NCBI RefSeq assembly: GCF_029167365.1
Contig: NZ_JARFNM010000001.1
Coordinates: 736,001-800,000 of the forward strand
DNA length: 64,000 nucleotides
DNA from: Amygdalobacter nucleatus
Lineage (GTDB): Bacteria; Bacillota; Clostridia; Saccharofermentanales; Fastidiosipilaceae
Direction of reading: 5' to 3'
Part shown: positions 1 to 64,000 of the stretch, piece by piece
How the letters are laid out: the number at the start of each line of letters is the position of its first letter
How positions within the stretch are numbered: position 1 is the stretch's first letter
Position numbers and translations under genes: made by a program
Notes under the pieces: generated by a model
Told to the model about the DNA's origin: nothing
The model's input: only the letters and a program-made list of their open reading frames with translations
The model's database searches: none

Positions 1-1
1 G

Positions 2-367
2 TTGGGATCAGCTGTACATATGGCCCGTTACCTTTCTAAACAGAAGGGTAAAGAGCTTAGTGGTGAAGAAGCGTTTGATTTGGCTGAAAAAGGTGATAGA
101 GAGGCCATATTAGCTGTTAATAAGTTGTATCATTATCTAGCTCTTGGTATCTATAATTTGCAATACATTTTGGATCCGGAATTAATTATTATTGGTGGCG
201 GTATAGCAGCCAAACCTGATCTTGTACATAACATCAATGCCGCGATGGACGAGATTTTGCAATATGGACAGCGCAGCCCGTTAAAGCCGAAGATAGTAAC
301 AGCTTACTATGGCAATGACGCTAATTTGCTTGGCGCTGGTTATTATTTTCAAAAATATAACGCTTGA
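2..367 (+). CDS. ROK-family sugar kinase or regulator, C-terminal part (5' end outside window)
   Basis: About 120 C-terminal residues of a ROK protein; the ATP-binding and sugar-binding N-terminal half lies before the window. Seen: the glycine-rich IIIGGGI motif near residue 64 followed by a short helix and the LLGAGYYF end, which is the usual close of ROK glucokinases and ROK transcription factors. The first codons (TTG GGA TCA) are internal, not a start. Without the N-terminus I cannot tell whether it had a helix-turn-helix (NagC/XylR type) or is a plain hexose kinase. It ends about 50 bases before the convergent DeoR gene, so it is not part of the fucose operon. Confidence 0.8.
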   Translation: MGSAVHMARYLSKQKGKELSGEEAFDLAEKGDREAILAVNKLYHYLALGIYNLQYILDPELIIIGGGIAAKPDLVHNINAAMDEILQYGQRSPLKPKIVTAYYGNDANLLGAGYYFQKYNA

Positions 368-418
368 TAAAGCATTACTAGACGATTAATAAGGTTGTCA
401 GTTATAGCACAATAATGC

Positions 419-1177
419 TTATGTTGTTATAATCTGACAGCCTTGTTCGTTAATTATTTTGCTCAATTCTGGTTCTAAAGGATAATTGGTGATCAAGGTA
501 TCAATAGCTTTATAATCGTCGAGTTTGAAAAAACCGCTAGATTCTTGTTTGCTATCATCACAGAGCAAATATGTTTTGATTGCTTGGCTCATCATGGTGC
601 GTTTGATTAAAGCCTGTGCATCGTCACCCTCAAAAATGCCGTTTTTGTTGATGGCTTTACTGGACATAAAAACAGCATCAGCAGTGAAATTTTTAATAAA
701 GTCGATTGCATATTGGCCGACTATAGATAAGCTTTTGTGCTTAATGACACCAGGGCAAATATAGCAAATTATACTTTGATAAAAGTTTAGTTGCTCAGCA
801 ATATTAATACCGTTAGTTACAATTGTTATATTTTTAAATTGGCGTATAATCGGGCACAGTTCGTTGACTGTTGAAGATGAATCTAGAAAAATGACCATAT
901 TGTCATGTAGATAGCGACTGGCAACGTGGGCTATATAGGACTTTTTGGCTAGGTTTTGCATTCTGCGTTTGCTGATTGGTGATTCCATAGCGCCGCTTTC
1001 TATTAAGCCGACACCACCATGAAAACGTTGAACCATACTAGCTTTTTCTAAATTGATAAGATCACGTCGAAGCGTTGATTTAGAGATATATAGATGATTT
1101 AACATCTCGTCAATGCTAGCTGAACCGCTGTTATCTTCTAATAAGCGAATTATTTTTTTCTGTCTAATAGTCAGCAT
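419..1177 (-). CDS. DeoR-family transcriptional regulator, probably of the fucose operon
   Basis: A 252-residue protein of normal DeoR length. Residues 1-57 form the winged helix-turn-helix (KSTLRRDLINLEK recognition region, then the RFHGG wing). From about residue 80 comes the DeoRC effector domain with the phosphosugar-type loop FLDSSSTVNEL and the TNGINIAEQL segment. DeoR regulators usually bind a phosphorylated sugar and repress a neighbouring catabolic operon. This gene is transcribed away from the fucose operon across a 422-base shared upstream region, so control of fucK onward and of itself is a reasonable inference. An AAGGAG site lies upstream of the ATG on the minus strand. Confidence 0.88.
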   Translation of the reverse strand: MLTIRQKKIIRLLEDNSGSASIDEMLNHLYISKSTLRRDLINLEKASMVQRFHGGVGLIESGAMESPISKRRMQNLAKKSYIAHVASRYLHDNMVIFLDSSSTVNELCPIIRQFKNITIVTNGINIAEQLNFYQSIICYICPGVIKHKSLSIVGQYAIDFIKNFTADAVFMSSKAINKNGIFEGDDAQALIKRTMMSQAIKTYLLCDDSKQESSGFFKLDDYKAIDTLITNYPLEPELSKIINEQGCQIITT

Positions 1178-1599
1178 TATGATATAACTCCTTCATTTAT
1201 CTGTATATTATACAATAAACATTTATTTTAGCACTTGTTTTCGTCTAATTTGTTAGCGGAAATAACAGTAAATCCAAAATTTAATTTGACACAACCAAAA
1301 TAAATCAAAATAACTATTTTTAGTTTATTTAATTCATACTTAAATAAGCAATCACTTGTTATATCTAAATTTCGGCAAATATTTTAGGTTCTAAAACTCC
1401 AAATTTACGGTGAAAATCATTAGATAAATGAACTTATTTGAACAAAAGTGATTTAATTTGATTCTGGATGTGAAATTGCATCAATATTTCCATCAAAGCC
1501 ACTCAAAATTAGTGCGATATGCTATATTGTGCACAGTTAAGTTAACAATTTATCACTTAGCCAACTGACTGTTCGGTAATCATTTAGGAGGAACTACAC
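1178..1599. other. Divergent regulatory region between deoR-type regulator and fucose operon
   Basis: 422 bases without a gene, very AT-rich. Near the regulator there is a palindromic GTATATTATAC (1203-1213) carrying a minus-strand TATAAT, directly followed by an inverted repeat AATAAA-CA-TTTATT (1214-1227), a plausible operator. A TATATT at about 1523 is a possible minus-ten element for the fucose operon, without a clear minus-thirty-five. The AGGAGGA site before 1600 is strong. I see no RNA gene or riboswitch fold. Confidence 0.5.
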
Positions 1600-3021
1600 G
1601 TGAAAAAGGTTTTAGCGATTGATATGGGTGCTACTTCGATTCGAGGTATATTAGCCTATGTTGTTGATGGCAAATTGGAAACACGTGAGGTTATGCGCCA
1701 AGCACACCATATGGTTTGTGAGAGCGGACGTTGGTATTGGCAATGGGATGTATTAATCAAGGCAATTTCTGAAACAATTATTAAATACGCTTCGGAGATT
1801 TCAGCCATCGGTATAGATACATGGGGTGTTGATTTTGGCTTGATCGGTGAGAATGGTCAATTGCTTGATACGCCAATTACTTATCGTGATGATAAGCACC
1901 AATTAGGCATTGATATTTGTAAAGAAAAGTTTACATTGTCTGAGCTGTTCAAATTGACAGGTAATCAGATTTCCAGTATTAACTCTTTATTCCAAATTTT
2001 AGCTTTGCGTGAATTATCACCAGATTTATTTGCTAAGGCAAAAAAGATTTTATTGATGCCTGACTTGGTCAAATATTTTTTGACTGGTAACATGTCTACT
2101 GAAGCTAGTATATTGTCAACAACGCAGATGCTAAATTTAGCAGATAAGAATTTGCAATCGAAAATCTTCAGTGCTTTCGCTTTGAATGAAAATCTAATTC
2201 CTGAATGCCTAGAAGCTGGCTGTTTTGTTGGTAGCACCAAAACAAGTTTGCTGCCAGAACTAAGAGAATTTGACATAAAGGTGGTTAATGTTGCAGGGCA
2301 TGACACAGCTGGTGCTGTTTTGTTGACCGAAGCTGTTAATGACAATGAGTGCTTATTCTTGTCGTGTGGTACATGGTCATTGTTAGGTGCATGTGTAGAG
2401 CATGCTTATTTGACAGATGAGGTACAAGCAGCAAATTTAACGAATGAACTTGGGGTTAATGGGCAGCCGCTACTCTTACAAAATATCACTGGTTTATATT
2501 TGCTTGAACAGTACAAAAAACAATTAGAGTCTGCTTTAGGACAGCCAATTAGTTTCAATGCAATTACAGAACATGTTAGTAATCATACAGAGTCATATCC
2601 ATGCTTTGATATTGATCAGCCAGTGTTTGGCCAAGCAAATGTAAAAGCTAAACAAGCTATTGATCAAGCTTTGCAAGCTAATGGCTGCAATTTGCCTATA
2701 AATAGTTTTGACTATTTCGGTGTTATTTATAGTAGTTTGGTTGCTAAGTACAAGACGAGTATTGATAACTTAGTTAAGTTGACAGGTAAGTCGTTTAAGC
2801 GATTGCATTTGATTGGCGGCGGCTCACAGTCAAGTTATCTTTGTCAGTTGATTGCCAATAAAATCGGTGTGGAGGTGATTGCTGGGCCGAAAGAAGCATC
2901 AGCACTAGGCAATATTATTGTTCAGTTGCAAGCAGTCGGTGCAATTAAGAGTTTAGCTGAAGGACGTAAGCTATCTGAACATCTCAGCAATATTCATCAT
3001 TATTACGCCAAAGGTAATTAA
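1600..3021 (+). CDS. fucK: FGGY-family carbohydrate kinase (rhamnulokinase type), probable L-fuculokinase
   Basis: A 473-residue FGGY kinase. Residues 5-14 carry the AIDMGATSIR phosphate loop, followed by GIDTWGVDFG (sugar-binding face, about residues 71-80), SCGTWSLLG (adenosine site, about 252) and GGGSQSSYLCQ in the second ATPase lobe (about 406). The sequence looks closer to RhaB-type rhamnulokinases than to enteric FucK, but its place as first gene before fucose isomerase and fuculose-phosphate aldolase argues that it phosphorylates L-fuculose, giving L-fuculose-1-phosphate. It starts 8 bases after a strong AGGAGGA site. Rhamnulose as an alternative substrate cannot be excluded. Confidence 0.85.
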   Translation: MKKVLAIDMGATSIRGILAYVVDGKLETREVMRQAHHMVCESGRWYWQWDVLIKAISETIIKYASEISAIGIDTWGVDFGLIGENGQLLDTPITYRDDKHQLGIDICKEKFTLSELFKLTGNQISSINSLFQILALRELSPDLFAKAKKILLMPDLVKYFLTGNMSTEASILSTTQMLNLADKNLQSKIFSAFALNENLIPECLEAGCFVGSTKTSLLPELREFDIKVVNVAGHDTAGAVLLTEAVNDNECLFLSCGTWSLLGACVEHAYLTDEVQAANLTNELGVNGQPLLLQNITGLYLLEQYKKQLESALGQPISFNAITEHVSNHTESYPCFDIDQPVFGQANVKAKQAIDQALQANGCNLPINSFDYFGVIYSSLVAKYKTSIDNLVKLTGKSFKRLHLIGGGSQSSYLCQLIANKIGVEVIAGPKEASALGNIIVQLQAVGAIKSLAEGRKLSEHLSNIHHYYAKGN

Positions 3022-3100
3022 ATATTTTAGTTAACAAGGATGTAAAGTCCAAATAAGTAAATAAAAGGTGCAAACCTAAAAATACATAAGGAGAAGTATT

Positions 3101-4882
3101 ATGAATCATCCACGAATTGGTATTAGACCTATTATCGACGGCCGTAGAGGCGGTGTACGCGAATCATTGGAAGAACAATGTATGGGTATGGCAACAAGCG
3201 CAAAAGCTTTAATTGAAAGCAAACTGCGTTATCCGGATGGTGAACCTGTTGAGTGTATTATTTCACCTTGCACAATTGGTGGAGCTAAGGAAGCTGCTAC
3301 TTGTGAAGAATATTTCTCTACAAAGAACGTTGTTGCTACATTGAGTGTTACTCCTTGCTGGTGCTATGGCATGGAGACAATTGATCTCAATCCATTGACG
3401 ATCAAAGCTGTTTGGGGCTTCAATGGCACAGAGCGTCCAGGTGCTGTTTATTTGGCATCAGTTATGGCTGCTTATGCTCAACGTGGCTTACCTGCTTTCT
3501 CAATTTACGGTCATGATGTGCAGGACAAAGATGATCGTACAATCAAACCTGACGTTGAAAAGAAAATTCTTGATTTTGCAAGAGCCGCTGTTGCTGTTGG
3601 CGTGATGCGTAATCGTTCATACGTTAATATCGGTGGTATCGCAATGGGTATCGCTGGTTCACAAGTCAATTCTGATTTCTTGCAGAAGTATTTGGGTATG
3701 CGTACTGAATGGGTTGATATGACTGAAGTTTTACGCCGTATCACCTTGGGTATTTATGACCATGAAGAATTTAAGAAGGCTCGTGCTTGGGTTGAGAAGA
3801 ATTGTAAAGTTGGTATGGATATCAACCAAGGCAAAGAGTTGGCTGAAATTATTAAGAAGAGCCGTTATATCAAGGAAGAAGAGCAATGGGACTTCACAGT
3901 TAAGCATGCTATGGTTGTACGCGATATTTTGTTCGGTAATCCTAAGTTAGCTGAAATGGGCTGGATCGAAGAGTCATTGGGCCGTAATGCAATTGCTGGT
4001 GGCTTCCAAGGTCAGAGAATGTGGACAGACTGGTTGCCAAATGCTGACTTTACAGAAGCTATCATGGCTACAAGCTTTGACTGGAATGGCAAGCGTGCCC
4101 CTGTACCATTTGCTACAGAAAACGATACATTTAACTGTATTTCAATGTTGTTTGGTATGTTAGTTACAAACAAAGCTGCTATTTTCTCTGATGTTCGTAC
4201 TTACTGGTCACCAGAATCTGTTAAGCGCGTAACAGGTAAAGAATTAACTGGCGTTTCTAAGAATGGTATCATCCATTTGATCAACTCTGGTGCTAGCTGC
4301 TTGGATGGTTCTGGCGCTGCTAAGAATGAAAAGGGCGAAGGTTGCATGAAAGAATGGTGGAATATGACCGATAAGGACGTGCAAGCTTGCTTGGATGCTA
4401 CAGACTGGTGCCGTGCTAACTATGAGTACTTCCGTGGCGGCGGTTATTCATCTCACTTCCGTACTAATGCTGAAATGTCAGCTACAATGATTCGTTGCAA
4501 CATGGTTGAAGGTGTTGGACCTACATTGCAGGTTATTGAAGGCTATACATGCAAGATTGATGATGAGATTCACAAGATTTTGGATGACAGAACAGATAAG
4601 ACATGGCCAACAACTTGGTTTGCGCCAATTTTGAATAAGGATACAGCTCCAACTGTTTATGACATGATGGCTAAATGGGGTGCTAACCACGGCGCAACAG
4701 TATATGGTCACGTTGGCGATCGTTTGATCACATTAGCTTCAATGTTACGTATTCCAGTTGTATTCCATAACGTTGAAAAAGAACGTATCTATCGTCCACA
4801 TACATTCAATGGCTTTGGCACGAAGGACTTAGAGGGTCAAGATTTCAGAGCTTGCGAATTCTACGGACCAATGTACAGATAA
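3101..4882 (+). CDS. fucI: L-fucose isomerase
   Basis: 593 residues, the normal length for FucI, recognisable end to end (starts NHPRIGIRPIIDGRRGGVRE, ends with the CEFYGPMYR tail). It interconverts L-fucose and L-fuculose in the cytoplasm using a manganese ion; the metal-binding Glu and Asp lie in the ATENDTFNC region (around residues 340-350) and the late His in the segment near residue 540. An AAGGAG site precedes the ATG. It is the second gene of the operon, 79 bases after the kinase. Codon use is noticeably more biased toward frequent codons than in nearby genes, consistent with high expression. Confidence 0.96.
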   Translation: MNHPRIGIRPIIDGRRGGVRESLEEQCMGMATSAKALIESKLRYPDGEPVECIISPCTIGGAKEAATCEEYFSTKNVVATLSVTPCWCYGMETIDLNPLTIKAVWGFNGTERPGAVYLASVMAAYAQRGLPAFSIYGHDVQDKDDRTIKPDVEKKILDFARAAVAVGVMRNRSYVNIGGIAMGIAGSQVNSDFLQKYLGMRTEWVDMTEVLRRITLGIYDHEEFKKARAWVEKNCKVGMDINQGKELAEIIKKSRYIKEEEQWDFTVKHAMVVRDILFGNPKLAEMGWIEESLGRNAIAGGFQGQRMWTDWLPNADFTEAIMATSFDWNGKRAPVPFATENDTFNCISMLFGMLVTNKAAIFSDVRTYWSPESVKRVTGKELTGVSKNGIIHLINSGASCLDGSGAAKNEKGEGCMKEWWNMTDKDVQACLDATDWCRANYEYFRGGGYSSHFRTNAEMSATMIRCNMVEGVGPTLQVIEGYTCKIDDEIHKILDDRTDKTWPTTWFAPILNKDTAPTVYDMMAKWGANHGATVYGHVGDRLITLASMLRIPVVFHNVEKERIYRPHTFNGFGTKDLEGQDFRACEFYGPMYR

Positions 4883-4936
4883 ATTAAATTGTTTTTAACA
4901 AGCAATTTTAAATAAAGTTTATTTACTCCCCAAGCT

Positions 4937-4966
4937 GACAGGGGGAGATAAGGGGTGCCCCCTGTC
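4937..4966 (+). promoter_or_regulatory. GC-rich intercistronic hairpin before fucA
   Basis: A perfect 9-bp stem GACAGGGGG / CCCCCTGTC (4937-4945 with 4958-4966) around a 12-base loop, in otherwise AT-rich DNA. It sits between fucI and fucA and is not followed by a clean T-run, so it is more likely an mRNA-processing or stability element than a terminator. An upstream in-frame GTG (4955) falls inside the loop and stem; I do not take it as the fucA start. Confidence 0.6.
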
Positions 4967-4993
4967 GGCAATTTTAAAAGATTGGAAAATTAT

Positions 4994-5632
4994 ATGTTAG
5001 AAAATATTAAGTTGGAGTTAATCGAATACGGCAAAAAATTGTTTGATACCAAATTAACCAAGGGAACAGGTGGTAACCTGAGCTATTATGATCGAAAAAG
5101 CGGTTATGTTTGCTTAACTCCATCTGGAATTAGTTTCCACGAAATTAAAGTTGAAGATATTGTTGTTACCGATATAGATGCCAATATCATCGAAGGTAAC
5201 CGTGTTCCAACATCTGAGTGGGAAATGCATCTAAATTTATATCGTACGCGTCCTGAATTTAATGCTGTTATACATGCTCATACAATGTGGAGTACAGTTT
5301 TAGCTTGCCTACGTCAAGGATTGCCAGCTACAAATTACATGATTGCAGTTGCTGGTAAAGATGTACGTGTTGCTGAATATGCGACATATGGTACACATGA
5401 GTTAGCTATGAATGCAGCGAAAGCAATGGAGGGTCGCCGTGCAGCTATTTTAGCTAACCATGGTGTTATTGCTGGCGCTCAGGATTTAAAAAACGCATTC
5501 AATATTATTGATGAACTTGAGTATTGTGCTGAGATTTATTGCAAGGCACGTGCGATTGGTAATCCAGTTGTTTTACCTGATTCTGAGATGGAGTTGATGC
5601 TGGAAAAATTTAAGCATTATGGACAGAAATAA
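4994..5632 (+). CDS. fucA: L-fuculose-1-phosphate aldolase (class II aldolase)
   Basis: 212 residues from ATG 4994. It splits L-fuculose-1-phosphate into dihydroxyacetone phosphate and L-lactaldehyde with a zinc ion. Seen: GTGGNLS phosphate-binding motif near residue 27, LTPSGI, the TSEWEMH glutamate (catalytic acid/base and ligand), the HAHT histidine pair and the late LANHG histidine, that is the full FucA zinc set. The ATG is chosen because family members begin with a short helix just before this point; its ribosome site is weak, and an in-frame GTG 39 bases upstream lies inside a strong hairpin. Third step of the fucose pathway, cotranscribed with fucI. Confidence 0.93.
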   Translation: MLENIKLELIEYGKKLFDTKLTKGTGGNLSYYDRKSGYVCLTPSGISFHEIKVEDIVVTDIDANIIEGNRVPTSEWEMHLNLYRTRPEFNAVIHAHTMWSTVLACLRQGLPATNYMIAVAGKDVRVAEYATYGTHELAMNAAKAMEGRRAAILANHGVIAGAQDLKNAFNIIDELEYCAEIYCKARAIGNPVVLPDSEMELMLEKFKHYGQK

Positions 5633-5681
5633 TAGGCATAATGCGTAGATTTTGTCGGTAGTAAAGAAGAGGGGGGAAGCT

Positions 5682-7196
5682 ATGGCAGATGCGATTCTAA
5701 GGATGAAGAATATTGAAAAATATTTTTCAGGTGTGCAAGCTTTAAAGAATGCATATTTAGAGCTTGGAGCAGGAGAAGTTGTAGCACTCGTAGGGGAAAA
5801 TGGCGCAGGTAAATCAACGCTGATGAAGATCCTTACCGGTATCTATAAAAAAGATGGCGGAACGATTGAATATATGGGGCAGCAAGTTGAATATAATGGG
5901 CCAAAAGAGTCAGAAAAAGCAGGCATAGCTATTGTTCACCAAGAACTTAATATGATGAGTGATCTGACAGTTGCTCAAAATTTGTTTATTGGTCATGAGG
6001 TGATGAACGGTATTTTCATCAATGACGAGCAGATGTCTAAATATGCTATTGAATTTTTCCAAAAATTACATATAGAAATTGATCCATATAAAAAAATTGG
6101 TGATTTAACTGTTGGTAAGCAGCAGATGGTTGAAATTGCTAAGGCAATCAGTAAACAAGCAAAAATAATTGTTTTTGATGAGCCAACAGCTGCTTTGACA
6201 GATGCTGAAATTGAGGAATTATTCAAAGTTATTCGTGATTTGAAGAAAAAGGGTGTAGGTATTATTTATATTTCACACAGAATGGATGAGATTGGACAGA
6301 TTTCTGATCGGATAACTGTTATGCGTGATGGCGAATATGTCGGTACACTCGATACTGAAGGTTGCACAAAAGCAGACATAATCAAATTGATGGTTGGTCG
6401 TGCAATTTATACTGAGCCAAAGACCTGTTCACAGGTGGCAAAAGATGCACCAGAGGTATTACGTTGTGAAAAACTTAATCGGGGTAAGTTTGTTAAGGAC
6501 GTATCTTTCAATTTGAAAAAGGGCGAAATCCTTGGCGTTGCTGGCTTGATGGGCTCAGGGCGTACAGAAATGGCTAGAATTTTGTTTGGAGCTGATTTGC
6601 GAGATTCAGGTGATATTTACGTAAACGGTAAGAAAGTCAAAATTAATACACCTGCTGATGCTGTTAAAGCAGGTATTGGTTATTTATCTGAAGATCGTAA
6701 ACGCTTTGGATTGGTTGTCGATAAGACAATTGAAGACAATACAGTTATGGCTTCAATTGATAAGTTCATGCAAGGCATTTTTGTCAATAGTCAAAAGACA
6801 AAAGATGTTTCTGAGAAGTATGTAACTGAGCTTAAAACAAAGACGCCATCAGTTAAACAGATGGTCAGAAAACTTTCTGGTGGCAATCAACAAAAAGTTG
6901 TTATTGCTAAATGGCTTTGCCAAGATGCTGACATTTTGATTTTTGATGAGCCAACACGTGGCATTGATGTAGGTGCCAAGAGTGAAATTTATCATTTGAT
7001 GGATAGATTAGCTAAACAAGGTAAATCAATCATCATGATTTCCTCAGAATTACCCGAAATTTTGCGTATGAGTGATCGCGTTGCGGTAATGTGTGAGGGT
7101 CGCTTGACTAAGATCATAAATATCGAAGATGCAAGTCAAGAAGTGATAATGGAAGCAGCGACCAATGCTAAGGAGTGTTACTTATATGAAAGATAA
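5682..7196 (+). CDS. Sugar ABC transporter ATPase, RbsA/MglA type (probable fucose importer)
   Basis: 504 residues with two tandem ABC domains, the layout of RbsA, MglA and XylG. First domain: Walker A GENGAGKST, signature-like LTVGKQQMVEIAKA, Walker B IIVFDEPTAAL. Second domain: degenerate loop GLMGSGRTEMAR in place of a proper Walker A, signature LSGGNQQK, Walker B ILIFDEPTRGIDVG. The degenerate second Walker A is normal for this family. Start chosen at ATG 5682 because an AGAGGGGGGAAG ribosome site lies just before it; the TTG 30 bases upstream has none. Forms the importer with the next two genes; the position between fucA and fucU points to fucose as substrate. Confidence 0.92.
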   Translation: MADAILRMKNIEKYFSGVQALKNAYLELGAGEVVALVGENGAGKSTLMKILTGIYKKDGGTIEYMGQQVEYNGPKESEKAGIAIVHQELNMMSDLTVAQNLFIGHEVMNGIFINDEQMSKYAIEFFQKLHIEIDPYKKIGDLTVGKQQMVEIAKAISKQAKIIVFDEPTAALTDAEIEELFKVIRDLKKKGVGIIYISHRMDEIGQISDRITVMRDGEYVGTLDTEGCTKADIIKLMVGRAIYTEPKTCSQVAKDAPEVLRCEKLNRGKFVKDVSFNLKKGEILGVAGLMGSGRTEMARILFGADLRDSGDIYVNGKKVKINTPADAVKAGIGYLSEDRKRFGLVVDKTIEDNTVMASIDKFMQGIFVNSQKTKDVSEKYVTELKTKTPSVKQMVRKLSGGNQQKVVIAKWLCQDADILIFDEPTRGIDVGAKSEIYHLMDRLAKQGKSIIMISSELPEILRMSDRVAVMCEGRLTKIINIEDASQEVIMEAATNAKECYLYER

Positions 7197-8166
7197 GTTA
7201 AAAAAGATTTTTTCTAATCAGCAAGCTGTCGTAGTGATTGCATTGATCGTAATCTGTGCTGCTTTTGCAATGATTACACCTAAGTTTATGCAACCTACAA
7301 CATTCACTAATATTGCTAAATCAGCTTATTATGTTGCATTTATGGCAATCGGTGTCACGTTCGTCATCTGTACAGGTGGTATTGACTTGTCAATTGGTAC
7401 AGTTGCTATCTGTTCTGTATTGATCAGTGGTACTTTGATGGAAGCTGGACTTCCAATGTTCTGGGTTATTGTTGTTACCTTACTAGTTGGATCGTTATTT
7501 GGTTTAGCTAATGGTATCTTAGTTTCCAAGTTTGGCTTGCCAGCTTTTATTGCGACACTTGGTACGATGATGATTTCGCGTGGCCTAGGCTCAATTGTTT
7601 CAAAGACAAAGACTATTTCATTCCCACAAGGTGATAGTGAAGGTGCTTGGTTCCGTGAGTTGTTCATGATTACACGTGAAGGTGGAATTTTACCTAAGAA
7701 TTTCCCAACTGGTTTTGTGCTGTTAGTTATTTTAGCAGTGGTTATGGGTATCATTCTGAAACGTACTAAAGTTGGTCGCTATATTTTGTCAATTGGTTCT
7801 AACAAAGAAGCCACACGCCTTTCAGGTATCAACGTTGCTAAGTATGAGTGCCTAGCTTATGTGATTACTGGTTTCTTTACAGCATTTGCTGGTTTGGCTT
7901 ATGTTGCAGTTTTCACTACTGCTCAGCCTAATACGGGTAACGGCTTTGAATTGGATGCTATTGCAGGTGTAGTTATCGGTGGTACATCATTAGCCGGTGG
8001 TTCTGGCTCAGTTTTTGGTACGATCATCGGTGTCTTGATAATGACAGTTCTGAAGATTGGTTTCCCATATATCGGTGTACAGTCACACTATCAATTGTTC
8101 ATCACAGGTTTCATTTTGATCTTTGCTGTTTATATGGATATTTTGAACCGCAAACGCAAAAACTAA
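7186..8166 (+). CDS. Sugar ABC transporter permease, RbsC type
   Basis: 326 residues, hydrophobic, with about eight to ten membrane segments. It carries the RbsC-family signatures TGGIDLSIGTV in the first third and GVVIGGTSLAGGSGSVFGT in the last quarter, the latter being the loop that contacts the ATPase. Start at ATG 7186, behind AAGGAG at 7170-7175; the upstream ATG 7165 would lack a site. It overlaps the ATPase gene by 11 bases, indicating translational coupling. Together with the ATPase and lipoprotein it should form a high-affinity importer for a monosaccharide, by context L-fucose. Confidence 0.92.
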   Translation: MKDKLKKIFSNQQAVVVIALIVICAAFAMITPKFMQPTTFTNIAKSAYYVAFMAIGVTFVICTGGIDLSIGTVAICSVLISGTLMEAGLPMFWVIVVTLLVGSLFGLANGILVSKFGLPAFIATLGTMMISRGLGSIVSKTKTISFPQGDSEGAWFRELFMITREGGILPKNFPTGFVLLVILAVVMGIILKRTKVGRYILSIGSNKEATRLSGINVAKYECLAYVITGFFTAFAGLAYVAVFTTAQPNTGNGFELDAIAGVVIGGTSLAGGSGSVFGTIIGVLIMTVLKIGFPYIGVQSHYQLFITGFILIFAVYMDILNRKRKN

Positions 8167-8171
8167 TGTTT

Positions 8172-8296
8172 TAAGCTAGCTAATTCAACTGAATAGCTAG
8201 CTTAGACAGTTCCCATAAGGGACTTAAGGGGATGCTGCCTTGGCAGCAAGTTAAATGGTATGTTAACCGATAAATTAATTTGCTCCAATTTATCGG
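8172..8296 (+). promoter_or_regulatory. Three successive inverted repeats between permease and binding-protein genes
   Basis: The 152-base gap holds three hairpins in a row: 8172-8182 with 8194-8204 (11 bp, extendable inward past a bulged A), 8233-8239 with 8242-8248 (7 bp, GC-rich), and 8267-8276 with 8287-8296 (10 bp). None is followed by a real T-run. The last ends 12 bases before the AAGGAGG of the binding-protein gene. Such arrays commonly act as RNA processing or stability elements that raise binding-protein mRNA over permease mRNA. Confidence 0.65.
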
Positions 8297-8318
8297 GAAA
8301 ATATAAGGAGGAATTTAT

Positions 8319-9449
8319 ATGAAAAGCAAGAAAGCCATAACAGCTTTATTGTTAGTTACCACTATGATGAGTGGTTTGTTGACAGCTTGTCAGCAAAAGC
8401 CAGCTGAAAAGAAGCCGACTGAAAGTAAAAAAGAAGCGGCTACTGAAGCCAAGAAGGCAGATGCAACTGAAGGAAAGAAAGAGACTGATGGCAAGGCAAT
8501 GCATATTGATGTTATTGCTAAAGGTTTCCAACACCAATTCTGGAAGGCTGTTGAGCAAGGCGCTAATCAGGCTGCTAAGGAATTCAAAGTTGATATCACG
8601 TTCCAAGGCCCAGATAATGAGTCTGCAATTTCACAACAAATTGAATATTTGGATGCTGCTATTGCTAAGAAACCAGCTGCTATTTGCTTAGCTGCGTTGG
8701 ATACAAAGGCTTCATTGGCTTCAATTAAGAACGCTCAGTCAGCTAATATTCCAATCGTTGGTTTCGACTCTGGTGTACCAGATGCTCCAAAAGGTGCTGT
8801 TAAAGGTAATGCTTCAACAGATAACAAGGCTGCTGGTGAGTTAGCTGCTGTTGAAATGCATAAATTGATTAAAGACAAATTGAACAGCGATAAGCCAGTT
8901 CGTATTGGTGTTGTTGCTCAAGAGTCTAACTCTCAATCAATTGTTTCCCGTACAAAGGGTTTCGTTGATAAGATGGTTGAATTACTTGGTAAAGATCAAG
9001 TTTCAGTTGAAGGTCATGATAGCTTGAAGAACGAGAAGGCTGGAGCTAAATTTATCATCGATGTTGGTATTCCAGCTGAAGTTAAAGATGCTGATGCTGC
9101 AGCTGTTGCTTCCGCTATTTTAGAGAAACAAGATTTGATTGCTATTTACGGTTCAAACGAATTTGCTGCTAATGCTATCATCACAGCTAATGAAGGTTTG
9201 GATAAGATTGGTGAAGGCAAGGTCGTTGCTGTTGGTTTCGATGCTGGTAAGAAGTTGTTAGACGCTATTAAGTCTAAGCTCTTTGCTGGTGCTGTTACAC
9301 AAAACCCAGTGCAAATTGGTTATCAAGCTGTTAAGTTGGCTGTAGCTGCTGCTAAGGGTGAAGAAGTAAAAGATGTTGATACAGGCGCTCTCTGGTACAA
9401 CGCAGAGAATATGGCTGACGAGAAGATCGCTCCATGCTTGTATGAGTAA
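8319..9449 (+). CDS. Sugar ABC transporter substrate-binding lipoprotein, RbsB type
   Basis: 376 residues. Lipoprotein signal peptide with lipobox LLTAC, Cys24 being the lipidated residue, then a Lys/Glu/Ala-rich linker of about 35 residues and a periplasmic-binding-protein type I fold (start IDVIAKGFQHQFW, hinge-region GFDSGVPDA, NEFAANAIITANE, VAVGFDAGKK, GAVTQNPVQIGYQA). This is the RbsB/Peripla_BP_4 architecture for monosaccharides. Strong AAGGAGG site. Codons are strongly biased (GCT, AAG, GTT), suggesting high expression in line with the stem-loops upstream. Substrate by context L-fucose, not proven. Confidence 0.92.
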   Translation: MKSKKAITALLLVTTMMSGLLTACQQKPAEKKPTESKKEAATEAKKADATEGKKETDGKAMHIDVIAKGFQHQFWKAVEQGANQAAKEFKVDITFQGPDNESAISQQIEYLDAAIAKKPAAICLAALDTKASLASIKNAQSANIPIVGFDSGVPDAPKGAVKGNASTDNKAAGELAAVEMHKLIKDKLNSDKPVRIGVVAQESNSQSIVSRTKGFVDKMVELLGKDQVSVEGHDSLKNEKAGAKFIIDVGIPAEVKDADAAAVASAILEKQDLIAIYGSNEFAANAIITANEGLDKIGEGKVVAVGFDAGKKLLDAIKSKLFAGAVTQNPVQIGYQAVKLAVAAAKGEEVKDVDTGALWYNAENMADEKIAPCLYE

Positions 9450-9470
9450 GCTTTGAAACTGTAAGTTTGG

Positions 9471-9493
9471 GCCACCGATGAGAAATCGGTGGC
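9471..9493 (+). promoter_or_regulatory. Intercistronic hairpin before fucU
   Basis: Perfect 9-bp stem GCCACCGAT / ATCGGTGGC with a 5-base loop, 21 bases after the binding-protein stop. There is no downstream T-run (TTAATGC follows), so it probably protects the 3' end of the abundant binding-protein message or gives partial termination rather than full stop. Confidence 0.6.
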
Positions 9494-9545
9494 TTAATGC
9501 TGAATTATGCATCATTCTTGGTGTCATAGATGAGGAGATAATCTT

Positions 9546-9986
9546 ATGCTTAAAGGTATTCCCGCTATATTAAGTCCTGAATTATTAAAGAGGCTCTGTG
9601 AAATGGGCCATTCTGATCGCTTGGTAATTGCTGATGGTAATTTTCCAGCTGAATCAATTGGAAAGAATGCATATGTTGTACACTTGGATGGTCACAATGT
9701 ACCAGATATATTGCGTGCTGTTTTAAAAGTTTTGCCACTAGATGCTTATGTGGAAAAACCAGTAAGCTTGATGGCTAAAGTTCCAGGCGATACAGCTCAA
9801 ACTCCAATTTGGGATATTGTTAAAGCTGAAGTTGCTAAGGTTGACAAACGTGGAGATGAGGCAGTTGGTTTTGTTGAGCGCTTTCAGTTCTATGAAGAGG
9901 CACGTAAGGCTTATTTGATAATCACAAGTTCTGAAACAGCTTTGTATGGAAATGTGATTTTGCAAAAGGGCGTTGTGCTTGAATAA
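9546..9986 (+). CDS. fucU: L-fucose mutarotase (RbsD/FucU family)
   Basis: 146 residues, the usual FucU length. It interconverts the alpha and beta anomers of L-fucose so that the isomerase receives its preferred form. Seen: the start LKGIPAILSPELLKRLCEMGHSD with His22 in the GHSD motif, VIADGNFPAES, the HLDGHNVPDIL segment and the terminal LYGNVILQKGVV in which the Tyr/Asn pair contacts the sugar. GAGGAG ribosome site. Last gene of the fucose operon, followed by a terminator. RbsD-like ribose pyranase is the alternative, made unlikely by context. Confidence 0.92.
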   Translation: MLKGIPAILSPELLKRLCEMGHSDRLVIADGNFPAESIGKNAYVVHLDGHNVPDILRAVLKVLPLDAYVEKPVSLMAKVPGDTAQTPIWDIVKAEVAKVDKRGDEAVGFVERFQFYEEARKAYLIITSSETALYGNVILQKGVVLE

Positions 9987-10044
9987 TTAGTTTTTGGGTG
10001 AAATGATGTCAGCTAATTTTAGTTGAGTTTTTTGTTTGGTAAAG

Positions 10045-10083
10045 ATGGGTGTTCCTTGTATTTAAGGGGCATCCATTATTTTT
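10045..10083 (+). terminator. Rho-independent terminator of the fucose operon
   Basis: A 13-bp stem with wobble pairs (10045-10057 with 10064-10076) around a 6-base loop, followed by TATTTTT. It lies 58 bases after fucU and just before the insertion sequence. Confidence 0.8.
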
Positions 10084-10117
10084 AGAGCAAAAAAATTCCC
10101 TCTTACTTTGATATGTA

Positions 10118-10149
10118 CCCCTTTTACTGGACACAACCAGTGAAAGGGG
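10118..10149 (+). promoter_or_regulatory. Hairpin in IS left end covering the transposase ribosome site
   Basis: CCCCTTTTACTGG (10118-10130) pairs with CCAGTGAAAGGGG (10137-10149), 12 of 13 positions Watson-Crick, loop 6 bases. The right arm contains the GAAAGGGG ribosome site of orfA. An RNA entering from outside the element would contain both arms and hide the site; an RNA starting inside the arm would not. Confidence 0.65.
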
Positions 10150-10155
10150 TTTTGT

Positions 10156-10719
10156 ATGAAATACGATTATGCTTTTAAACTTAATGCTGTAGAACTATAT
10201 CGCTCTGGTCAGTGGATTGAGACACCAGAAGGTATAAGTCAAAAGAATTTTAGAAAAAGAATTGTACAATGGTCAAGAATTGCAGATATATATGGTCTTG
10301 ATTCTCTTCGGCATCCAACTACATGTAAAGAACGTTCGGCTGAATGTAGATATCAGTTAGTAGCTCGTGTACTTGCTGGTGAATCACAAAAATCTGTTGC
10401 TATTAGTGCAGGAATTGATAGTGGATTATTGTCTAAATGGGTTCAGACATATAAAGTTAAAGGGTATGAAGGATTAAATCTCAAAAAAGGCAGAAAAAGT
10501 AAGAAGGAAGCAAACGTGAGCAAGAAATCCAAACCCACTGATTTAACCCCATCAGAACGTGAAGAATTAATTCGTCTTAGAGCAGAAACTGAATACTTAA
10601 AAACGGAGAATGAAGCAATAAAAAAATTAATCGCCTTGAGACACGAAAAATGGGCTGCGGAACTCAAGGCGAAAAAGCAGCAATCATCAAAGAACTCCGT
10701 GAAAAAGGATACCAATTAA
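10156..10719 (+). CDS. IS3-family transposase OrfA (helix-turn-helix protein)
   Basis: 187 residues. Two helix-turn-helix segments are visible: one at the N-terminus (AFKLNAVELYRSG onward) and one around residues 70-100 (QKSVAISAGIDSGLLSKWVQ), followed by a basic linker and a leucine-zipper-like coiled coil (LIRLRAETEYLKTENEAIKK, about 137-157). This long two-domain OrfA is typical of the IS150 subgroup. It binds the terminal repeats and, when fused to OrfB by a -1 shift, gives the active transposase. Its ribosome site GAAAGGGG lies within the hairpin in the left end. Confidence 0.9.
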   Translation: MKYDYAFKLNAVELYRSGQWIETPEGISQKNFRKRIVQWSRIADIYGLDSLRHPTTCKERSAECRYQLVARVLAGESQKSVAISAGIDSGLLSKWVQTYKVKGYEGLNLKKGRKSKKEANVSKKSKPTDLTPSEREELIRLRAETEYLKTENEAIKKLIALRHEKWAAELKAKKQQSSKNSVKKDTN

Positions 10720-11537
10720 AATATCTCTTAAAAGCTATTGGCATGTCTAAATCAACTTATTATTTTGAGATTAACAAATCAGATGTAGTTGCTGATCGCA
10801 ATGAAGAATTACTGATTGTTATTAGAGAAATATTTGAAAAAAACAAGCATAGATATGGTGTTCGTAGAATTTATCATGAATTACTAAATCGTGGATATCA
10901 TATAAATCATAAGCGAGTTCAACGCCTTATGCATAAAGCAGGATTAGCTGGTAAGCGTCCAAAGGAAAAATATCATTCTTATAAGGGCGAAGTAGGTAAG
11001 ATTGCTGATAATGTAATAAATAGGGATTTCAGTACAACAGCACCATTGCAGAAATGGACAACAGATGTCTCTCAGTTTAATTTTTCATGGGGGAAATGCT
11101 ATATCTCTCCAGTACTGGATATGAATACGAATGAAATCATTTCATATAATTTATCAACAAGCCCGAATCTTGAGCAGGTATCAAGAATGCTGGATAGAGC
11201 TTTTGAAAAATTCCCATCTGTTGAAGGGCTTATATTTCATTCAGACCAAGGTTGGCAGTATATGCATGCCTATTTTAGAAATACCTTACAGAAACACGGT
11301 ATTGTACAGTCTATGTCGCGAAAAGGTAATTGTTATGACAACTGTATAATGGAAACCTTCTTCGGAAGACTAAAGAATGAGATGTATTACGGCTATGAGA
11401 AAGATTATTCCTCCTTCGAAGAATTCTCAAAAGCAGTTGAAGAATATATAGATTACTATAATAATAAAAGAATTCAGGCAAAAACAAAATGGATGCCTCC
11501 TGTACAATACAGGATAGCATCCATGTGTCCAGCCTAG
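10650..11537 (+). CDS. IS3-family transposase OrfB (DDE integrase catalytic domain)
   Basis: 295 residues in the -1 frame relative to orfA with a 70-base overlap. The rve integrase core is complete: WTTDVSQF (first Asp), IFHSDQGWQY (second Asp), and NCIMETFFGRLK (catalytic Glu), with the IS3 spacing, and the YNNKRIQAKTKWMPPVQY C-terminal signature. The N-terminal HTH_21-like region KHRYGVRRIYHELLNRGY is present. Probably expressed mainly as an OrfAB fusion by frameshifting at about 10671-10677; the ATG at 10650 could also allow a separate product. Confidence 0.92.
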   Translation: MGCGTQGEKAAIIKELREKGYQLKYLLKAIGMSKSTYYFEINKSDVVADRNEELLIVIREIFEKNKHRYGVRRIYHELLNRGYHINHKRVQRLMHKAGLAGKRPKEKYHSYKGEVGKIADNVINRDFSTTAPLQKWTTDVSQFNFSWGKCYISPVLDMNTNEIISYNLSTSPNLEQVSRMLDRAFEKFPSVEGLIFHSDQGWQYMHAYFRNTLQKHGIVQSMSRKGNCYDNCIMETFFGRLKNEMYYGYEKDYSSFEEFSKAVEEYIDYYNNKRIQAKTKWMPPVQYRIASMCPA

Positions 11538-11628
11538 TTCATAAATATGTGTCCAGTATTCTGGGTACATATCACTTAAATTGTGAAGAGGGAGTCTGCT
11601 TTAAATTACATACAAAATCCAGTCTAGT

Positions 11629-12483
11629 TCAGCTTTCCTGATAATACTTGAACAAAGCCTGTGTGCCTAAATCACCATAACCTTTATCTGCTAAGACCTC
11701 AAATTGCTTGAGAACTTGTTCTAGGACAGGCAATAACAGCTTTTGTCTGTCAGCTTCAGCTTTGGCAATTTTCATATCCTTGATGAAATGCTTGATAAAG
11801 AAACCAGGCTTGTAGTCATCGGTCTTGATCTTTTTGCTAGCATAATCCAATTGGAAAGAAGCAGCCGAACCTTTGGAAATAGCTTGATAGACTCTATCAT
11901 AGTCAAGCTTATTTTTGAGTGCGTAGGTGATGGCCTCCATAGCTCCCGCTATATTGCCCGCAATTGCAATTTGATTAGCCATTTTACAATGTTGACCGCT
12001 ACCTGCTTGACCAATGTAGTTAATGGTCGTTCCCATTGCTTGGAAAATAGGTAAAACTTGTTGATACACATTTTCATCACCACCGACCATGATCGTCAAC
12101 TTACCATTAATAGCGCCAATATCGCCACCTGATACAGGTGCATCTAGGGCAAACATCTTAGCAGCCTGGGCTGTCTTATATATTGTATTAGCTAAGGCTG
12201 GCGATGACGTTGTCATATCGATTAAGACAGTGCCTTCTTTAGCGTGGCTAAATATTTCTTTGTAGCAACTTTCAACATTTTTAGGGTAACCAACGATCGT
12301 GATTACAACATCAACTGCTTCGACACAATCTTTAATTGATGCACAAAAATTAGCGCCATAGCTAGTTAAAGCCTGGGCCTTGCTAGCTGTACGATTGTAG
12401 ACATTGACTGTAAAGCCAGCTTTGAGCAAGTTTTTGACCATAGCGGAACCCATTACGCCAGTTCCGATAAAAGCTATTTTCAT
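11629..12483 (-). CDS. NAD(P)-dependent beta-hydroxyacid dehydrogenase (HIBADH/GarR family)
   Basis: 284 residues. Rossmann motif FIGTGVMGSAM at the N-terminus, the substrate-binding DAPVSGGDIGA segment near residue 117, and the catalytic-lysine region GQHCKMANQ near residue 165, followed by the all-helical C-terminal domain. The family oxidises or reduces 3-hydroxyisobutyrate, tartronate semialdehyde and related acids; the exact substrate cannot be read from sequence. GGGAGG site before the ATG. It is a single gene on the minus strand, convergent with the insertion sequence and divergent from the NUDIX gene. Confidence 0.88.
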   Translation of the reverse strand: MKIAFIGTGVMGSAMVKNLLKAGFTVNVYNRTASKAQALTSYGANFCASIKDCVEAVDVVITIVGYPKNVESCYKEIFSHAKEGTVLIDMTTSSPALANTIYKTAQAAKMFALDAPVSGGDIGAINGKLTIMVGGDENVYQQVLPIFQAMGTTINYIGQAGSGQHCKMANQIAIAGNIAGAMEAITYALKNKLDYDRVYQAISKGSAASFQLDYASKKIKTDDYKPGFFIKHFIKDMKIAKAEADRQKLLLPVLEQVLKQFEVLADKGYGDLGTQALFKYYQES

Positions 12484-12608
12484 TTTGACCTCCCTGAGTT
12501 TATGCGCATTGTCTATCTGCCTTTATTTTAGCCCAAAAAAGGGACTTATGCTTAGAAGAATTGCTAAAAGCTTGATGGAATTAACTTTTTTGCTTAGATG
12601 AAAAGGGC

Positions 12609-12630
12609 TATAATGATTTCAAATCATTAT
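12609..12630 (+). promoter_or_regulatory. TATAAT minus-ten overlapping a 21-bp perfect palindrome
   Basis: TATAAT at 12609-12614 overlaps a perfect inverted repeat running 12610-12630, arms ATAATGATTT and AAATCATTAT around a single C. A repressor bound here would block the promoter of the NUDIX gene starting 25 bases downstream. The arm sequence recalls Fur-superfamily sites (AT-rich, odd-centred), but this is only resemblance. No good minus-thirty-five is visible. Confidence 0.6.
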
Positions 12631-12654
12631 TTTAGATAAGGCGGTAGAGTTAAG

Positions 12655-13071
12655 ATGGCAAGGGAGAAATCATGTGGCGCAATTGCTTTCACGTGTCTTA
12701 ATGGTGTGCGATATTACGTGATTGTGCAGCAGATTGATGGCCATCATGGCTTTCCTAAAGGACACGTGGAAGGTGACGAAAGTGAAATAATGACGGCTAT
12801 GCGTGAAATCAAGGAAGAAACTGGGCTTGAGCCCAAAATTATGCATGGCTTTCGTTATGAAGACAGTTATCTTTTGCCGAATAAAGCAGATACACTTAAG
12901 CAGGTGATTTATTTTCTAGCTGAATACAGCAATCAAATATTAGTACCACAAGCGTCAGAGATTAAGCAGATTGAGCTCTTACCTTATGATGAAGCTTATC
13001 AACGGCTAGAGTATTATAGCTTGAAGCGAGCTTTGCATTTAGCGGAGCATTTCTTACAGACGAGCAAGTAA
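12655..13071 (+). CDS. NUDIX hydrolase, diadenosine-tetraphosphatase type
   Basis: 138 residues. The full NUDIX box is present at residues 36-58: G, five residues, E, seven residues, REIKEETGL. The N-terminal REKSCGAIAF and the HGFPKGHVEGDE context match small Ap4A-type pyrophosphatases, which split dinucleoside polyphosphates into nucleotides. The lack of a longer N-terminal domain argues against ADP-ribose or CoA specificity. GGCGG-like ribosome site. Monocistronic; a 21-bp palindrome on its minus-ten suggests specific repression. Confidence 0.85.
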   Translation: MAREKSCGAIAFTCLNGVRYYVIVQQIDGHHGFPKGHVEGDESEIMTAMREIKEETGLEPKIMHGFRYEDSYLLPNKADTLKQVIYFLAEYSNQILVPQASEIKQIELLPYDEAYQRLEYYSLKRALHLAEHFLQTSK

Positions 13072-13126
13072 TGAGCATGTGTTAAGTAACTTTTGGCTAG
13101 TTGGCTGCATAGTCGAGGAGAGTAAA

Positions 13127-13803
13127 ATGGCTATTTTCAAAGCATTAAACGATTATGTTGTTGAGATGCGCAGATATTTTCACGCACATCCAGAACTTTC
13201 TTGGCAAGAAGTTATGACCAGCGAAAAAATTCAAGCTGAGCTAACTAAGCTGGGCATTCCTTTCGTTAAGGGCAAAGGTACAGCTGTTATCGGCACAATC
13301 AAAGGTGGTCAGCCTGGTAAGAAATTAGGCATTCGTGCAGATATTGATGCTTTGCCTGTAACGGAGAAAACTGGTTTACCATTCTCATCTGAAAATAAAG
13401 GCGTAATGCATGCCTGTGGCCACGATGCGCATATTTCCATTCTTTTGGCAGCTGCCAAGTTCTTAAACGAGCAAAAAGCACAATTAAAGGGTGAAATTAG
13501 AGTTATCTTCCAATCAGCTGAATAGTTCATTCAGGATTCTGGTGCTAAATATTTAGCCGAAGAAGCTAGTATTATAGAACTTGATAATATATCGGCCTAC
13601 ATATACAAGGCAATATTGATTGTGGCAAAGCAGCTTTACAAGTTGGCCCAATTTTAGCTTCTGCTGATACGTTCGATATTTATGTACGAGGCAAGAACGG
13701 CCATGGTGCTTCGCCTCAACTTGCCATTGATCCAATTGTAGATGGCGCAGAAGTAGTCCAGGTTTTACAAGCTTTAGTTAGCATTGGAAAATATGTTGTA
13801 TAA
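13127..13803 (+). pseudogene. Decayed M20-family amidohydrolase (peptidase), 3' end lost
   Basis: Starts normally at ATG 13127 behind GAGGAGAG and reads FHAHPELSWQE, IRADIDALPV and the metal site HACGHDAH, all typical of M20D aminoacylases. An in-frame TAG at 13523-13525 stands where the family has the FQ-AEE motif (the second Glu codon). Reading resumes as FIQDSGAKYLAEEA, then the frame changes near 13590, and another frame gives ILASADTFDIYVRGKNGHGA and AIDPIVDGAEVV up to about 13780. After that similarity stops; the last 150 or so residues are missing and the DNA turns into a histidine kinase fragment. Nonsense codon, frameshift and truncation together rule out function. Confidence 0.88.
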
Positions 13804-14349
13804 CATCGGCGATTACAAGGACCATGCGAAATATATCAAATTATCCTTAGTCAAAGTTGAGCAACTTAATGCTACGATCAAAGCTATTTTAACTATTTCA
13901 CGTTTGGAGGAGAGTTCTAACGTAGAAGGTGTAGACATTTCTAGTCTGGTTAGCCGGATTATCGCTGACAATGAAATTTGGCTCAAAGTCGCAAACTTAC
14001 AATTGTCAATGAGCTTAAAGAGACGAAAATTGCCTTGTCCAAGTTAGCTGCTGAACAAGTTTTAAGGCAGGTGATAGGCAATGCAATTCGATATTGTAGA
14101 GAAGGTGGTTTAATCAAGGTATGGGCAGATTTAGATTGCCTCTATGTGTTTGATAGCTGCAATAAGCTCAGCGAGGCTGAAATTGCTCGCTCTTTTGAGC
14201 TTTTATCGAATGAATTAGTAGCCCATAGTAGCAGTTTAGGCTTATTCATTGTCAAAAATATACTTAACAAGTATAATCTCGATTTTGCTTTTACGAATGT
14301 AGATAATGGCATGTGCTTTAAGATACAGCTTAGCCAAAAGCGTTCCTAG
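13784..14349 (+). pseudogene. Decayed sensor histidine kinase, 5' part lost and frameshifted
   Basis: Begins inside the dimerisation domain (LYNIGDYKDHAKYIKLSL, then ILTISRLEES), just after where the phosphorylated His would be. At about 13984-13987 the frame shifts: L-K in one frame continues as SRKLTIVNELKE in the next, fitting loss of one A from an A-run. The rest is the ATPase domain: EQVLRQVIGNAIRYC (N-box) and LGLFIVKNILNKYNLDF (G-box region). There is no sensor region and no response regulator gene. It is fused directly to the amidohydrolase remnant, so one deletion removed the end of one gene and the start of the other. Confidence 0.85.
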
Positions 14350-14423
14350 CCCCAAAATTAACAATTATTGCCGCTTTTTCAGGCTGGGTGTGCTAAGATT
14401 GTGGCAGGTTAATAGGGGGCAGC

Positions 14424-15125
14424 ATGAATTTTGAAGCAAGGACGATAGAATTAGATGGCTTTACCGTTACGATTATTCCCAAGCTAGGCTTGAAACGTAT
14501 GTACTTTCGTTATTATCCGAACAAAGACATTATCAATGTTTCACATGATATTAGAGTTCCTGAGTCTGAAGCTATGCGATTTATAAGGCAGCAGCTTTTG
14601 AATTTAGCACCGAAAATCAAAAAAGCTAGGTTCAAACAAGCTAAACAGGATATTAATTATGTGACAGGTGATATTATCACGATTTGGGGCGAAGCTCATA
14701 GATTAGAAGTTAGATTAGGTGGCCATACTTATCGTTGCTGTCAAAAAGATGGAATTATTTATCTGTTTGCGCCTGAAACTTGTGACAAAGAAAAGCGAAA
14801 GAAGTTTTTGCTCAATTACTTGCGTACACAATTTTTGGAACGCGTGCAAGCTGTTACGCCTAGCTTAGAGCAAATATGTCACGTCAAGGCAAATACGTAC
14901 CATGCCAAATTAATGAAAACACGCTGGGGTTCTTGCAATATTGTTAGTAAAAGCATTAATCTTAATTTGAGCTTGGTACACAAAGATCCTGCTTGCTTAG
15001 ACTATGTGATTTGTCATGAACTGGTGCACCTCTTAGAGAGACACCATAATCAGCGCTTTTATCAATTGTTGGCTGAGTTTTATCCTGATTGGCAGCGAGC
15101 TAAGACCAAATTGGAAGCAGAATAG
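14424..15125 (+). CDS. YgjP-like (DUF45/WLM) zinc metalloprotease domain protein
   Basis: 233 residues. The zinc motif is in the last quarter: YVICHELVHLLERHHNQRF, giving HExxH plus a downstream His as third ligand. The preceding MKTRWGSCNIVSKSINLN segment is the hallmark of the YgjP/DUF45 family. The N-terminal half is a beta-rich domain of unknown role. The family is widespread and poorly characterised; proteolysis is inferred from the motif only. GGGGGCAGC precedes the start. The stop is 8 bases before the pcp start, so the two are probably cotranscribed. Confidence 0.87.
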   Translation: MNFEARTIELDGFTVTIIPKLGLKRMYFRYYPNKDIINVSHDIRVPESEAMRFIRQQLLNLAPKIKKARFKQAKQDINYVTGDIITIWGEAHRLEVRLGGHTYRCCQKDGIIYLFAPETCDKEKRKKFLLNYLRTQFLERVQAVTPSLEQICHVKANTYHAKLMKTRWGSCNIVSKSINLNLSLVHKDPACLDYVICHELVHLLERHHNQRFYQLLAEFYPDWQRAKTKLEAE

Positions 15126-15133
15126 GAGTGCTT

Positions 15134-15745
15134 ATGAAAATTTTACTAACAGGCTTCACGCCGTTTAATGGTGAAACTGTAAATCCAGCTTGGGAGGCAG
15201 TTAAATTATTAGCTAGCCCAAGTTCAGAACTTGAACTTTATAAACTAGAAGTGCCAACAGCTTATGATGAGGCAGCCCAATTGATTTGTAACGAAATAGA
15301 CAAAATTCAACCAGATTATGTTTTAGCTTTGGGCCAAGCAGGTGGTGTAACTTGCTTGAATATTGAGTATGTGGGCATTAACTGTCAGGCAGCTAATATT
15401 CCTGATAACAAGGGCGTGCGAAGAGAGTATGTACAGATTGACGCTAAAGGACCGGCTGCTTATTTTGCAACATTGCCTGTCTTAAAATTAGTCAAAGCTT
15501 TGCAAGAAGCTAATATCCCTGCCAAAGTATCTTTGTCAGCCGGAACTTTTGTTTGTAATGATGTTTTGTACAGCATTTTGCATCACTGTGCTACACGTAA
15601 ACTTAAGAGTAAATGTGGCTTTTTGCATGTGCCGTATTTACCAGAACAAGTTATAGCCAAACCAAAAATGCCATCAATGGCGTTAAGCGATATGTTAAAA
15701 GGCCTAGAAGTGATTTTGGCTGCGCTTCTTCAGATGGAAAAATAG
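15134..15745 (+). CDS. pcp: Pyroglutamyl-peptidase I
   Basis: 203 residues from ATG 15134 (AGGAG five bases upstream; the GTG at 15128 is too close to that site). Cysteine peptidase that removes N-terminal pyroglutamate from peptides. Start MKILLTGFTPFNGE-NPAWEAV is the family signature; the catalytic triad is visible as Glu78 (NIEYVGIN), Cys141 (SAGTFVCND) and His165 (GFLHVPYLPEQ). Length is normal. It overlaps nothing but follows the YgjP-like gene with almost no gap. Confidence 0.95.
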   Translation: MKILLTGFTPFNGETVNPAWEAVKLLASPSSELELYKLEVPTAYDEAAQLICNEIDKIQPDYVLALGQAGGVTCLNIEYVGINCQAANIPDNKGVRREYVQIDAKGPAAYFATLPVLKLVKALQEANIPAKVSLSAGTFVCNDVLYSILHHCATRKLKSKCGFLHVPYLPEQVIAKPKMPSMALSDMLKGLEVILAALLQMEK

Positions 15746-15832
15746 CAATACTCAAAGTTGAGTGTTTATTGTTTAAGGTTGAGTGCCTTTATAGCAAAGA
15801 TTAGAGGTTGTTTGTAGCTTAAGAGGTCTAAG

Positions 15833-16309
15833 ATGGAGATTGTTTGTTTTCATAACCCATATGAGGAAAATGCTTGTTTTAGTAATTGGTACAGGTCTGA
15901 ATTTAAGTTAGATGGTATCACGTTCAGCTCTTTAGAACAGTACATGATGTATGTGAAGGCTGTCTGCTTTCACGATGATGAGATAGCCAAATTGATTTTA
16001 GCGACAGACGATCCAGCTACAATCAAAGCTTTGGGGCGAAAGGTAGCCAATTTTGACAATAGCTATTGGAATGGCATACGCCAAATAGTTGTTTATAGGG
16101 GCTTAATTGCTAAATTTGCACAGGATGCAGATTTGAGGCAAAAATTAATCGAAACTAAACAAGCTGTATTAGCTGAGTGTTCCTTGGATGACAAAATATG
16201 GGGTAATGGTATAGCAATGAATGACCCTAAGCGCTTTGACCTAGCTAAGTGGAAGGGGCAGAATTTGATGGGCTATACCTTGATGATGGTTCGAGCAGCG
16301 CTAAAATAG
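15833..16309 (+). CDS. NADAR-domain protein (YbiA-like N-glycosidase)
   Basis: 158 residues covering one NADAR domain: FSNWYRSEFKLDGITFSSLEQYM at the start, ALGRKVANFDNSYWNGIR in the middle and WGNGIAMNDP with KWKGQNLMGYTLM at the end. YbiA-type members hydrolyse unstable phosphorylated riboflavin precursors, removing damaging intermediates; other NADAR proteins act on ADP-ribose-modified guanine in DNA or RNA. The single-domain form here fits the YbiA-like group. No riboflavin genes are nearby. The short gap before it contains two copies of GTTGAGTG but no clear promoter. Confidence 0.88.
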   Translation: MEIVCFHNPYEENACFSNWYRSEFKLDGITFSSLEQYMMYVKAVCFHDDEIAKLILATDDPATIKALGRKVANFDNSYWNGIRQIVVYRGLIAKFAQDADLRQKLIETKQAVLAECSLDDKIWGNGIAMNDPKRFDLAKWKGQNLMGYTLMMVRAALK

Positions 16310-16363
16310 GCCCAAAATGTATGCTCAAAAAGGCAATACGATAAGATTTAATTAGCAAGTCAA

Positions 16364-16411
16364 TCACAATATAATGTGCTTAGCTTCACTGAACAGTACA
16401 ATATCTTGTGT
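16364..16411 (+). promoter_or_regulatory. Two NrdR-like boxes, the first overlapping a TATAAT
   Basis: Box 1 is 16364-16379 and box 2 is 16396-16411; each matches the NrdR consensus (ACACWATATATWGTGT) at 13 of 16 positions. Their start-to-start distance is 32 bp, the three-turn spacing typical of NrdR pairs. TATAAT at 16370-16375 lies within box 1 and a weak TTTAAT 17 bases upstream could be the minus-thirty-five. NrdR with dATP/ATP would repress the reductase operon from here. Confidence 0.75.
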
Positions 16412-16446
16412 TATCTTAATTTCAAGATCACTCAAGGAGTTAAGAT

Positions 16447-17460
16447 ATGCTAGAAGATTTGAACAAACATTCGCAAACCCCATCTGATTATGCTTTTCAC
16501 GATAATGGCTTTAATTTACGAGCTGTCAATTGGAACAAGATTGAAGATGAAAAAGATTTAGAAGTCTGGAATAGAGTTACGCAGAATTTTTGGTTGCCTG
16601 AGAACATCCCAGTTTCTAACGATTTACCTTCTTGGCATGAGTTAAATGCAGATTGGCAAACTTTGATTTTAAGAACTTTTACTGGCTTAACGCTGCTTGA
16701 TACAGTACAAGCAACCGTTGGCGATATTGCGCAAATTAAAAATGTGATGACTGATATTGAGGCGGCTAACTACGCTAATTTTGCCTTTATGGTCGCTGTC
16801 CATGCAAGATCCTATGGCACAATTTTTTCTACTTTATGTTCAAGTGAACAGATTCAAGCAGCCCATGAGTGGGTGGTGAACAACGAGTTATTACAGGCAA
16901 GGGCCAAAGCCTTAATTCCTTATTACACACAGGATGATGCGTTAAAGTCGAAAGTAGCAGCAGCCTTGATGCCTGGCTTTTTGCTCTATGGTGGTTTCTA
17001 TCTGCCATTTTATCTTTCCTCACGCGCAAAATTGCCTAACACTTCAGATATGATTCGCTTGATTTTGAGGGATAAGGTGATTCACAACTACTATAGCGGT
17101 TATAAGTACCAGCAGAAATTACAACATTTAGATGCTACAAAACAGGCTGAGATGAAAGAGTTTGTCTTTGAGCTGATGTTTAATTTGATTGCTTTAGAGA
17201 AAGCGTATTTGCGTGATTTGTATAAGGGATTTGATTTGGCTGAGGAAGCGATTCGCTTTAGCCTCTACAATGCTGGCAAATTTTTGCAAAATTTAGGCTA
17301 CGATTCACCATTTACGCCTGAAGAAACACATATTTCACCTGAAGTGTTTGCACAACTTTCAGCTAGAGCAGATGAAAATCATGACTTTTTCTCTGGTAGT
17401 GGTTCGTCATACATTATTGGTACAAGTGAAGAAACGACAGATGAGGATTGGGAATTCTAA
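16447..17460 (+). CDS. nrdF: Ribonucleotide reductase small subunit, metal-free class Ie type (VPK variant)
   Basis: 337 residues, clearly of the NrdF lineage (FTGLTLLDT, YGGFYLPFYLSSRAKL, YYSGYKYQ). In metal-dependent NrdF, four carboxylates and two histidines hold the metal pair. Here Asp85, His119 and His213 remain, as does the radical tyrosine Tyr123, but the three glutamates are replaced: Val116 (FMVAVHARSY), Pro176 (ALMPGFLLY) and Lys210 (LRDKVIHNYY). This Val-Pro-Lys set is one of the two known substitution patterns of class Ie subunits, which carry no metal and use the tyrosine after hydroxylation to DOPA as radical. The C-terminal NHDFFSG-DEDWEF tail for docking NrdE is kept. First gene of nrdF-nrdI-nrdE; AAGGAG ribosome site. 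Confidence 0.93.
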   Translation: MLEDLNKHSQTPSDYAFHDNGFNLRAVNWNKIEDEKDLEVWNRVTQNFWLPENIPVSNDLPSWHELNADWQTLILRTFTGLTLLDTVQATVGDIAQIKNVMTDIEAANYANFAFMVAVHARSYGTIFSTLCSSEQIQAAHEWVVNNELLQARAKALIPYYTQDDALKSKVAAALMPGFLLYGGFYLPFYLSSRAKLPNTSDMIRLILRDKVIHNYYSGYKYQQKLQHLDATKQAEMKEFVFELMFNLIALEKAYLRDLYKGFDLAEEAIRFSLYNAGKFLQNLGYDSPFTPEETHISPEVFAQLSARADENHDFFSGSGSSYIIGTSEETTDEDWEF

Positions 17461-17891
17461 TGGCTTTAATTGTTTATTATTCAAGTAAATCAAACAACAC
17501 CCATCGCTTTGTCGAGAAGCTAAATTTACCCAAAGTTAGGATACCTTTAGCTGAGGGGGATAATTTAAAGGTCAATGAGGACTTTGTCTTAATTACGCCA
17601 ACTTATTCAGGCGGCCAGAAAGATGCAGATGGGCATGTTTTGACGGCTGGGGCAGTGCCGAAAGATGTGATTCATTTCCTAAACCAGGTGGAAAATCGCA
17701 AACATTGTTTGGCTGTAGTTTCAAGCGGCAATACTAATTTTGGCGATAGCTATGCCATTGCTGGTCCTATCATAGCTAACAAATTACATGTGCCACTTCT
17801 GCATCAGTTTGAGCTATTAGGTACAGAGTACGATGTAGACAAAGTCAAACAAGCAGTTTTATGCATATTCAAGGAGCAAGTAAATGAATAA
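17460..17891 (+). CDS. nrdI: NrdI flavodoxin-like activator of the small subunit
   Basis: 143 residues. FMN loops are visible: YYSSKSNNTHRF (phosphate loop) at residues 5-16, ITPTYSGG near 43 and VVSSGNTNFGDSY near 84, the standard NrdI pattern. NrdI reduces oxygen to superoxide and passes it to NrdF; in class Ie it is needed to hydroxylate the tyrosine to DOPA. Start ATG 17460 overlaps the nrdF stop by one base (TAATG), and its 3' end overlaps nrdE by 8 bases, so the three are tightly coupled. The upstream in-frame GTG is not preferred. Confidence 0.93.
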   Translation: MALIVYYSSKSNNTHRFVEKLNLPKVRIPLAEGDNLKVNEDFVLITPTYSGGQKDADGHVLTAGAVPKDVIHFLNQVENRKHCLAVVSSGNTNFGDSYAIAGPIIANKLHVPLLHQFELLGTEYDVDKVKQAVLCIFKEQVNE

Positions 17892-20046
17892 TCAGCACAA
17901 AGAAGCGTATATTTCACTAAATGCCTTAACTCAGTTCAAAGATCAGCATGGCCATTATCATTTTGATGCCGATAAAGAAGCTGTCAAATTGTATATGCAA
18001 GCACAAATAATGCCGAAGCTGCTCAAATTCAAAGACATTCCAGCCAAATTGACTTATTTAGTTGAAAATAATTACTATGACGAAATTGTTTTGGCACAAT
18101 ATAAATTCGACTTTGTCGTTGAATTGTTTCAGAAAGCGGCTGATTTTAATTTCACTTTCCCAAGCTTGATGGGCGCGATGAAATTTTATCAATCATATGC
18201 CTTGATGACAGACGATAAGCAGAATTATTTAGAGACATTTGCCGATCGAGCTTGCATGAATGCCTTGTTTTTGGGCCATGGTGATGCACAATTAGCTAGC
18301 TGTCTATTAGACGATATTTTGCATAAGCGTTTGCAGCCAGCTACCCCAACTTTCCTAAATGCCGGCAAAAAGCGAAGAGGCGAGTTCGTTTCGTGCTATC
18401 TTTTGCGTTTGGAAGATAATATGGAATCAATCGCCCGTGGCATTTCAACCAGCTTGCAATTATCTAAACGAGGTGGCGGGGTGGCTCTCTGCCTAACGAA
18501 TCTGCGTGAAAGTGGCGCGCCGATCAAAGGCATTGTCAATCAGTCATCTGGCGTGGTGCCGGTCATGAAGCTTTTGGAAGACTCTTTTTCATATGCTAAC
18601 CAATTAGGCCAAAGACAGGGTGCTGGTGCTGTTTATCTCAACGTTCATCATCCCGATATTTTGCAGTTCTTGGATACGAAGCGCGAGAATGCTGATGAAA
18701 AGATCAGAATTAAATCCTTGTCCTTAGGCGTTGTCATTCCTGATATTACCTTCGAATTAGCTAAGGCAAATAAGGATATGGCTCTCTTTTCGCCATATGA
18801 TGTGGAAAGAGAGTATGGTAAGCCTATGAGTGATATTTCAATTACTGACGAATATGCCAATCTGCTGGCTAATCCTAGGATCAAAAAGACTTATACCTCA
18901 GCGCGCAAATTATTCCAAACGATTGCCGAGTTACATTTTGAATCTGGCTATCCTTATATTTTGTTCGAAGATAGTGCCAACTTAAGAAATCCGCTTAAAA
19001 AAGTAGGGCGGATCATTATGTCAAATCTCTGCTCTGAAATTGCGCAAGTCAATACAGCCAGTGCTTACAGTGAAGATTTGACTTTTACCAAGGTCGGAGA
19101 AGATGTTTGCTGCAATTTAGCTTCGCTTAATATAGCTAAGGTCATGGAAGCAGCTCCTCAGTTTGCTGAAATTGTCGAACATGCTATCTATGGACTTAAC
19201 CTAGTTTCACGTGCTTCTGACCTAGCTTGTGCGCCATCTGTCCAAAAGGGCAATTTGGGCAACCATGCTCTAGGCTTAGGCGCGATGAACTTGCATGGTT
19301 TTTTAGCAGAAAATCACATCTTTTACGATACAGAAGAAGCGGTTGATTTCACCGACATTTTCTTCTTCTGTTTAGCTTACCATGCCTTCAGTGCGTCGAA
19401 TAAGTTGGCACAAAAAGTTGGTCCATTTGCCAATTTCGCTCTATCTGAATATGCCGATGGTACTTACTTCCAAAAGTATCTAAACGAAGATAAGCAGCCT
19501 AAAACGGCTAAGGTTAAGGAGCTTATTAAGAAATATCAGCTCAAGTTGCCGACAGCTTCCGATTGGCGCAATTTGGTTGAACGAATTAAGCAATCTGGCT
19601 TAGCTAATGCCCATCTCTTGGCCGTGGCGCCAACTGGCTCAATTTCATACCTATCTTCCTGTACGCCAAGTCTGCAAGCAGTTGTTTCGCCTGTCGAGGT
19701 TAGAAAAGAGGGCAAGTTAGGCCGTGTCTATGTCCCAGCTTACAAAATTTCGGCTGATAATTATGCATATTATCAGAAAGGGGCGTATGAAGTAGGTCCG
19801 AATGCCTTGATTGATATAGCAGCTGCAGCTCAAAAGCATGTTGATCAGGCCATTTCGTTGACTCTGTTCATGACTTCGGAAGCTACAACGAGAGATTTAA
19901 ACAAAGCTTATATCTATGCTTTCAAAAAAGGTCTATCGTCTATTTATTATGTGCGCATTCGCCAAGAGGTGTTAGAGGGTAGCGAGCATTTAGCGGAAGA
20001 TGCGCTGATCAGCAATTTGAATGAATGTGAGTCGTGTATGATTTGA
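17884..20046 (+). CDS. nrdE: Ribonucleoside-diphosphate reductase large subunit, class Ib-type NrdE
   Basis: 720 residues, normal NrdE length, with no ATP-cone at the N-terminus, as in class Ib enzymes. Visible: PATPTFLNAGKKRRGEFVSC (Cys171, one of the reducing pair), LSKRGGGVALCLTNLR, NLCSEI (Cys383, radical-cysteine region), DVCCNLASLN, the APTGSISYLS loop and the redox-active C-terminal pair NECESCMI. It reduces ribonucleoside diphosphates at the catalytic cysteine after radical transfer from NrdF. No nrdH thioredoxin gene follows; a generic thioredoxin must reload the C-terminal cysteines. A clear terminator closes the operon. Confidence 0.95.
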   Translation: MNNQHKEAYISLNALTQFKDQHGHYHFDADKEAVKLYMQAQIMPKLLKFKDIPAKLTYLVENNYYDEIVLAQYKFDFVVELFQKAADFNFTFPSLMGAMKFYQSYALMTDDKQNYLETFADRACMNALFLGHGDAQLASCLLDDILHKRLQPATPTFLNAGKKRRGEFVSCYLLRLEDNMESIARGISTSLQLSKRGGGVALCLTNLRESGAPIKGIVNQSSGVVPVMKLLEDSFSYANQLGQRQGAGAVYLNVHHPDILQFLDTKRENADEKIRIKSLSLGVVIPDITFELAKANKDMALFSPYDVEREYGKPMSDISITDEYANLLANPRIKKTYTSARKLFQTIAELHFESGYPYILFEDSANLRNPLKKVGRIIMSNLCSEIAQVNTASAYSEDLTFTKVGEDVCCNLASLNIAKVMEAAPQFAEIVEHAIYGLNLVSRASDLACAPSVQKGNLGNHALGLGAMNLHGFLAENHIFYDTEEAVDFTDIFFFCLAYHAFSASNKLAQKVGPFANFALSEYADGTYFQKYLNEDKQPKTAKVKELIKKYQLKLPTASDWRNLVERIKQSGLANAHLLAVAPTGSISYLSSCTPSLQAVVSPVEVRKEGKLGRVYVPAYKISADNYAYYQKGAYEVGPNALIDIAAAAQKHVDQAISLTLFMTSEATTRDLNKAYIYAFKKGLSSIYYVRIRQEVLEGSEHLAEDALISNLNECESCMI

Positions 20047-20066
20047 TGATTTAAAAGAGAGAAAAA

Positions 20067-20100
20067 AATAACGCCATACAGAAATGTCTGGCGTTATTTT
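20067..20100 (+). terminator. Terminator after nrdE
   Basis: 10-bp stem AATAACGCCA / TGGCGTTATT (20067-20076 with 20089-20098), extended inward by ACA/TGT after one mismatch, followed by TTATTTT. It is 20 bases downstream of the nrdE stop. Confidence 0.85.
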
Positions 20101-20218
20101 GTGAAACCATATCTGTCATTTTTTAAGCTAGCTTTGTGCAAAATGAATGAAAATATTCCAATTTTTGTTAAATATATGTTATAATCAAGCAAGTTTATTA
20201 TGTAAGAGAGGTAATGAT

Positions 20219-21664
20219 ATGAAAAAGAAAAAATTTAAAGGGTGCATATTTACTGTTTTGCTTGCTTTATTTAACTTTTTTCTTGTAATGCAAGTTTTTG
20301 CTGAACCTACGATTGATATTTTAATTCCGTCCGCTGGTCAAGCTAGTGTAATTCCACCTGGTAAAGATTTTTATGTTTTAGGCAATTTATATGGATTAGA
20401 TAAACAAGCTGATTTAAGCTTAAAGGTTTATTTGACAACAGCATCAGGTGAAGTGGTCAGAGAGCTTGAAGCTATATCTTTTCACAAACCAGAAAATACT
20501 TATGTTAATTACGACCTATTGAGTTATTATGCTGGTTCTGACCGTTCGCCTTTGGCAAACGCGTTAATGCCTGACCTAGTTTATGATAACAAAAATATAA
20601 ATAGTTTTGCAGATGCTTGGCGTAAAGTATGCTTTAGCACCAAACACTATGCTGCTTTGATTTCTGGTGGAGTTTATGATCGAGATTTACAGCTGGTTGG
20701 TAAAACTGGCGAAGTTTGGCGTGAACTAGAACAAGGAAATTATCAAGTAAAGGTTGTTTTAAGCCAAGATAATAAAGTGCTAGCAACTGCTACTAAAAAT
20801 ATAGAAGTAGCAATCAATCCCGATGTTGCTTGCTTCCGATTTTCACCTTCTATGCATTTTGATAGGGTTAAGGAATTCGCAAATTCTAATAATATTAAAA
20901 TGCTAATCGATCCTTTAGCTGGATTCTGGCATCCTGCTGATAATTTAGCTGATTTCAAAAATAATTCTGTATTTGCTGAAATATTGCCTAAATGGCGTTG
21001 GAATGATTTAGCTGAGTATCAAAATAATCATATTCATTTCTTTATTTATAATGTTTCAGAAACATCTGCAACTTATAAGGTAGAGGTTGGGACAGCTCAA
21101 AAGCAAGGTATTATTGCTGATAATGAACGCTTTACATCGTACTATTACAGTTATGGTGAACCACAAATTAATGGTGCTAAGCCTGCTGAGTTTGTTAAAT
21201 TTGCTAATGATCAATATCTAGTTTTAACTAGATTGGATTTTAACAGTGATGGACAAGAGAATTTGCTTGACCCAAGTAAATTAGATCAATCCAATTCTGT
21301 ATTAAATATGGACACGAATAAGATTTTGTCAGTAAATCGAAAATTTGCTCTTTCTGGTTTGGTTCGTCCAATTCAAAATAAACAAATTGTAGATAATTCT
21401 GATAACACATTTGATTTTAACCATCGTTTGTTATTTGTACGTTATACTATTAGTAATGGTAAACAAAAACAAGTGTTTAACAGGAAAATTGGTTTGACCA
21501 GGATTATTGACAGTAGGAAGCGAGAATCGATTTTGGAGTTTGAACATGAATTTAATTTAAGTTCTAATTGGCATGGCTTAGTGAATGTTAAGGCTGAAGT
21601 GCTTGACGAAAATGGACAGGTCTATCCAGGCCAAACAACGCAATTAAGTTTGCAGGTTGCTTAA
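20219..21664 (+). CDS. Secreted protein of unknown function at head of carbohydrate ABC operon
   Basis: 481 residues from ATG 20219, chosen because GAGAGG lies before it and the protein then opens with a classic Sec signal: MKKKK, a hydrophobic core of about 17 residues, and a cleavage site after VFA. A TATAAT stands at 20180-20185. The mature part is about 450 residues with no family I recognise; it is rich in short beta-type stretches (VKVVLSQDNKVLATATKNIEV, broken by polar turns) and ends in an LSLQVA strand, so an extracellular beta-sandwich type fold is likely. No anchor, lipobox or second membrane segment is seen. It overlaps or abuts the next small gene and heads the operon with the sugar importer. 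Confidence 0.75.
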   Translation: MKKKKFKGCIFTVLLALFNFFLVMQVFAEPTIDILIPSAGQASVIPPGKDFYVLGNLYGLDKQADLSLKVYLTTASGEVVRELEAISFHKPENTYVNYDLLSYYAGSDRSPLANALMPDLVYDNKNINSFADAWRKVCFSTKHYAALISGGVYDRDLQLVGKTGEVWRELEQGNYQVKVVLSQDNKVLATATKNIEVAINPDVACFRFSPSMHFDRVKEFANSNNIKMLIDPLAGFWHPADNLADFKNNSVFAEILPKWRWNDLAEYQNNHIHFFIYNVSETSATYKVEVGTAQKQGIIADNERFTSYYYSYGEPQINGAKPAEFVKFANDQYLVLTRLDFNSDGQENLLDPSKLDQSNSVLNMDTNKILSVNRKFALSGLVRPIQNKQIVDNSDNTFDFNHRLLFVRYTISNGKQKQVFNRKIGLTRIIDSRKRESILEFEHEFNLSSNWHGLVNVKAEVLDENGQVYPGQTTQLSLQVA

Positions 21665-21671
21665 AACAGTT

Positions 21672-22163
21672 ATGGCATGGTATGACAAATTACTTAATAT
21701 TTTAAATACTTACAATCTATCTAGCAAAGACGATCTGTTTAATATGGTTTTTTCGGCTTTATGTGAATATGGCTTGGCTTCAGATACAGATATTGCAGAA
21801 AGAACAATTAAATTGTATTTGACAGATAAATCTGTCACGTTAGCAGATTTGCCGCTAAATTGGAAACAAGCTGTTTATGCTTATTTATGGCATAGAATAG
21901 GTAGATGTGCAGCAGATGATTGGGAAAAATATTGCTTAAATGAAGAGAAAGTTTTATTTACAGATGATAAAATAGATCAGTTGCGCAAAGAATATATATG
22001 TAGAGCTGATAGTGAGCTAAATATTTGTCGAATTTTGTTGAATTTGGATTTAGCTAAACATGGAAGTTTGCCTACGCAGCTACAACATATAAATTCTAAC
22101 GAGCGAGAAATAATAAAATCAGACTTGCCTTTATTAGCTAAATTGGCAGGATTTTTACGATGA
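21672..22163 (+). CDS. Hypothetical cytoplasmic protein, 163 residues
   Basis: I recognise no family. From ATG 21672 it reads MAWYDKLLNILNTY, and is mostly helical, with Trp/Tyr/Leu-rich amphipathic stretches (WKQAVYAYLWHRIGRC, LNICRILLNLDLAKHG) and no signal peptide or membrane span. A TTG at 21657, overlapping the preceding gene, is an alternative start; neither has a strong ribosome site, which suggests translational coupling. It lies between the secreted protein and the sugar isomerase gene with 27 bases to the latter, so it belongs to the same operon. Confidence 0.6.
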   Translation: MAWYDKLLNILNTYNLSSKDDLFNMVFSALCEYGLASDTDIAERTIKLYLTDKSVTLADLPLNWKQAVYAYLWHRIGRCAADDWEKYCLNEEKVLFTDDKIDQLRKEYICRADSELNICRILLNLDLAKHGSLPTQLQHINSNEREIIKSDLPLLAKLAGFLR

Positions 22164-22190
22164 AAATAGGAACGAGGAAAAGTAATTAAA

Positions 22191-23102
22191 ATGATTTTGA
22201 CAACATCGACAAATTTATGTTGGGAACGACCTGATCGGTCAATTATGCCTTTGGAAAAAGCAATACCCCTTTTGAAAGATGCTGGCTTTAAGATTCTTGA
22301 TATGAATTTTTACGATTGGGCTTTGCCAGGTTCTCTTTTCTTAACAGATGATTGGCGTAAGTGGATCGAAATGATAAAAGATGTTGCTGACGAAAACGGT
22401 GTAACTTTCGTACAAGGACACGCCTACACTTTTGATTATGCAAGTTTAGATGCTAATAGTGCTGAGTATAAATACCAACAAGATTTGGTTGAGCGTTCAC
22501 TAGATTGCTTAGCTATACTTGGAACTAAGGTTTGTGTCACACATCCAGCAACATGTAGAACTATTCATTTAGTCAAAGATTCTAAAGCCTTAGCGTTAAA
22601 GTATATGTCCGAACTAGCTGATTATGCTGACATGTATGGTATGCGTATAGCTGTAGAAAATATGTGCGACAAAATTGAACCTTACCAGAGAAAATATTTC
22701 GTATCCTGTGAGGAAATTGCTGATTTCTTTGCTAGCACTAATGACAAACGACTTGGCTTATGTTGGGATTTTGAACATGGTTTGTTGATGAAACATCAGC
22801 AGGAAGAAATTTTAACAGAGCTAAATGATGTCCTTATAGCTACGCATGTTTCTGATAGCTTTAGTAATGTAGATACTGATTTGATGCATGTTCCGCCATT
22901 CTTTGGCCGTGGAAATAATTGGGCATCTATAATGGCGATGTTGAAACGAATTAATTATCAGGGCTGTTTCAGCTTTGAATCACATAATTTTACGAACTGG
23001 TTGCCAGATGAGGTTCTTACAACTGGCTTGAAGTTATGTCATCAAATAGGTGTGAAGTTATTAGCATTGTCTGAAGAAGACAGCAAAAAAAGTAGTAGGT
23101 AA
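22191..23102 (+). CDS. Sugar phosphate isomerase/epimerase family TIM-barrel protein
   Basis: 303 residues with the AP-endonuclease-2-like barrel pattern: strand motifs VQGHAYTFD, VCVTHPA, IAVENMCDK (Glu metal ligand), LCWDFEHG (Asp and His ligands), ATHVSDSF and FSFESHNF (Glu) at the barrel C-terminal ends. Members isomerise or epimerise sugars, inositols or 3-keto-sugars. The substrate cannot be named; position beside an importer and two phosphatases indicates a role in breakdown of the imported carbohydrate. Four bases separate it from the next gene. Confidence 0.82.
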   Translation: MILTTSTNLCWERPDRSIMPLEKAIPLLKDAGFKILDMNFYDWALPGSLFLTDDWRKWIEMIKDVADENGVTFVQGHAYTFDYASLDANSAEYKYQQDLVERSLDCLAILGTKVCVTHPATCRTIHLVKDSKALALKYMSELADYADMYGMRIAVENMCDKIEPYQRKYFVSCEEIADFFASTNDKRLGLCWDFEHGLLMKHQQEEILTELNDVLIATHVSDSFSNVDTDLMHVPPFFGRGNNWASIMAMLKRINYQGCFSFESHNFTNWLPDEVLTTGLKLCHQIGVKLLALSEEDSKKSSR

Positions 23103-23105
23103 AAT

Positions 23106-23915
23106 ATGGTTAAGTATGATTTAGTTGCATGTGATATTGATGGAACTTTGCTTGGCAGAGAAGAGAAATTAACCGATATACATCAGCAGCTTAAATGTTT
23201 TATCAAAGAAAATAAAATACCATTCACGCTGGTATCAGGGCGTTCTTGGCCAGGCTTACAGAAGTTGATAGATTTTTTTGAACCAGAGTTACCAGTAATT
23301 GGGAATAATGGAGGGACTGCTTATTACAAAGGTAATGTAATTTGGACATATGCTTTTAACGCCAAACCTTTGTGGCCAGCAATTTGCGAAGCTGCCAAAC
23401 GTAATATGGCTATTGTGTACACAGTTGGAATGAATGAGTATGCTTATTTGCGTAATGACTATTTGCAAAATCAAATTGAGAAATTCGGTCGCTATGACAA
23501 AGTTTGGACAGCAAATGAGACAGAGTGGTCTAATTTATCATTAGACAAAATCATGATTATTGATCCAGCTAAACCAGGCCATATCGATGCTGTATTAGCG
23601 GCTATTCCTGCTGATTTTAAGCCTGAATTAAACGTTATCCGTTATAATGATCGTTCGGCTGATATAACTGCAGCTAAAGCAGATAAAGCTAGAGGTCTCA
23701 AAGATTTGAAGACTTATTTACATGCTAAGAAAACGATAGCTTGCGGAGATGATTTAAACGATATTGCCTTTTTGCAAGCTGCTGATCTCGGTATAGCGGT
23801 TGCTAATGCTCACAAGGAACTATGTGCTGTTGCTGATATAGTTACCGAAAAAGCCGGCGCAGAAGGTGTCTTGGATTGCTTACGGCACATCTTTAAGCCT
23901 AATATCTTATCATGA
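23106..23915 (+). CDS. HAD-superfamily hydrolase, Cof type
   Basis: 269 residues. Motif I ACDIDGTLLG (nucleophile Asp and acid Asp), motif II TLVSGRSW, motif III Lys in the KADKARGL region and motif IV CGDDLNDIAFL, with the large C2B cap in the middle: a Cof/YidA-type sugar phosphatase. It is the fourth gene of the importer operon, and its stop overlaps an ATG at 23912 of the permease frame. Likely dephosphorylates a sugar phosphate formed from the imported substrate; specificity unknown. Confidence 0.88.
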   Translation: MVKYDLVACDIDGTLLGREEKLTDIHQQLKCFIKENKIPFTLVSGRSWPGLQKLIDFFEPELPVIGNNGGTAYYKGNVIWTYAFNAKPLWPAICEAAKRNMAIVYTVGMNEYAYLRNDYLQNQIEKFGRYDKVWTANETEWSNLSLDKIMIIDPAKPGHIDAVLAAIPADFKPELNVIRYNDRSADITAAKADKARGLKDLKTYLHAKKTIACGDDLNDIAFLQAADLGIAVANAHKELCAVADIVTEKAGAEGVLDCLRHIFKPNILS

Positions 23916-23929
23916 GGAGGGCATTAAAC

Positions 23930-24796
23930 TTGAATACTAATTTAAGACATAAAATAGAGCCGTATTTATGGTTAGCACCTAGTTTTGTGTTGTTTGGTTT
24001 ATTTACCTTTTATCCCTTTTTTATAACACTATACAAAAGTTTTTTTATTGTTGACCAGTTAGGTGCGGTAAGAAAATTCGTCGGAATTGACAACTATTTG
24101 CATATTTTGCAAGACCGTGATTTTATTCAGGCCATCGTGAATACCCTATATTTTGCTTTGCTAACTGTGCCAGCTTCCAAAGTGATTGGCTTACTCTTAG
24201 CCATTTTAGCTTATCGCAAAAGAAAGTTTTCAATTATCTACGAAACGAGCTTTGCAATTCCAATGACAATAGCTTCTTCAACAGCAGCTATGATTTTTCA
24301 GCTTTTATACGTTCCTACATTGGGCTTTATAAATGGTATAACAGGTCTTAATACTCGTTGGCTGACAGATCCTAAAATTGCAATGTTTGCTATTGCTTTT
24401 ATTCAAATTTGGTTGTCTTCTGGATATGCTTTCGTCTTTTTGTTATCGGCTATTCGTAATATACCTGTATCTGTTTTAGAGAGTGCGGCAATTGACGGTG
24501 CAACTGGTTGGAAAAAGATTACGCGTATTATCTTACCGTTGATTTCGCCAACAATGTTTTATCTGATTATTATGGATATTCCTTTTAGTTTAATGATGGT
24601 TAGCTTGAACAATATTTTGACACAAGGTGGACCTAATAATGCCACTATGACATTAATGCTTTATATCTATAATCAAATAGCTCTTGTTGGTAACAACACT
24701 TATGCTAATGCAGCAACAATGGTAACTTTCATTTTAACTTTAATCTTTATATTGTTAGGCTTTACCTTTGAGAAAAAGGGGGTGCATTATCAATGA
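23930..24796 (+). CDS. Carbohydrate ABC transporter permease, MalF/UgpA type
   Basis: 288 residues from TTG 23930, chosen because GAGGAGGG (23914-23921) lies 8 bases upstream; the ATG 23912 would overlap the HAD stop but has no site. Six membrane segments are expected, opening with YLWLAPSFVLFGLFTFYPFF. The EAA loop is ESAAIDGATGWKKITRIILP near residue 190. It forms the membrane channel with the next gene. The MalF-like short form fits CUT1 importers for oligosaccharides or polyols. It overlaps the next gene by 4 bases. Confidence 0.9.
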   Translation: MNTNLRHKIEPYLWLAPSFVLFGLFTFYPFFITLYKSFFIVDQLGAVRKFVGIDNYLHILQDRDFIQAIVNTLYFALLTVPASKVIGLLLAILAYRKRKFSIIYETSFAIPMTIASSTAAMIFQLLYVPTLGFINGITGLNTRWLTDPKIAMFAIAFIQIWLSSGYAFVFLLSAIRNIPVSVLESAAIDGATGWKKITRIILPLISPTMFYLIIMDIPFSLMMVSLNNILTQGGPNNATMTLMLYIYNQIALVGNNTYANAATMVTFILTLIFILLGFTFEKKGVHYQ

Positions 24797-25617
24797 TGAA
24801 ACATAAGTTTAACGATTATATTTTTCAAGTGCTTTGCTTATTGGTAGCGTTTATTGTTATTTTCCCTATTTTGTATGCCATAGCTGTTTCATTTATGAAT
24901 GCAGAAGACATTTTAGCAAGACCGCCTCATTTTTTGCCACCCAGTATTACTTTAGAGAATTATAAGGTGGCTTTCACGCGAACATTATTGGGCAGATACA
25001 TTTTTAACTCGTTTATTGTTGCCTTGATTTCTAGCCTTTCAAGAATTATTTTAGGTGCTATGGCAGCTTATGCATTTGTATTCTTTGAATTTAAAGGCAA
25101 AAAGTTCTTGTTTATGTTATCTTTATGCACGATGATGGTGCCAGCTGAAGTAGTGTTGGTTTCGAATTTTACTACAGTTTCACGTCTAGGCTTAATTAAC
25201 ACCTATTTAGGCGTATGTATAATCTTTTTGGTTTCAGCTAATAATATTTTTATTCTTCGCCAAAATTTTATGACGTTAGATAAGTCATTGTGGGAAGTTG
25301 CGCAATTAGATGGCTGTAGCAGAGTGAAGTTTTTCGGATCGGTTTTGTTACCAGTAGCTAAGCCTGTGGTTATAACCATTTTCTTATCGTCATTTGTCAA
25401 TTTGTGGAATCAATATGTCTGGCCATTAGTAGTAACCAGTCGAAATGAAATGCGAACCATTCAAGTTGGTATTACTATGCTGAAAGATCGTGAATCGACA
25501 GCCTTTGGACCAGTTATGGCTGGTGTTGTGATTTCCTTGCTGTTTACGGTTTTGATATTTGCGTTGTTCCAGCGTAAAATAGTGGCTGGAATGATGTCCG
25601 GTTCATCTAAAGGTTAA
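24793..25617 (+). CDS. Carbohydrate ABC transporter permease, MalG/UgpE type
   Basis: 274 residues with six membrane segments. EAA loop WEVAQLDGCSRVKFFGSVLL near residue 170 followed by PVAKPVVIT, typical of MalG-family permeases. Start ATG 24793 (a second ATG follows at once) behind AAAAAGGGGG. Partner of the preceding permease. No ATPase gene lies in this operon, so the importer must share an MsmK-type ATPase coded elsewhere, which is common for CUT1 systems in Gram-positives. Confidence 0.9.
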   Translation: MMKHKFNDYIFQVLCLLVAFIVIFPILYAIAVSFMNAEDILARPPHFLPPSITLENYKVAFTRTLLGRYIFNSFIVALISSLSRIILGAMAAYAFVFFEFKGKKFLFMLSLCTMMVPAEVVLVSNFTTVSRLGLINTYLGVCIIFLVSANNIFILRQNFMTLDKSLWEVAQLDGCSRVKFFGSVLLPVAKPVVITIFLSSFVNLWNQYVWPLVVTSRNEMRTIQVGITMLKDRESTAFGPVMAGVVISLLFTVLIFALFQRKIVAGMMSGSSKG

Positions 25618-25690
25618 TAAATTTGTAATTTAACAGGTTATTTTTAACTGTTAATTTTATTCCTCAATTTGAGGAAAGAAAGGAATTTAT

Positions 25691-27097
25691 ATGAAAAAGA
25701 TTCTCTCAACAATGCTTAGTGTTGTGTGTGCTTTCAGTTTAGTGGCTTGTTCAAATACCACTAAAAAAACATCTACCGATACTAGCAAGTCTTCAAAACA
25801 GGTTAGTACAGAAAGTAAAAAGGCTGCCAAGCAAGCTGATGGTGAACTGACTGAACTTTCCTTCTGGCATTCAATGGATGGAACTTATGCAGAAATTCTT
25901 AAGGCACAAGTTGAAGCATTTAATAATGGCATTGGTAAAGAAAAAAAAATACATGTAACGCCTGTTTTCCAAGAATGGCCAGGTACAAATGCATTGACAT
26001 TGGCAATGACATCTGACGATATTGCCAATATGCCAGATGTAATTCAGTTATATGCTGAAAATGTTAGCTTAATCCGTAATTATAAACGTACAGTATGGGC
26101 AGAAGATATGTTTGCTAAGTATTCTGATCTTACTAAAAAAGAGGATCTCTTAAACAACACTGTTTCGTCCTATTCTATTAATGGCAAGATGATTGGTGTT
26201 CCTTACAATATTTCAGCTTTACTAATGTACTACAACCAAGATTTGTTAGATAAAGCTGGTATTAAAGAAGTACCTAAGAATTTAGCAGATTTGGCTAAAG
26301 CTATGACAGCTTTAAAAGAAAAAGCGGCTGTTAAACAGGCTTTGAATGTGCAAGTTAATCAGTTTGAGTTAGAAAACTGGATAGCAACTCAAGGTAAAGA
26401 AGGAACTTATTTTGGCGATAACGAAAGTGGTCATGCTGGATCTTTGAAAAAATTTGCAGCTGCTGAAAACGGTTCATTACAGGCTTTCTTAAAAGCATGG
26501 CAGGATGTTATAGCTACGGGTGCTTACAAACCACAAAATGAGAGTATTAAAGAAGAATTTGCTAATCAGGACAGTGCAATTGTTATCATGACAAGTTCTC
26601 GTATTCCAGCAATGAAAAAGTTGATTGGCGATAAATTTAAGTGGAATGTTGCTCCTATCCCAACTGTCAATACAGATGATAAGCAAGGTGCTTTCCCAAG
26701 TGGTGCTGGCCTCTATATTTTGAATCGTGACGATGAGAAGAAAGTAGAAGCAGCTTGGATTTTTAACCAATTTATGATTAGTAGTGAAGCTCAATCGATG
26801 TGGTTAGAAAAGACTGGGTATGTGCCAGTAAACCAAAAAGTTTTAGAGTCAGATGCATATAAGAAAGCTACTAGTGATAACCCGCAAGTTACAGTTGCTT
26901 TCAGCACATTAAAAGATTCTGGTAAAAATGTTGTTTCAGCTTTCGTACCTGCACAAGATGCTGTCAACAAGTTGATTAAGGAAACAATGTTGAAGTATGG
27001 TCAAGGTGAAATGAAGATGGAAGAAGCATTTGAAAAATTGAGTTCTGGTGTCCAAAAAGCTTTTGACGAGTATTATAAGCTTAATCCTGATGCTTAA
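25691..27097 (+). CDS. Carbohydrate ABC transporter substrate-binding lipoprotein (SBP type 1)
   Basis: 468 residues. Lipoprotein signal with lipobox SLVAC, Cys20 lipidated, then a Thr/Ser/Lys linker. The mature part is a MalE/UgpB-type binding protein: LSFWHSMDGTYAEILKAQVEAFN at the start, VIQLYAENV, GVPYNISALLMYYNQDLLDKAG in the first lobe, AFPSGAGLYILNRDDEKKVEAAW and MWLEKTGYVPVNQ near the end. Such proteins bind di- or oligosaccharides or glycerol-phosphate diesters. It follows both permeases after a 73-base gap containing a weak AT-rich hairpin, and is closed by a terminator-like stem. Confidence 0.9.
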   Translation: MKKILSTMLSVVCAFSLVACSNTTKKTSTDTSKSSKQVSTESKKAAKQADGELTELSFWHSMDGTYAEILKAQVEAFNNGIGKEKKIHVTPVFQEWPGTNALTLAMTSDDIANMPDVIQLYAENVSLIRNYKRTVWAEDMFAKYSDLTKKEDLLNNTVSSYSINGKMIGVPYNISALLMYYNQDLLDKAGIKEVPKNLADLAKAMTALKEKAAVKQALNVQVNQFELENWIATQGKEGTYFGDNESGHAGSLKKFAAAENGSLQAFLKAWQDVIATGAYKPQNESIKEEFANQDSAIVIMTSSRIPAMKKLIGDKFKWNVAPIPTVNTDDKQGAFPSGAGLYILNRDDEKKVEAAWIFNQFMISSEAQSMWLEKTGYVPVNQKVLESDAYKKATSDNPQVTVAFSTLKDSGKNVVSAFVPAQDAVNKLIKETMLKYGQGEMKMEEAFEKLSSGVQKAFDEYYKLNPDA

Positions 27098-27151
27098 TTT
27101 TCAGTATAAATTTATTACATACGTCTATCGATAAATGTGCTAGAATGACAG

Positions 27152-27186
27152 AGCCCCTATGGCTTCTATAACTATAGGGGGCTTTC
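27152..27186 (+). terminator. Terminator-like hairpin after the binding-protein gene
   Basis: AGCCCCTAT (27152-27160) pairs with ATAGGGGGCT (27174-27183) with one bulged G, followed by TTCTGT only. The weak T-run suggests partial read-through into the nucleoside hydrolase gene. Confidence 0.6.
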
Positions 27187-27211
27187 TGTGTATAGATGTA
27201 AGAGGTTTGTT

Positions 27212-28174
27212 GTGCAAAAAAGTAAACTAATTATTGATTGTGATCCCGGCTTAGATGACTTGTTAGCGTTAGTTGCTGCAGCCTATTTTTTACCTACTTC
27301 CGTGGAGGCAATTTGTAGTTCTTTTGGAAACTCTAATGTAGAACAAACCACAAAAAATGCTCTCGACTCTACTCATTTGTTACCGCAACTAGTTTGTGAT
27401 GTTTATCAAGGGGCAAGTTGTGCTAATTTTTCAGGCCTAAATAAACAGTTAGAGTTACATTGGCCGACATATGGCGATGATGATGGTACATGCGGTGTTA
27501 ATTTAAGGAGTTTGACTTCAGATAAAGCCTTTGACAGCTTCAAGATGAATATTTCTGAATTGTACGCCAAACTTATAGAAAGTCCTATGAAGCATAAATT
27601 GCTAGCTATTGCGCCATTAACAGATATAGCTAACTTGTGTCGAAAAGTTGATCAATCTAAATTTGAATTATATACATTAGGCAGTTACTTTAATCTTTGT
27701 TCAGTTGAAGAAGCTAGATTAAGTTACAATATTAAGCTTGATCCAGACGCAGCAAAGACTGTTTTTTCTAGTTTTAACGATATTACAATAACTGGCCTAG
27801 ATATTTATGGAAACTGGTCTGAAAGTACCTTCAGCGATTTGTTTGATTATTGTATGAATTTAAATACTATTTCAGCAAAGCTTCTATTAATGGCTGTTTC
27901 GGCTTATAGGCAGCATAAAATGGATGCTTCTGCGTTGTTGGTGGATAGCTTACCTGTTTTTGCTGTTGCGCATCCAGAGATTTTTACTTGGTCATATGGT
28001 ACAATCATTGTTCAAGCCGAGAATTATCCAAATGCTAGCTTTTTGAAATTTATACCTGATCAGAGTGTTGTTTGTGATAAGCAATTAAATTATCAACATA
28101 CAGTCAGAGTAGCGACCAAGTTGAACATAGAAATGTTCATTGATTACTGGCTAAAAATAGTCCGTCACATTTAA
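27212..28174 (+). CDS. Nucleoside hydrolase (inosine-uridine type, IUNH family)
   Basis: 320 residues from GTG 27212, which has AAGAGG 6 bases upstream. The calcium-binding N-terminal motif DCDPGLDDLLAL (DxDxxxDD) is intact near residue 8, which defines the family. Further on, APLTDIANL and LGSYFNLC occupy the positions of the conserved loop, but the usual active-site His/Asp pair near the C-terminus is only loosely recognisable (DSLPVFAVAHPE). It would split the N-glycosidic bond of nucleosides to base and ribose. Substrate range unknown. Located right after the sugar importer operon. Confidence 0.8.
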   Translation: MQKSKLIIDCDPGLDDLLALVAAAYFLPTSVEAICSSFGNSNVEQTTKNALDSTHLLPQLVCDVYQGASCANFSGLNKQLELHWPTYGDDDGTCGVNLRSLTSDKAFDSFKMNISELYAKLIESPMKHKLLAIAPLTDIANLCRKVDQSKFELYTLGSYFNLCSVEEARLSYNIKLDPDAAKTVFSSFNDITITGLDIYGNWSESTFSDLFDYCMNLNTISAKLLLMAVSAYRQHKMDASALLVDSLPVFAVAHPEIFTWSYGTIIVQAENYPNASFLKFIPDQSVVCDKQLNYQHTVRVATKLNIEMFIDYWLKIVRHI

Positions 28175-28369
28175 TTCTTGAATATAGCCTATAATATGGT
28201 CGTTACAATGCAGTGGATAAATTCTGTTCAGGCAAGTCAAGAGTGCTTGAGAACAGAGTAGAGGGAGAATCAAATCAACTGTTAATAGGCAGACATGCTG
28301 CTAATAGCTTAAGTTAGACATAATATACAAGGAGTTTGAGGGGCGAGAATTAGCCTTTAAGAAATAAGA

Positions 28370-29191
28370 GTGGATCTGAAAAAAGTAAAGTGGATAGCCA
28401 CAGATATTGACGGGACGTTGAAACCATATACAGCTGAGTACCATGAAGAAGAAAGAGATAGATTAGTTAAACTTATAAAAAACAAGTCCATACTCAGCAT
28501 TATTTCAGGTAGACCTATAAGTGGAGCTTTGCATTACGCTCAGATTTATGGACTTAGCGAAACGCCGATTGTCGCTTGTAATGGCGCTTTGCTTTACCAT
28601 CAAGGCAATATCGTTAAGAAACATGCCATGTCAGGCCTTAAACCAATTTATAGCTATATCAAAGAAGCTGACAGCTTGGGCATTACTACACTTGTCACTT
28701 TTGAGCGTACAGAATATTGCTATAAGGAAACTAGTTGGGTGCGCAAAAATCGCAAGGCCAATGATCCTTTTCCAGCCTTAGAAGATGCTTTATTTACTGA
28801 TGCTGTCACGCAAACTGGCATATACAAGTTATCTCTGCTGTGCGAATCATCGCCAAAAACAGATAAGTTTTTGTTGGACTTACAAAAAAATTTAAGTAGT
28901 AACTATGAAGTTGTCATATATAGTAAGTATGGTTGTGAGATTACGGCTAAAGGCGTGAATAAGGCGCTTGGCTTACAAGAACTAGCTAATTATCTGGCCT
29001 TACCGATCGATGCAATTGCTGCAATTGGCGACAATGAAAATGATATTGATATGGTGAAACTAGCCGGCGTTGGGGTGGCAGTGGCCAATGCCAAAGCGTC
29101 TGTCAAACAGGTAGCTAATTATATTTGCAATCATGAAGCGACAGCTGGCGTTGAGGAGTTTGTGGAACAAGTTATTGCGCGTAATAATTAG
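28370..29191 (+). CDS. HAD-superfamily hydrolase, Cof type
   Basis: 273 residues from GTG 28370. Motifs: IATDIDGTLKPY (nucleophile Asp), SIISGRPISGAL, Lys in GVNKALGLQEL, and AIGDNENDIDMVKLAG, all four HAD motifs with a C2B cap. A second Cof-type phosphatase in the window, but related only at family level to the one at 23.1 kb. The ribosome site is weak. It stands alone, 195 bases after the nucleoside hydrolase, and its substrate is unknown. The gap before it shows no RNA fold that I can support. Confidence 0.85.
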   Translation: MDLKKVKWIATDIDGTLKPYTAEYHEEERDRLVKLIKNKSILSIISGRPISGALHYAQIYGLSETPIVACNGALLYHQGNIVKKHAMSGLKPIYSYIKEADSLGITTLVTFERTEYCYKETSWVRKNRKANDPFPALEDALFTDAVTQTGIYKLSLLCESSPKTDKFLLDLQKNLSSNYEVVIYSKYGCEITAKGVNKALGLQELANYLALPIDAIAAIGDNENDIDMVKLAGVGVAVANAKASVKQVANYICNHEATAGVEEFVEQVIARNN

Positions 29192-29193
29192 GC

Positions 29194-29290
29194 ACGCTTA
29201 ATAAATAGGAATGCTTAATAAGTGAAGATTCATATAATTAAGAATGCTTAATAAGTGACAATGCTTAATAAGTAGGAATGCTTAATTATG
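29194..29290. repeat. Short direct repeats, unit AATGCTTAATAAGTG
   Basis: Four full or near-full copies and one partial copy of a 14-15 base unit (starts near 29194, 29210, 29242, 29260 and 29277), spaced 16-32 bases, right after the HAD stop codon. They do not code and are not CRISPR-like (no constant spacer size, AT-rich, no palindrome). Confidence 0.75.
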
Positions 29291-29367
29291 CTCTTTTACG
29301 TAAAAGTTATGAATTAGGACTTAAAATGGCTGGTGAGCAATATTAAGCAGAGTTGAAGTTGATTATT

Positions 29368-29392
29368 AAGGCGACAGAGATGTCGCTTTTTT
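29368..29392 (+). terminator. Rho-independent terminator
   Basis: GCGACA (29371-29376) pairs with TGTCGC (29381-29386), extended by AAG/TTT to 9 bp, loop GAGA, and then TTTTTT. Terminates transcription from the HAD gene side. Confidence 0.85.
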
Positions 29393-29473
29393 AGTAGAAA
29401 ATTGGACTTGCTTTCCAGCTTGAAATCCAAACATCTCTCTTGAAATCTAAACATACTCTTTTATAGCAGGATA

Positions 29474-29974
29474 TTATAGCAAAAATTCCCATTGCCTAGA
29501 TGAGCGGAGAATCCTGTGAACCAAAACAATATGCTCATTTTCGTTGATGATATAGAAAATAAGATAGTTTTTGTAGCAAGTTGTGCGATAACCTTGGCTA
29601 GCTAGATAGCTGTCAGAGACTAATTGAAAGCCTTCAGGCATAAAGGCTAATTGCGCTATAGATCCTTCCATTCCGTTAATAAATTTTTTGATAGTGATAG
29701 GGGCGGTTAAGTCCCTTTGCATATAGCGAATGATGTTTAGAAGATCAACTTGCGCAGATTCAGTTACTTCAATCTCATAATCATGCTCGGGATACGCACA
29801 ATCATGCATAGGGTGCTTATAATCATGCTCGGGATACGCACAATCATGCGTAGGATCATAATCACGTGTGTGATCATAATCATGCATAGGGTGCTTATAA
29901 TCATGCTCGGAATACACACAATCATGTGTTGAGTGCTCGTAATTATGCATGGGATAGCTCTTTTCGTAAGTCAT
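29474..29974 (-). CDS. RelE/ParE-family toxin with a repeat-coded N-terminal extension
   Basis: 166 residues. Residues 66-166 are a recognisable RelE/ParE fold: YEIEVTESAQVDLLNIIRYM at the start, LAFMPEGFQLVSD, GYRTTCYKNYLIFYIINE, and VHRILRSSRQW at the end. Such toxins cleave mRNA at the ribosome or poison gyrase. Residues 14-66 are unusual: degenerate 14-residue repeats rich in His, Asp, Tyr and Pro (HDCAYPEHDYKHPM type). The ORF overlaps the antitoxin gene by 32 bases. An internal ATG close to the domain could give a normal short toxin, but no ribosome site is seen before it, so the extended form is my first choice. Confidence 0.8.
   Translation of the reverse strand: MTYEKSYPMHNYEHSTHDCVYSEHDYKHPMHDYDHTRDYDPTHDCAYPEHDYKHPMHDCAYPEHDYEIEVTESAQVDLLNIIRYMQRDLTAPITIKKFINGMEGSIAQLAFMPEGFQLVSDSYLASQGYRTTCYKNYLIFYIINENEHIVLVHRILRSSRQWEFLL
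29776..29935 (-). repeat. In-frame minisatellite within the toxin gene
   Basis: Imperfect units of 42, 36, 42 and 30 bases, coding for 14, 12, 14 and 10 residues (HDCVYSEHDYKHPM and variants). Two units are almost identical in DNA (sharing CATGCTCGGGATACGCACAA), so expansion is recent. All units keep the reading frame. Confidence 0.85.
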
Positions 29975-30209
29975 TCATCACGTCTTCGAGTGGCCTTGTG
30001 TGCTTGGACTTAACGGCAATTTCACTAGTTTTCAATAAAGAATAAAGCTCTTGTTTACCTAGTAATTGTTCGTAAGCTTTGATGCTCATTATTGCTAGAT
30101 CCCCTCTGCCATTCTTGGTGATGAAAACGGGTTCATCGGTTTTATTACAAAAGCTAGAAATAGCATTATAGTTATTTCTTAAATCAGTACTGGAATGTAT
30201 CTTTGGCAT
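29943..30209 (-). CDS. Phd/YefM-family antitoxin
   Basis: 88 residues, typical length. The N-terminal DNA-binding half shows the Phd/YefM pattern: SSTDLRNNYNAISSFC followed by PVFITKNGRGDLAIMSIKAYEQL. The C-terminal half (LLKTSEIAVKSKHTRPLEDVMNDLRKEL) is the usual disordered toxin-wrapping helix. It binds the ParE-like toxin and represses the operon. It starts behind an AGGAG site on the minus strand and its stop lies inside the toxin gene. Confidence 0.9.
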   Translation of the reverse strand: MPKIHSSTDLRNNYNAISSFCNKTDEPVFITKNGRGDLAIMSIKAYEQLLGKQELYSLLKTSEIAVKSKHTRPLEDVMNDLRKELSHA

Positions 30210-30224
30210 ATCACTATTATTCTC

Positions 30225-30253
30225 CTAAAGAAATAATAGCTTTATTTCTTTAG
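30225..30253 (-). promoter_or_regulatory. 12-5-12 palindrome upstream of the antitoxin gene (probable autoregulatory operator)
   Basis: CTAAAGAAATAA (30225-30236) and TTATTTCTTTAG (30242-30253) are perfect inverted repeats with a 5-base centre. It ends 15 bases before the antitoxin start and abuts its AGGAG site. Phd-type antitoxins bind such palindromes at their own promoter. Confidence 0.7.
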
Positions 30254-30368
30254 ATAAGCAAAGGGAGAAACTATTGCAGCAAAGCAACATTGATATAATT
30301 TTATTTTGCCTATAATGAGTGCATAATTATATATAGACAGCAAGATATAGAACAGAGAGGGGACTTAT

Positions 30369-32030
30369 ATGTATTTCAAATATCAACGTAAATTAGCTTT
30401 ACTACTTTGCCTGACTCTGAGCATGCTAAATTTAGCAGCTTGCCAAAAGTCGGGAGCCAAAATAACTAATTTTACGAACGAACGAATTTATCAAATAATG
30501 ACTGACCGCTTCTACGATGGTGATGCCACGAACAATGCCAAAGGCGAAGCATTTCGTTACCAAGAAGAAACAGCCGATGACTTTAAGTATATGCATGGTG
30601 GCGACTGGCAGGGCATCATTGAGAAAATCCCTTACATAAAAGGCATGGGCTATACCGCTATTTGGATTTCGCCAATCATGGACGTGCAACTATGGAGCCC
30701 ACCAGATGCTAAAGGTCAGCAATATCCAACAGCCTACCACGCTTATCATACTTATGATCCTAAACGAGCTAATCGCTATTTTGGCGCAGAAGATCCAGAG
30801 AAGAGTAAAGCTAAGCTTAAGGAGTTAGTGACAGAATGTCACAAACAGGGCTTGAAAGTCATTTTTGATATTGTGCCTAACCATATGGGTGACTACATCA
30901 AAGGCGTGGGAAAGGACGCACATTACGTCAAAGAACAGCCAAACATGAAAGAGGGAACGCAATTACAGCCAGTTGCGCCGTTTAATCAGGTCGATTGGTA
31001 TCATAATTTGGGCCCAATTGATTGGTCCAAGGAACGTCCACACAATGAAAGCAGCAACAAAATGCTAGAAAGCCATGACCTTTGGGAGTTAGATGACTTG
31101 AATTACGACAAAGCTGAAGTTAAACAAGCGATGTTTGATGCCTTCAAATATTGGTTCGATTACACAGGCGCAGATGCAGCCCGCGTGGATGCCGTTAAAT
31201 GTATGCGCCCGAGTGATTTGCACGACTTAGAAAAATACATTGCCGTACCAACTTTTGGTGAAAACTTTGACACTAGTCCGAAATTTATCGCTGAATGGAT
31301 AGGTGATAAGGGCATGACGGGCATGCTGGATTTCCCCTTGTTTGAAGCAATCGTCAAATGCTTTGCTAAAGGGCAACATTTCAGTATTATTCGAGAAGTA
31401 TTCGACCGTGACCATAATTATGGAGATAATCTGCTTAATATGGTGACATTCATCGATAACCACGACCGAAATCGCTTCTTAACCGAAGCTAAAGGCGACA
31501 AAGCACGTTTGCAGGCAGCGTTGACTTTCATCTTTGCTGCTAGAGGCGTACCGTGTGTATTTCAAGGCACGGAGCAAAATCGTGGCAATGCCGATAACGG
31601 CCTCATGAACTCAGGTATGCCAGATGTCTTTAATCGTTGGTGTATGGTTACCAAAGATAAAGCTGGCAAAGTTTTGCATGACTATTTCAAGACAGATACT
31701 GATACTTACAAGTTGATTGCCAAACTAAATCAACTAAGGACTGACCTAAAAGCATTAAGTGCTGGTAAACAAGTTGAGCTTTTAGCTGATACGCATACAT
31801 ATGCTTTGAGCAGGCAGACAAATGAGGCCAAAGATGAAGTTTTAGCAACTTTTAACAATGGCGAAGAAGCTGAAACAATTAAGCTTCAACTTAAAGACAA
31901 GAGCCAATTAAAAGCTGGCCAAAAATTAGTTAATGCGCTTGATAATAGCCAGACAGTTACAGTTGATGACAATGGTGAATTAGAATTAGAGCTTAAAGCT
32001 AAGAGTGCGCAAATTTGGCGCCTAGCCTGA
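30369..32030 (+). CDS. Extracellular alpha-amylase-family (GH13) lipoprotein
   Basis: 553 residues. Lipoprotein signal with lipobox NLAAC, Cys25 lipidated, so the enzyme is tethered outside the membrane. GH13 conserved regions are present in order: region I FDIVPNHMGD, region II ADAARVDAVKC with nucleophile Asp274, region III FIAEWIGD with general acid Glu309, and region IV FIDNHDRNRF with Asp366. The beginning ERIYQIMTDRFYDGD is typical of cyclomaltodextrinase or CGTase-like amylases. A C-terminal beta domain follows. It degrades starch or maltodextrin at the cell surface. TATAAT at 30311-30316 with TTGATA 15 bases upstream is its likely promoter; GAGAGGGG site. Confidence 0.92.
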   Translation: MYFKYQRKLALLLCLTLSMLNLAACQKSGAKITNFTNERIYQIMTDRFYDGDATNNAKGEAFRYQEETADDFKYMHGGDWQGIIEKIPYIKGMGYTAIWISPIMDVQLWSPPDAKGQQYPTAYHAYHTYDPKRANRYFGAEDPEKSKAKLKELVTECHKQGLKVIFDIVPNHMGDYIKGVGKDAHYVKEQPNMKEGTQLQPVAPFNQVDWYHNLGPIDWSKERPHNESSNKMLESHDLWELDDLNYDKAEVKQAMFDAFKYWFDYTGADAARVDAVKCMRPSDLHDLEKYIAVPTFGENFDTSPKFIAEWIGDKGMTGMLDFPLFEAIVKCFAKGQHFSIIREVFDRDHNYGDNLLNMVTFIDNHDRNRFLTEAKGDKARLQAALTFIFAARGVPCVFQGTEQNRGNADNGLMNSGMPDVFNRWCMVTKDKAGKVLHDYFKTDTDTYKLIAKLNQLRTDLKALSAGKQVELLADTHTYALSRQTNEAKDEVLATFNNGEEAETIKLQLKDKSQLKAGQKLVNALDNSQTVTVDDNGELELELKAKSAQIWRLA

Positions 32031-32275
32031 AATAGGTCCTAATTAGCCTGATATTAGCGTGAGATTGGCCTAAATCTGTCTGAGCTTAGCTTGAACTAGC
32101 TTGAATTTAGCTTAAAGTCAGCCTGAATTAGCCCGAATTAGCTCTAAGTTGGACCAAATTTAGCCTGAATGAGTCCTAAGATGGCCCGAATAGAGCCTAA
32201 GTCAGCCTGAAATTGGACCTAAATTAGCACCAACTTAGCCTGGACTTAGCGTAAATTAGCTTGTATTATGCTATC
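32024..32275. repeat. Array of about 23 degenerate 10-12-mers (consensus AATTAGCCTGA)
   Basis: From the amylase stop codon to about 32275 the DNA consists of loosely repeated units such as AATTAGCCTGA, ATTTAGCTTAA, AGTCAGCCTGA and ACTTAGCCTGG, with period near 11 bases. The stop TGA of the amylase falls in the first unit. The 307-base gap up to the next gene is otherwise featureless apart from the duplicated ribosome-site segment at its end. No coding potential, no palindrome, not CRISPR. Confidence 0.8.
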
Positions 32276-32287
32276 ATAACGAAAATG

Positions 32288-32336
32288 CCTAAAAGGCAGG
32301 TACGAAAACTCAAATACCTAAAAGGCAGGTACGAAA
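32288..32336 (+). repeat. 20-base direct duplication containing a ribosome-binding site
   Basis: CCTAAAAGGCAGGTACGAAA occurs at 32288-32307 and again at 32317-32336, period 29. The second copy supplies the AGGCAGG site of the lipoprotein gene starting at 32338; the first copy has no start codon after it. Confidence 0.8.
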
Positions 32337-32337
32337 T

Positions 32338-33024
32338 ATGGCTAAAACACTAAAAATTATGCTTACAACCTTGCTTTCTAGTTTGCTTTTGGTAGCGTGC
32401 CAGAAAGCACCTATCACGAGTCCTACTAGCACTATCACAAGTATTACTCCAAGTGCGCCAGAAACTTCTAGCACTATGCTTCAAGAAAAAACACATACAG
32501 ACTCAGGCTTTAGTAAGCTTATACCTTACAATGCTGAAGTAGATAAATTTACACAATTTTTATTGAAGGTCAACGAGCAAACAGCCAAGAATATTTTTGT
32601 TTACCAAGGTGAAGCGAAATTAAAAGTTGACTTCGTAGTTATGAAAGGCACTAAAGACAAATGGAAAGAAGTATCTGGTAGAGAGGGGATTGAGCTTTCC
32701 CAAAATGGCATGATTTTTGTTGATTTTAGGCATTTATCAGCCTCTCAATTTTCCTTGACTTTTGCTGAGTTTGCTAACAAGAAAGAGGCTGACTTTAGTA
32801 AATTTGTGCAAAAATTTGAAATTAAAAATGTTAAATGCATGATAACTGATGATTGGAGTGAGTCAGAAAGAAATGACCTTTCTGACAGCAAAATTTTGCG
32901 TAGTATTTCGATAGATACGCATAAAGGTAGTGCTGAGACTGATTATCGCTTAGCGTCAGAAATTTTCAAAAAGGCGCCTAACGCTGACATAGAATATGTT
33001 TTTATGTTGCGTACACATGCTTGA
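32338..33024 (+). CDS. Hypothetical lipoprotein
   Basis: 228 residues. Lipobox LLVAC with Cys21 is clear, followed by a Thr/Ser/Pro-rich linker of about 35 residues (ITSPTSTITSITPSAPET). The rest (about 160 residues) has mixed alpha/beta character, with LIPYNAEVDKFTQFLLKVN and several charged strands, but no family that I recognise. It probably sits on the outer face of the membrane. Its neighbours (amylase before, nitroreductase after) give no clear functional hint. Confidence 0.75.
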   Translation: MAKTLKIMLTTLLSSLLLVACQKAPITSPTSTITSITPSAPETSSTMLQEKTHTDSGFSKLIPYNAEVDKFTQFLLKVNEQTAKNIFVYQGEAKLKVDFVVMKGTKDKWKEVSGREGIELSQNGMIFVDFRHLSASQFSLTFAEFANKKEADFSKFVQKFEIKNVKCMITDDWSESERNDLSDSKILRSISIDTHKGSAETDYRLASEIFKKAPNADIEYVFMLRTHA

Positions 33025-33055
33025 TCTGTATTAAAATACTAGAGGAGGTTCGAAT

Positions 33056-33550
33056 ATGGATAGTATATTTAACCGTGTAAGTGTTCGTAAATATCAGGAC
33101 AAGTTAGTAGAGCCAGAAAAAGTAGAGCAAATACTGAGAGCTGGCATGCAAGCTCCTTCAGCTTACAATTTACAGCCCTGGGAGTTCTTCGTCATCGAAA
33201 ATGCTGACATTAAGGCAAAATTAGCAGTGTCAAACAATGTTTTGCAAGCTGCTAAAAATTCACCTCTGTTGATTTTGACAGCCTATCGTGAGGCCACAAA
33301 AGTGCCAGAGTACAATCAAATCAGTTTAAGTGCTTGTATGGAGAATATGTGGTTAGAAGCAACGAGCTTAGGCTTGGGAGCTGTTTGGCTAGGAATTGCA
33401 CCCTTTACTGAACATATGCAGAAAGTAGATGAGATTGTCAATCTACCAGCTGGCTTAAAGTCATTTGCTTTGTTGTCAGTCGGTTATCCATTGCGTGACA
33501 AAAAAGTAAGTGATCGTTTTGATCAGACTAGAATTCACTATGTGAAGTAA
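33056..33550 (+). CDS. Nitroreductase-family FMN protein
   Basis: 164 residues, short single-domain form. RVSVRKYQDKLVEPEKVEQILRAGMQAPSAYNLQPWEF is the FMN-phosphate binding N-terminus (broken here into pieces: SVRKY and APSAYNLQPW), and LGLGAVWLGIAP near residue 101 is the second flavin contact. Members reduce nitro groups, quinones or flavins with NAD(P)H. GAGGAGG site before the ATG. Followed after 45 bases by deoC. Confidence 0.87.
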   Translation: MDSIFNRVSVRKYQDKLVEPEKVEQILRAGMQAPSAYNLQPWEFFVIENADIKAKLAVSNNVLQAAKNSPLLILTAYREATKVPEYNQISLSACMENMWLEATSLGLGAVWLGIAPFTEHMQKVDEIVNLPAGLKSFALLSVGYPLRDKKVSDRFDQTRIHYVK

Positions 33551-33595
33551 GAGAGACTAACTATGAAAAGTTAAGCAGAAAAAGAGGGAATTTAT

Positions 33596-34252
33596 ATGTA
33601 TCAAGCTAAAGATTTGGCTCAATTTATCGATCATACCTTGTTAAAGCCAGACGCTGTCAGCAGTGAAATTGTGAAAATTTGCGCCGAAGCTAAGGAATAT
33701 CATTTTAAGAGTGTTTGTGTTAATCCTTGCTATACCAAATTGGTAGCTAAAGAATTAGCTGGCACAGAGGTTAATACCTGTTGTGTGATTTCGTTCCCAT
33801 TTGGCTCTGAACCTAGTTCCGTTAAAGCTGAAGCTGCTAAGCAAGCCAAATTAGATGGCGCTGATGAAATTGATATGGTCATAAACGTGGGTAAAGTCAA
33901 AGAGCATGACTATGCTTATGTTGAAGCAGATATAGCTAGTGTGGTAGAAGCTGCGAAAGACGCCAAAATCAAAGTTATATTGGAAACTTGTTATTTAACA
34001 GATGAGGAGATTGTCGAAGCTTGTAAGGCAGCCAAGGCTGCTAAAGCAGCATTCGTTAAAACGTCCACTGGTTATGGCAAAGGCGGCGCAACAGTCGAGG
34101 CTGTTAAGTTGATGCGTGAAACAGTTGGACCCGATATGGGCGTTAAAGCTAGCGGTGGTATCAGAAGTTACGAGCAAGCTGTTAAGATGATTGAGGCGGG
34201 TGCTAATCGGATCGGCGCAAGTAGCGGGATTAAGATTGTAAGCGGCAATTAG
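33596..34252 (+). CDS. deoC: Deoxyribose-phosphate aldolase
   Basis: 218 residues, normal length. It cleaves 2-deoxyribose-5-phosphate to glyceraldehyde-3-phosphate and acetaldehyde through a Schiff base. The catalytic lysine is Lys155 in AAFVKTSTGY; the second active-site lysine is in VKASGGIRSYEQA, and IDHTLLKPDA and DEIDMVINVG complete the family pattern. It works with nucleoside breakdown, which may link to the nucleoside hydrolase at 27.2 kb, though that enzyme yields ribose rather than the phosphate. No other deo genes are adjacent. Confidence 0.95.
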   Translation: MYQAKDLAQFIDHTLLKPDAVSSEIVKICAEAKEYHFKSVCVNPCYTKLVAKELAGTEVNTCCVISFPFGSEPSSVKAEAAKQAKLDGADEIDMVINVGKVKEHDYAYVEADIASVVEAAKDAKIKVILETCYLTDEEIVEACKAAKAAKAAFVKTSTGYGKGGATVEAVKLMRETVGPDMGVKASGGIRSYEQAVKMIEAGANRIGASSGIKIVSGN

Positions 34253-34339
34253 TTTGTGCGTGGTAATTGGTTTGGCTGTTTCGAGGCTTGGTAGTAATTT
34301 AGCTGTGCTAAGAAATAGCAATTTTGGAGTGAATAGTTG

Positions 34340-34795
34340 ATGGAAATTTGGCAGGCAATTTTAGCCAATCGGCTTTTATGTGCAGCGTTTATCGCTTGGT
34401 TTGTCGCGCAAGTTTTGAAGTTGTTGATCGAGGCTTGGCGCAGCAAAAAGTTAGAACTAAATTTGTTGTGGTCAAGTGGTGGTATGCCAAGTTCCCACTC
34501 GTCTACTGTTTGTGCTTTGGCAACAGGTAGTGCCATGCTTTATGGCCTAAGTTCATTTGAGTTTGCTATGAGCGCTATTTTCGCCATGGTTGTCATGTAT
34601 GACGCTTCTGGTGTTAGGCGTGAAACTGGTAAGCAATCTAAGCTTTTGAATTTGATTTTGGAAAGTGATATTTCAGAATGGGCTAGCTTAGAAACGTTTG
34701 ATGAAAATCTCAAAGAGCTTGTCGGGCATACACCTTTGCAAGTGACATCTGGTGCTATCCTAGGATTTTTAATTGCCTGGTATTATGTGTGTTAA
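34340..34795 (+). CDS. Divergent PAP2-family (YuiD-like) membrane protein
   Basis: 152 residues. The phosphatase-like motif GGMPSSHSSTV near residue 49 and VMYDASGVRRETGKQ near residue 91 define the divergent PAP family, followed by the GHTPLQVTSGAILG segment. Three to four membrane segments. Members are presumed lipid or polyprenyl phosphatases, but the activity is unproven. Start at ATG 34340; a TTG one codon earlier is possible with the same GGAG site. Gene stands alone, with a hairpin downstream. Confidence 0.85.
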   Translation: MEIWQAILANRLLCAAFIAWFVAQVLKLLIEAWRSKKLELNLLWSSGGMPSSHSSTVCALATGSAMLYGLSSFEFAMSAIFAMVVMYDASGVRRETGKQSKLLNLILESDISEWASLETFDENLKELVGHTPLQVTSGAILGFLIAWYYVC

Positions 34796-34818
34796 GTTTG
34801 GTTTACATATCGCTGATT

Positions 34819-34848
34819 GGGCCTATGTTACAGTTGTAATACAGGCCT
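34819..34848 (+). terminator. Imperfect hairpin after the PAP2-like gene
   Basis: 14-bp stem (34819-34832 with 34835-34848) with one mismatch and two wobble pairs; no T-run immediately after, but T7 follows 18 bases later. Possible weak terminator. Confidence 0.4.
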
Positions 34849-34921
34849 AAAATCTACATTACGTTCTTTTTTTCAGTGGAGTATATTTGGTGTGTAAAAA
34901 TAACTTTTGAGGATAAGCTAC

Positions 34922-34963
34922 ATGGAAGAACTAAATTTGACTAAGCATATATTATATATATAG
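34922..34963 (+). CDS. Possible 13-residue leader peptide
   Basis: ATG at 34922 with GAGGA 10 bases upstream opens a 13-codon frame (MEELNLTKHILYI) ending in TAG. It is followed by 34 bases, then a strong terminator and the surface-protein gene. There is no run of a single amino acid as in classical attenuation, so function is uncertain; it may be chance. Confidence 0.25.
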   Translation: MEELNLTKHILYI

Positions 34964-34997
34964 CGGCCTAAAACGCTGTTTAGTCAGTTTAGATTTA

Positions 34998-35042
34998 GAC
35001 AAGTCAACACAGTTCTAAAGACTGTGTGGCTTGTCTTTTTTT
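34998..35042 (+). terminator. Strong terminator in the leader of the surface-protein gene
   Basis: About 15-bp stem (34998-35014 with 35021-35035, one bulge) followed by TTTTTTT. It ends only 29 bases before the surface-protein start, so it would act either as an attenuator for that gene or as the end of a short upstream transcript. Confidence 0.8.
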
Positions 35043-35070
35043 GTGGCTTTTTAAAGTTAAGGAGGTTTAT

Positions 35071-36569
35071 ATGAAGAAGTTAGTAAGTTTATTGTTGGCT
35101 AGCTGTGTTGGCTTAAGCATGGCGACTAGTGTTGTTAAGGCTGAGGAAGCGGAAAATTATTGGTGTGCAACGGAAAAATACAGTTTACCTGTTAGTATGA
35201 GTAGTATAACTTACATGGAAAATGTGGATTCGCTTTTTGGTACAAGTTATCCTAAATATTTGCTCAACCAAATGAAAGTGCTGTTACGGGCAAGATTGGG
35301 TTAGGCTCTTTTCCGTATACTTCTGGAATTTACACAGGTACAGAAGCGAATAAATCTTTTGATACGTTGAGAAATATTGTTGATGATGATGATGGCATAA
35401 ATTACGTTGATATGATTGGAAAGGGTCAGGATTCGCCGTCAGATGCCAATACAGAAGATCAAAATTGGACAAATGAGAAGAAATGGCATGATCCGTTTAA
35501 TTGGGCCAAAGATAGTTTGCCTGTTTTCTTTAATGATGGTAGTCAATTACAAATTTTAGGTGATATAAAATCAGAAAATAGTAAAGATAGCACTAAAGTA
35601 GATGAATTTCAAAAGGGCCAAAAGATTGCATTAAACTTTAGTGTTAATGTAAGTCCTTTAAATATCTGGAAAAAAGCTTATTTATGGAATATGATAAACG
35701 GACAAAGCAAGGGCACAGCTTGGCGTGAAATTGGCTTGAATGGTACAAGGCCGACGGATTGGGAAATAGTTTATACGCTTAAGTTGCCAGAAGGAATTAA
35801 ATTGGCTAGTGATGCGACTTACACTATTTCTGGTTTAACTGAAAATAGCTATACGCTTACCAAAGAGGAGAAAGATTATTATGCAAGACTTGCAAATTTG
35901 GGTGATGTTACGCTAAATATCAATGGCTTTACGATTGAGAGTTCCGTCAAGAAAAATACAAATTTACAAATTATTGGTACAGTTGCTGGTATGCATGATG
36001 AGGTTATTGCTAATAGTCAAGGAACTGTAGGAGATTTAGGTGGTCGTTCGCTTAATTATTTCGCCGCCAAACAATCCCCAGCTGGCTTAGACAGCGCAGC
36101 ACAAGAAAAGCCCAACTTGATTTCTTATACTTTCAAAGTGAAAGATGAACCATCCAATGATAAAATCGTTACTTTCATAAACGACGGTAAATTCTATGAT
36201 CTTGTTCTGGTACGAGCAGATACAGCAATTAAAGATAATTATTCCGCCGTCATGCCAGCTGATGCATCAAAAGAGGGTTATATCTTTAAGGAGTGGAACA
36301 CCAAGGAAGATGGTACAGGCACAGCCTTTACCAACGAAACAGTCGTGCATACAGATATGACAGTCTATGCAATCTATACTAAGAAGCCAGACATGGTAAT
36401 TCCGTATGTACCTAGCGATCCTGTCAAACCAGCTACAGTTGAAACTGTAGTAGAACCTAAGGTAGGCAAAGTTGCTAAAACAGGTGAAACAGCCATTAGC
36501 TTAACAGGCTTCGGCTTAGTATTGAGCTTAGTAGCTGTTCTAACTAAGAAGAAACAAAATGATGATTAG
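35071..36569 (+). pseudogene. Cell-surface protein with InlB-type repeat and C-terminal anchor, frameshifted
   Basis: Begins at ATG 35071 behind AAGGAGG with a signal peptide (MKKLVSLLLASCVGLSM, cleavage after VKA). Reading breaks near 35259-35261, where CCT AAA TAT TTG changes frame; adding one T to the T-run would join it to AQPNESAVTGKIGLGSFPY and the rest. The first frame stops at 35304. The long second part (to 36569) has a beta-rich body, a Listeria-Bacteroides (InlB B-type) repeat around GYIFKEWNTKEDGTGTAF, and a C-terminal VAKTGE motif, hydrophobic stretch and KKKQNDD tail, like a sortase substrate with a non-standard motif. It may be phase-variable, dead, or a sequencing slip. Confidence 0.8.
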
Positions 36570-36597
36570 AGCTAAAGCTTAAATCTAAACTCTACGT

Positions 36598-36627
36598 TAG
36601 CCAGTAGTCAGTCGACTGCTGGCTTTT
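36598..36627 (+). terminator. Terminator after the surface-protein gene
   Basis: 11-bp stem (36598-36608 with 36613-36623, one wobble), loop AGTC, then TTTTT. Confidence 0.85.
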
Positions 36628-36685
36628 TCAATCTCTAAACAGCTATGGCCAAATAGTTTATAATATACAGGAAGGGAGAATTGTT

Positions 36686-37231
36686 GTGCGCATATTAGGA
36701 ATTGATCCAGGCTACGCTATCTGTGGATATGCTGTTTTAGATTATGATGATACGCACGCAAGCTTTGAAGTCGTAGACTTTGGCACCTTTCAAAGCCCTT
36801 GTGGCATGAGCTTTCCTGACAGATTACTGATTATTTATCAGGGACTTAGCCGCATTATTCGCTTGTATCAGCCGCATGTGATGGCAATTGAGGAACTCTT
36901 TTTTAGTCGAAATACAACCACAGCCATTGCAACTGGTCAAGCAAGAGGCGTCCTCATTTTGGCCGCTGCCCAAGTTAAATTACCAATTTACGAATACAAA
37001 CCTGTACAAGTCAAAAAAGCTGTCACAGGTTATGGGCGAGCTGAGAAGAAACAGGTACAGTTGATGGTGCAGAATATTTTGCATCTAGCTGAATTACCTA
37101 AGCCAGATGATGCTGCAGATGCTTTGGCATTAGCTATCTGCCAAGCTTATACTGGCCCACGTCCAGACTACAAACTAAAAGGCGCTTACAATTACGATTA
37201 TTCATTGTTTGAAACAAATGGCTTAGACTAA
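36686..37231 (+). CDS. ruvC: Holliday-junction endonuclease RuvC
   Basis: 181 residues from GTG 36686 with GAAGGGAG upstream. RuvC cuts Holliday junctions symmetrically as a dimer during recombination repair. The acidic catalytic residues are visible: Asp7 in LGIDPG, Glu in MAIEELFF near residue 71, and the late pair in KPDDAADALALAI. The GYGRAEKKQVQLMV segment is standard. First gene of ruvC-ruvA-ruvB-queH. Confidence 0.95.
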   Translation: MRILGIDPGYAICGYAVLDYDDTHASFEVVDFGTFQSPCGMSFPDRLLIIYQGLSRIIRLYQPHVMAIEELFFSRNTTTAIATGQARGVLILAAAQVKLPIYEYKPVQVKKAVTGYGRAEKKQVQLMVQNILHLAELPKPDDAADALALAICQAYTGPRPDYKLKGAYNYDYSLFETNGLD

Positions 37232-37251
37232 TTAATAGATAGGAACGTTAT

Positions 37252-37995
37252 ATGTACGCATACATTAGAGGCACAATCACAGAACTTTATACAGATGAAT
37301 TGGTACTAGAAACTAATACTGGTGTGGCATACAGCCTATTAATTGGACCTAAGGCTCTGAGCAAACTGGCTAAAAAGTATCAAGTAGGCGAAGAAGCTGA
37401 AGAAGCAAAAGAAGTTAAAGAAGCTGATGTAACTTGTCTTATTGGGCAGCAAGAACGCTTTTACACATCTTTTATTGTTAGAGAAGATGCGCAGCTACTT
37501 TATGCCTTTTTGAACCGCCAAGATAAACTACTCTTTGAGTTGTTGCTTACTGTCCCTAGAATTGGCGCGAAGTTAGCCCAAGCAATTGTCGATAGCCTAT
37601 CGCCAGCTGAGTTAATCGCAGCTGTTTTACAAGAAAATACTATACCTTTGGTTGCAGTAAAGGGCCTTGGCAAAAAAGTGGCAGAGCGAGTTTTACTTGA
37701 GCTCAAAGGCAAATTCAGCAAATTGCAATTATTAGTTGGCGCTGATTTAACAGCTGAGATAGCCAAACAGGCTAAGGCGAAAGATACAGAAACAGCAAGC
37801 AATTTAGATTTGCCAGGTAATTTAGCTTTGCGTGCCAAGGACAAAAAGCCTGAACAACAGATGTATGAGGACTTGTTGTCAGCCCTTATGGTCTTAAATT
37901 TTTCTTTGCATGAAAGCAAACAAATGCTAAAATTAACGTTTGACCCGAGTTTAACCGTCGAAGAAAATTTGAAGTTGGCTTTACAGAGCCGCTAA
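37252..37995 (+). CDS. ruvA: Holliday-junction branch-migration subunit RuvA (long form)
   Basis: 247 residues, about 45 more than the usual 200. The OB domain (MYAYIRGTITELYTDELVLETN) is normal; an insertion rich in Glu/Lys/Ala (EEAEEAKEVKEAD) follows at about residues 44-57. Two helix-hairpin-helix motifs are present (VPRIGAKLAQAIVD and VKGLGKKVAERVLLELKGK), then a second stretched linker before the domain III end (SALMVLNFSLHESKQML). RuvA tetramers hold the junction and load RuvB. Starts 20 bases after ruvC. Confidence 0.93.
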   Translation: MYAYIRGTITELYTDELVLETNTGVAYSLLIGPKALSKLAKKYQVGEEAEEAKEVKEADVTCLIGQQERFYTSFIVREDAQLLYAFLNRQDKLLFELLLTVPRIGAKLAQAIVDSLSPAELIAAVLQENTIPLVAVKGLGKKVAERVLLELKGKFSKLQLLVGADLTAEIAKQAKAKDTETASNLDLPGNLALRAKDKKPEQQMYEDLLSALMVLNFSLHESKQMLKLTFDPSLTVEENLKLALQSR

Positions 37996-38031
37996 TTATT
38001 TAGTTTAAAAGTGAGGAGGCAATGATTACTT

Positions 38032-39282
38032 ATGGCTAAAAATCCAGAAATTGAGGGCAATTATGATTTACCAGATGCTTTGCCTGATTTAATTCAATCA
38101 AGCTATTTGAAACAGTCTAAACGTGAATCTAAACAGCTTAAACAGCCTAAGCAAGCTGTGCCTGAATTGATAGAAACTAATTATAAGATAGAGGAGACAA
38201 GCCAATTTAGCGCTGATGATGAAAGTCAGCTTGTAAGTCGCTGCAAGCAATACACTGACAAAGATGAAAATCAACTCAGACCACTTACCTGGGAAGCTTA
38301 TTGTGGTCAGAATAAGTTGAAAGAGAAATTGCAAATTTACATTCAAGCTGCTAAGGAACGGCACGAGTGCTTGGACCATGTCTTGTTATATGGCCCACCA
38401 GGCTTAGGCAAGACGACTTTAGCAGGTATTATTGCGCACGAGATGCAAGCTAATTTGCGAATTACAAGTGGTCCTGCTTTGGAGAAAGCGGGCGATTTAG
38501 CAGCCTTACTCACTTCATTAAAAGAGGGAGATATTCTCTTTATCGATGAAATTCACCGCTTAAGTAGGCAGGTGGAAGAGGTTTTGTATCCAGCTATTGA
38601 AGACTTTTCTTTGGATGTGATTATCGGAAAAGGCCCAGGCGCGCGCTCTATTCGACTGGATTTGCCCAAATTCACCTTGATTGGCGCAACAACTAGAGCT
38701 GGTTTACTATCTTCACCGTTAAGAGATAGGTTTGGTGTTATAGAGCAATTGCAGCTTTATAATGAGGCTGATTTGGCGCAAATTATTGAGCGAGCATGTC
38801 GAATTTTGCATTTGGAAATTAATGAGGCAGGCCAGCATGATATAGCTAGACGCTCTAGGGGAACACCACGTATTGCCTTAAGACTTTTGAGACGTGTACG
38901 TGACTTTGCCCAGATTAAGGGTAATGGTCTAATCACAGCTGAAATAGCTGACTATGCGCTTGATAAACTTGAGATTGACAAATTAGGCTTAGATGCCAGC
39001 GATCGCAAACTGTTGAATGTACTTGCAACGAACTATGACGGTGGCCCTTGTGGCTTAGAGACATTGGCAGCTGCTTTGAATGAAGATGCTAGCACGCTTG
39101 AAGATGTGAATGAGCCTTACCTTATGCAAATTGGCTTCTTAGCCAAAACTGCTCGTGGCCGTGTCCTAACGACAGGCGCTTGGCAATATTTGCGTCTCAC
39201 ACCTGGAACGAACAAGACAGATACTAATAGTAGGGCCACAATTAAACAATTAGATTGGTTGGAAATAGAAAAAGATGCCTAA
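38032..39282 (+). CDS. ruvB: Holliday-junction DNA helicase RuvB with N-terminal extension
   Basis: 416 residues against about 335 normally. The AAA+ core starts near residue 83 ([12 protein letters not shown]), with Walker [13 protein letters not shown], Walker [10 protein letters not shown], the [18 protein letters not shown] sensor region and the C-terminal winged helix. The first roughly 80 residues are low-complexity, with repeated Lys-Gln-Ser ([16 protein letters not shown]), compared with about 20 in most RuvB. Drives branch migration with RuvA. GAGGAGG site; overlaps queH by 8 bases. Confidence 0.94.
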
Positions 39283-39976
39283 ACAGTTGAATGATGTTTA
39301 TCGTGAATTTCAGCTTGATTTAGCTGCACTTAAAGAAAAGGTTGGGGCGAGAAAGCCTAGAATTTTATTGCACGTTTGTTGTGCGCCATGTGGTGAATAT
39401 CCATATAAGCAGCTTTTGGAGGAAGGCCTTGATGTCAAAGTCTTGTTCTACAATCCTAATATCCACCCAATTGAGGAATGGAAGTTGCGTAAGCATAATG
39501 TCGAAATTTTTAGCCACCTACACCATGCAGATTGCTCGTATGACGACACTTATTTGGAATCTAATTGGCGTAACATTAATAGCAAGTTCCAAGAGGACCA
39601 TTGCCGCATGTGCTATCAGATGCGCCTTGATTTTGCTGCTAAGGCTGCGTATGAATTTAATTGTGATACATTTACAACTTCTTTGTTCGTCAGCCCCTGG
39701 CAACGCCATGAAATGCTCAAAATTAGCGCGCGTGTGTCTGGCAAGAAGCTGAAAATGCCTTTTTACTATGAGGATTTTAGAGTCGGTTATCGCTTAGGCC
39801 AAAATATGGCTAGGGAAGATGGCCTTTATCGGCAGCGCTATTGTGGCTGCATTTTTTCACTAGGTGAAAGTAAGTACAGCGACAAGATTATTAAAGACCA
39901 TATTAACAGCATCACAGCAGCCGACATTCCACGCCGCTACTTGCGTGAGACAGGTGAATTAGTGCCAATTCGTTAA
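39275..39976 (+). CDS. queH: Epoxyqueuosine reductase QueH
   Basis: 233 residues, the QueH (formerly DUF208) family, which reduces epoxyqueuosine to queuosine in tRNA without being related to QueG. Cysteines fit the family: Cys35-Cys36 with Cys39 in [19 protein letters not shown] near residue 110, and YCGCIFS near residue 188, which bind an iron-sulfur cluster and a second metal. Also FYNPNIHP and [10 protein letters not shown]. It overlaps ruvB, so it is cotranscribed with the ruv genes. No other queuosine gene is in the window. Confidence 0.92.
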
Positions 39977-40101
39977 AAGTCTTTCAGTGAAGTTAAAAGT
40001 AACTAATTGAAGTCAGGAGTTACCAATATAGCTACTAAGGCTAACTAGAGTTACTAGCTACTTAACAGTAGCTGATAGCCATTAATAGGTATTGTTAGTT
40101 A

Positions 40102-42195
40102 TTAATTAACATTTTCAGCTTCGTGACTATCAACCTTGCTTAAGCCCATTTGTTCAGCGCTCTGACCACTCACTTTTAGGGTGTGATAGTTGTTGTAATA
40201 GACGAGGCCAGCTTTGGCTTTAGCAGCTTTTTTCAACTTACTAGCCGGACAATAATCCACATTAACACTTGCTAAGCTATGATTACTTAACATTTTTCTC
40301 TCTTCAAAAGAGCGAGAATACCAGGCACATAATTGGGCAGCTTCTTTTAAGGTGTTGTCAGGTATAGCTTGGCTGTTATTTTTTTGTACGATTAAAATGT
40401 GACAGCCAGGTGCTTTTTGCAGATGCAGCCAAATATCATTCGGCTTAGCATAGTGAAGACTGAGATAGTCATTTTGGCTGGCATTTTTACCAATTAGGAT
40501 TTTGTAGCCATCGGAACTCAGGAAAGAAATGAAATCCTGTTTGCTGCTAGATTTTTGTTTAGTTTGCTTGTTCTGTTTGGACTTTGCCAAACGGCGCAAA
40601 TTAGCCGCTTGTTCACGTTGCCTTGCCATTAGAACTCGCTTGCCGCTAGCTGGCTTACCTGGTTGATTAGTGTTTTTTTCCTCAGCCTTATTAGCTTTTA
40701 GTTCAGATAGATTATTGGTATTAAAATTGATTAAGTCATTTTCAATTGAGTCTAAATCTGCCAAATTATCGGCATTTAGGCTGTTTATTTGACACTCAGC
40801 ATAGAATTGCAGATTTTGCTCGCAATCTTTAGCTAAGGCTCTTACAATTAACAGCCGATTTTTCTTTTTACTGTAAATTTTGAAATAGTTTTTGGCATTT
40901 AGAGCCAAGCTTCTATTTGGCTTGATTTTAACGACTATCTCTGGTTCATCTAGAGCTTGCAAAATTTCAGTTTGCTTAGCTTGATTAACACCATATTCGC
41001 TTAACTCAGATAAGAGTTCATCAGGAAGCGTTGATTGATAGTAGTTTGTCAGCGTTAATTCCAATTCGGTTTGTTCTTTAGCTTGCTTATTTAGTGGCTG
41101 CAATGTGCCAATATTGGCCAGAATGAGGTCACCTTTAATTTTGTCCAAGACAAAGTCAAGGGAATCAGCTATATCTGCTTTGTAGGTTGTAAGCTTGTTG
41201 GCTAATTTACTAATTTGTTGGCTTAAACTTTGCAGCAGCTTGCTTTGCTTCTGGGTGAAAGCTGAATTAAAGGCAAATTGGCTGCGGGCAGTTAAGAGAG
41301 CTTCAGAAAAGCTCTTAAAAGTTTTTTGCTTAGTATCTGGACAGCCAAACAACGGCCTAGCTAACAGATTTTGCCAGTTCGTTTGCTTACGATAGAGGCA
41401 GGCTTGACCTTGGCTGTTTTGACAAAATTTACTTAAATTTTCTAAGCAGTCTACGAATTTAGTTTGCGCTTCTGGCTGCTTCATAAATTCGCTAATTAAG
41501 CAACTAGGATCAAGCTTAGCTTCCAAACAGAGACTTTTACTGACTAAAGGTGAAAGACCTAATAATTTGTTGACAGCCAAGTCTTTTAGCTTTTTATAAC
41601 CAAGTTCAGTTAGATCAGAGAGTACATGTTTTGTGATAGCTTCTTTATTTTCTAATTCTAGTAAAGATTTTTTGCCAGCTTGAAGTGGGGGAGCTATATA
41701 TGGATGTAATGGCAACAATTCGCGTTGGCGGTTAATCGTGCTATCGATATGAAGCAGGCAATCTTTGATAACACCATTTTCAACTAGAATCAAGTTACTG
41801 CAACGGCCCATAAGTTCGATTATCAGCTGATATTCGACAAGATCGAAATAACTGTTTTTGGCCGTTATTGTCATAACAAGATAGCGCTCAAAATTCGGAC
41901 AAATAACTTGCGTGATTAAGCCATTTTGGAGGTATTTGCGTAAAAACATGCAAAAATTGGGCGCTATCGCTGGCGATTGCAGGTTCTTGTCAGTCAAACA
42001 GACAGCTGGATTGTTTTTGTCAACATCGATCAATAACCTAAGGTCAGATTGAGCTTGGGCTGTTTGTTTGCTTAATCTCAGGTTGAAAACAAATAGACTG
42101 TTCGTCAACTGGCTGATTTTACTAATATGTGCAGCAGCAATTTTGGTATTTAATTCTTTGGCCAAAAAATGCATGCTGAGACCGTCAATATTCAT
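40102..42195 (-). CDS. rqcH: RqcH (NFACT family, Rqc2 homologue)
   Basis: 697 residues. N-terminal NFACT-N domain (MNIDGLSMHFLAKELNTKI, then LIIELMGRCSNLILVENGVI), a helix-hairpin-helix region, a long coiled coil (about residues 310-350), and the C-terminal NFACT-R domain (SLHYAKPNDIWLHLQKAPG and AKAGLVYYNNYHTLKV). RqcH binds stalled 50S subunits and adds alanine tails to the nascent chain so that it is degraded. A Lys/Gln-rich stretch (about 535-560) lies in the middle. It lies 24 bases after the rhodanese gene on the same strand. Confidence 0.93.
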   Translation of the reverse strand: MNIDGLSMHFLAKELNTKIAAAHISKISQLTNSLFVFNLRLSKQTAQAQSDLRLLIDVDKNNPAVCLTDKNLQSPAIAPNFCMFLRKYLQNGLITQVICPNFERYLVMTITAKNSYFDLVEYQLIIELMGRCSNLILVENGVIKDCLLHIDSTINRQRELLPLHPYIAPPLQAGKKSLLELENKEAITKHVLSDLTELGYKKLKDLAVNKLLGLSPLVSKSLCLEAKLDPSCLISEFMKQPEAQTKFVDCLENLSKFCQNSQGQACLYRKQTNWQNLLARPLFGCPDTKQKTFKSFSEALLTARSQFAFNSAFTQKQSKLLQSLSQQISKLANKLTTYKADIADSLDFVLDKIKGDLILANIGTLQPLNKQAKEQTELELTLTNYYQSTLPDELLSELSEYGVNQAKQTEILQALDEPEIVVKIKPNRSLALNAKNYFKIYSKKKNRLLIVRALAKDCEQNLQFYAECQINSLNADNLADLDSIENDLINFNTNNLSELKANKAEEKNTNQPGKPASGKRVLMARQREQAANLRRLAKSKQNKQTKQKSSSKQDFISFLSSDGYKILIGKNASQNDYLSLHYAKPNDIWLHLQKAPGCHILIVQKNNSQAIPDNTLKEAAQLCAWYSRSFEERKMLSNHSLASVNVDYCPASKLKKAAKAKAGLVYYNNYHTLKVSGQSAEQMGLSKVDSHEAENVN

Positions 42196-42219
42196 GCTTT
42201 ACACTTCCTCAATATTTTG

Positions 42220-42558
42220 TTATTTTCCGTTTACAGCTCGCCAATTTTCAATGCCACCTTCTAAGGTTAAGGACTGAAAGCCTAGAGAACGCAATTGTTT
42301 GGCAGCTAGAGAAGATCGGTTACCAGAATGACAGTAGGTGACTATGACTTTATTGGCCTCTAGTTCATACGGTGCTGACATTAGTAAGCGCATGAGGGGA
42401 ATGTTGATGGCTCCATTTATGAAGCCTTCTTGCCATTCGCTAGCATTTCTGACATCCACTAGACAGAGATCTTGCCAGCTTACAGACTGAAGCTCTTTGG
42501 GGCTAATTTCAAATGTGCCATGTGCAAGTAGAGGATAAAGTTCGTGTATGTTTTGCAT
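42220..42558 (-). CDS. Rhodanese-like domain protein
   Basis: 112 residues from the ATG at 42558, preceded by GAAAGG; an upstream start at 42591 gives 11 more residues without a better site. A single rhodanese domain: CLVDVRNASEWQEGFINGAINIP, the active-site loop TYCHSGNRS with the sulfur-carrying Cys, and LEGGIENWRAVNGK at the end. Moves sulfane sulfur between proteins or to small acceptors. Upstream of rqcH and probably cotranscribed. Confidence 0.88.
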   Translation of the reverse strand: MQNIHELYPLLAHGTFEISPKELQSVSWQDLCLVDVRNASEWQEGFINGAINIPLMRLLMSAPYELEANKVIVTYCHSGNRSSLAAKQLRSLGFQSLTLEGGIENWRAVNGK

Positions 42559-42776
42559 CAGTAATTTACCTTTCAGATTCGTATATCTCAATCATGATCA
42601 GTTTGCCTAATGGTGTTTATGTAACAGCTTGACGTTTATTTAGCTATAAAAGATTTAAAAACTAATCATCAATTAGTCTAAGCTAAATATGCTCTAAATG
42701 CTACAATAGGTCCAACGTAAATTAGATGAATTTCGTTAAACAATTTACGTGACTTACATAGAATTGAGGCATAAAT

Positions 42777-42968
42777 ATGCAGACATTAGCAAAGCAAAGC
42801 AAGAAGTTAGGCTTAGATTTCATAGTAGCTGCTACACGCTTATATGCTTGCGCACCTAAGTTGGGCATAAAACGTTACAAACAGCCACTTAAAGCAAAAG
42901 CACTTTCAGAAGAGCATAAAGATACTGACAAGTTAGTTAATAATAATTGGTTAAAAGGCCCTCATTGA
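42777..42968 (+). CDS. Possible small basic protein, 63 residues
   Basis: I recognise no family. ATG at 42777 with GAGG 9 bases upstream. The product is basic, with a hydrophobic centre (FIVAATRLYACAPKLGIKRY) too short and polar for a sure membrane span. The stop TGA lies within the loop side of a strong terminator, the usual arrangement for a small monocistronic gene. TACAAT at about 42701 and an inverted repeat CGTAAATT/AATTTACG (42716-42748) lie upstream. Chance is possible, as the gene is short. Confidence 0.4.
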   Translation: MQTLAKQSKKLGLDFIVAATRLYACAPKLGIKRYKQPLKAKALSEEHKDTDKLVNNNWLKGPH

Positions 42969-42976
42969 GGGCCTTT
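42954..42976. terminator. Bidirectional terminator
   Basis: Perfect 10-bp stem AAAGGCCCTC / GAGGGCCTTT (42954-42963 with 42967-42976) with a 3-base loop. A-run on the left and T-run on the right allow it to stop both the small plus-strand gene and the minus-strand peptidase gene. Confidence 0.85.
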
Positions 42977-42983
42977 CGCTTAA

Positions 42984-44888
42984 CTACCAGATTGTAACTT
43001 GCTGTTCTTTAGATAAGTACATTTTATCGTTAGGGTTTAACTTATAGAAAGTTTGGAAACTTGCCAAATTCATCAACTGGACATTGGCTCTTAAGAGATT
43101 TGGGGCATGGCAATCAATACTTAACAACAATTTGAAGTATTCATCTGAACCTTTCATACGCCAGATGCGGGCCCAGTTCACATAGAAGTCAGCTTCATGT
43201 GCCTTATCATCTTTGAGACAAGCTGTATAAGCACAAGAGATGCCACCAGCATCAGCAATATTTTCTGAAACTGTTAATTTACCGTTACATGGGCCAACTG
43301 GCGTTTCACGTTTATCGAACAATTGGATCATCTCATTCGTCTTTAGCTTGAAATTAGCATAGTCGCTCTCTTGCCACCAATTACAGAGATTACCTTCCTC
43401 ATCAAATTGGCTACCATTGTTATCGAACGCGTGCGATATTTCATGTGCCATTACAGCGCCAATTCCACCATAGTTGCTAGCAGGTGTGGCATTTAGGTCG
43501 TAAAATGGTGGCTGCAAGATGGCAGCAGGGAAGACTATACAGTTTTCAGAAGGTGAGTAATACGCATTTACAGTATCGGCTGTCATTGACCATAATTCAG
43601 GATCAATTGGCTCATTAAAGTGCTTGATCTTGTAAGCTCTAATTTGACGATTAAGATCCATAGCTGTAGCCAAAAGTGATGGTTCATTTGCATCAATATT
43701 GACAGTTAATTCGTCATAGAGAGGTGAAAGCTTGTCTGGATAAGCAATGTGTAAAGCCAAATGCTCCAACTTTTTAATTGCCATCTCTTTTGTGCTAGCA
43801 CTCAGCCAACTATTTGCTTGCAAACGCTCTTTGTATACATTGATCATATTTTTGAGCATATCCAAGATATTGGCTTTAGCAGCCGGGCTGATATGCTTTT
43901 TAGCATAAGCTAAGCCAAAGGCATCACCGAAGTAAGATTGCGCTATGGAGAAAGTATACTTTTCAAAACTTCTAGCTTCTTTAACGCCCATCATTGCGCG
44001 GGAGAAAGCGCCACCTAAAATTCTTAACTCATCATTTAAGTAATTAGAAGCACTCAAAGCGATATTAACTTTGGCCCAGCTCTTGAAATTCACGAAGTTG
44101 TCGTCAGTCATAAACATAGCTAAGTTAGCTGTGAAATTCGGTTCTGCATCACTAACTTTTGTTTCAACGCTAATTGCATATTGCTTTGCGATAATCGTAC
44201 CTAAATCTTGTAGCATAGCTGGTAATTTGGCGATGTAGTCTTTTAATGATAATGGATGATAATCATCGACATAATCAGATTTTGCTTCATTTGATTTCGT
44301 AAATCTAGCGAAACTAGCATCGAATTTGATTGTGCGCTCAATGTCAGCTTCTGCAGCTTGCCAGTTGAGCTTTTTTAGGTAATTAAGTGTACATGTTCGA
44401 TAGCTATCTAGTAATTGCTTAGCTTGCGGATGATTCTCAGCATAATAACTTGAGTCAGGCAAAATTGTGGCGTTTGGGCCAAAATAGAGCATCTTTTTGC
44501 GCGCGCTTTTCATATCGGAGCTGCTACTATATACGATAGGAAATGGAAATTCTAAGTTTTTGTAATTTACAAAATCAGCGACAATATCGTGCCAATTTGT
44601 GTATTTATTAAAAGAATCTAAAAGTGTTTGCAATTTGTTTAAATCGTTACAAGTGCGTTTTGACTCTGTACGGGCTAATTTTAAGAGCTTGCTGAAATTA
44701 AGTAATTGTGGCTGATCCTTAACTAAATCAGGCTGTTCTAGCCAAATTTGGGCTTGGTTTAAGCCTTCTTTCTCAATTTGCAGATAAAGTTCGTGAAATG
44801 TGCTCAATGCTGGCAAGTCAGCAGGTACTTTACAGGTATCTAGCCAATTTTGGTTGACGTGATTGTAAAAATTGTCTTCTAGGCGCAT
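42984..44888 (-). CDS. pepO: M13-family zinc endopeptidase (PepO/neprilysin type)
   Basis: 634 residues, normal for bacterial PepO. Zinc motif MAHEISHAFDNNG (HExxH) near residue 483 and the third ligand Glu in ENIADAGG near residue 545; the substrate-binding NAYYSPSENCIVFPAAILQPP motif precedes them. There is no signal peptide or membrane anchor, so it is a cytoplasmic oligopeptidase. AGGAGGGG site. Single gene, divergent from rex. Confidence 0.94.
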   Translation of the reverse strand: MRLEDNFYNHVNQNWLDTCKVPADLPALSTFHELYLQIEKEGLNQAQIWLEQPDLVKDQPQLLNFSKLLKLARTESKRTCNDLNKLQTLLDSFNKYTNWHDIVADFVNYKNLEFPFPIVYSSSSDMKSARKKMLYFGPNATILPDSSYYAENHPQAKQLLDSYRTCTLNYLKKLNWQAAEADIERTIKFDASFARFTKSNEAKSDYVDDYHPLSLKDYIAKLPAMLQDLGTIIAKQYAISVETKVSDAEPNFTANLAMFMTDDNFVNFKSWAKVNIALSASNYLNDELRILGGAFSRAMMGVKEARSFEKYTFSIAQSYFGDAFGLAYAKKHISPAAKANILDMLKNMINVYKERLQANSWLSASTKEMAIKKLEHLALHIAYPDKLSPLYDELTVNIDANEPSLLATAMDLNRQIRAYKIKHFNEPIDPELWSMTADTVNAYYSPSENCIVFPAAILQPPFYDLNATPASNYGGIGAVMAHEISHAFDNNGSQFDEEGNLCNWWQESDYANFKLKTNEMIQLFDKRETPVGPCNGKLTVSENIADAGGISCAYTACLKDDKAHEADFYVNWARIWRMKGSDEYFKLLLSIDCHAPNLLRANVQLMNLASFQTFYKLNPNDKMYLSKEQQVTIW

Positions 44889-44998
44889 AACCCCTCCTAA
44901 ATTTTGTCTAAATAGTTAATTATTTGTGTAAATAACAATTTCCATATCATAACATAAACAAAACAAATTTCAATTTGCTATAATATTATTTATTTAAT

Positions 44999-45014
44999 AC
45001 TTGTCTTAACAAGT
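44999..45014 (+). promoter_or_regulatory. Palindromes in the rex leader (possible autoregulatory site)
   Basis: ACTTGT-CTTA-ACAAGT (44999-45014) overlaps TTAAC-AA-GTTAA just to its right, and lies 15-20 bases after a TATAAT (44979-44984). The halves TTGT and ACAA are those of a Rex operator, but the spacing is shorter than the standard 18-bp site, so Rex binding is only a suggestion. Confidence 0.4.
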
Positions 45015-45047
45015 TAAGTTTAATTTACAAAAGGAGTATTTAGAGAG

Positions 45048-45698
45048 ATGTTTAAGCGAATTAGAACTGAGAGTGTGCCTGCTCCAACTATTCGGCGTTT
45101 ACCGACTTATTTAAATTGTCTTTTGCATATTCAGGCCAAGGGAGTGACGGCTGTATCATCATCTACTATTGCCGAAATGCTCAGTTTAACTGGTATTCAA
45201 GTGCGAAAAGATTTAGCTTGGGTCTCTGATTCTGGTAAACCTAGGACAGGTTTTCCAATCGATCGTTTGATCAACGATATTAAGAACTTTTTGGGCTACA
45301 ATGAATTGCGTGAAGCGGCTTTGATCGGTGTCGGCCATTTGGGCGGTGCTTTCTTACATTACCCTGGATTCAATGAGTATGGATTGACAATTTCGATGGC
45401 TTTTGATGTTAATACTGAGCTTATCAAGCAGTATCAGAATGATACAGTTCCTGTTTATTCCATGAGCGATTTAAGCAAAGTTCAATTACCTGAATTGGCA
45501 ATTTTGACTGTACCTAAAGATCAAGCCCAAGCTGTTGCTGAACAATTGGTACAATACGGTACACGTGCAATTTGGAACTTCTCAACTGTGCATTTGAACT
45601 TACCAGAAACAGTTATAGTTGAAAATGTGGACTTAGCTCAGTCATTGGCTTTGCTCTGGAATCAATACGAATTACAGAATATGAATATTAAGCGTTAA
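45048..45698 (+). CDS. rex: Redox-sensing transcriptional repressor Rex
   Basis: 216 residues. N-terminal winged helix (TIRRLPTYLNCLLHI through LTGIQVRKDLAW, with GKPRTGFPIDRL) and C-terminal Rossmann domain with the NADH site IGVGHLGGAFLHY near residue 88. Rex senses the NADH/NAD ratio and represses fermentation and respiration genes at low NADH. AAGGAG site. An inverted repeat stands in the leader. Monocistronic, followed by a hairpin. Confidence 0.95.
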   Translation: MFKRIRTESVPAPTIRRLPTYLNCLLHIQAKGVTAVSSSTIAEMLSLTGIQVRKDLAWVSDSGKPRTGFPIDRLINDIKNFLGYNELREAALIGVGHLGGAFLHYPGFNEYGLTISMAFDVNTELIKQYQNDTVPVYSMSDLSKVQLPELAILTVPKDQAQAVAEQLVQYGTRAIWNFSTVHLNLPETVIVENVDLAQSLALLWNQYELQNMNIKR

Positions 45699-45767
45699 TT
45701 TCCCAGTGGTAAATTGCTGCAGCATGATTTTAGAGCTTACAGTAACATTTGATTTTTGAAAGCTTAG

Positions 45768-45796
45768 CGGCGTAATTGACATGAGCAGTTACGCCG
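45768..45796 (+). terminator. Hairpin after rex
   Basis: 8-bp stem CGGCGTAA / TTACGCCG with a 13-base loop, followed by TTAATATTT. A moderate terminator. Confidence 0.6.
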
Positions 45797-45839
45797 TTAA
45801 TATTTGTAGCAAAGAGCTGGAGAAATAAGGTGAAAGCTT

Positions 45840-46293
45840 ATGAGTATAGAGATTATAAATTTAAGTATGACATATAGTACAGATGGGGGGAGAAAATAAA
45901 GTACTAAAGAATATATCTCTAGATATTAAAAGTGGCGAATTTATCATCATAACAGGCCCAAGCGGCTCGGGAAAGTCTACACCTTTGAATTTAATTGGTG
46001 GCTTGGAAAATATAAAATAGGGCGAAATCATAGTCGATGGAATTGAATTGAATAAGCGAACTGAAAATGGCTTAGCTGATTATAGAAGCAATAAGCTTGC
46101 CTTTGTTTTTCAGGCCTACAACCTGTTAGACAGTTTTAATCTGGACGACAATATTAAACTTGTCCCCCAAAATGGTCATGATGATAAAAAAAAGAAGTGA
46201 AGTGCTGGAAGCAGTTGACCTAATAGCCAAACGTAAAGCTTATCCAAGTTCCTTGTCAGGTGGTGAACAACAAAGAGCATCCATTGCAAAAAG
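45840..46293 (+). pseudogene. Decayed MacB/LolD-type ABC transporter ATPase
   Basis: Starts [19 protein letters not shown], hits a stop, and continues in another frame as [14 protein letters not shown], Walker [11 protein letters not shown] (Pro in place of the usual Leu or Thr), [11 protein letters not shown], an in-frame TAG at 46018-46020, GEIIVDGIEL, and the Q-loop LAFVFQAYNLLDSF. A second frameshift near 46180 is followed by the signature SSLSGGEQQRASIAKR. After that the gene breaks off without Walker B and runs into a permease fragment. At least two frameshifts and two stops. Confidence 0.87.
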
Positions 46294-46296
46294 GAG

Positions 46297-46530
46297 ATGT
46301 ATGCCCTTACTATTTTCGCCATTATAATAGGCACATTACTTTCTAAATATTTATCAATCAAGCTGCTTACAATTATGGGTAGTTCTACCGATTTGATGTA
46401 TATCGGCAAAGCTTCGACCAAGCTGATTGCTTCTATTACAACGCTAATTATATCTATACTTCTAAATACCATAATAGCTAAATCAATCGACAAAATTGAT
46501 CTAGTAAAAGAACTTAAGAGTAAAGACTAA
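46297..46530 (+). pseudogene. FtsX-like ABC permease, C-terminal remnant
   Basis: 77 residues read as YALTIFAIIIGTLLSKYLSI, then a loop and a last membrane segment (LIASITTLIISILLNTIIAK), ending in DKIDLVKELKSKD, which is the characteristic end of FtsX/MacB-type permeases. The remainder (several hundred residues) is missing; the fragment is joined directly to the ATPase remnant. One deletion therefore removed the end of the ATPase and most of the permease. Confidence 0.8.
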
Positions 46531-46584
46531 AAATGGAGCAGAGCACTAGCTGAATACATTGGTTACGGCATTTGTTTGGCGACA

Positions 46585-47616
46585 TTATTGTTTGGCGTCA
46601 TCATTGTAAATTTGAAAATCTGGAATGAATGACTCACTTTGAGTTGTCGCAGCTTGCGTAAAGGCATGCTTGACGCCTAGATTAATAGCAAAATCGACAA
46701 ATTCTTCGTATTCTTCGGTTAGAACATGGCGGTTTAATTCGGGATATTTTTTGAGAATTTGCGGAATGGGGGTGTATTGGTTCATCAAGCTAAGATAAAT
46801 GTTATCGCCATAAAGCGTGTAGGCGTAGGCTAGTATCGCCTTAGCTTCATTGACAAAACCAGGCATCAGCAAGATTCTGAGAATTAAACCTTTTTTCAAA
46901 AGCTTAAAACCAGGTGCAGGCTTACTTGTTTTAGTAAATGGCTTATTGGCAAATTGTAATTTACCAACTTGGCGGTACATTTCATCCACAACCTTGAAGC
47001 TAATTTCAGGATAATTGGCAAAGCCAAGATACTTCCTAGCTGAACTTGCCTGATAGAACTTAATATCAGGTAAGTAAATGTCAATCAAACCTGATAGCTT
47101 TTTCAACATATCGAGGCTTTCATAAGATGAACTGTTGTAAACAAAAGGTATCTGTATACCAGCTTCTTTGGTGGCATAGAGGGCTGGAATTAAACTAGCT
47201 AGCTGATGGCCGGCGGTGACTAGGTTGATATTACAGGCCCCTTGCGCTTCCAAATCAAGACAAGCTTTGACAAACTCACCCTGGCTAAATTCCTTACCCA
47301 ACTTACGCAAATTTTTGCGCCGCCTAGACGTAGAAATAGCACAATTTTGGCAAAAGACACAAGACAGGTTACAGCCAGTGAAGAAAATAGCGCCAGAGCC
47401 ACTTGTCCCGGAAATTGGTGGTTCTTCGTAAAAGTGTAAAGCAGCGCGGGCAATATGCAAATTAGTCCCACTTAGACAAAAGCCAAGTTCACCATCTAGG
47501 CGATTAACTTGGCAATTTTGGGGACAAATTTGACAGCAACGGTAAAGCTGCTGCCATTCTTTGAGAGTAGAATTAGCATTTAAGTTAGCTAAAATAGCTT
47601 CATTTTCAGCGCGCAT
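46585..47616 (-). CDS. Radical SAM protein, PflA-like (COG1313 type)
   Basis: 343 residues. An N-terminal CCQICPQNCQVNR cysteine region (about residues 27-39) is followed by the radical SAM cluster motif FFTGCNLSCVFCQNC near residue 79 (CxxxCxxC). YLPDIKFY and the C-terminal EYEEFVDFAINLGVKHAF match the uncharacterised pyruvate-formate-lyase-activase-like group. It has no glycyl-radical enzyme partner nearby, so its target is unknown. It ends a few bases before the maf gene on the same strand. Confidence 0.87.
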   Translation of the reverse strand: MRAENEAILANLNANSTLKEWQQLYRCCQICPQNCQVNRLDGELGFCLSGTNLHIARAALHFYEEPPISGTSGSGAIFFTGCNLSCVFCQNCAISTSRRRKNLRKLGKEFSQGEFVKACLDLEAQGACNINLVTAGHQLASLIPALYATKEAGIQIPFVYNSSSYESLDMLKKLSGLIDIYLPDIKFYQASSARKYLGFANYPEISFKVVDEMYRQVGKLQFANKPFTKTSKPAPGFKLLKKGLILRILLMPGFVNEAKAILAYAYTLYGDNIYLSLMNQYTPIPQILKKYPELNRHVLTEEYEEFVDFAINLGVKHAFTQAATTQSESFIPDFQIYNDDAKQ

Positions 47617-47624
47617 GAATAGCC

Positions 47625-48878
47625 TTATTTATTGTGCTTCAAAAATTGCGGCAAATCCCGTTGACTAAAGCTAGAACTTGATTTTAGTGAGCTTAATTTA
47701 GATTTGAGCGCTCCAACTAATTCTTGTTCGTTGGTATTTATCGGCTTACTCAAGCTTAAATCAGGTTCAGCCAACTTAGCACTTTGTTTGTTGAAGTCAG
47801 TTTGCTCAACGCTTTTCAGACCTGGCCCAGCTTGCTGATAGCCTTCAGTTTCGTTGGCCTTATCATGTGCCTTGTCTGCTTGCTTTTCATTTTGAGTGGC
47901 ATTGTAGCTAGTCAAATTTTGTAAAAGCGTGGAATTAAATCTTGCAACTGAACTTTTTGTCCTAACTGGAATTGGCCGGTAATTATCATGTTCAGGTGTT
48001 GCATTAGTTTCAACTGTTGCAGCTTTTGGCTGAACAATTGGCTTGATTTCACTGATTCTTGTTTGAGTACGTTGTGAATTGACCTGAGCTTCCGTTTGCT
48101 TAAATGGCATAAGTTCGCCACATTTTTGGAGTATGGCGTGAATTGGCAAACCCATAATAGTGTAGACATCGCCATCAATTTTATTAATTAAGCAAGCTGT
48201 TTGCTCTTGCACAGCATAGCCGCCGGCTTTGTCAAAACAGGCACCAGAGGCAATGTAATCTTCGATAATGCGTGTGAATAGAGGTGAATTAGCTTGCATA
48301 TAGACACCAGCTTGTTCAACGAACAAGATTCTGACGTAGTTATCTTTTTCGACATAAGTATCTGGCAAAGCTTCAATCCGCTCAATTGTCTGCTTGCTTA
48401 AATTGAATTTATTCAATAAATCTTTGCTGATTAATAAGCAGACTGAGGTTGAAACTTGATGAAATTGGCCGAACTTGCTACAACATTCTTCTTCGTTGCA
48501 GGCATGTGCTTCTTGCATGATATTAGCTTCGTCAGCATTGAGCGTTTCACCTAATAAAAGTTTGAACATGATTCTAGCAATTTCAGCATTATTGGGTTTG
48601 CCTAAGATATAGCCTCGACACATAACGATTGTATCGGAAGCAAGAATAAGTGGAGCAGAGGTCATCCTAGCAGCTGTTAAAGCTTTATGAAAAGCTAACT
48701 CGCTTGTCACGATTCGTCCGAGTGCAGATTGACAGACATCGTTGTAAATTGCCAGTAATCTTTTAGTGAGTGTAGCTTCGTCTAATTGTGGACTATAAGT
48801 AACGAAATCAATTTGGGCAAGATTAAGAATGCTCTTGCGCCGTGGGGAAGAACTAGCTAAAAGTAATTGAACTGACAT
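47625..48878 (-). CDS. maf: Maf-like nucleotide pyrophosphatase with long C-terminal extension
   Basis: 417 residues against about 190 for ordinary Maf. Start ATG 48878 behind CAGGAG; the 48896 start lacks a site. The Maf core is present: LLLASSSPRRKSIL, ILASDTIVM, GKPN, IEDYIASGACFDKAGGYAVQEQ, and IDGDVYTIMGLPIHAI. Two insertions expand the core (about residues 100-140). After about residue 262 follows a roughly 155-residue low-complexity tail rich in Gln, Asn, Lys and Ser, ending KSSSSFSQRDLPQFLKHNK. The core hydrolyses non-canonical nucleoside triphosphates and acts in cell division control; the tail has no recognisable domain. Confidence 0.88.
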   Translation of the reverse strand: MSVQLLLASSSPRRKSILNLAQIDFVTYSPQLDEATLTKRLLAIYNDVCQSALGRIVTSELAFHKALTAARMTSAPLILASDTIVMCRGYILGKPNNAEIARIMFKLLLGETLNADEANIMQEAHACNEEECCSKFGQFHQVSTSVCLLISKDLLNKFNLSKQTIERIEALPDTYVEKDNYVRILFVEQAGVYMQANSPLFTRIIEDYIASGACFDKAGGYAVQEQTACLINKIDGDVYTIMGLPIHAILQKCGELMPFKQTEAQVNSQRTQTRISEIKPIVQPKAATVETNATPEHDNYRPIPVRTKSSVARFNSTLLQNLTSYNATQNEKQADKAHDKANETEGYQQAGPGLKSVEQTDFNKQSAKLAEPDLSLSKPINTNEQELVGALKSKLSSLKSSSSFSQRDLPQFLKHNK

Positions 48879-49536
48879 ATCTAACTCCTGAATCAAAATC
48901 TAGTGTCAATAAAAATTTGCATTGCAAGTATAATTGACTTTTCCACATTTTGCTATAACTTGATTTTAACCTGTTTGTAATATGCCACGGTATATCAAGC
49001 CAAAATTCCTTAGCTTAATGGGTTGGTGATTGGAGATATATCAATTAAGCGATGTATGACGGTAGCTTGTACTTAATCTGATTTTTCGTTACAACTTAGG
49101 TACCAGAACCCACTACGTTCCCCGATTCATTCTCTGATTTCAAAATGTGGGGGTCTATTTTAGAGGATGTTAATTACCCTGGTAGAGCCATTCAAATTTT
49201 CCAGAGAAGCTTCTACATTGGTAAAACCTTGCTTAAATATTGATGGACTAATTCACCGTTTAGCGTGCTCTGATAATTTGTTACTTATTTATTCGATTCT
49301 GAAAAAGCAAAAGCAAAGCTTATTCTTAAAACAAAAAACTACTACTCATTATCAATCTATATTAATTAGTCAGAAATAGTTGAAGAATATACTAAAATGT
49401 CATGAGCTTACGAAGTATATTTTTTTCTTGCCTGCTTATGAAATTTCACAGGCATTTTCAGTGAGCTACGTCGTATGTTTCCTAATCTGTTCGATGTGCT
49501 ATATAATTAAATAAAACATATTTTGGGGAGATGACA
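48879..49536. other. Long intergenic region with a possible decayed coding stretch
   Basis: About 660 bases without a supportable gene. A 70-codon open frame at 49167-49379 has no ribosome site and no recognisable product. In another frame broken peptides such as EDVNYPGRAIQIFQRSFYIG are visible between stops, which may be the rest of a dead gene. A TTGGGGAG ribosome site for rnhA ends the region. I see no tRNA, rRNA or riboswitch fold. Confidence 0.4.
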
Positions 49537-50013
49537 ATGGTAGAGCAAGCTAGTATAGAGGATCCAACTTTACATATTTATACTGACGGTGCCTGTTCTG
49601 GTAACCCTGGCTATGGCGGTTGGGCTTGTGTTTTGCTTTATCGTGGCTACAAGAAAGAAATGTCAGGCGGCGAGGTAAGCACGACTAACAATCGGATGGA
49701 GCTGACAGCTGTTATTCGGGCTTTAGATTGCTTAAAGAAGCAAGTGCCAACAATCATATACAGTGATAGTAGCTATGTCGTCAACGCTTTTAAGCAAGGC
49801 TGGGTTGTGAGCTGGCAGAAGCATAATTGGCTGAATAGTACGAAGAAAGAAGTCAGCAATAAGGACTTATGGCAGGAGCTTATAAAGCTTGTTGATAAAT
49901 ATAGTGTCAGCTTTGTTAAGGTAAAGGGCCATAGCGATAATAAATATAACAATCGCTGTGATGAACTAGCTGTGGCGGAATGGCGTAAACTAAAGAAAAT
50001 TAAGGATTGTTGA
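49537..50013 (+). CDS. rnhA: Ribonuclease HI
   Basis: 158 residues from ATG 49537 (GGGGAG 6 bases upstream; the ATG at 49531 is too close). Degrades RNA in RNA-DNA hybrids. Catalytic residues are clear: Asp in LHIYTDGACSGNPG, Glu in NNRMELTAV, Asp in IIYSDSSYVV, and Asp in NNRCDELAVAEW; the KVKGHSDN loop supplies the histidine. The basic handle (HNWLNSTKKEV) is kept. First gene of rnhA-NUDIX-ftsK-folD. Confidence 0.95.
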   Translation: MVEQASIEDPTLHIYTDGACSGNPGYGGWACVLLYRGYKKEMSGGEVSTTNNRMELTAVIRALDCLKKQVPTIIYSDSSYVVNAFKQGWVVSWQKHNWLNSTKKEVSNKDLWQELIKLVDKYSVSFVKVKGHSDNKYNNRCDELAVAEWRKLKKIKDC

Positions 50014-50021
50014 GGCGAAAT

Positions 50022-50603
50022 ATGATTAACGAGCAAGAGCTTGGAGATAAGAGTAAGTCGGAATTTTTAGAAACAGAAGTTAGTTCAGAGACCTTTTTTA
50101 ATGGCTATGTTTTTACCGCTAAGAAATTTCAAGTGAAGTTACCTGATGGTTCAGTCCATCCAAGAGAAGTAGCTTTACACAATGGCGGAGCTTGCATTGC
50201 CGCTCAACTTCCTGATGGCAAATTTTTGTTAGTTAGACAGTATCGTTTTGCTGTACAGCAGGAATTGTTAGAATTTCCAGCTGGCAAAATTGAAAAGGCC
50301 GAACTTGCCAAATTGTGCGCAATGCGTGAATTAGAAGAAGAGTGCGGCTATAAAGCTCAAAAAGTTGTTGACCTAGGCTATATTTATCCAACATGTGGTT
50401 ATTCCTCTGAGCGAATTTATCTATACTATGCAACGAATTTGCAAAAAACAGCCCAAAACTTAGATGATGGCGAAAATTTATCCATCTTAAAGCTGAGTTT
50501 ACCGGAGATTATCACATTGATTGAGCAAGGCAAATTACATGATGGCAAAACGATTGCCTTAGCATACAAAATCAAGCAATTATTAGACAGTAAGCAAAAT
50601 TAA
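50022..50603 (+). CDS. NUDIX hydrolase, ADP-ribose pyrophosphatase type
   Basis: 193 residues from ATG 50022 with GAGGCG upstream. NUDIX box at about residues 92-114: GKIEKAELAKLCAM then RELEEECGY. The preceding FLLVRQYRFAVQQELLEFPAGK (shown here only in part: LVRQYR and ELLEFPAG) is the signature of ADP-ribose pyrophosphatases, which split ADP-ribose to AMP and ribose-5-phosphate. It lies 8 bases after rnhA and 9 before ftsK. Confidence 0.9.
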   Translation: MINEQELGDKSKSEFLETEVSSETFFNGYVFTAKKFQVKLPDGSVHPREVALHNGGACIAAQLPDGKFLLVRQYRFAVQQELLEFPAGKIEKAELAKLCAMRELEEECGYKAQKVVDLGYIYPTCGYSSERIYLYYATNLQKTAQNLDDGENLSILKLSLPEIITLIEQGKLHDGKTIALAYKIKQLLDSKQN

Positions 50604-50612
50604 GGGAGAGTC

Positions 50613-53600
50613 ATGGCTTCTTATCGTAAAGGTGAAAGTTTAGGTTTACAGGGCATAGTCAGCTTAATTGTACTGTGTCTAGCAATATTGGTTTTAATTT
50701 CGTTTTATCTACCAGCTGAAGTATCTGGTGCAATGGGTGTATTTTTTCGTTATGTTGCCTATGGCTTATGTGGCCCACTTTACCATTGCATACCATTGCT
50801 ATTGTTATTGACAGCTTGGTTAGGCTTTAGACATAAACGGCATGGACTACCTAAGCAGTTGATTGTGCATTGCCTGATTATGTATATGCTAGTTGCTGCT
50901 TTAATTCAGTTCTTTACACTTGATCAAAATGCTTTTATCAAGCAAGTTGAGCAGATGACGCAATTTTACCAACATACACAAGCCAATTTGTGGTTTGCTC
51001 AGAGTGAAGTTAGAGCCACAACTAGCATTAACTTACTTTGGCAAGCTAGTATTGAGCCTGGCAATTTCCCTTTGTTGCAAGACGTGCGCCCAGTTGGCGT
51101 TTTGGCGGGTGCTTTCAGTTTAGCTTTTCATGAATTGTTCGGTTCACTAGTTGGCAAGATTGTCTTGTTAATTCTGTTAGCTGGCGAAATTCGCATTATT
51201 TTTGGCTTTTCTTTGCTAGAGTGGCTGATTACACTGAAAGATGTTTTGCTTGCTTCAAATGAAAATATTAAGCAGGCGGTGCATGAAACAATGCAGGAAT
51301 TAGCGGAACAAAAAGCTAACGATTTAGAAGCTGGCGAAAGTTATGCCAAGCTAAGTGCGCCTGATTTAACCGATGATGTAACTTTAGCAGCTGATGCTTT
51401 ACCTGAACCTATTGAAGCTAATTCAGGCAAGGTATTAGAAGCAATTAATGAGTTAAATAACGAGCCAAATACAAACGAAGCTGCTGATATAGTCGATAAG
51501 GTTAATTCTGCACCAATTGTGACAGCTTATGAAGCTGAGTTAGAGCCATATACGGCTAATAAATCTGTTGAATTAGCTCAAAAGATGGACTTTAATCAAA
51601 CAGTAAATACAGAAACTGATGACACAACGCATAAAGTTGAGGCTGAGAAACTTGAAACGAAGGTAGAAAATGCAAGCAATCGTAACTTGCAAGTAGAACC
51701 TAAATTGATTGACAGTAATGCGTGGCGAAAACAAGCTAATTCTAAAATTTGGGCTAAAGTAGAAGCAGCTAACTTGTTTAATCCAAGCTTTAAGGCTAGT
51801 TCAGAACTTGCTAAAGAAGCGCCCAAAATAGCTCAGCCAATAAGTTCATTAGATAATAGACCTACAACTCAGTTTGGTGAGATGAGTCTATCACCAGAAA
51901 CAAGTGTATCCAATGAGCCACAAACAGAAGTTGTTTTACCTCAAAAGACTGTATCTAACTTAAAAGCTCATTCTGAGCCTTTAGCCAATCAGGCTGAGCA
52001 GGCAGCATTGAATCGTGAATATGATATTCTCAATAAGTCATCCTTGCAGCCACAATTTGCAGTTGTTGAAGAAAAAATTAATGTTGATCCTTTTGCTTTG
52101 GATCCAACGGCTGATGAGATTGGCACGCAGTTACCGACAGACAAGCAACTAATGACAGATTTCAACATTTGGACCCAAGCTAAAAATCGCCAAGCTTACA
52201 TGAACAATGGTGAAATGACTGACTTAGAGCCAAATAATGTAAAGGACTTAAGCATTAATTCAGCTGCAACTAACAATTCAGCTGCAACTAATAATTCGGC
52301 TGTAACTGAAAGTAAGCCAACTAATATGCAACCAGAAATGCATAGTCAAGCTGAACGTACTGATTTACAGTTAGGAACTGAAGCAGACTCACTGGTTGAG
52401 ACTAAAGAAGTGCCAAGTGAAGATATTAGTGTTCATGATGATAACAAGCAAGCCATTTCAAAAGGTAGTCGTACAAATAAGAATGTCGAATTATTAGCCG
52501 ATTTAGATTTGGCAAATAATGAGCCTGAACATTCAACAAGGTCGGCAAACGTCAAATACACACAACGTGAGGCTAAAGACAGCTTATTGAAAGAAAGTGC
52601 TTTACAGCAATTGGTCGAAAAACCAGCTATGAATAAGCCGGACTATGTGTTCCCTGATATTAGTTTATTGACGGAAGTTAAGAATAATAGTAATAGTAAC
52701 AATACCGAACAAATCAGAGCACAAGCGGACAAGTTAGAAAGTACATTGAAGAGCTTTGGAGTTGATGCTGAAGTGATCAACATAACGACTGGTCCGACAA
52801 TTACACGCTTCGAATTAAGCCCGGGTATTGGGGTCAAGGTTTCCAAAATTGTCAATTTGAATGATGATATAGCCTTGAGTTTAGCTGCAACAGGTGTTCG
52901 AATTGAAGCACCAATTCCTGGTAAATCGGCAATCGGCATTGAAATACCGAACAAAGAAAAACGTGTGGTTGATTTGCGTTCCTTATTAGTTTCAAGTAAG
53001 TGGTTAGAAAATCAACAACCGTTGAAAGTAGCTCTGGGCCGTGATATTCCAGGGCAGGCCTTAATTGCAGATTTAGCAGATATGACGCATACCTTGATCG
53101 CTGGTGCAACTGGTTCTGGTAAGTCAATCTGTATTAATGCTATCTTGATCAGCTTGCTTTATCACTGTCAACCTGATGAGCTTAAACTGATTTTAGTCGA
53201 CCCTAAGGTTGTTGAGCTGAGCGTTTACAATGGTATTCCGCATCTTTTAGCATCAGTTGTAACAGATCCCAAGAAGGCAGCCAAGGCTTTGAACTGGGCT
53301 TGTGGCGAAATGGAACGGCGCTATACTTTGCTAGCTAAAGCACAGGTTAGAGACATCAAGTCATACAATGAATATGTGAACAGTCATGCTGGTTTCAGAC
53401 AAAGCCATGTTGATAGTAATGGTCAATTAGTCTATGAAATTATGCAACATATGCCATATTTGGTTGTGGTGATTGATGAATTGGCTGATTTGATGATGAC
53501 AGCGCCTCAAGAAGTTGAAGATGCGATCAATCGCATTGCAGCTAAGGGTAGAGCTTGCGGTATTCATTTGATTTTGGCAACTCAGCGTCCATCTGTTGAT

Positions 53601-54116
53601 GTTATAACCGGTGTAATTAAGGCTAATGTGCCATCGCGTATTGCTTTTGCTGTTTCTTCACAAGTCGATTCACGCACAATCCTTGATGGATCTGGCGCAG
53701 AGAAGCTGTTAGGTAAGGGCGATATGTTGTACAATCCACGTGGAGCAATCAAGTCAACCCGTGGCCAGGGTGCTTTTATCAGCGACCAAGATGTAGAGGC
53801 TGTTGTCAAATTTATTAAGGAAAACAATGTAGCTTATATAGATGAAGCAACAGTAGTCGATATTTTCGTAGATAAGAGCGATGATAACAAGAATGTCAAA
53901 GCTAATAGTGATCAAGATGAGCTGTTTGATGCAGCAGTTGAAACAATTTTAGATGCTGGTTATGCTTCAGTTTCAATTTTGCAAAGACGTCTAAATATTG
54001 GTTATCCAAGAGCTGGTCGTTTGATTGATAGCTTGGAACAAGCAGGCTTTATTGGACCTGCCAACAGTTCAAAGCCGCGTGAAATTAAAATTAGTCGTTC
54101 AGATTGGGAAAAGTAA
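50613..54116 (+). CDS. ftsK: DNA translocase FtsK/SpoIIIE
   Basis: 1167 residues, long for the family. Four or so N-terminal membrane segments (about residues 10-210) anchor it at the septum. A linker of roughly 470 residues follows, rich in Ala, Glu, Asn and Thr, with an NSAAT triple repeat (52258-52306). The motor begins near residue 685 (YVFPDISLL), with Walker A GATGSGKSICIN near 829, Walker B LVVVIDELADLM near 952, and LATQRPSVDVITGVIKANVP. The last 65 residues form the gamma domain for KOPS reading (DELFDAAVETILDAGYASVS, RAGRLIDSLEQAGFIGP). It pumps chromosome DNA at division or sporulation. Confidence 0.95.
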   Translation: MASYRKGESLGLQGIVSLIVLCLAILVLISFYLPAEVSGAMGVFFRYVAYGLCGPLYHCIPLLLLLTAWLGFRHKRHGLPKQLIVHCLIMYMLVAALIQFFTLDQNAFIKQVEQMTQFYQHTQANLWFAQSEVRATTSINLLWQASIEPGNFPLLQDVRPVGVLAGAFSLAFHELFGSLVGKIVLLILLAGEIRIIFGFSLLEWLITLKDVLLASNENIKQAVHETMQELAEQKANDLEAGESYAKLSAPDLTDDVTLAADALPEPIEANSGKVLEAINELNNEPNTNEAADIVDKVNSAPIVTAYEAELEPYTANKSVELAQKMDFNQTVNTETDDTTHKVEAEKLETKVENASNRNLQVEPKLIDSNAWRKQANSKIWAKVEAANLFNPSFKASSELAKEAPKIAQPISSLDNRPTTQFGEMSLSPETSVSNEPQTEVVLPQKTVSNLKAHSEPLANQAEQAALNREYDILNKSSLQPQFAVVEEKINVDPFALDPTADEIGTQLPTDKQLMTDFNIWTQAKNRQAYMNNGEMTDLEPNNVKDLSINSAATNNSAATNNSAVTESKPTNMQPEMHSQAERTDLQLGTEADSLVETKEVPSEDISVHDDNKQAISKGSRTNKNVELLADLDLANNEPEHSTRSANVKYTQREAKDSLLKESALQQLVEKPAMNKPDYVFPDISLLTEVKNNSNSNNTEQIRAQADKLESTLKSFGVDAEVINITTGPTITRFELSPGIGVKVSKIVNLNDDIALSLAATGVRIEAPIPGKSAIGIEIPNKEKRVVDLRSLLVSSKWLENQQPLKVALGRDIPGQALIADLADMTHTLIAGATGSGKSICINAILISLLYHCQPDELKLILVDPKVVELSVYNGIPHLLASVVTDPKKAAKALNWACGEMERRYTLLAKAQVRDIKSYNEYVNSHAGFRQSHVDSNGQLVYEIMQHMPYLVVVIDELADLMMTAPQEVEDAINRIAAKGRACGIHLILATQRPSVDVITGVIKANVPSRIAFAVSSQVDSRTILDGSGAEKLLGKGDMLYNPRGAIKSTRGQGAFISDQDVEAVVKFIKENNVAYIDEATVVDIFVDKSDDNKNVKANSDQDELFDAAVETILDAGYASVSILQRRLNIGYPRAGRLIDSLEQAGFIGPANSSKPREIKISRSDWEK

Positions 54117-54133
54117 GGAAAGGTGAAGTTAAT

Positions 54134-54970
54134 ATGTTGTGGTCAGGCAAAGAAGTAGCACAAGCTATGTTATTAGAAGCTAGACAAGCAATTTCTGAAA
54201 ATAGCGCCAAACAGGGGCGAGCTCCAAAGTTGGCAATAGTTGTAATCGGTACAGACCCAGCTTCGCAAGTTTATATTCGAAACAAATTGAGATCCTGCGA
54301 TAAAGTTGGTATCTTGAATGAAACGATTGCTTTGGAGCCTACTGTTAGTGAAGCTGAATTATTGAATGTTATCAAGCAGCTAAATGCAGACAAAACTGTT
54401 GATGGTATATTGGTACAGTTGCCTTTGCCGAAGCATATCAATGTGCAAATCGTGCAAGCTGCTATTTCGACTGACAAAGATGTTGATGGTTTTAAAGCCG
54501 AGCATATGGGTGCATGTTGGCTGAATGCACCAGGCCTAAGACCATGTACGCCAGCTGGTATCATGCGCTTATTAGATTATTACAACTATGATTTGACAGG
54601 CAAAAACGTTTTAATCATCGGCCGGAGCAATATTGTGGCTAAACCTCTAGCAGCTATGCTGTTAGCAAAGAATGCAACGGTGACAATTGCTCATTCTAAG
54701 ACGAAGAATTTGTTCGAATTAAGCCAGAATATGGATTTGATTGTCACGAGTGTAGGTAAGGCTAATTTCTTACCTCAAACGGCAATCAAGGCGGGCGTAT
54801 CGTTGGTTGATGTTGGAATTAATCGGACAGCTGAAGGTAAGTTAGTTGGTGATATTGATCATGCATGCTATGAATTAGCAGAGAATTATACGCCAGTTCC
54901 AGGTGGCGTTGGCCCACTTACCGTAGCTCAGCTGATTGTTAATGCTGTACAAGCTTGGTTAGAACATTAA
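54134..54970 (+). CDS. folD: Bifunctional methylenetetrahydrofolate dehydrogenase/cyclohydrolase
   Basis: 278 residues from ATG 54134, preceded by AAAGGTGAAG; the first in-frame start at 54104 overlaps ftsK. Motifs: KLAIVVIGTDPASQVYIRNK with the active-site Tyr and Lys, GILVQLPLPKHI, DKDVDGFKAEHMG, PCTPAGIM, and the NADP loop IIGRSNIVAKPLAAMLL (Ala in the place of the usual Gly in IVGKP, a mild change). It interconverts 5,10-methylene- and 10-formyl-tetrahydrofolate. Ends the operon; a terminator follows. Confidence 0.95.
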   Translation: MLWSGKEVAQAMLLEARQAISENSAKQGRAPKLAIVVIGTDPASQVYIRNKLRSCDKVGILNETIALEPTVSEAELLNVIKQLNADKTVDGILVQLPLPKHINVQIVQAAISTDKDVDGFKAEHMGACWLNAPGLRPCTPAGIMRLLDYYNYDLTGKNVLIIGRSNIVAKPLAAMLLAKNATVTIAHSKTKNLFELSQNMDLIVTSVGKANFLPQTAIKAGVSLVDVGINRTAEGKLVGDIDHACYELAENYTPVPGGVGPLTVAQLIVNAVQAWLEH

Positions 54971-55000
54971 AGTTCCTTTTACTAGAAAATAGGGGATATA

Positions 55001-55030
55001 AAAGCAGGCCTTAGGGCCTGCTTTCGTTTG
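55001..55030 (+). terminator. Terminator after folD
   Basis: Perfect 10-bp stem AAAGCAGGCC / GGCCTGCTTT (55001-55010 with 55015-55024), loop TTAG, followed by CGTTTG. Confidence 0.85.
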
Positions 55031-55055
55031 CGTTACTTGAATTTAATGCTATAAT
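55028..55055 (+). promoter_or_regulatory. Promoter of the tRNA-Val gene
   Basis: TATAAT at 55050-55055 with TTGCGT 16 bases upstream (55028-55033). The first tRNA base is 13 bases downstream of the minus-ten. Confidence 0.6.
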
Positions 55056-55067
55056 GATAAAGCTTGA

Positions 55068-55141
55068 GGGCAGTTAGCTCAGCTGGTTAGAGCGCATGCT
55101 TCACACGCATGAGGTCACAGGTTCGAGTCCTGCACCGCCCA
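55068..55141 (+). tRNA. tRNA-Val, anticodon CAC
   Basis: 74-nt cloverleaf: acceptor GGGCAGT with ACCGCCC, D-arm GCTC/GAGC, anticodon stem CATGC/GCATG around TTCACAC (anticodon CAC at 55101-55103), variable loop AGGTC, T-arm with TTCGAGT, discriminator A. CCA is not coded. Two A-C mismatches are visible, in the acceptor stem (55072 against the C of ACC) and at the outer T-stem pair, each one transition away from a G-C pair. A terminator follows at once. Confidence 0.92.
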
Positions 55142-55146
55142 TATTT

Positions 55147-55171
55147 GGACTCTAGTTTGAGTCCTTTTTTT
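55147..55171 (+). terminator. Terminator after tRNA-Val
   Basis: 6-bp stem GGACTC / GAGTCC (55147-55152 with 55159-55164), then TTTTTTT. Confidence 0.85.
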
Positions 55172-55252
55172 GTGCTGATTTCACGCCTAATTTAATTTCA
55201 CGCTTAATAAATTCATGCCAGATTAATTTCACGGCAAATCAATTCCTGCCTA

Positions 55253-56641
55253 TTAATTAATTGCAAATTGTTTGAGCCAAGGATCAGTTTTGTAAGGATC
55301 AATGAAATTGAAACCTTCAACGGAGTTCTCTTGCATGATCTGAGCTGTTCGCTTAGCTGAGGCTGTGATTAAGTCCATTTGACCATCAACTTTTTCAGGC
55401 TGTTTATTTGCATCAACCAAACAGATAGCTTGTGCTAGATGCCCGCCATTAGAACTTGCAGGCTTGTAACAATAAAGCGGTTGATAAGTTGCGAATGAAA
55501 TTTTGGCACGAGCACTGTTAGAAGGCTTGCTAAATTCAACTTCTGCGAACAAACCATCTTCAGCAATGCCAGGAATGTTGGCTGAATTTGGCTCGCCTAG
55601 ACCAGTTGAATATTGCTGAGCTGAAACGAAGTTGCCGACAGAATAGTAACTTAATAAGCGGTGCTCAGAGTTTTTTGCTTTAACGCTTTGAATAGCTTGG
55701 ACACAATGTGGACCAGTTGCGAAGATTAAATCGCAATCTACATCGGCCAAAGCTTGCGCAATTTGCTGAGAAGCAATCAAAATTTGTGGATTATATTCAG
55801 TCCCCCAATGCATGAAGAAAACAGTCGCTTCAGCACCTGCTTTTTGCATCTCACGGGCCCTGTCTTGCATGCGTTTTAGGTCTTGTTCAAAATAAGGACT
55901 TTCGTAAGAAAAACTATCAACCCGTCCCACAAGCTCAGCTGGTAGAGAAATACCGTTTATCCCGATATTGCCGTTCAGTCTGACAGTTTCGTATGTCCAA
56001 GCTGAGAAGCCAACTTTAATGCCGTTAATGTCTTTGATCAGCCAAGTTTTGCTATCCTTACTTTTGCTTGTACCAACATGGACAATGCCACAGCTTTCCA
56101 AAGCCTCCAAAGTCGAATTTACACCGCTAACACCTGAGTCTATGCAGTGGTTATTGCTGGTAACAGCTAATTTGACGTTAGCCTTTTGCATGGCTTTGGC
56201 TAAGGTTGTGGGAGAGCGGAAAAGGGGATAGGCGGAAAATTGATCGTTAGCTTTTAATGCTGGGGTCATCGTACCTTCCATATTAACAATTGGCCAATCA
56301 ATTTTAGCAAAGCGATTAGTAAAATGTTGGAACAAAAAGTCAAAATTGCTAGCTTGATCTTTTTCAGCATTGCCTGCTCTTAATAAAGTGTCATGTAATA
56401 ACACATCGCCAACCCAGGATAAGCGACATTTTAAAGTCGTTACTTCTATATCCTTTGTTGCAGGCGTACTTTCAGAGCTTGTTGCTGGCACAGCTTGCAC
56501 TTTATTTGCTTGCTTGCGTGAGTTTGTAGTTTGTTTAGCTTTATGCGGCTTTATACTTTTACTGAATAAAAATAGGTTACAAACAAGCAGTGCACAGATG
56601 ATGATTGCTAATGATAAATATGATTTCTTATATTTAGACAT
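55253..56641 (-). CDS. CapA-family (PGA_cap) metallophosphatase-like exported protein
   Basis: 462 residues. One N-terminal membrane anchor (SYLSLAIIICALLVCNLFLF), a Lys/Thr/Ser-rich linker, then the CapA domain from about residue 72: LSWVGDVLLHDTLL, VNMEGTMTP, VTSNNHCIDSG, FFMHWGTEY and IFATGPHCVQAI, matching the calcineurin-like metal sites. CapA proteins act in poly-gamma-glutamate capsule handling or cell-surface polymer turnover; no capsule synthesis genes (capB, capC) are nearby, so its polymer is unknown. Single gene on the minus strand. Confidence 0.9.
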   Translation of the reverse strand: MSKYKKSYLSLAIIICALLVCNLFLFSKSIKPHKAKQTTNSRKQANKVQAVPATSSESTPATKDIEVTTLKCRLSWVGDVLLHDTLLRAGNAEKDQASNFDFLFQHFTNRFAKIDWPIVNMEGTMTPALKANDQFSAYPLFRSPTTLAKAMQKANVKLAVTSNNHCIDSGVSGVNSTLEALESCGIVHVGTSKSKDSKTWLIKDINGIKVGFSAWTYETVRLNGNIGINGISLPAELVGRVDSFSYESPYFEQDLKRMQDRAREMQKAGAEATVFFMHWGTEYNPQILIASQQIAQALADVDCDLIFATGPHCVQAIQSVKAKNSEHRLLSYYSVGNFVSAQQYSTGLGEPNSANIPGIAEDGLFAEVEFSKPSNSARAKISFATYQPLYCYKPASSNGGHLAQAICLVDANKQPEKVDGQMDLITASAKRTAQIMQENSVEGFNFIDPYKTDPWLKQFAIN

Positions 56642-56955
56642 TTAAGCCTCGCTTCAAAAATTTTGTTATATACAGCTTAATTTACATTATTATGATTCGC
56701 AACTAGCAAAAAGTAAATGTAATTTTTAATTTTAATGGCTTGACTGATGGCGACTTTTGTTAAGGAAATAGGGCAATGTGCCAAATTTACAAGCTGTATT
56801 TTGCGAACAAAAGGGCTGAAATACTGAAATTTAGGTTGTAACATTGCTTGCAATTGATTTGTCAGATTTATAGATTACAATCAGCGAATAACAGTTTTAG
56901 CTTGCACTTTATTTAGTTTAAGAGTTAGGCAAGCTTCACATTTTAGGAGATAAGA
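56642..56955. other. Divergent intergenic region, no gene seen
   Basis: 314 bases, AT-rich. TTGCAA at 56848-56853 with TAGATT 17 bases downstream (56871-56876) is a possible promoter for the HAD gene. Nothing else is supportable: no stable hairpin, tRNA or open frame with a ribosome site. Confidence 0.35.
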
Positions 56956-57585
56956 ATGAAAAAATACAAATATATTGTTTTTGATGTTGATGGTACTTTG
57001 GTTGATAGTGAGATGAAAGTGCTTTCAACTTTACGCCAAGCAATTATTGATATGCGTGGAGTTGAGCATCCAATTAGCGAACTAGGTTTTGCTATGGGTA
57101 TGGCACCAAAGCCAATTTTGCATAGATTGGGTTATAACATTGATGTTGATGAGATTATTCATTGTTGGGAACAACATCTTTTGCATTATGATAAAGAAGT
57201 TGTTTTCTTTGAGGGAATGTTGGATACATTGGAACAGCTCAGCACTAAATATACAATCGGAATAGGAACAAGCCGTATTTACGATGAGTATTATAAAGAC
57301 TTTGCTAATTTGCCAATTTTCTCTAAATTGGGCTTAGCAGTATGCGGTAATATGGTTAGTAACCGTAAACCAGCACCAGATATTTTGTTGTATTATATGG
57401 ATAAGACTGGTTGTACAAATCAAGACTTGTTATTTGTCGGTGATACTGAGTTCGACCGTGATTGCGCTAAGGCAGCTAATGTCGATTTTGCTTTTGCAGC
57501 TTGGGGCGGTAAAGATTTAACAGAGCAAGACTGTCAGATTTATTTGCAAAAGCCAACAGATTTGCTCAAACTATTAGAAGCTTAG
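56956..57585 (+). CDS. HAD-superfamily phosphatase, phosphoglycolate-phosphatase type
   Basis: 209 residues. Motif I FDVDGTLVDSE, motif II GIGTSRIYDE, motif III RKPAPDILL and motif IV FVGDTEFDRDCAKAANV, with a C1-type helical cap between I and II. This is the Gph/PgmB-like HAD subgroup acting on small phosphorylated metabolites. TTTTAGGAG site before ATG. It lies 36 bases before the Lit-like gene and may be cotranscribed. Confidence 0.88.
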   Translation: MKKYKYIVFDVDGTLVDSEMKVLSTLRQAIIDMRGVEHPISELGFAMGMAPKPILHRLGYNIDVDEIIHCWEQHLLHYDKEVVFFEGMLDTLEQLSTKYTIGIGTSRIYDEYYKDFANLPIFSKLGLAVCGNMVSNRKPAPDILLYYMDKTGCTNQDLLFVGDTEFDRDCAKAANVDFAFAAWGGKDLTEQDCQIYLQKPTDLLKLLEA

Positions 57586-57621
57586 TGTCTGGTCAATTTC
57601 TTAGGTTTAGCTGGAGGGAAA

Positions 57622-58443
57622 ATGAATCAAGGTGAGGAGCTTATATACAATAAGTCTAATATTGGCTTGACTGTTCTGCAGACGCTACTTGCTTTATGTT
57701 TAGCAACAGTTGTTGTTTTTCAGAGTATAGCTACTTGCTGCTTTGATTTCCCGTTTTATCAGCAGAATTTCCGCAATTTAGGTACAGCTAAACATGTTGA
57801 TGTAAGTGAAGATGAACTAGAGACAGCCTTAAAAGTTTTGCTTGATTATTTGAATGGTAAGCGTGATGACATTAATTTGACCGTGCGCTTAACTAGTAAT
57901 CAAGAAACAGTGGAAATGTACAATGCGCGTGAAATAGCACATATGGTTGATGTGCGTGCGCTTTGGCAGCTTTTACTTAAGCTGAAACGGGTCTTGATAA
58001 TAGTTAGTGTACTCATTATCTGTGGCTTGTTTTTGCCCTATTTATGGCAACTTAAATTTTATTTTGCGCACAATAAGCTTGCTAAAATGCAGACAGCTGT
58101 TGCCATGCGTAAATTCAGCTATTTCTGGCGATCCATGCGGCGCTCAGCTTGCTATAGTTTGCTTATAATTGCCCTGTTTGTTGGTCTAATTGCCTGGCTA
58201 GCAAGTTCTGATTTTTCTAGCTTTTGGTGGCATTTTCACGAACTTTTGTTCAGTAATGATTTGTGGCAATTAGACCCTAACACCTCGCGTATGGTCAATT
58301 TGGTTGATGGTCAATTCTTTGACAATTTAGTACATTATATTTTACAAACAACGACAGCTAGCTTAGCAGGTCTTTATCTGCTCTTACTTTTGTTTCCAAG
58401 TATCTGCCTTTATTTCATTCAAAAATGGCATAAAACTGTTTAA
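57622..58443 (+). CDS. DUF1461/TIGR01906 membrane protein, Lit-like lipoprotein transacylase
   Basis: 273 residues with four membrane segments (about residues 14-36, 122-142, 177-194 and 245-268). An extracellular loop carries YLNGKRDDI and the conserved EIAHMVDV with His107; a second conserved HFHELLF with His206 and the DLWQLDP segment follow the third span. This is the TIGR01906 pattern. Family member Lit moves the N-terminal acyl chain within diacylated lipoproteins to make the lyso form, which lowers Toll-like receptor 2 recognition. The assignment rests on the pattern; activity is unproven here. Several lipoproteins in this window would be substrates. GGAGGG site. Confidence 0.8.
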   Translation: MNQGEELIYNKSNIGLTVLQTLLALCLATVVVFQSIATCCFDFPFYQQNFRNLGTAKHVDVSEDELETALKVLLDYLNGKRDDINLTVRLTSNQETVEMYNAREIAHMVDVRALWQLLLKLKRVLIIVSVLIICGLFLPYLWQLKFYFAHNKLAKMQTAVAMRKFSYFWRSMRRSACYSLLIIALFVGLIAWLASSDFSSFWWHFHELLFSNDLWQLDPNTSRMVNLVDGQFFDNLVHYILQTTTASLAGLYLLLLLFPSICLYFIQKWHKTV

Positions 58444-58528
58444 TTTTATCTTACTTTTACATGCCTTAGGCAAGCTTAATTATGTTAAAATATAGATTAC
58501 AACTTGACATGTAAAAGAGGTAAAAAAG

Positions 58529-60145
58529 ATGGCAACTTTACAGGGAAGAGTAATATCCGAAGGCATGGTCGTAGCACCTGTTTTCGTCTATGAAAAATTT
58601 TCATTAGATAAGTTGAATTATGAGGCTGGTTCAGCAGACGAAGAATTAGCTAAATATGAGGATGCGTTGAAGGTTGCAACCAGTCAGTTGAAGGAGTTGT
58701 TTATCAAGGCTTTGAAAGAGCTAGGGCGTGATAAGTCATTGCTGTTTGAAGTTCATCAGATGCTGATTCAGGATGACGATTTCAAAGATGAAGTGCGTAA
58801 TTTGATTAAAGATGGACTTGATGCACCACATGCTGTTCAGAAGGCAGGTCAGACGTTTGCTGATATGATGCTGGCAATCGATGATGATTATATGCAGCAG
58901 AGGGCCTTAGATTTCAAAGATATATCTAATCGCCTGATTCGTATACTAGCCAATGTCGAAAGTAATACAGAGATTTTAGAACCAGCAATTGTTGTAGCTG
59001 ATGATTTGGAACCATCTGAGACAGTTACATTTCCTAAAGATAAAATTCTAGGCTTCGTTTTACGCCAAGGCTCAGCTAATTCACACACCGCCATTTTAGC
59101 CCGTGGTATGAATGTGCCGGCTTTAATTCAGACACCATTGAAACAAAACAGCGTAAAAACAGGTGATACAGTTATTTTGGATGCCGTTGATGGTTGCTTT
59201 ATCACTGAACCAAGTGCTGAACAATTAGCTGAATATAACGATAAAATTGCGAAAAGAAAAGCTATGTTAGCTGAACTTAAACAATATCTGAATGGACCAA
59301 GTTTAACTAAGTCTGGCAAGGCTATTAAGCTTTATAACAATATAGGTAGCCTAGAAGATATTAAGTCTGTACTTGAAAATGGCGCAGAAGGTGTTGGCTT
59401 GTTCCGCTCTGAATTTTTGTATATGGGCCGTAGCAGCTTACCAACTGAAGAAGAACAGACCAAAATCTACACCAAGGCTTTGCAAGCTTTGGATGGCAAA
59501 CCGTTAATTGTGAGAACCATGGATATTGGCGCTGATAAGCAGGTAGCTTGCTTGCGCTTGAAGAAAGAGGCTAATCCAGCCTTAGGCAAACGGGCAGTGC
59601 GTATCTGTTTAGATGATAAGCGTTTGTTCAAAGATCAATTAAAGGCTTTGTTGCGAGCTTCTGTAGCTGGCAAATTGTCTATCATGGTGCCGATGATCAT
59701 TTCGGTTGATGAAGTTAGACAATGTAAAGAAATTTTGGCTGAATGTCGAGAAGAATTAAAGGCAGCTAATCAGCCGTTTAGTGAGAATATCCCATTTGGT
59801 ATTATGATCGAGACACCAGCTGCTTGTATTTTAGCTGATGATTTAGCCAAAGAAGTTGATTTCTTCAGTGTCGGTACGAACGACTTGACGCAGTATACCT
59901 TGGCTTGTGATCGTCAGAATGATGCAGTGGCATATTTGTATGATGATACCAATCCTGCTGTTTTAAGTTTGATGAAGATGGTTGCTGAAGCTGCTAATCA
60001 AAACGGTATTTGGGCAGGTGTATGTGGTGAGTTAGCTTCTAATTCTGAGATAACTTCTACCTTAATTTCCTATGGCTATACTGAACTTTCCATATCACCA
60101 GCCAAAACCCCAATTATCCGTCGTGCAATTGCTAAGACAGAATAA
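58529..60145 (+). CDS. ptsI: Phosphotransferase system enzyme I
   Basis: 538 residues, slightly short of the usual 570. It transfers phosphate from phosphoenolpyruvate to HPr. N-terminal helical HPr-binding domain, active His186 in GSANSHTAILARGMNVPA, and PEP-binding barrel with GVGLFRSEFLYMGR, VRTMDIGADK, GIMIETPAA, FFSVGTNDLTQYTLACDR and the catalytic Cys in WAGVCGELA. A 10-bp inverted repeat (CTTTTACATG at 58454-58463, CATGTAAAAG at 58508-58517) brackets the leader. Followed by ptsH after 39 bases; the reverse of the usual ptsH-ptsI order. Confidence 0.95.
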   Translation: MATLQGRVISEGMVVAPVFVYEKFSLDKLNYEAGSADEELAKYEDALKVATSQLKELFIKALKELGRDKSLLFEVHQMLIQDDDFKDEVRNLIKDGLDAPHAVQKAGQTFADMMLAIDDDYMQQRALDFKDISNRLIRILANVESNTEILEPAIVVADDLEPSETVTFPKDKILGFVLRQGSANSHTAILARGMNVPALIQTPLKQNSVKTGDTVILDAVDGCFITEPSAEQLAEYNDKIAKRKAMLAELKQYLNGPSLTKSGKAIKLYNNIGSLEDIKSVLENGAEGVGLFRSEFLYMGRSSLPTEEEQTKIYTKALQALDGKPLIVRTMDIGADKQVACLRLKKEANPALGKRAVRICLDDKRLFKDQLKALLRASVAGKLSIMVPMIISVDEVRQCKEILAECREELKAANQPFSENIPFGIMIETPAACILADDLAKEVDFFSVGTNDLTQYTLACDRQNDAVAYLYDDTNPAVLSLMKMVAEAANQNGIWAGVCGELASNSEITSTLISYGYTELSISPAKTPIIRRAIAKTE

Positions 60146-60184
60146 AAAACAGATTAATTTAGTTTGCAGAAAGGACTATATTTT

Positions 60185-60442
60185 ATGAAAACATTTACTT
60201 ACACAGTCAAAGATCAATTAGGTTTGCATGCTAGACCAGCTGGCTTATTAGCTACTAAGTCTGCTGCTTTCCAATCCAAAATTACATTGAGCAATGGCGT
60301 TAAAGAAGCCGATTGTAAGAAATTGATCCGTTTGTTGACACTTGGTGTTAAACAAGGTGACAAAATCGAACTTAAGGTAGAAGGCGAAGATGAGGATGCC
60401 GCTTTTAATGATTTGAAAGCATTTGTTGAGGAAAATCTTTAA
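60185..60442 (+). CDS. ptsH: HPr phosphocarrier protein with Lys at position 46
   Basis: 85 residues from ATG 60185, preceded by GAAAGGA; the upstream frame start at 60164 would add 7 residues. His15 in LGLHARPAG, the phosphate-carrying residue, is present, and the length and C-terminal half (LTLGVKQGDKIEL) are normal. An ungapped alignment with B. subtilis HPr places Lys46 where Ser46 should be (ADCKKLIRLLTLG against VNLKSIMGVMSLG). This protein therefore can carry phosphate for sugar uptake but cannot be phosphorylated by HPr kinase at that site. Confidence 0.93.
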   Translation: MKTFTYTVKDQLGLHARPAGLLATKSAAFQSKITLSNGVKEADCKKLIRLLTLGVKQGDKIELKVEGEDEDAAFNDLKAFVEENL

Positions 60443-60498
60443 GTTACAAATTATAAAGGCGCAAACTGTATGCTTACGCTTTTGACTGAGGTTTTAGA

Positions 60499-60822
60499 GT
60501 GAAAATAGAAGCAGCTAAATTAAGTGAAGAGGAACAAATTAAGCTCTGGCGTGAAGCTAGTGAGGGTTGTTGTGGTGATGGCAAGATCGTTTGGCCTAAG
60601 TTCGAAGATGATATTGTTAAGCCAGAAGAACTTACAAGCAAAGAGGAGCAAGATAAGTATCAGACTGAGTTGACTAATTATGTTGATAAGGAACGTTCCT
60701 TCAGTCAAGATCGCTTAAAGTTAGCTGCTTTGATTCGCAATGAATTGACTAAGCAGGTGGATAGGTTTGCTGATGAAGTAGCAAAAGACAAAGACAAAAA
60801 AGATAAAGAGAAAGGCTGTTAA
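60499..60822 (+). CDS. Hypothetical charged protein, 107 residues
   Basis: Starts GTG 60499; GAGGTTTTAGA upstream gives a weak site. The product is very acidic and basic in turn (about 45 percent charged), mostly helical (LSEEEQIKLWREASEGC, RLKLAALIRNELTKQVDRFADEV), and ends in a Lys-Asp-rich tail (KDKDKKDKEKGC). Two cysteines occur at 24-25 (EGCCGDG). I recognise no family. It lies between ptsH and rsmE, 12 bases before the latter, and is probably cotranscribed. Confidence 0.55.
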   Translation: MKIEAAKLSEEEQIKLWREASEGCCGDGKIVWPKFEDDIVKPEELTSKEEQDKYQTELTNYVDKERSFSQDRLKLAALIRNELTKQVDRFADEVAKDKDKKDKEKGC

Positions 60823-60834
60823 GGCTGATTTTGT

Positions 60835-61656
60835 ATGCAACACTTTTTTGTTTCAAATCTTAAATGGGATGAGCCAACTGGCTGTGGTACAAGCGAACTA
60901 GACTCTAAGCAAGCACATCACTTGAGCTGTGTGTTAAGAGCAAAAGTGGGTGATGAGTTGACTGTAGCTTATGCTAGAGAGATATTTCGTGCCAAAATCA
61001 GTGATATAACTAAAGATACTGTTAGCTTAGAAGTCTATAAGCCTGCATTGCCTAACTCTGAATTACCTTTGGATTTGCTACTTGTACAAGGTCTACCTAA
61101 GGCTGATAAGTTAGAGCATATAATAATGAAAGCATGCGAGCTTGGCGTTAGCGAAATTTGGCCATGTGTTTGTGAACGCAGTATCAGCCGTGATAAAAAA
61201 GAAAAACTTGCCAAACTCAGTCAAAGGCGTAATGAAATTGCTTTGGCTGCTTGTAAACAGTCACATCGAGCTAAGTTAGTCGAAGTTCAACCTAGTGCTA
61301 ATTTGTTTGATGTATTAAATATGATAGATGCAGATTATATTTTGTTTGCATATGAGCAGAGTCAGACTGAGCAAAATTTAGCAAATTGGTTTTCTGAACA
61401 CTACGCTGAGTTGAGTGCAGCACTTAAAACCAACGTAGCTAACAGCAAACGCAAACGCATCGCAATTCTGGTTGGGCCAGAAGGTGGCTTTTCAGAAAAA
61501 GAAGTTTTGCAAATTCAAAGCTTGGATAAGGCTTTTACGATCAATTTGGGTTCGCGTATTTTGCGGACAGAAACAGCGCCGCTTGCAATGCTCAGCTATT
61601 TGATGCTAGAGCTTGAACAGCTGACTATTAAAGTGACTGAGTATCAATTTGTCTAA
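60835..61656 (+). CDS. rsmE: 16S rRNA (uracil-1498-N3)-methyltransferase
   Basis: 273 residues, normal RsmE size range (about 240-250) with a slightly longer middle. N-terminal PUA-like domain (MQHFFVSNL, AHHLSCVLRAKVGDEL), then the SPOUT knot: LVQGLPKADKLEHIIMKACELGV, RSISRDKKEK, EIALAACKQSHRAKLVEV, ILVGPEGGFSEKEV and INLGSRILRTETAPLAMLS, all typical. Modifies U1498 of 16S rRNA. No T-run terminator is seen after it, only the next promoter. Confidence 0.93.
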   Translation: MQHFFVSNLKWDEPTGCGTSELDSKQAHHLSCVLRAKVGDELTVAYAREIFRAKISDITKDTVSLEVYKPALPNSELPLDLLLVQGLPKADKLEHIIMKACELGVSEIWPCVCERSISRDKKEKLAKLSQRRNEIALAACKQSHRAKLVEVQPSANLFDVLNMIDADYILFAYEQSQTEQNLANWFSEHYAELSAALKTNVANSKRKRIAILVGPEGGFSEKEVLQIQSLDKAFTINLGSRILRTETAPLAMLSYLMLELEQLTIKVTEYQFV

Positions 61657-61690
61657 TTTGTAAAATTGTGTTTTTAGTGGCAGTAACCTG

Positions 61691-61719
61691 CTGACAAGTT
61701 CACTAGTTTGCGCTATAAT
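61691..61719 (+). promoter_or_regulatory. Promoter of the CofE-like gene, followed by an 11-T run
   Basis: CTGACA (61691-61696), 17-base spacer, TATAAT (61714-61719). The start site should be near 61726, and an uninterrupted run of 11 T lies at 61731-61741, giving a U-run a few nucleotides into the transcript. The coding start is 156 bases downstream. Confidence 0.75.
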
Positions 61720-61881
61720 CATTCCCGTTGTTTTTTTTTTTGAGCGACGAAATGCTTCGATCGATGCATGCGCTAATTTAATAGAAACTAGATTTATTTA
61801 GTTTGTGGCAAATAGGTAGCCTGTAAATAGGTTTAGTTTGTATTAAATTAACGTTGAAACTATATCAAGGAGGCATTATTT

Positions 61882-63075
61882 ATGTCAGCTTTTTTAGGAA
61901 CAGTTGTTCGTGGTATTCGAGGACCAATCATCAACACAGGTGATGATATTGCAAAGGTAGCCAGTGATGCGTTATTAGCAGCAATTGATGGCGAAAAAAT
62001 CCAAGTTCAGGATAAAGATGTTTTCAGTCTTACTGAATCAGTTGTTGCAAGAGCTCAAGGCAATTATGCAACAGTAGATCAAATCGCTAAAGATATTAAA
62101 GCTAAGTTCCCAGGCGATAAGATGGGTATTGTTTTCCCAATTTTAAGCCGTAACCGTTTCTCCATTATGTTGAAGGCTTTCGCAAGAGCCAAGAAGGAAC
62201 TTGTGATTTTGTTAAGCTATCCACAAGACGAAGCTGGTAATGCATTGTTTGATCCTAAAATGATGTACAGCAGCAAAGTTAATCCTTACAGTGACGTATT
62301 AACAGAAGCTGAATTTGTAAGTAATTTCGGTGAAAGTTGCCATCCGTTTACGAAGATGAACTATGTTGAGTTCTACAAGCAAATTTGTGCTGGCGAAAAT
62401 TGCCACGCTGAAGTTATTTTTGCTAACCAACCACAGACGATTTTGCAATATGCAGATGAAGTTTTGACTTGCGATATTCATAATCGTGTAGAAACGAAGA
62501 ATCTCTTGTTACGTGCTGGTGCTAAGGTTTGCTACGGTATGTATGAAATTTTGACAAGCTCAGTTGATGGTAGCGGCTACAACGAAAAGTACGGTTTGCT
62601 TGGTACTAACAAGTCAACTGAAGAGAAGGTTAAGTTGTTCCCACGTGATTGCCAGAAAACTGTTGAGCGTATCCAAAGCATTTTGCGCGAGAAGACAGGC
62701 AAGAATATTGAAGTTATGATTTATGGCGATGGCGCCTTCAAAGATCCAGTTGGTAAGATTTGGGAGTTGGCTGATCCGGTTGTTAGCCCTGCTTATACAA
62801 GCGGTTTGGAAGGTACACCAAGTGAATTGAAGTTGAAGTACTTAGCTGATAATGATTTCTCCAACCTTGATGCTAAGTCCCAAAAGGCAGCAATTATTGA
62901 GCGTATCAAGAATAAGGAAAGAAGCGAAACAGCTGGTATGGCTGGTCAAGGTACAACCCCAAGACGTTTGACTGACTTATTAGGTTCTCTGTGTGACTTA
63001 ACATCAGGTAGTGGCGATAAGGGTACACCATTCATTTACATTCAGGGTTACTTCTCAAATTACGCTGATCAGTAA
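61882..63075 (+). CDS. CofE-like protein (coenzyme F420-0:L-glutamate ligase family)
   Basis: 397 residues, beginning GTVVRGIRGPIINTGDDIAK and continuing with FSLTESVVARAQGNYATVD, IVFPILSRNRFSIMLK, NPYSDVLTEAEF, HPFTKMNYVEFY and VMIYGDGAFKDPVGKIWELADP. This matches CofE-related proteins, which form a gamma-glutamyl bond in F420 biosynthesis. The longer Clostridial form is annotated under that family, but no other F420 gene (cofC, cofD, fbi) is in the window and F420 is not expected here, so the substrate is unknown. Codon use is strongly biased, suggesting high expression. AAGGAGG site; terminator follows. Confidence 0.8.
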   Translation: MSAFLGTVVRGIRGPIINTGDDIAKVASDALLAAIDGEKIQVQDKDVFSLTESVVARAQGNYATVDQIAKDIKAKFPGDKMGIVFPILSRNRFSIMLKAFARAKKELVILLSYPQDEAGNALFDPKMMYSSKVNPYSDVLTEAEFVSNFGESCHPFTKMNYVEFYKQICAGENCHAEVIFANQPQTILQYADEVLTCDIHNRVETKNLLLRAGAKVCYGMYEILTSSVDGSGYNEKYGLLGTNKSTEEKVKLFPRDCQKTVERIQSILREKTGKNIEVMIYGDGAFKDPVGKIWELADPVVSPAYTSGLEGTPSELKLKYLADNDFSNLDAKSQKAAIIERIKNKERSETAGMAGQGTTPRRLTDLLGSLCDLTSGSGDKGTPFIYIQGYFSNYADQ

Positions 63076-63089
63076 GTTAGTAGTTACTT

Positions 63090-63117
63090 AGCCGGTGCAA
63101 TGCACCGGCTATTTTCT
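63090..63117 (+). terminator. Terminator after the CofE-like gene
   Basis: AGCCGGT (63090-63096) pairs with ACCGGCT (63104-63110) with GCA/TGC further inside, then ATTTTCTT. Confidence 0.8.
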
Positions 63118-63137
63118 TGAATGTAACAATTTTGTAA

Positions 63138-63269
63138 TTGACAAACTAATGATGTTCTAGTAACATAGGAACGAAAAGTAGATTTATCTCACCTCAAGCT
63201 CAAGTAAAGAGGTTCTTACAAGAATGTATATGTGACTTGTTTGAACAGAGCGTGAGACTCTGTTTTTTT
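63138..63269 (+). promoter_or_regulatory. infC promoter and attenuator-type leader
   Basis: TTGACA (63138-63143), 17-base spacer, TAACAT (63161-63166). A leader of about 115 bases ends in a terminator hairpin ACAGAG / CTCTGT (63245-63250 with 63258-63263) with seven T, directly before the infC ribosome site. This is the layout of the L20-controlled infC-rpmI-rplT leader of Gram-positives. I could not work out the antiterminator pairing by eye. Confidence 0.75.
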
Positions 63270-63287
63270 ATATCAGGAGGTGTTACC

Positions 63288-63812
63288 ATCGCTAAGAAAC
63301 AAGAGCGTGTGCAAGTCAACGAATCAATTGTTTATCAGAAGTTGCGCGTTATAAGCCAAAATGGTGAGCAATTAGGTGATATGACTTTACAAGCAGCGTT
63401 AAACGAAGCTCATAGCGCTAATTTAGATTTAGTTTTAGTTGCTGATAATCCGGCTAATCCAGTTGCCAAAATTATGGATTATGGCAAGTATCTCTTCGAA
63501 CAGAAGAAGCATAAGAAAGAAGCTAAGAAGAATCAGAAGGTGCAAGAACTAAAGGAAGTTCAACTTAAGTTGACAACTGATGAGCACGATTTAAGCTTTA
63601 AACGCAAAAATACTTGTAAGTGGTTAGAGGATGGCAACAAGGTCAAAGTTGCTATTCGTTTCCGTGGACGAGAGATGACCTATGTCGATCAAGGACTAGA
63701 GGTTATGCGCAAGTTCGCTGAGTCTTGCCAGGATTTAGCGGTGATTGAGAAAGCACCTAAGTTGGAGGGGCGAAACATGTTGATGTTCTTAGCTCCTAAG
63801 AAAGCAAAATAG
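63288..63812 (+). CDS. infC: Translation initiation factor IF-3
   Basis: 174 residues (first codon read as Met). Start codon is ATC at 63288, chosen because CAGGAGG lies exactly 7 bases before it and IF-3 genes use rare ATT/ATC starts for self-control; the preceding in-frame codons code for the attenuator stem. N-terminal domain VQVNESIVYQKLRVI, linker rich in Lys (KKHKKEAKKNQ), and C-terminal domain KEVQLKLTTDEHDLSFKRKN, VKVAIRFRGREMTYVDQG are complete. Binds 30S and checks the start codon. rpmI follows. Confidence 0.95.
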   Translation: MAKKQERVQVNESIVYQKLRVISQNGEQLGDMTLQAALNEAHSANLDLVLVADNPANPVAKIMDYGKYLFEQKKHKKEAKKNQKVQELKEVQLKLTTDEHDLSFKRKNTCKWLEDGNKVKVAIRFRGREMTYVDQGLEVMRKFAESCQDLAVIEKAPKLEGRNMLMFLAPKKAK

Positions 63813-63857
63813 AACTTTAGTATCGGCTAAAGATAGAGATTGCAAGGAGGAATTCTT

Positions 63858-64000
63858 ATGCCAAAACAAAAGACTCACAGCGCTTCCAAGAAGCGTTTTA
63901 AGATTTCAGGCAGTGGCAAAGTTTTGCGTTATCATTCAGACAAGAAGCACAAATTAACTTGTAAGTCACCTCGCCAAAAACGTAATTTGCGTGGTTCAAC
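63858..64000 (+). CDS. rpmI: Ribosomal protein bL35 (3' end outside window)
   Basis: First 47 residues seen: PKQKTHSASKKRFKISGSGK, then basic SDKKHKLTCKSPRQKRNLRG. This is the bL35 pattern (PKMKTHSASKKRFK in most species). AAGGAGG 7 bases before ATG. Second gene of infC-rpmI; rplT would be expected next. Confidence 0.95.
   Translation, partial: MPKQKTHSASKKRFKISGSGKVLRYHSDKKHKLTCKSPRQKRNLRGS

Follow-up and report, generated by a model that had tools for sequence, protein, structure and literature searches.

Class Ie ribonucleotide reductases of the VPK type carry an R2 subunit that is reported as metal-free (PMC11846895, PMC7615503). Two sets of substitutions at the glutamate ligands are known, Val, Pro and Lys (VPK) in Aerococcus urinae and Mesoplasma florum, and Gln, Ser and Lys (QSK), typified by Gardnerella; for the QSK enzymes a DOPA-based mechanism is reported (PMC11846895). 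VPK reductases have been reported mainly from Mycoplasmatales and Lactobacillales, and in nearly all VPK genomes the published gene order is nrdF-nrdI-nrdE. The roles of individual residues of M. florum R2 are described in structure and DFT papers (PMC7615503, PMC8902622). Class Ie is already known; new here is a member in a new lineage. In this study, we describe an nrdFIE operon in a 64,000-nucleotide stretch of DNA (the window) from Amygdalobacter nucleatus. Taken as a whole, the locus is best explained, with high confidence, as a class Ie (VPK) ribonucleotide reductase operon. It extends the range of the VPK enzymes to an isolated Clostridia-like small genome, in which no second oxygen-dependent reductase was found. 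Databases label such genes simply 'class 1b', and their metal-free nature is therefore missed.

The nrdF gene (16447..17460, + strand) runs from ATG to TAA and encodes 337 amino acids; alignment, tree and residue check identify the product as a class Ie (VPK) R2 subunit. Its best matches among solved proteins are the A. urinae class Ie R2 structures 7MMR, 7MMP and 6EBO (E ~1e-179), and M. florum class Ie R2 (6GP2) matches at E 8e-172. The next matches are other NrdF proteins, 8RAG first, and are far weaker (6e-118). The organism names given for 7MMR, 7MMP, 6EBO and 6GP2 follow in part PMC11846895. Residues 8-337 of NrdF align without gaps to both the A. urinae and the M. florum structures. In this alignment Val116 (codon GTC, 16792), Pro176 (CCT, 16972) and Lys210 (AAG, 17074) occupy the glutamate-ligand positions, and Asp85, His119, His213 and Tyr123 are retained. 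The first-pass annotation had claimed these substitutions and these retained residues; the alignment to solved R2 proteins bears out both, and the codon positions are exactly as it gave them. We also checked 16 positions that either figure in the structural and DFT work on M. florum R2 or are metal ligands in class Ib. All 16 (W49, L81, D85, Q88, V116, H119, Y123, Y160, P176, L180, F184, I206, R208, D209, K210 and H213) hold the residue expected from M. florum R2, so that the radical Tyr, the Asp and the radical-path Trp are all present.

The seven active-site residues of the window NrdF read DVHYPKH, identical to those of A. urinae R2 (6EBO, 7MMP) and to those of all eight other VPK loci. These eight were found among 80 related NrdF loci from named genomes, every one of which carries V-P-K, Q-S-K or E-E-E and none a mixture; six further matches of low identity, all from the host's relatives, had been left out owing to poor alignment at position 116. 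As the triplets are never mixed, VPK appears to be an inherited set and not the outcome of random decay. A maximum-likelihood tree of 41 sequences places the window NrdF inside a single VPK clade (support 100/100), which is monophyletic, derived from class Ib and nested with QSK sequences, in agreement with the published picture. The neighbour of the window NrdF in this tree is that of Atopobium sp. Marseille-P4126 (100/94; 81% identity) and not A. urinae R2, which comes from another organism and lineage. M. florum R2 shares all checked radical-path and gating residues, and a related Mesoplasma locus has the gene order nrdFIE, but the host is a Mollicute and its R2 lies more distant within the VPK clade. 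R2 proteins of the QSK (Gardnerella vaginalis) type likewise have Lys at the third ligand position; they carry Gln and Ser where the window has Val and Pro, are ~53% identical and stand in another gene order. Class Ib R2 (NrdF, Mn2 or Fe2) shares the fold family, the NrdI dependence and the R1 type. Its metal site comprises four carboxylate and two His ligands, however, including all three Glu, whereas the window protein has none of the three.

The genes that follow nrdF complete the operon. The nrdI gene (17460..17891, +), which encodes a flavodoxin-like activase (TIGR00333, score 158.5 bits, cut-off 74.65), starts within the nrdF stop (TAATG); among solved proteins, its product is nearest to A. 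urinae NrdI (7MMR chain E). The nrdE gene (17884..20046, +) overlaps nrdI by 8 bases and encodes an R1 catalytic subunit of 720 aa (TIGR04170, score 974 bits, cut-off 750), which aligns with 1PEM across 694 residues and has its C-terminal cysteines in the terminal sequence CESCMI. Downstream of nrdE lies a terminator-like hairpin, AATAACGCCA...TGGCGTTATTTT (20068..20101, +), missed by a pattern scan and recognised by eye only. The window, two plasmid loci and each of the eight VPK loci in named genomes share the order F-I-E, which is absent from all QSK or EEE loci examined. The NrdE partners of VPK operons, the window NrdE among them, form their own clade (100/100), the tree supporting this grouping and not the placement within it, which suggests that the operon travels as a unit. 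The sequence alignment, the tree, the residues of the active site, the order of the genes and the co-inherited NrdI and NrdE accordingly all support membership of the VPK group.

Concerning the origin of the operon, searches of 188 genomes of the order, of a sample of 391 genomes of the class and of a sample of 398 genomes of the phylum turned up no close NrdF; in the phylum sample the best others were 39-41% identical. The nearest relative belongs to a different phylum, and the simplest reading is therefore that nrdFIE was acquired by horizontal transfer, which is likely. Vertical inheritance, with class Ie ancestral in the clade and lost in relatives, would fit the G+C content of the operon (39-42%), which is close to the window mean of 38%, but the same searches and the foreign nearest relative make it very unlikely. 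Base composition gives no clear signal of a recent acquisition. The operon of that relative, Atopobium sp. Marseille-P4126 (Actinomycetota; locus L008, 5854-9857), is flanked by ordinary chromosomal-looking genes with no obvious mobile element.

A search of plasmids by tblastn found an NrdF of 76% identity on 19 Lactobacillus plasmids, whose hosts are L. gasseri, L. paragasseri, L. crispatus and one unnamed Lactobacillus, many of them from human urogenital or gut samples. The two loci read in detail, on plasmids of human L. crispatus and L. gasseri (NZ_CP046312.1 and NZ_CP118066.1; L182, 6986-10560 and L183, 5986-9560), are both VPK. Together, the window operon and the plasmid copies suggest transfer of the metal-free enzyme among unrelated bacteria, with nrdFIE as the unit that moves. 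A text search of part of the literature, mostly at the level of title and abstract, yielded no obvious paper on class Ie genes on natural plasmids. Two other carriers were considered and rejected. The 80 best NrdF matches in viral contigs are all EEE and none is VPK, which speaks against a phage origin. An IS3-family element with overlapping transposase frames is present in the window (10156-11537); a plasmid of Ligilactobacillus salivarius carries an IS3 element that matches 65% of the query at 85% identity. The window element is separated from the operon by ~5 kb on the upstream side, a span that holds several genes and gene remnants, and no evidence links it to nrdFIE.

We infer the chemistry of the enzyme from its characterised homologues. 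Reduced NrdI would react with O2, and superoxide, or its protonated form, would move from NrdI through a channel to NrdF. There, Tyr123 would be hydroxylated to DOPA and then oxidised to a stable radical in a reaction needing no metal. In the proton-coupled transfer to Trp49, Lys210 would donate a proton via a water while Trp49 supplies an electron, and the radical would travel through NrdF to the active-site cysteine of NrdE, where ribonucleotides would be reduced. By analogy, activity of the nrdFIE reductase would need oxygen or superoxide. A protein that is class Ie in sequence might instead depend on metal in this host, bound through the retained D85, H119 and H213; yet the R2e proteins of A. 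urinae and M. florum, members of a class reported to be metal-free (PMC11846895), have the same three residues, and we regard such metal dependence as extremely unlikely.

In the genome (1,614,203 bases in 3 contigs, 95.5% complete), searches detected a single NrdF, a single R1-type large subunit, which is the NrdE of the operon, and a single NrdD of class III, so that nrdFIE is the one class I or II enzyme found. Compared with its closest relative, nrdF is saturated at synonymous sites: third codon positions are just 36% identical, against 81% of the amino acids, which points to purifying selection and not to decay. That NrdF is a class Ib (Mn/Fe) protein stripped of its ligands, and either in decay or kept for a structural or regulatory role alone, is scarcely credible: three metal ligands are indeed missing and a class III reductase offers an alternative, but functional enzymes have exactly this VPK set, conservation of the protein is strong, its operon is intact, and the genome has no class I or II reductase besides nrdFIE. 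The first-pass annotation had likewise held decay to be unlikely, and had pointed to intact nrdI and nrdE genes beside nrdF, both of which are there. Its reading of the locus as class Ie VPK agrees with the alignment, residues, gene order and NrdI/NrdE partners and with the tree of known NrdF proteins, and its description of A. urinae and M. florum as class Ie, with VPK as one of two sets, is compatible with the VPK/QSK literature. While the class assignment in its interpretation stands, the need for oxygen or superoxide had been left out.

The nrdFIE reductase of class Ie (VPK) type thus appears to be the sole oxygen-dependent reductase of the cell, NrdD being the anaerobic one. As the only aerobic reductase beside class III, its most likely task is dNTP synthesis while the cell is exposed to oxygen; gene content points to a likely division in which nrdFIE supplies dNTPs under oxygen exposure and class III serves in its absence. 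A. nucleatus KA00274, from the genital tract, is described as obligately anaerobic, with a draft genome of 1.61 Mb and 39.3% G+C (PMC11318147). In such a host, the class Ie enzyme may rarely act. The benefit under metal starvation predicted in the first-pass annotation is plausible and would fit the lack of an Nramp transporter, the one type of metal importer for which the genome was searched.

Upstream of nrdF lie two palindromic NrdR-like boxes, 32 bp apart and both imperfect. The upstream box TCACAATATAATGTGC (16364..16379) agrees in 13 of 16 positions, and the downstream box GTACAATATCTTGTGT (16396..16411) in 14 of 16, with the NrdR consensus as used here. A comparable pair occurred in none of 100 simulated windows. 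The class Ie nrdF genes of Streptococcus ictaluri and Actinotignum sanguinis likewise have pairs of boxes at 31-32 bp in front of them, but the majority of the other class Ie loci inspected lack such a pair. As an NrdR gene is encoded in the genome, the candidate boxes suggest that nrdFIE is likely controlled by NrdR. A near-perfect single NrdR-like box, ACACAATATGTAGTGT, stands before the class III nrdD gene (contig C1, 900852-900867; L101, 453-468). A wider picture is tentative and, in all its parts together, rather doubtful: a strictly anaerobic Clostridia-like host would hold an NrdR-controlled, metal-free, superoxide-activated enzyme as its sole aerobic source of dNTPs, drawn from a VPK pool that circulates partly on plasmids among human-mucosal bacteria.

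Some further features of the window were observed. A search for RNA families found one tRNA only and no riboswitch or other family. The sugar-use genes in the window fit poorly with the description of Amygdalobacter nucleatus as asaccharolytic. At 13079-14349, remains of M20 peptidase and histidine-kinase genes are fused in shifted frames, forming a composite pseudogene stretch. At 29474-29974 (- strand), a ParE-type toxin domain follows, in the same frame, ~65 residues of imperfect His/Asp/Tyr-rich repeats (HDY.HPMHDC). These repeats, which may be merely an upstream reading frame, are encoded by a 42-bp tandem repeat.
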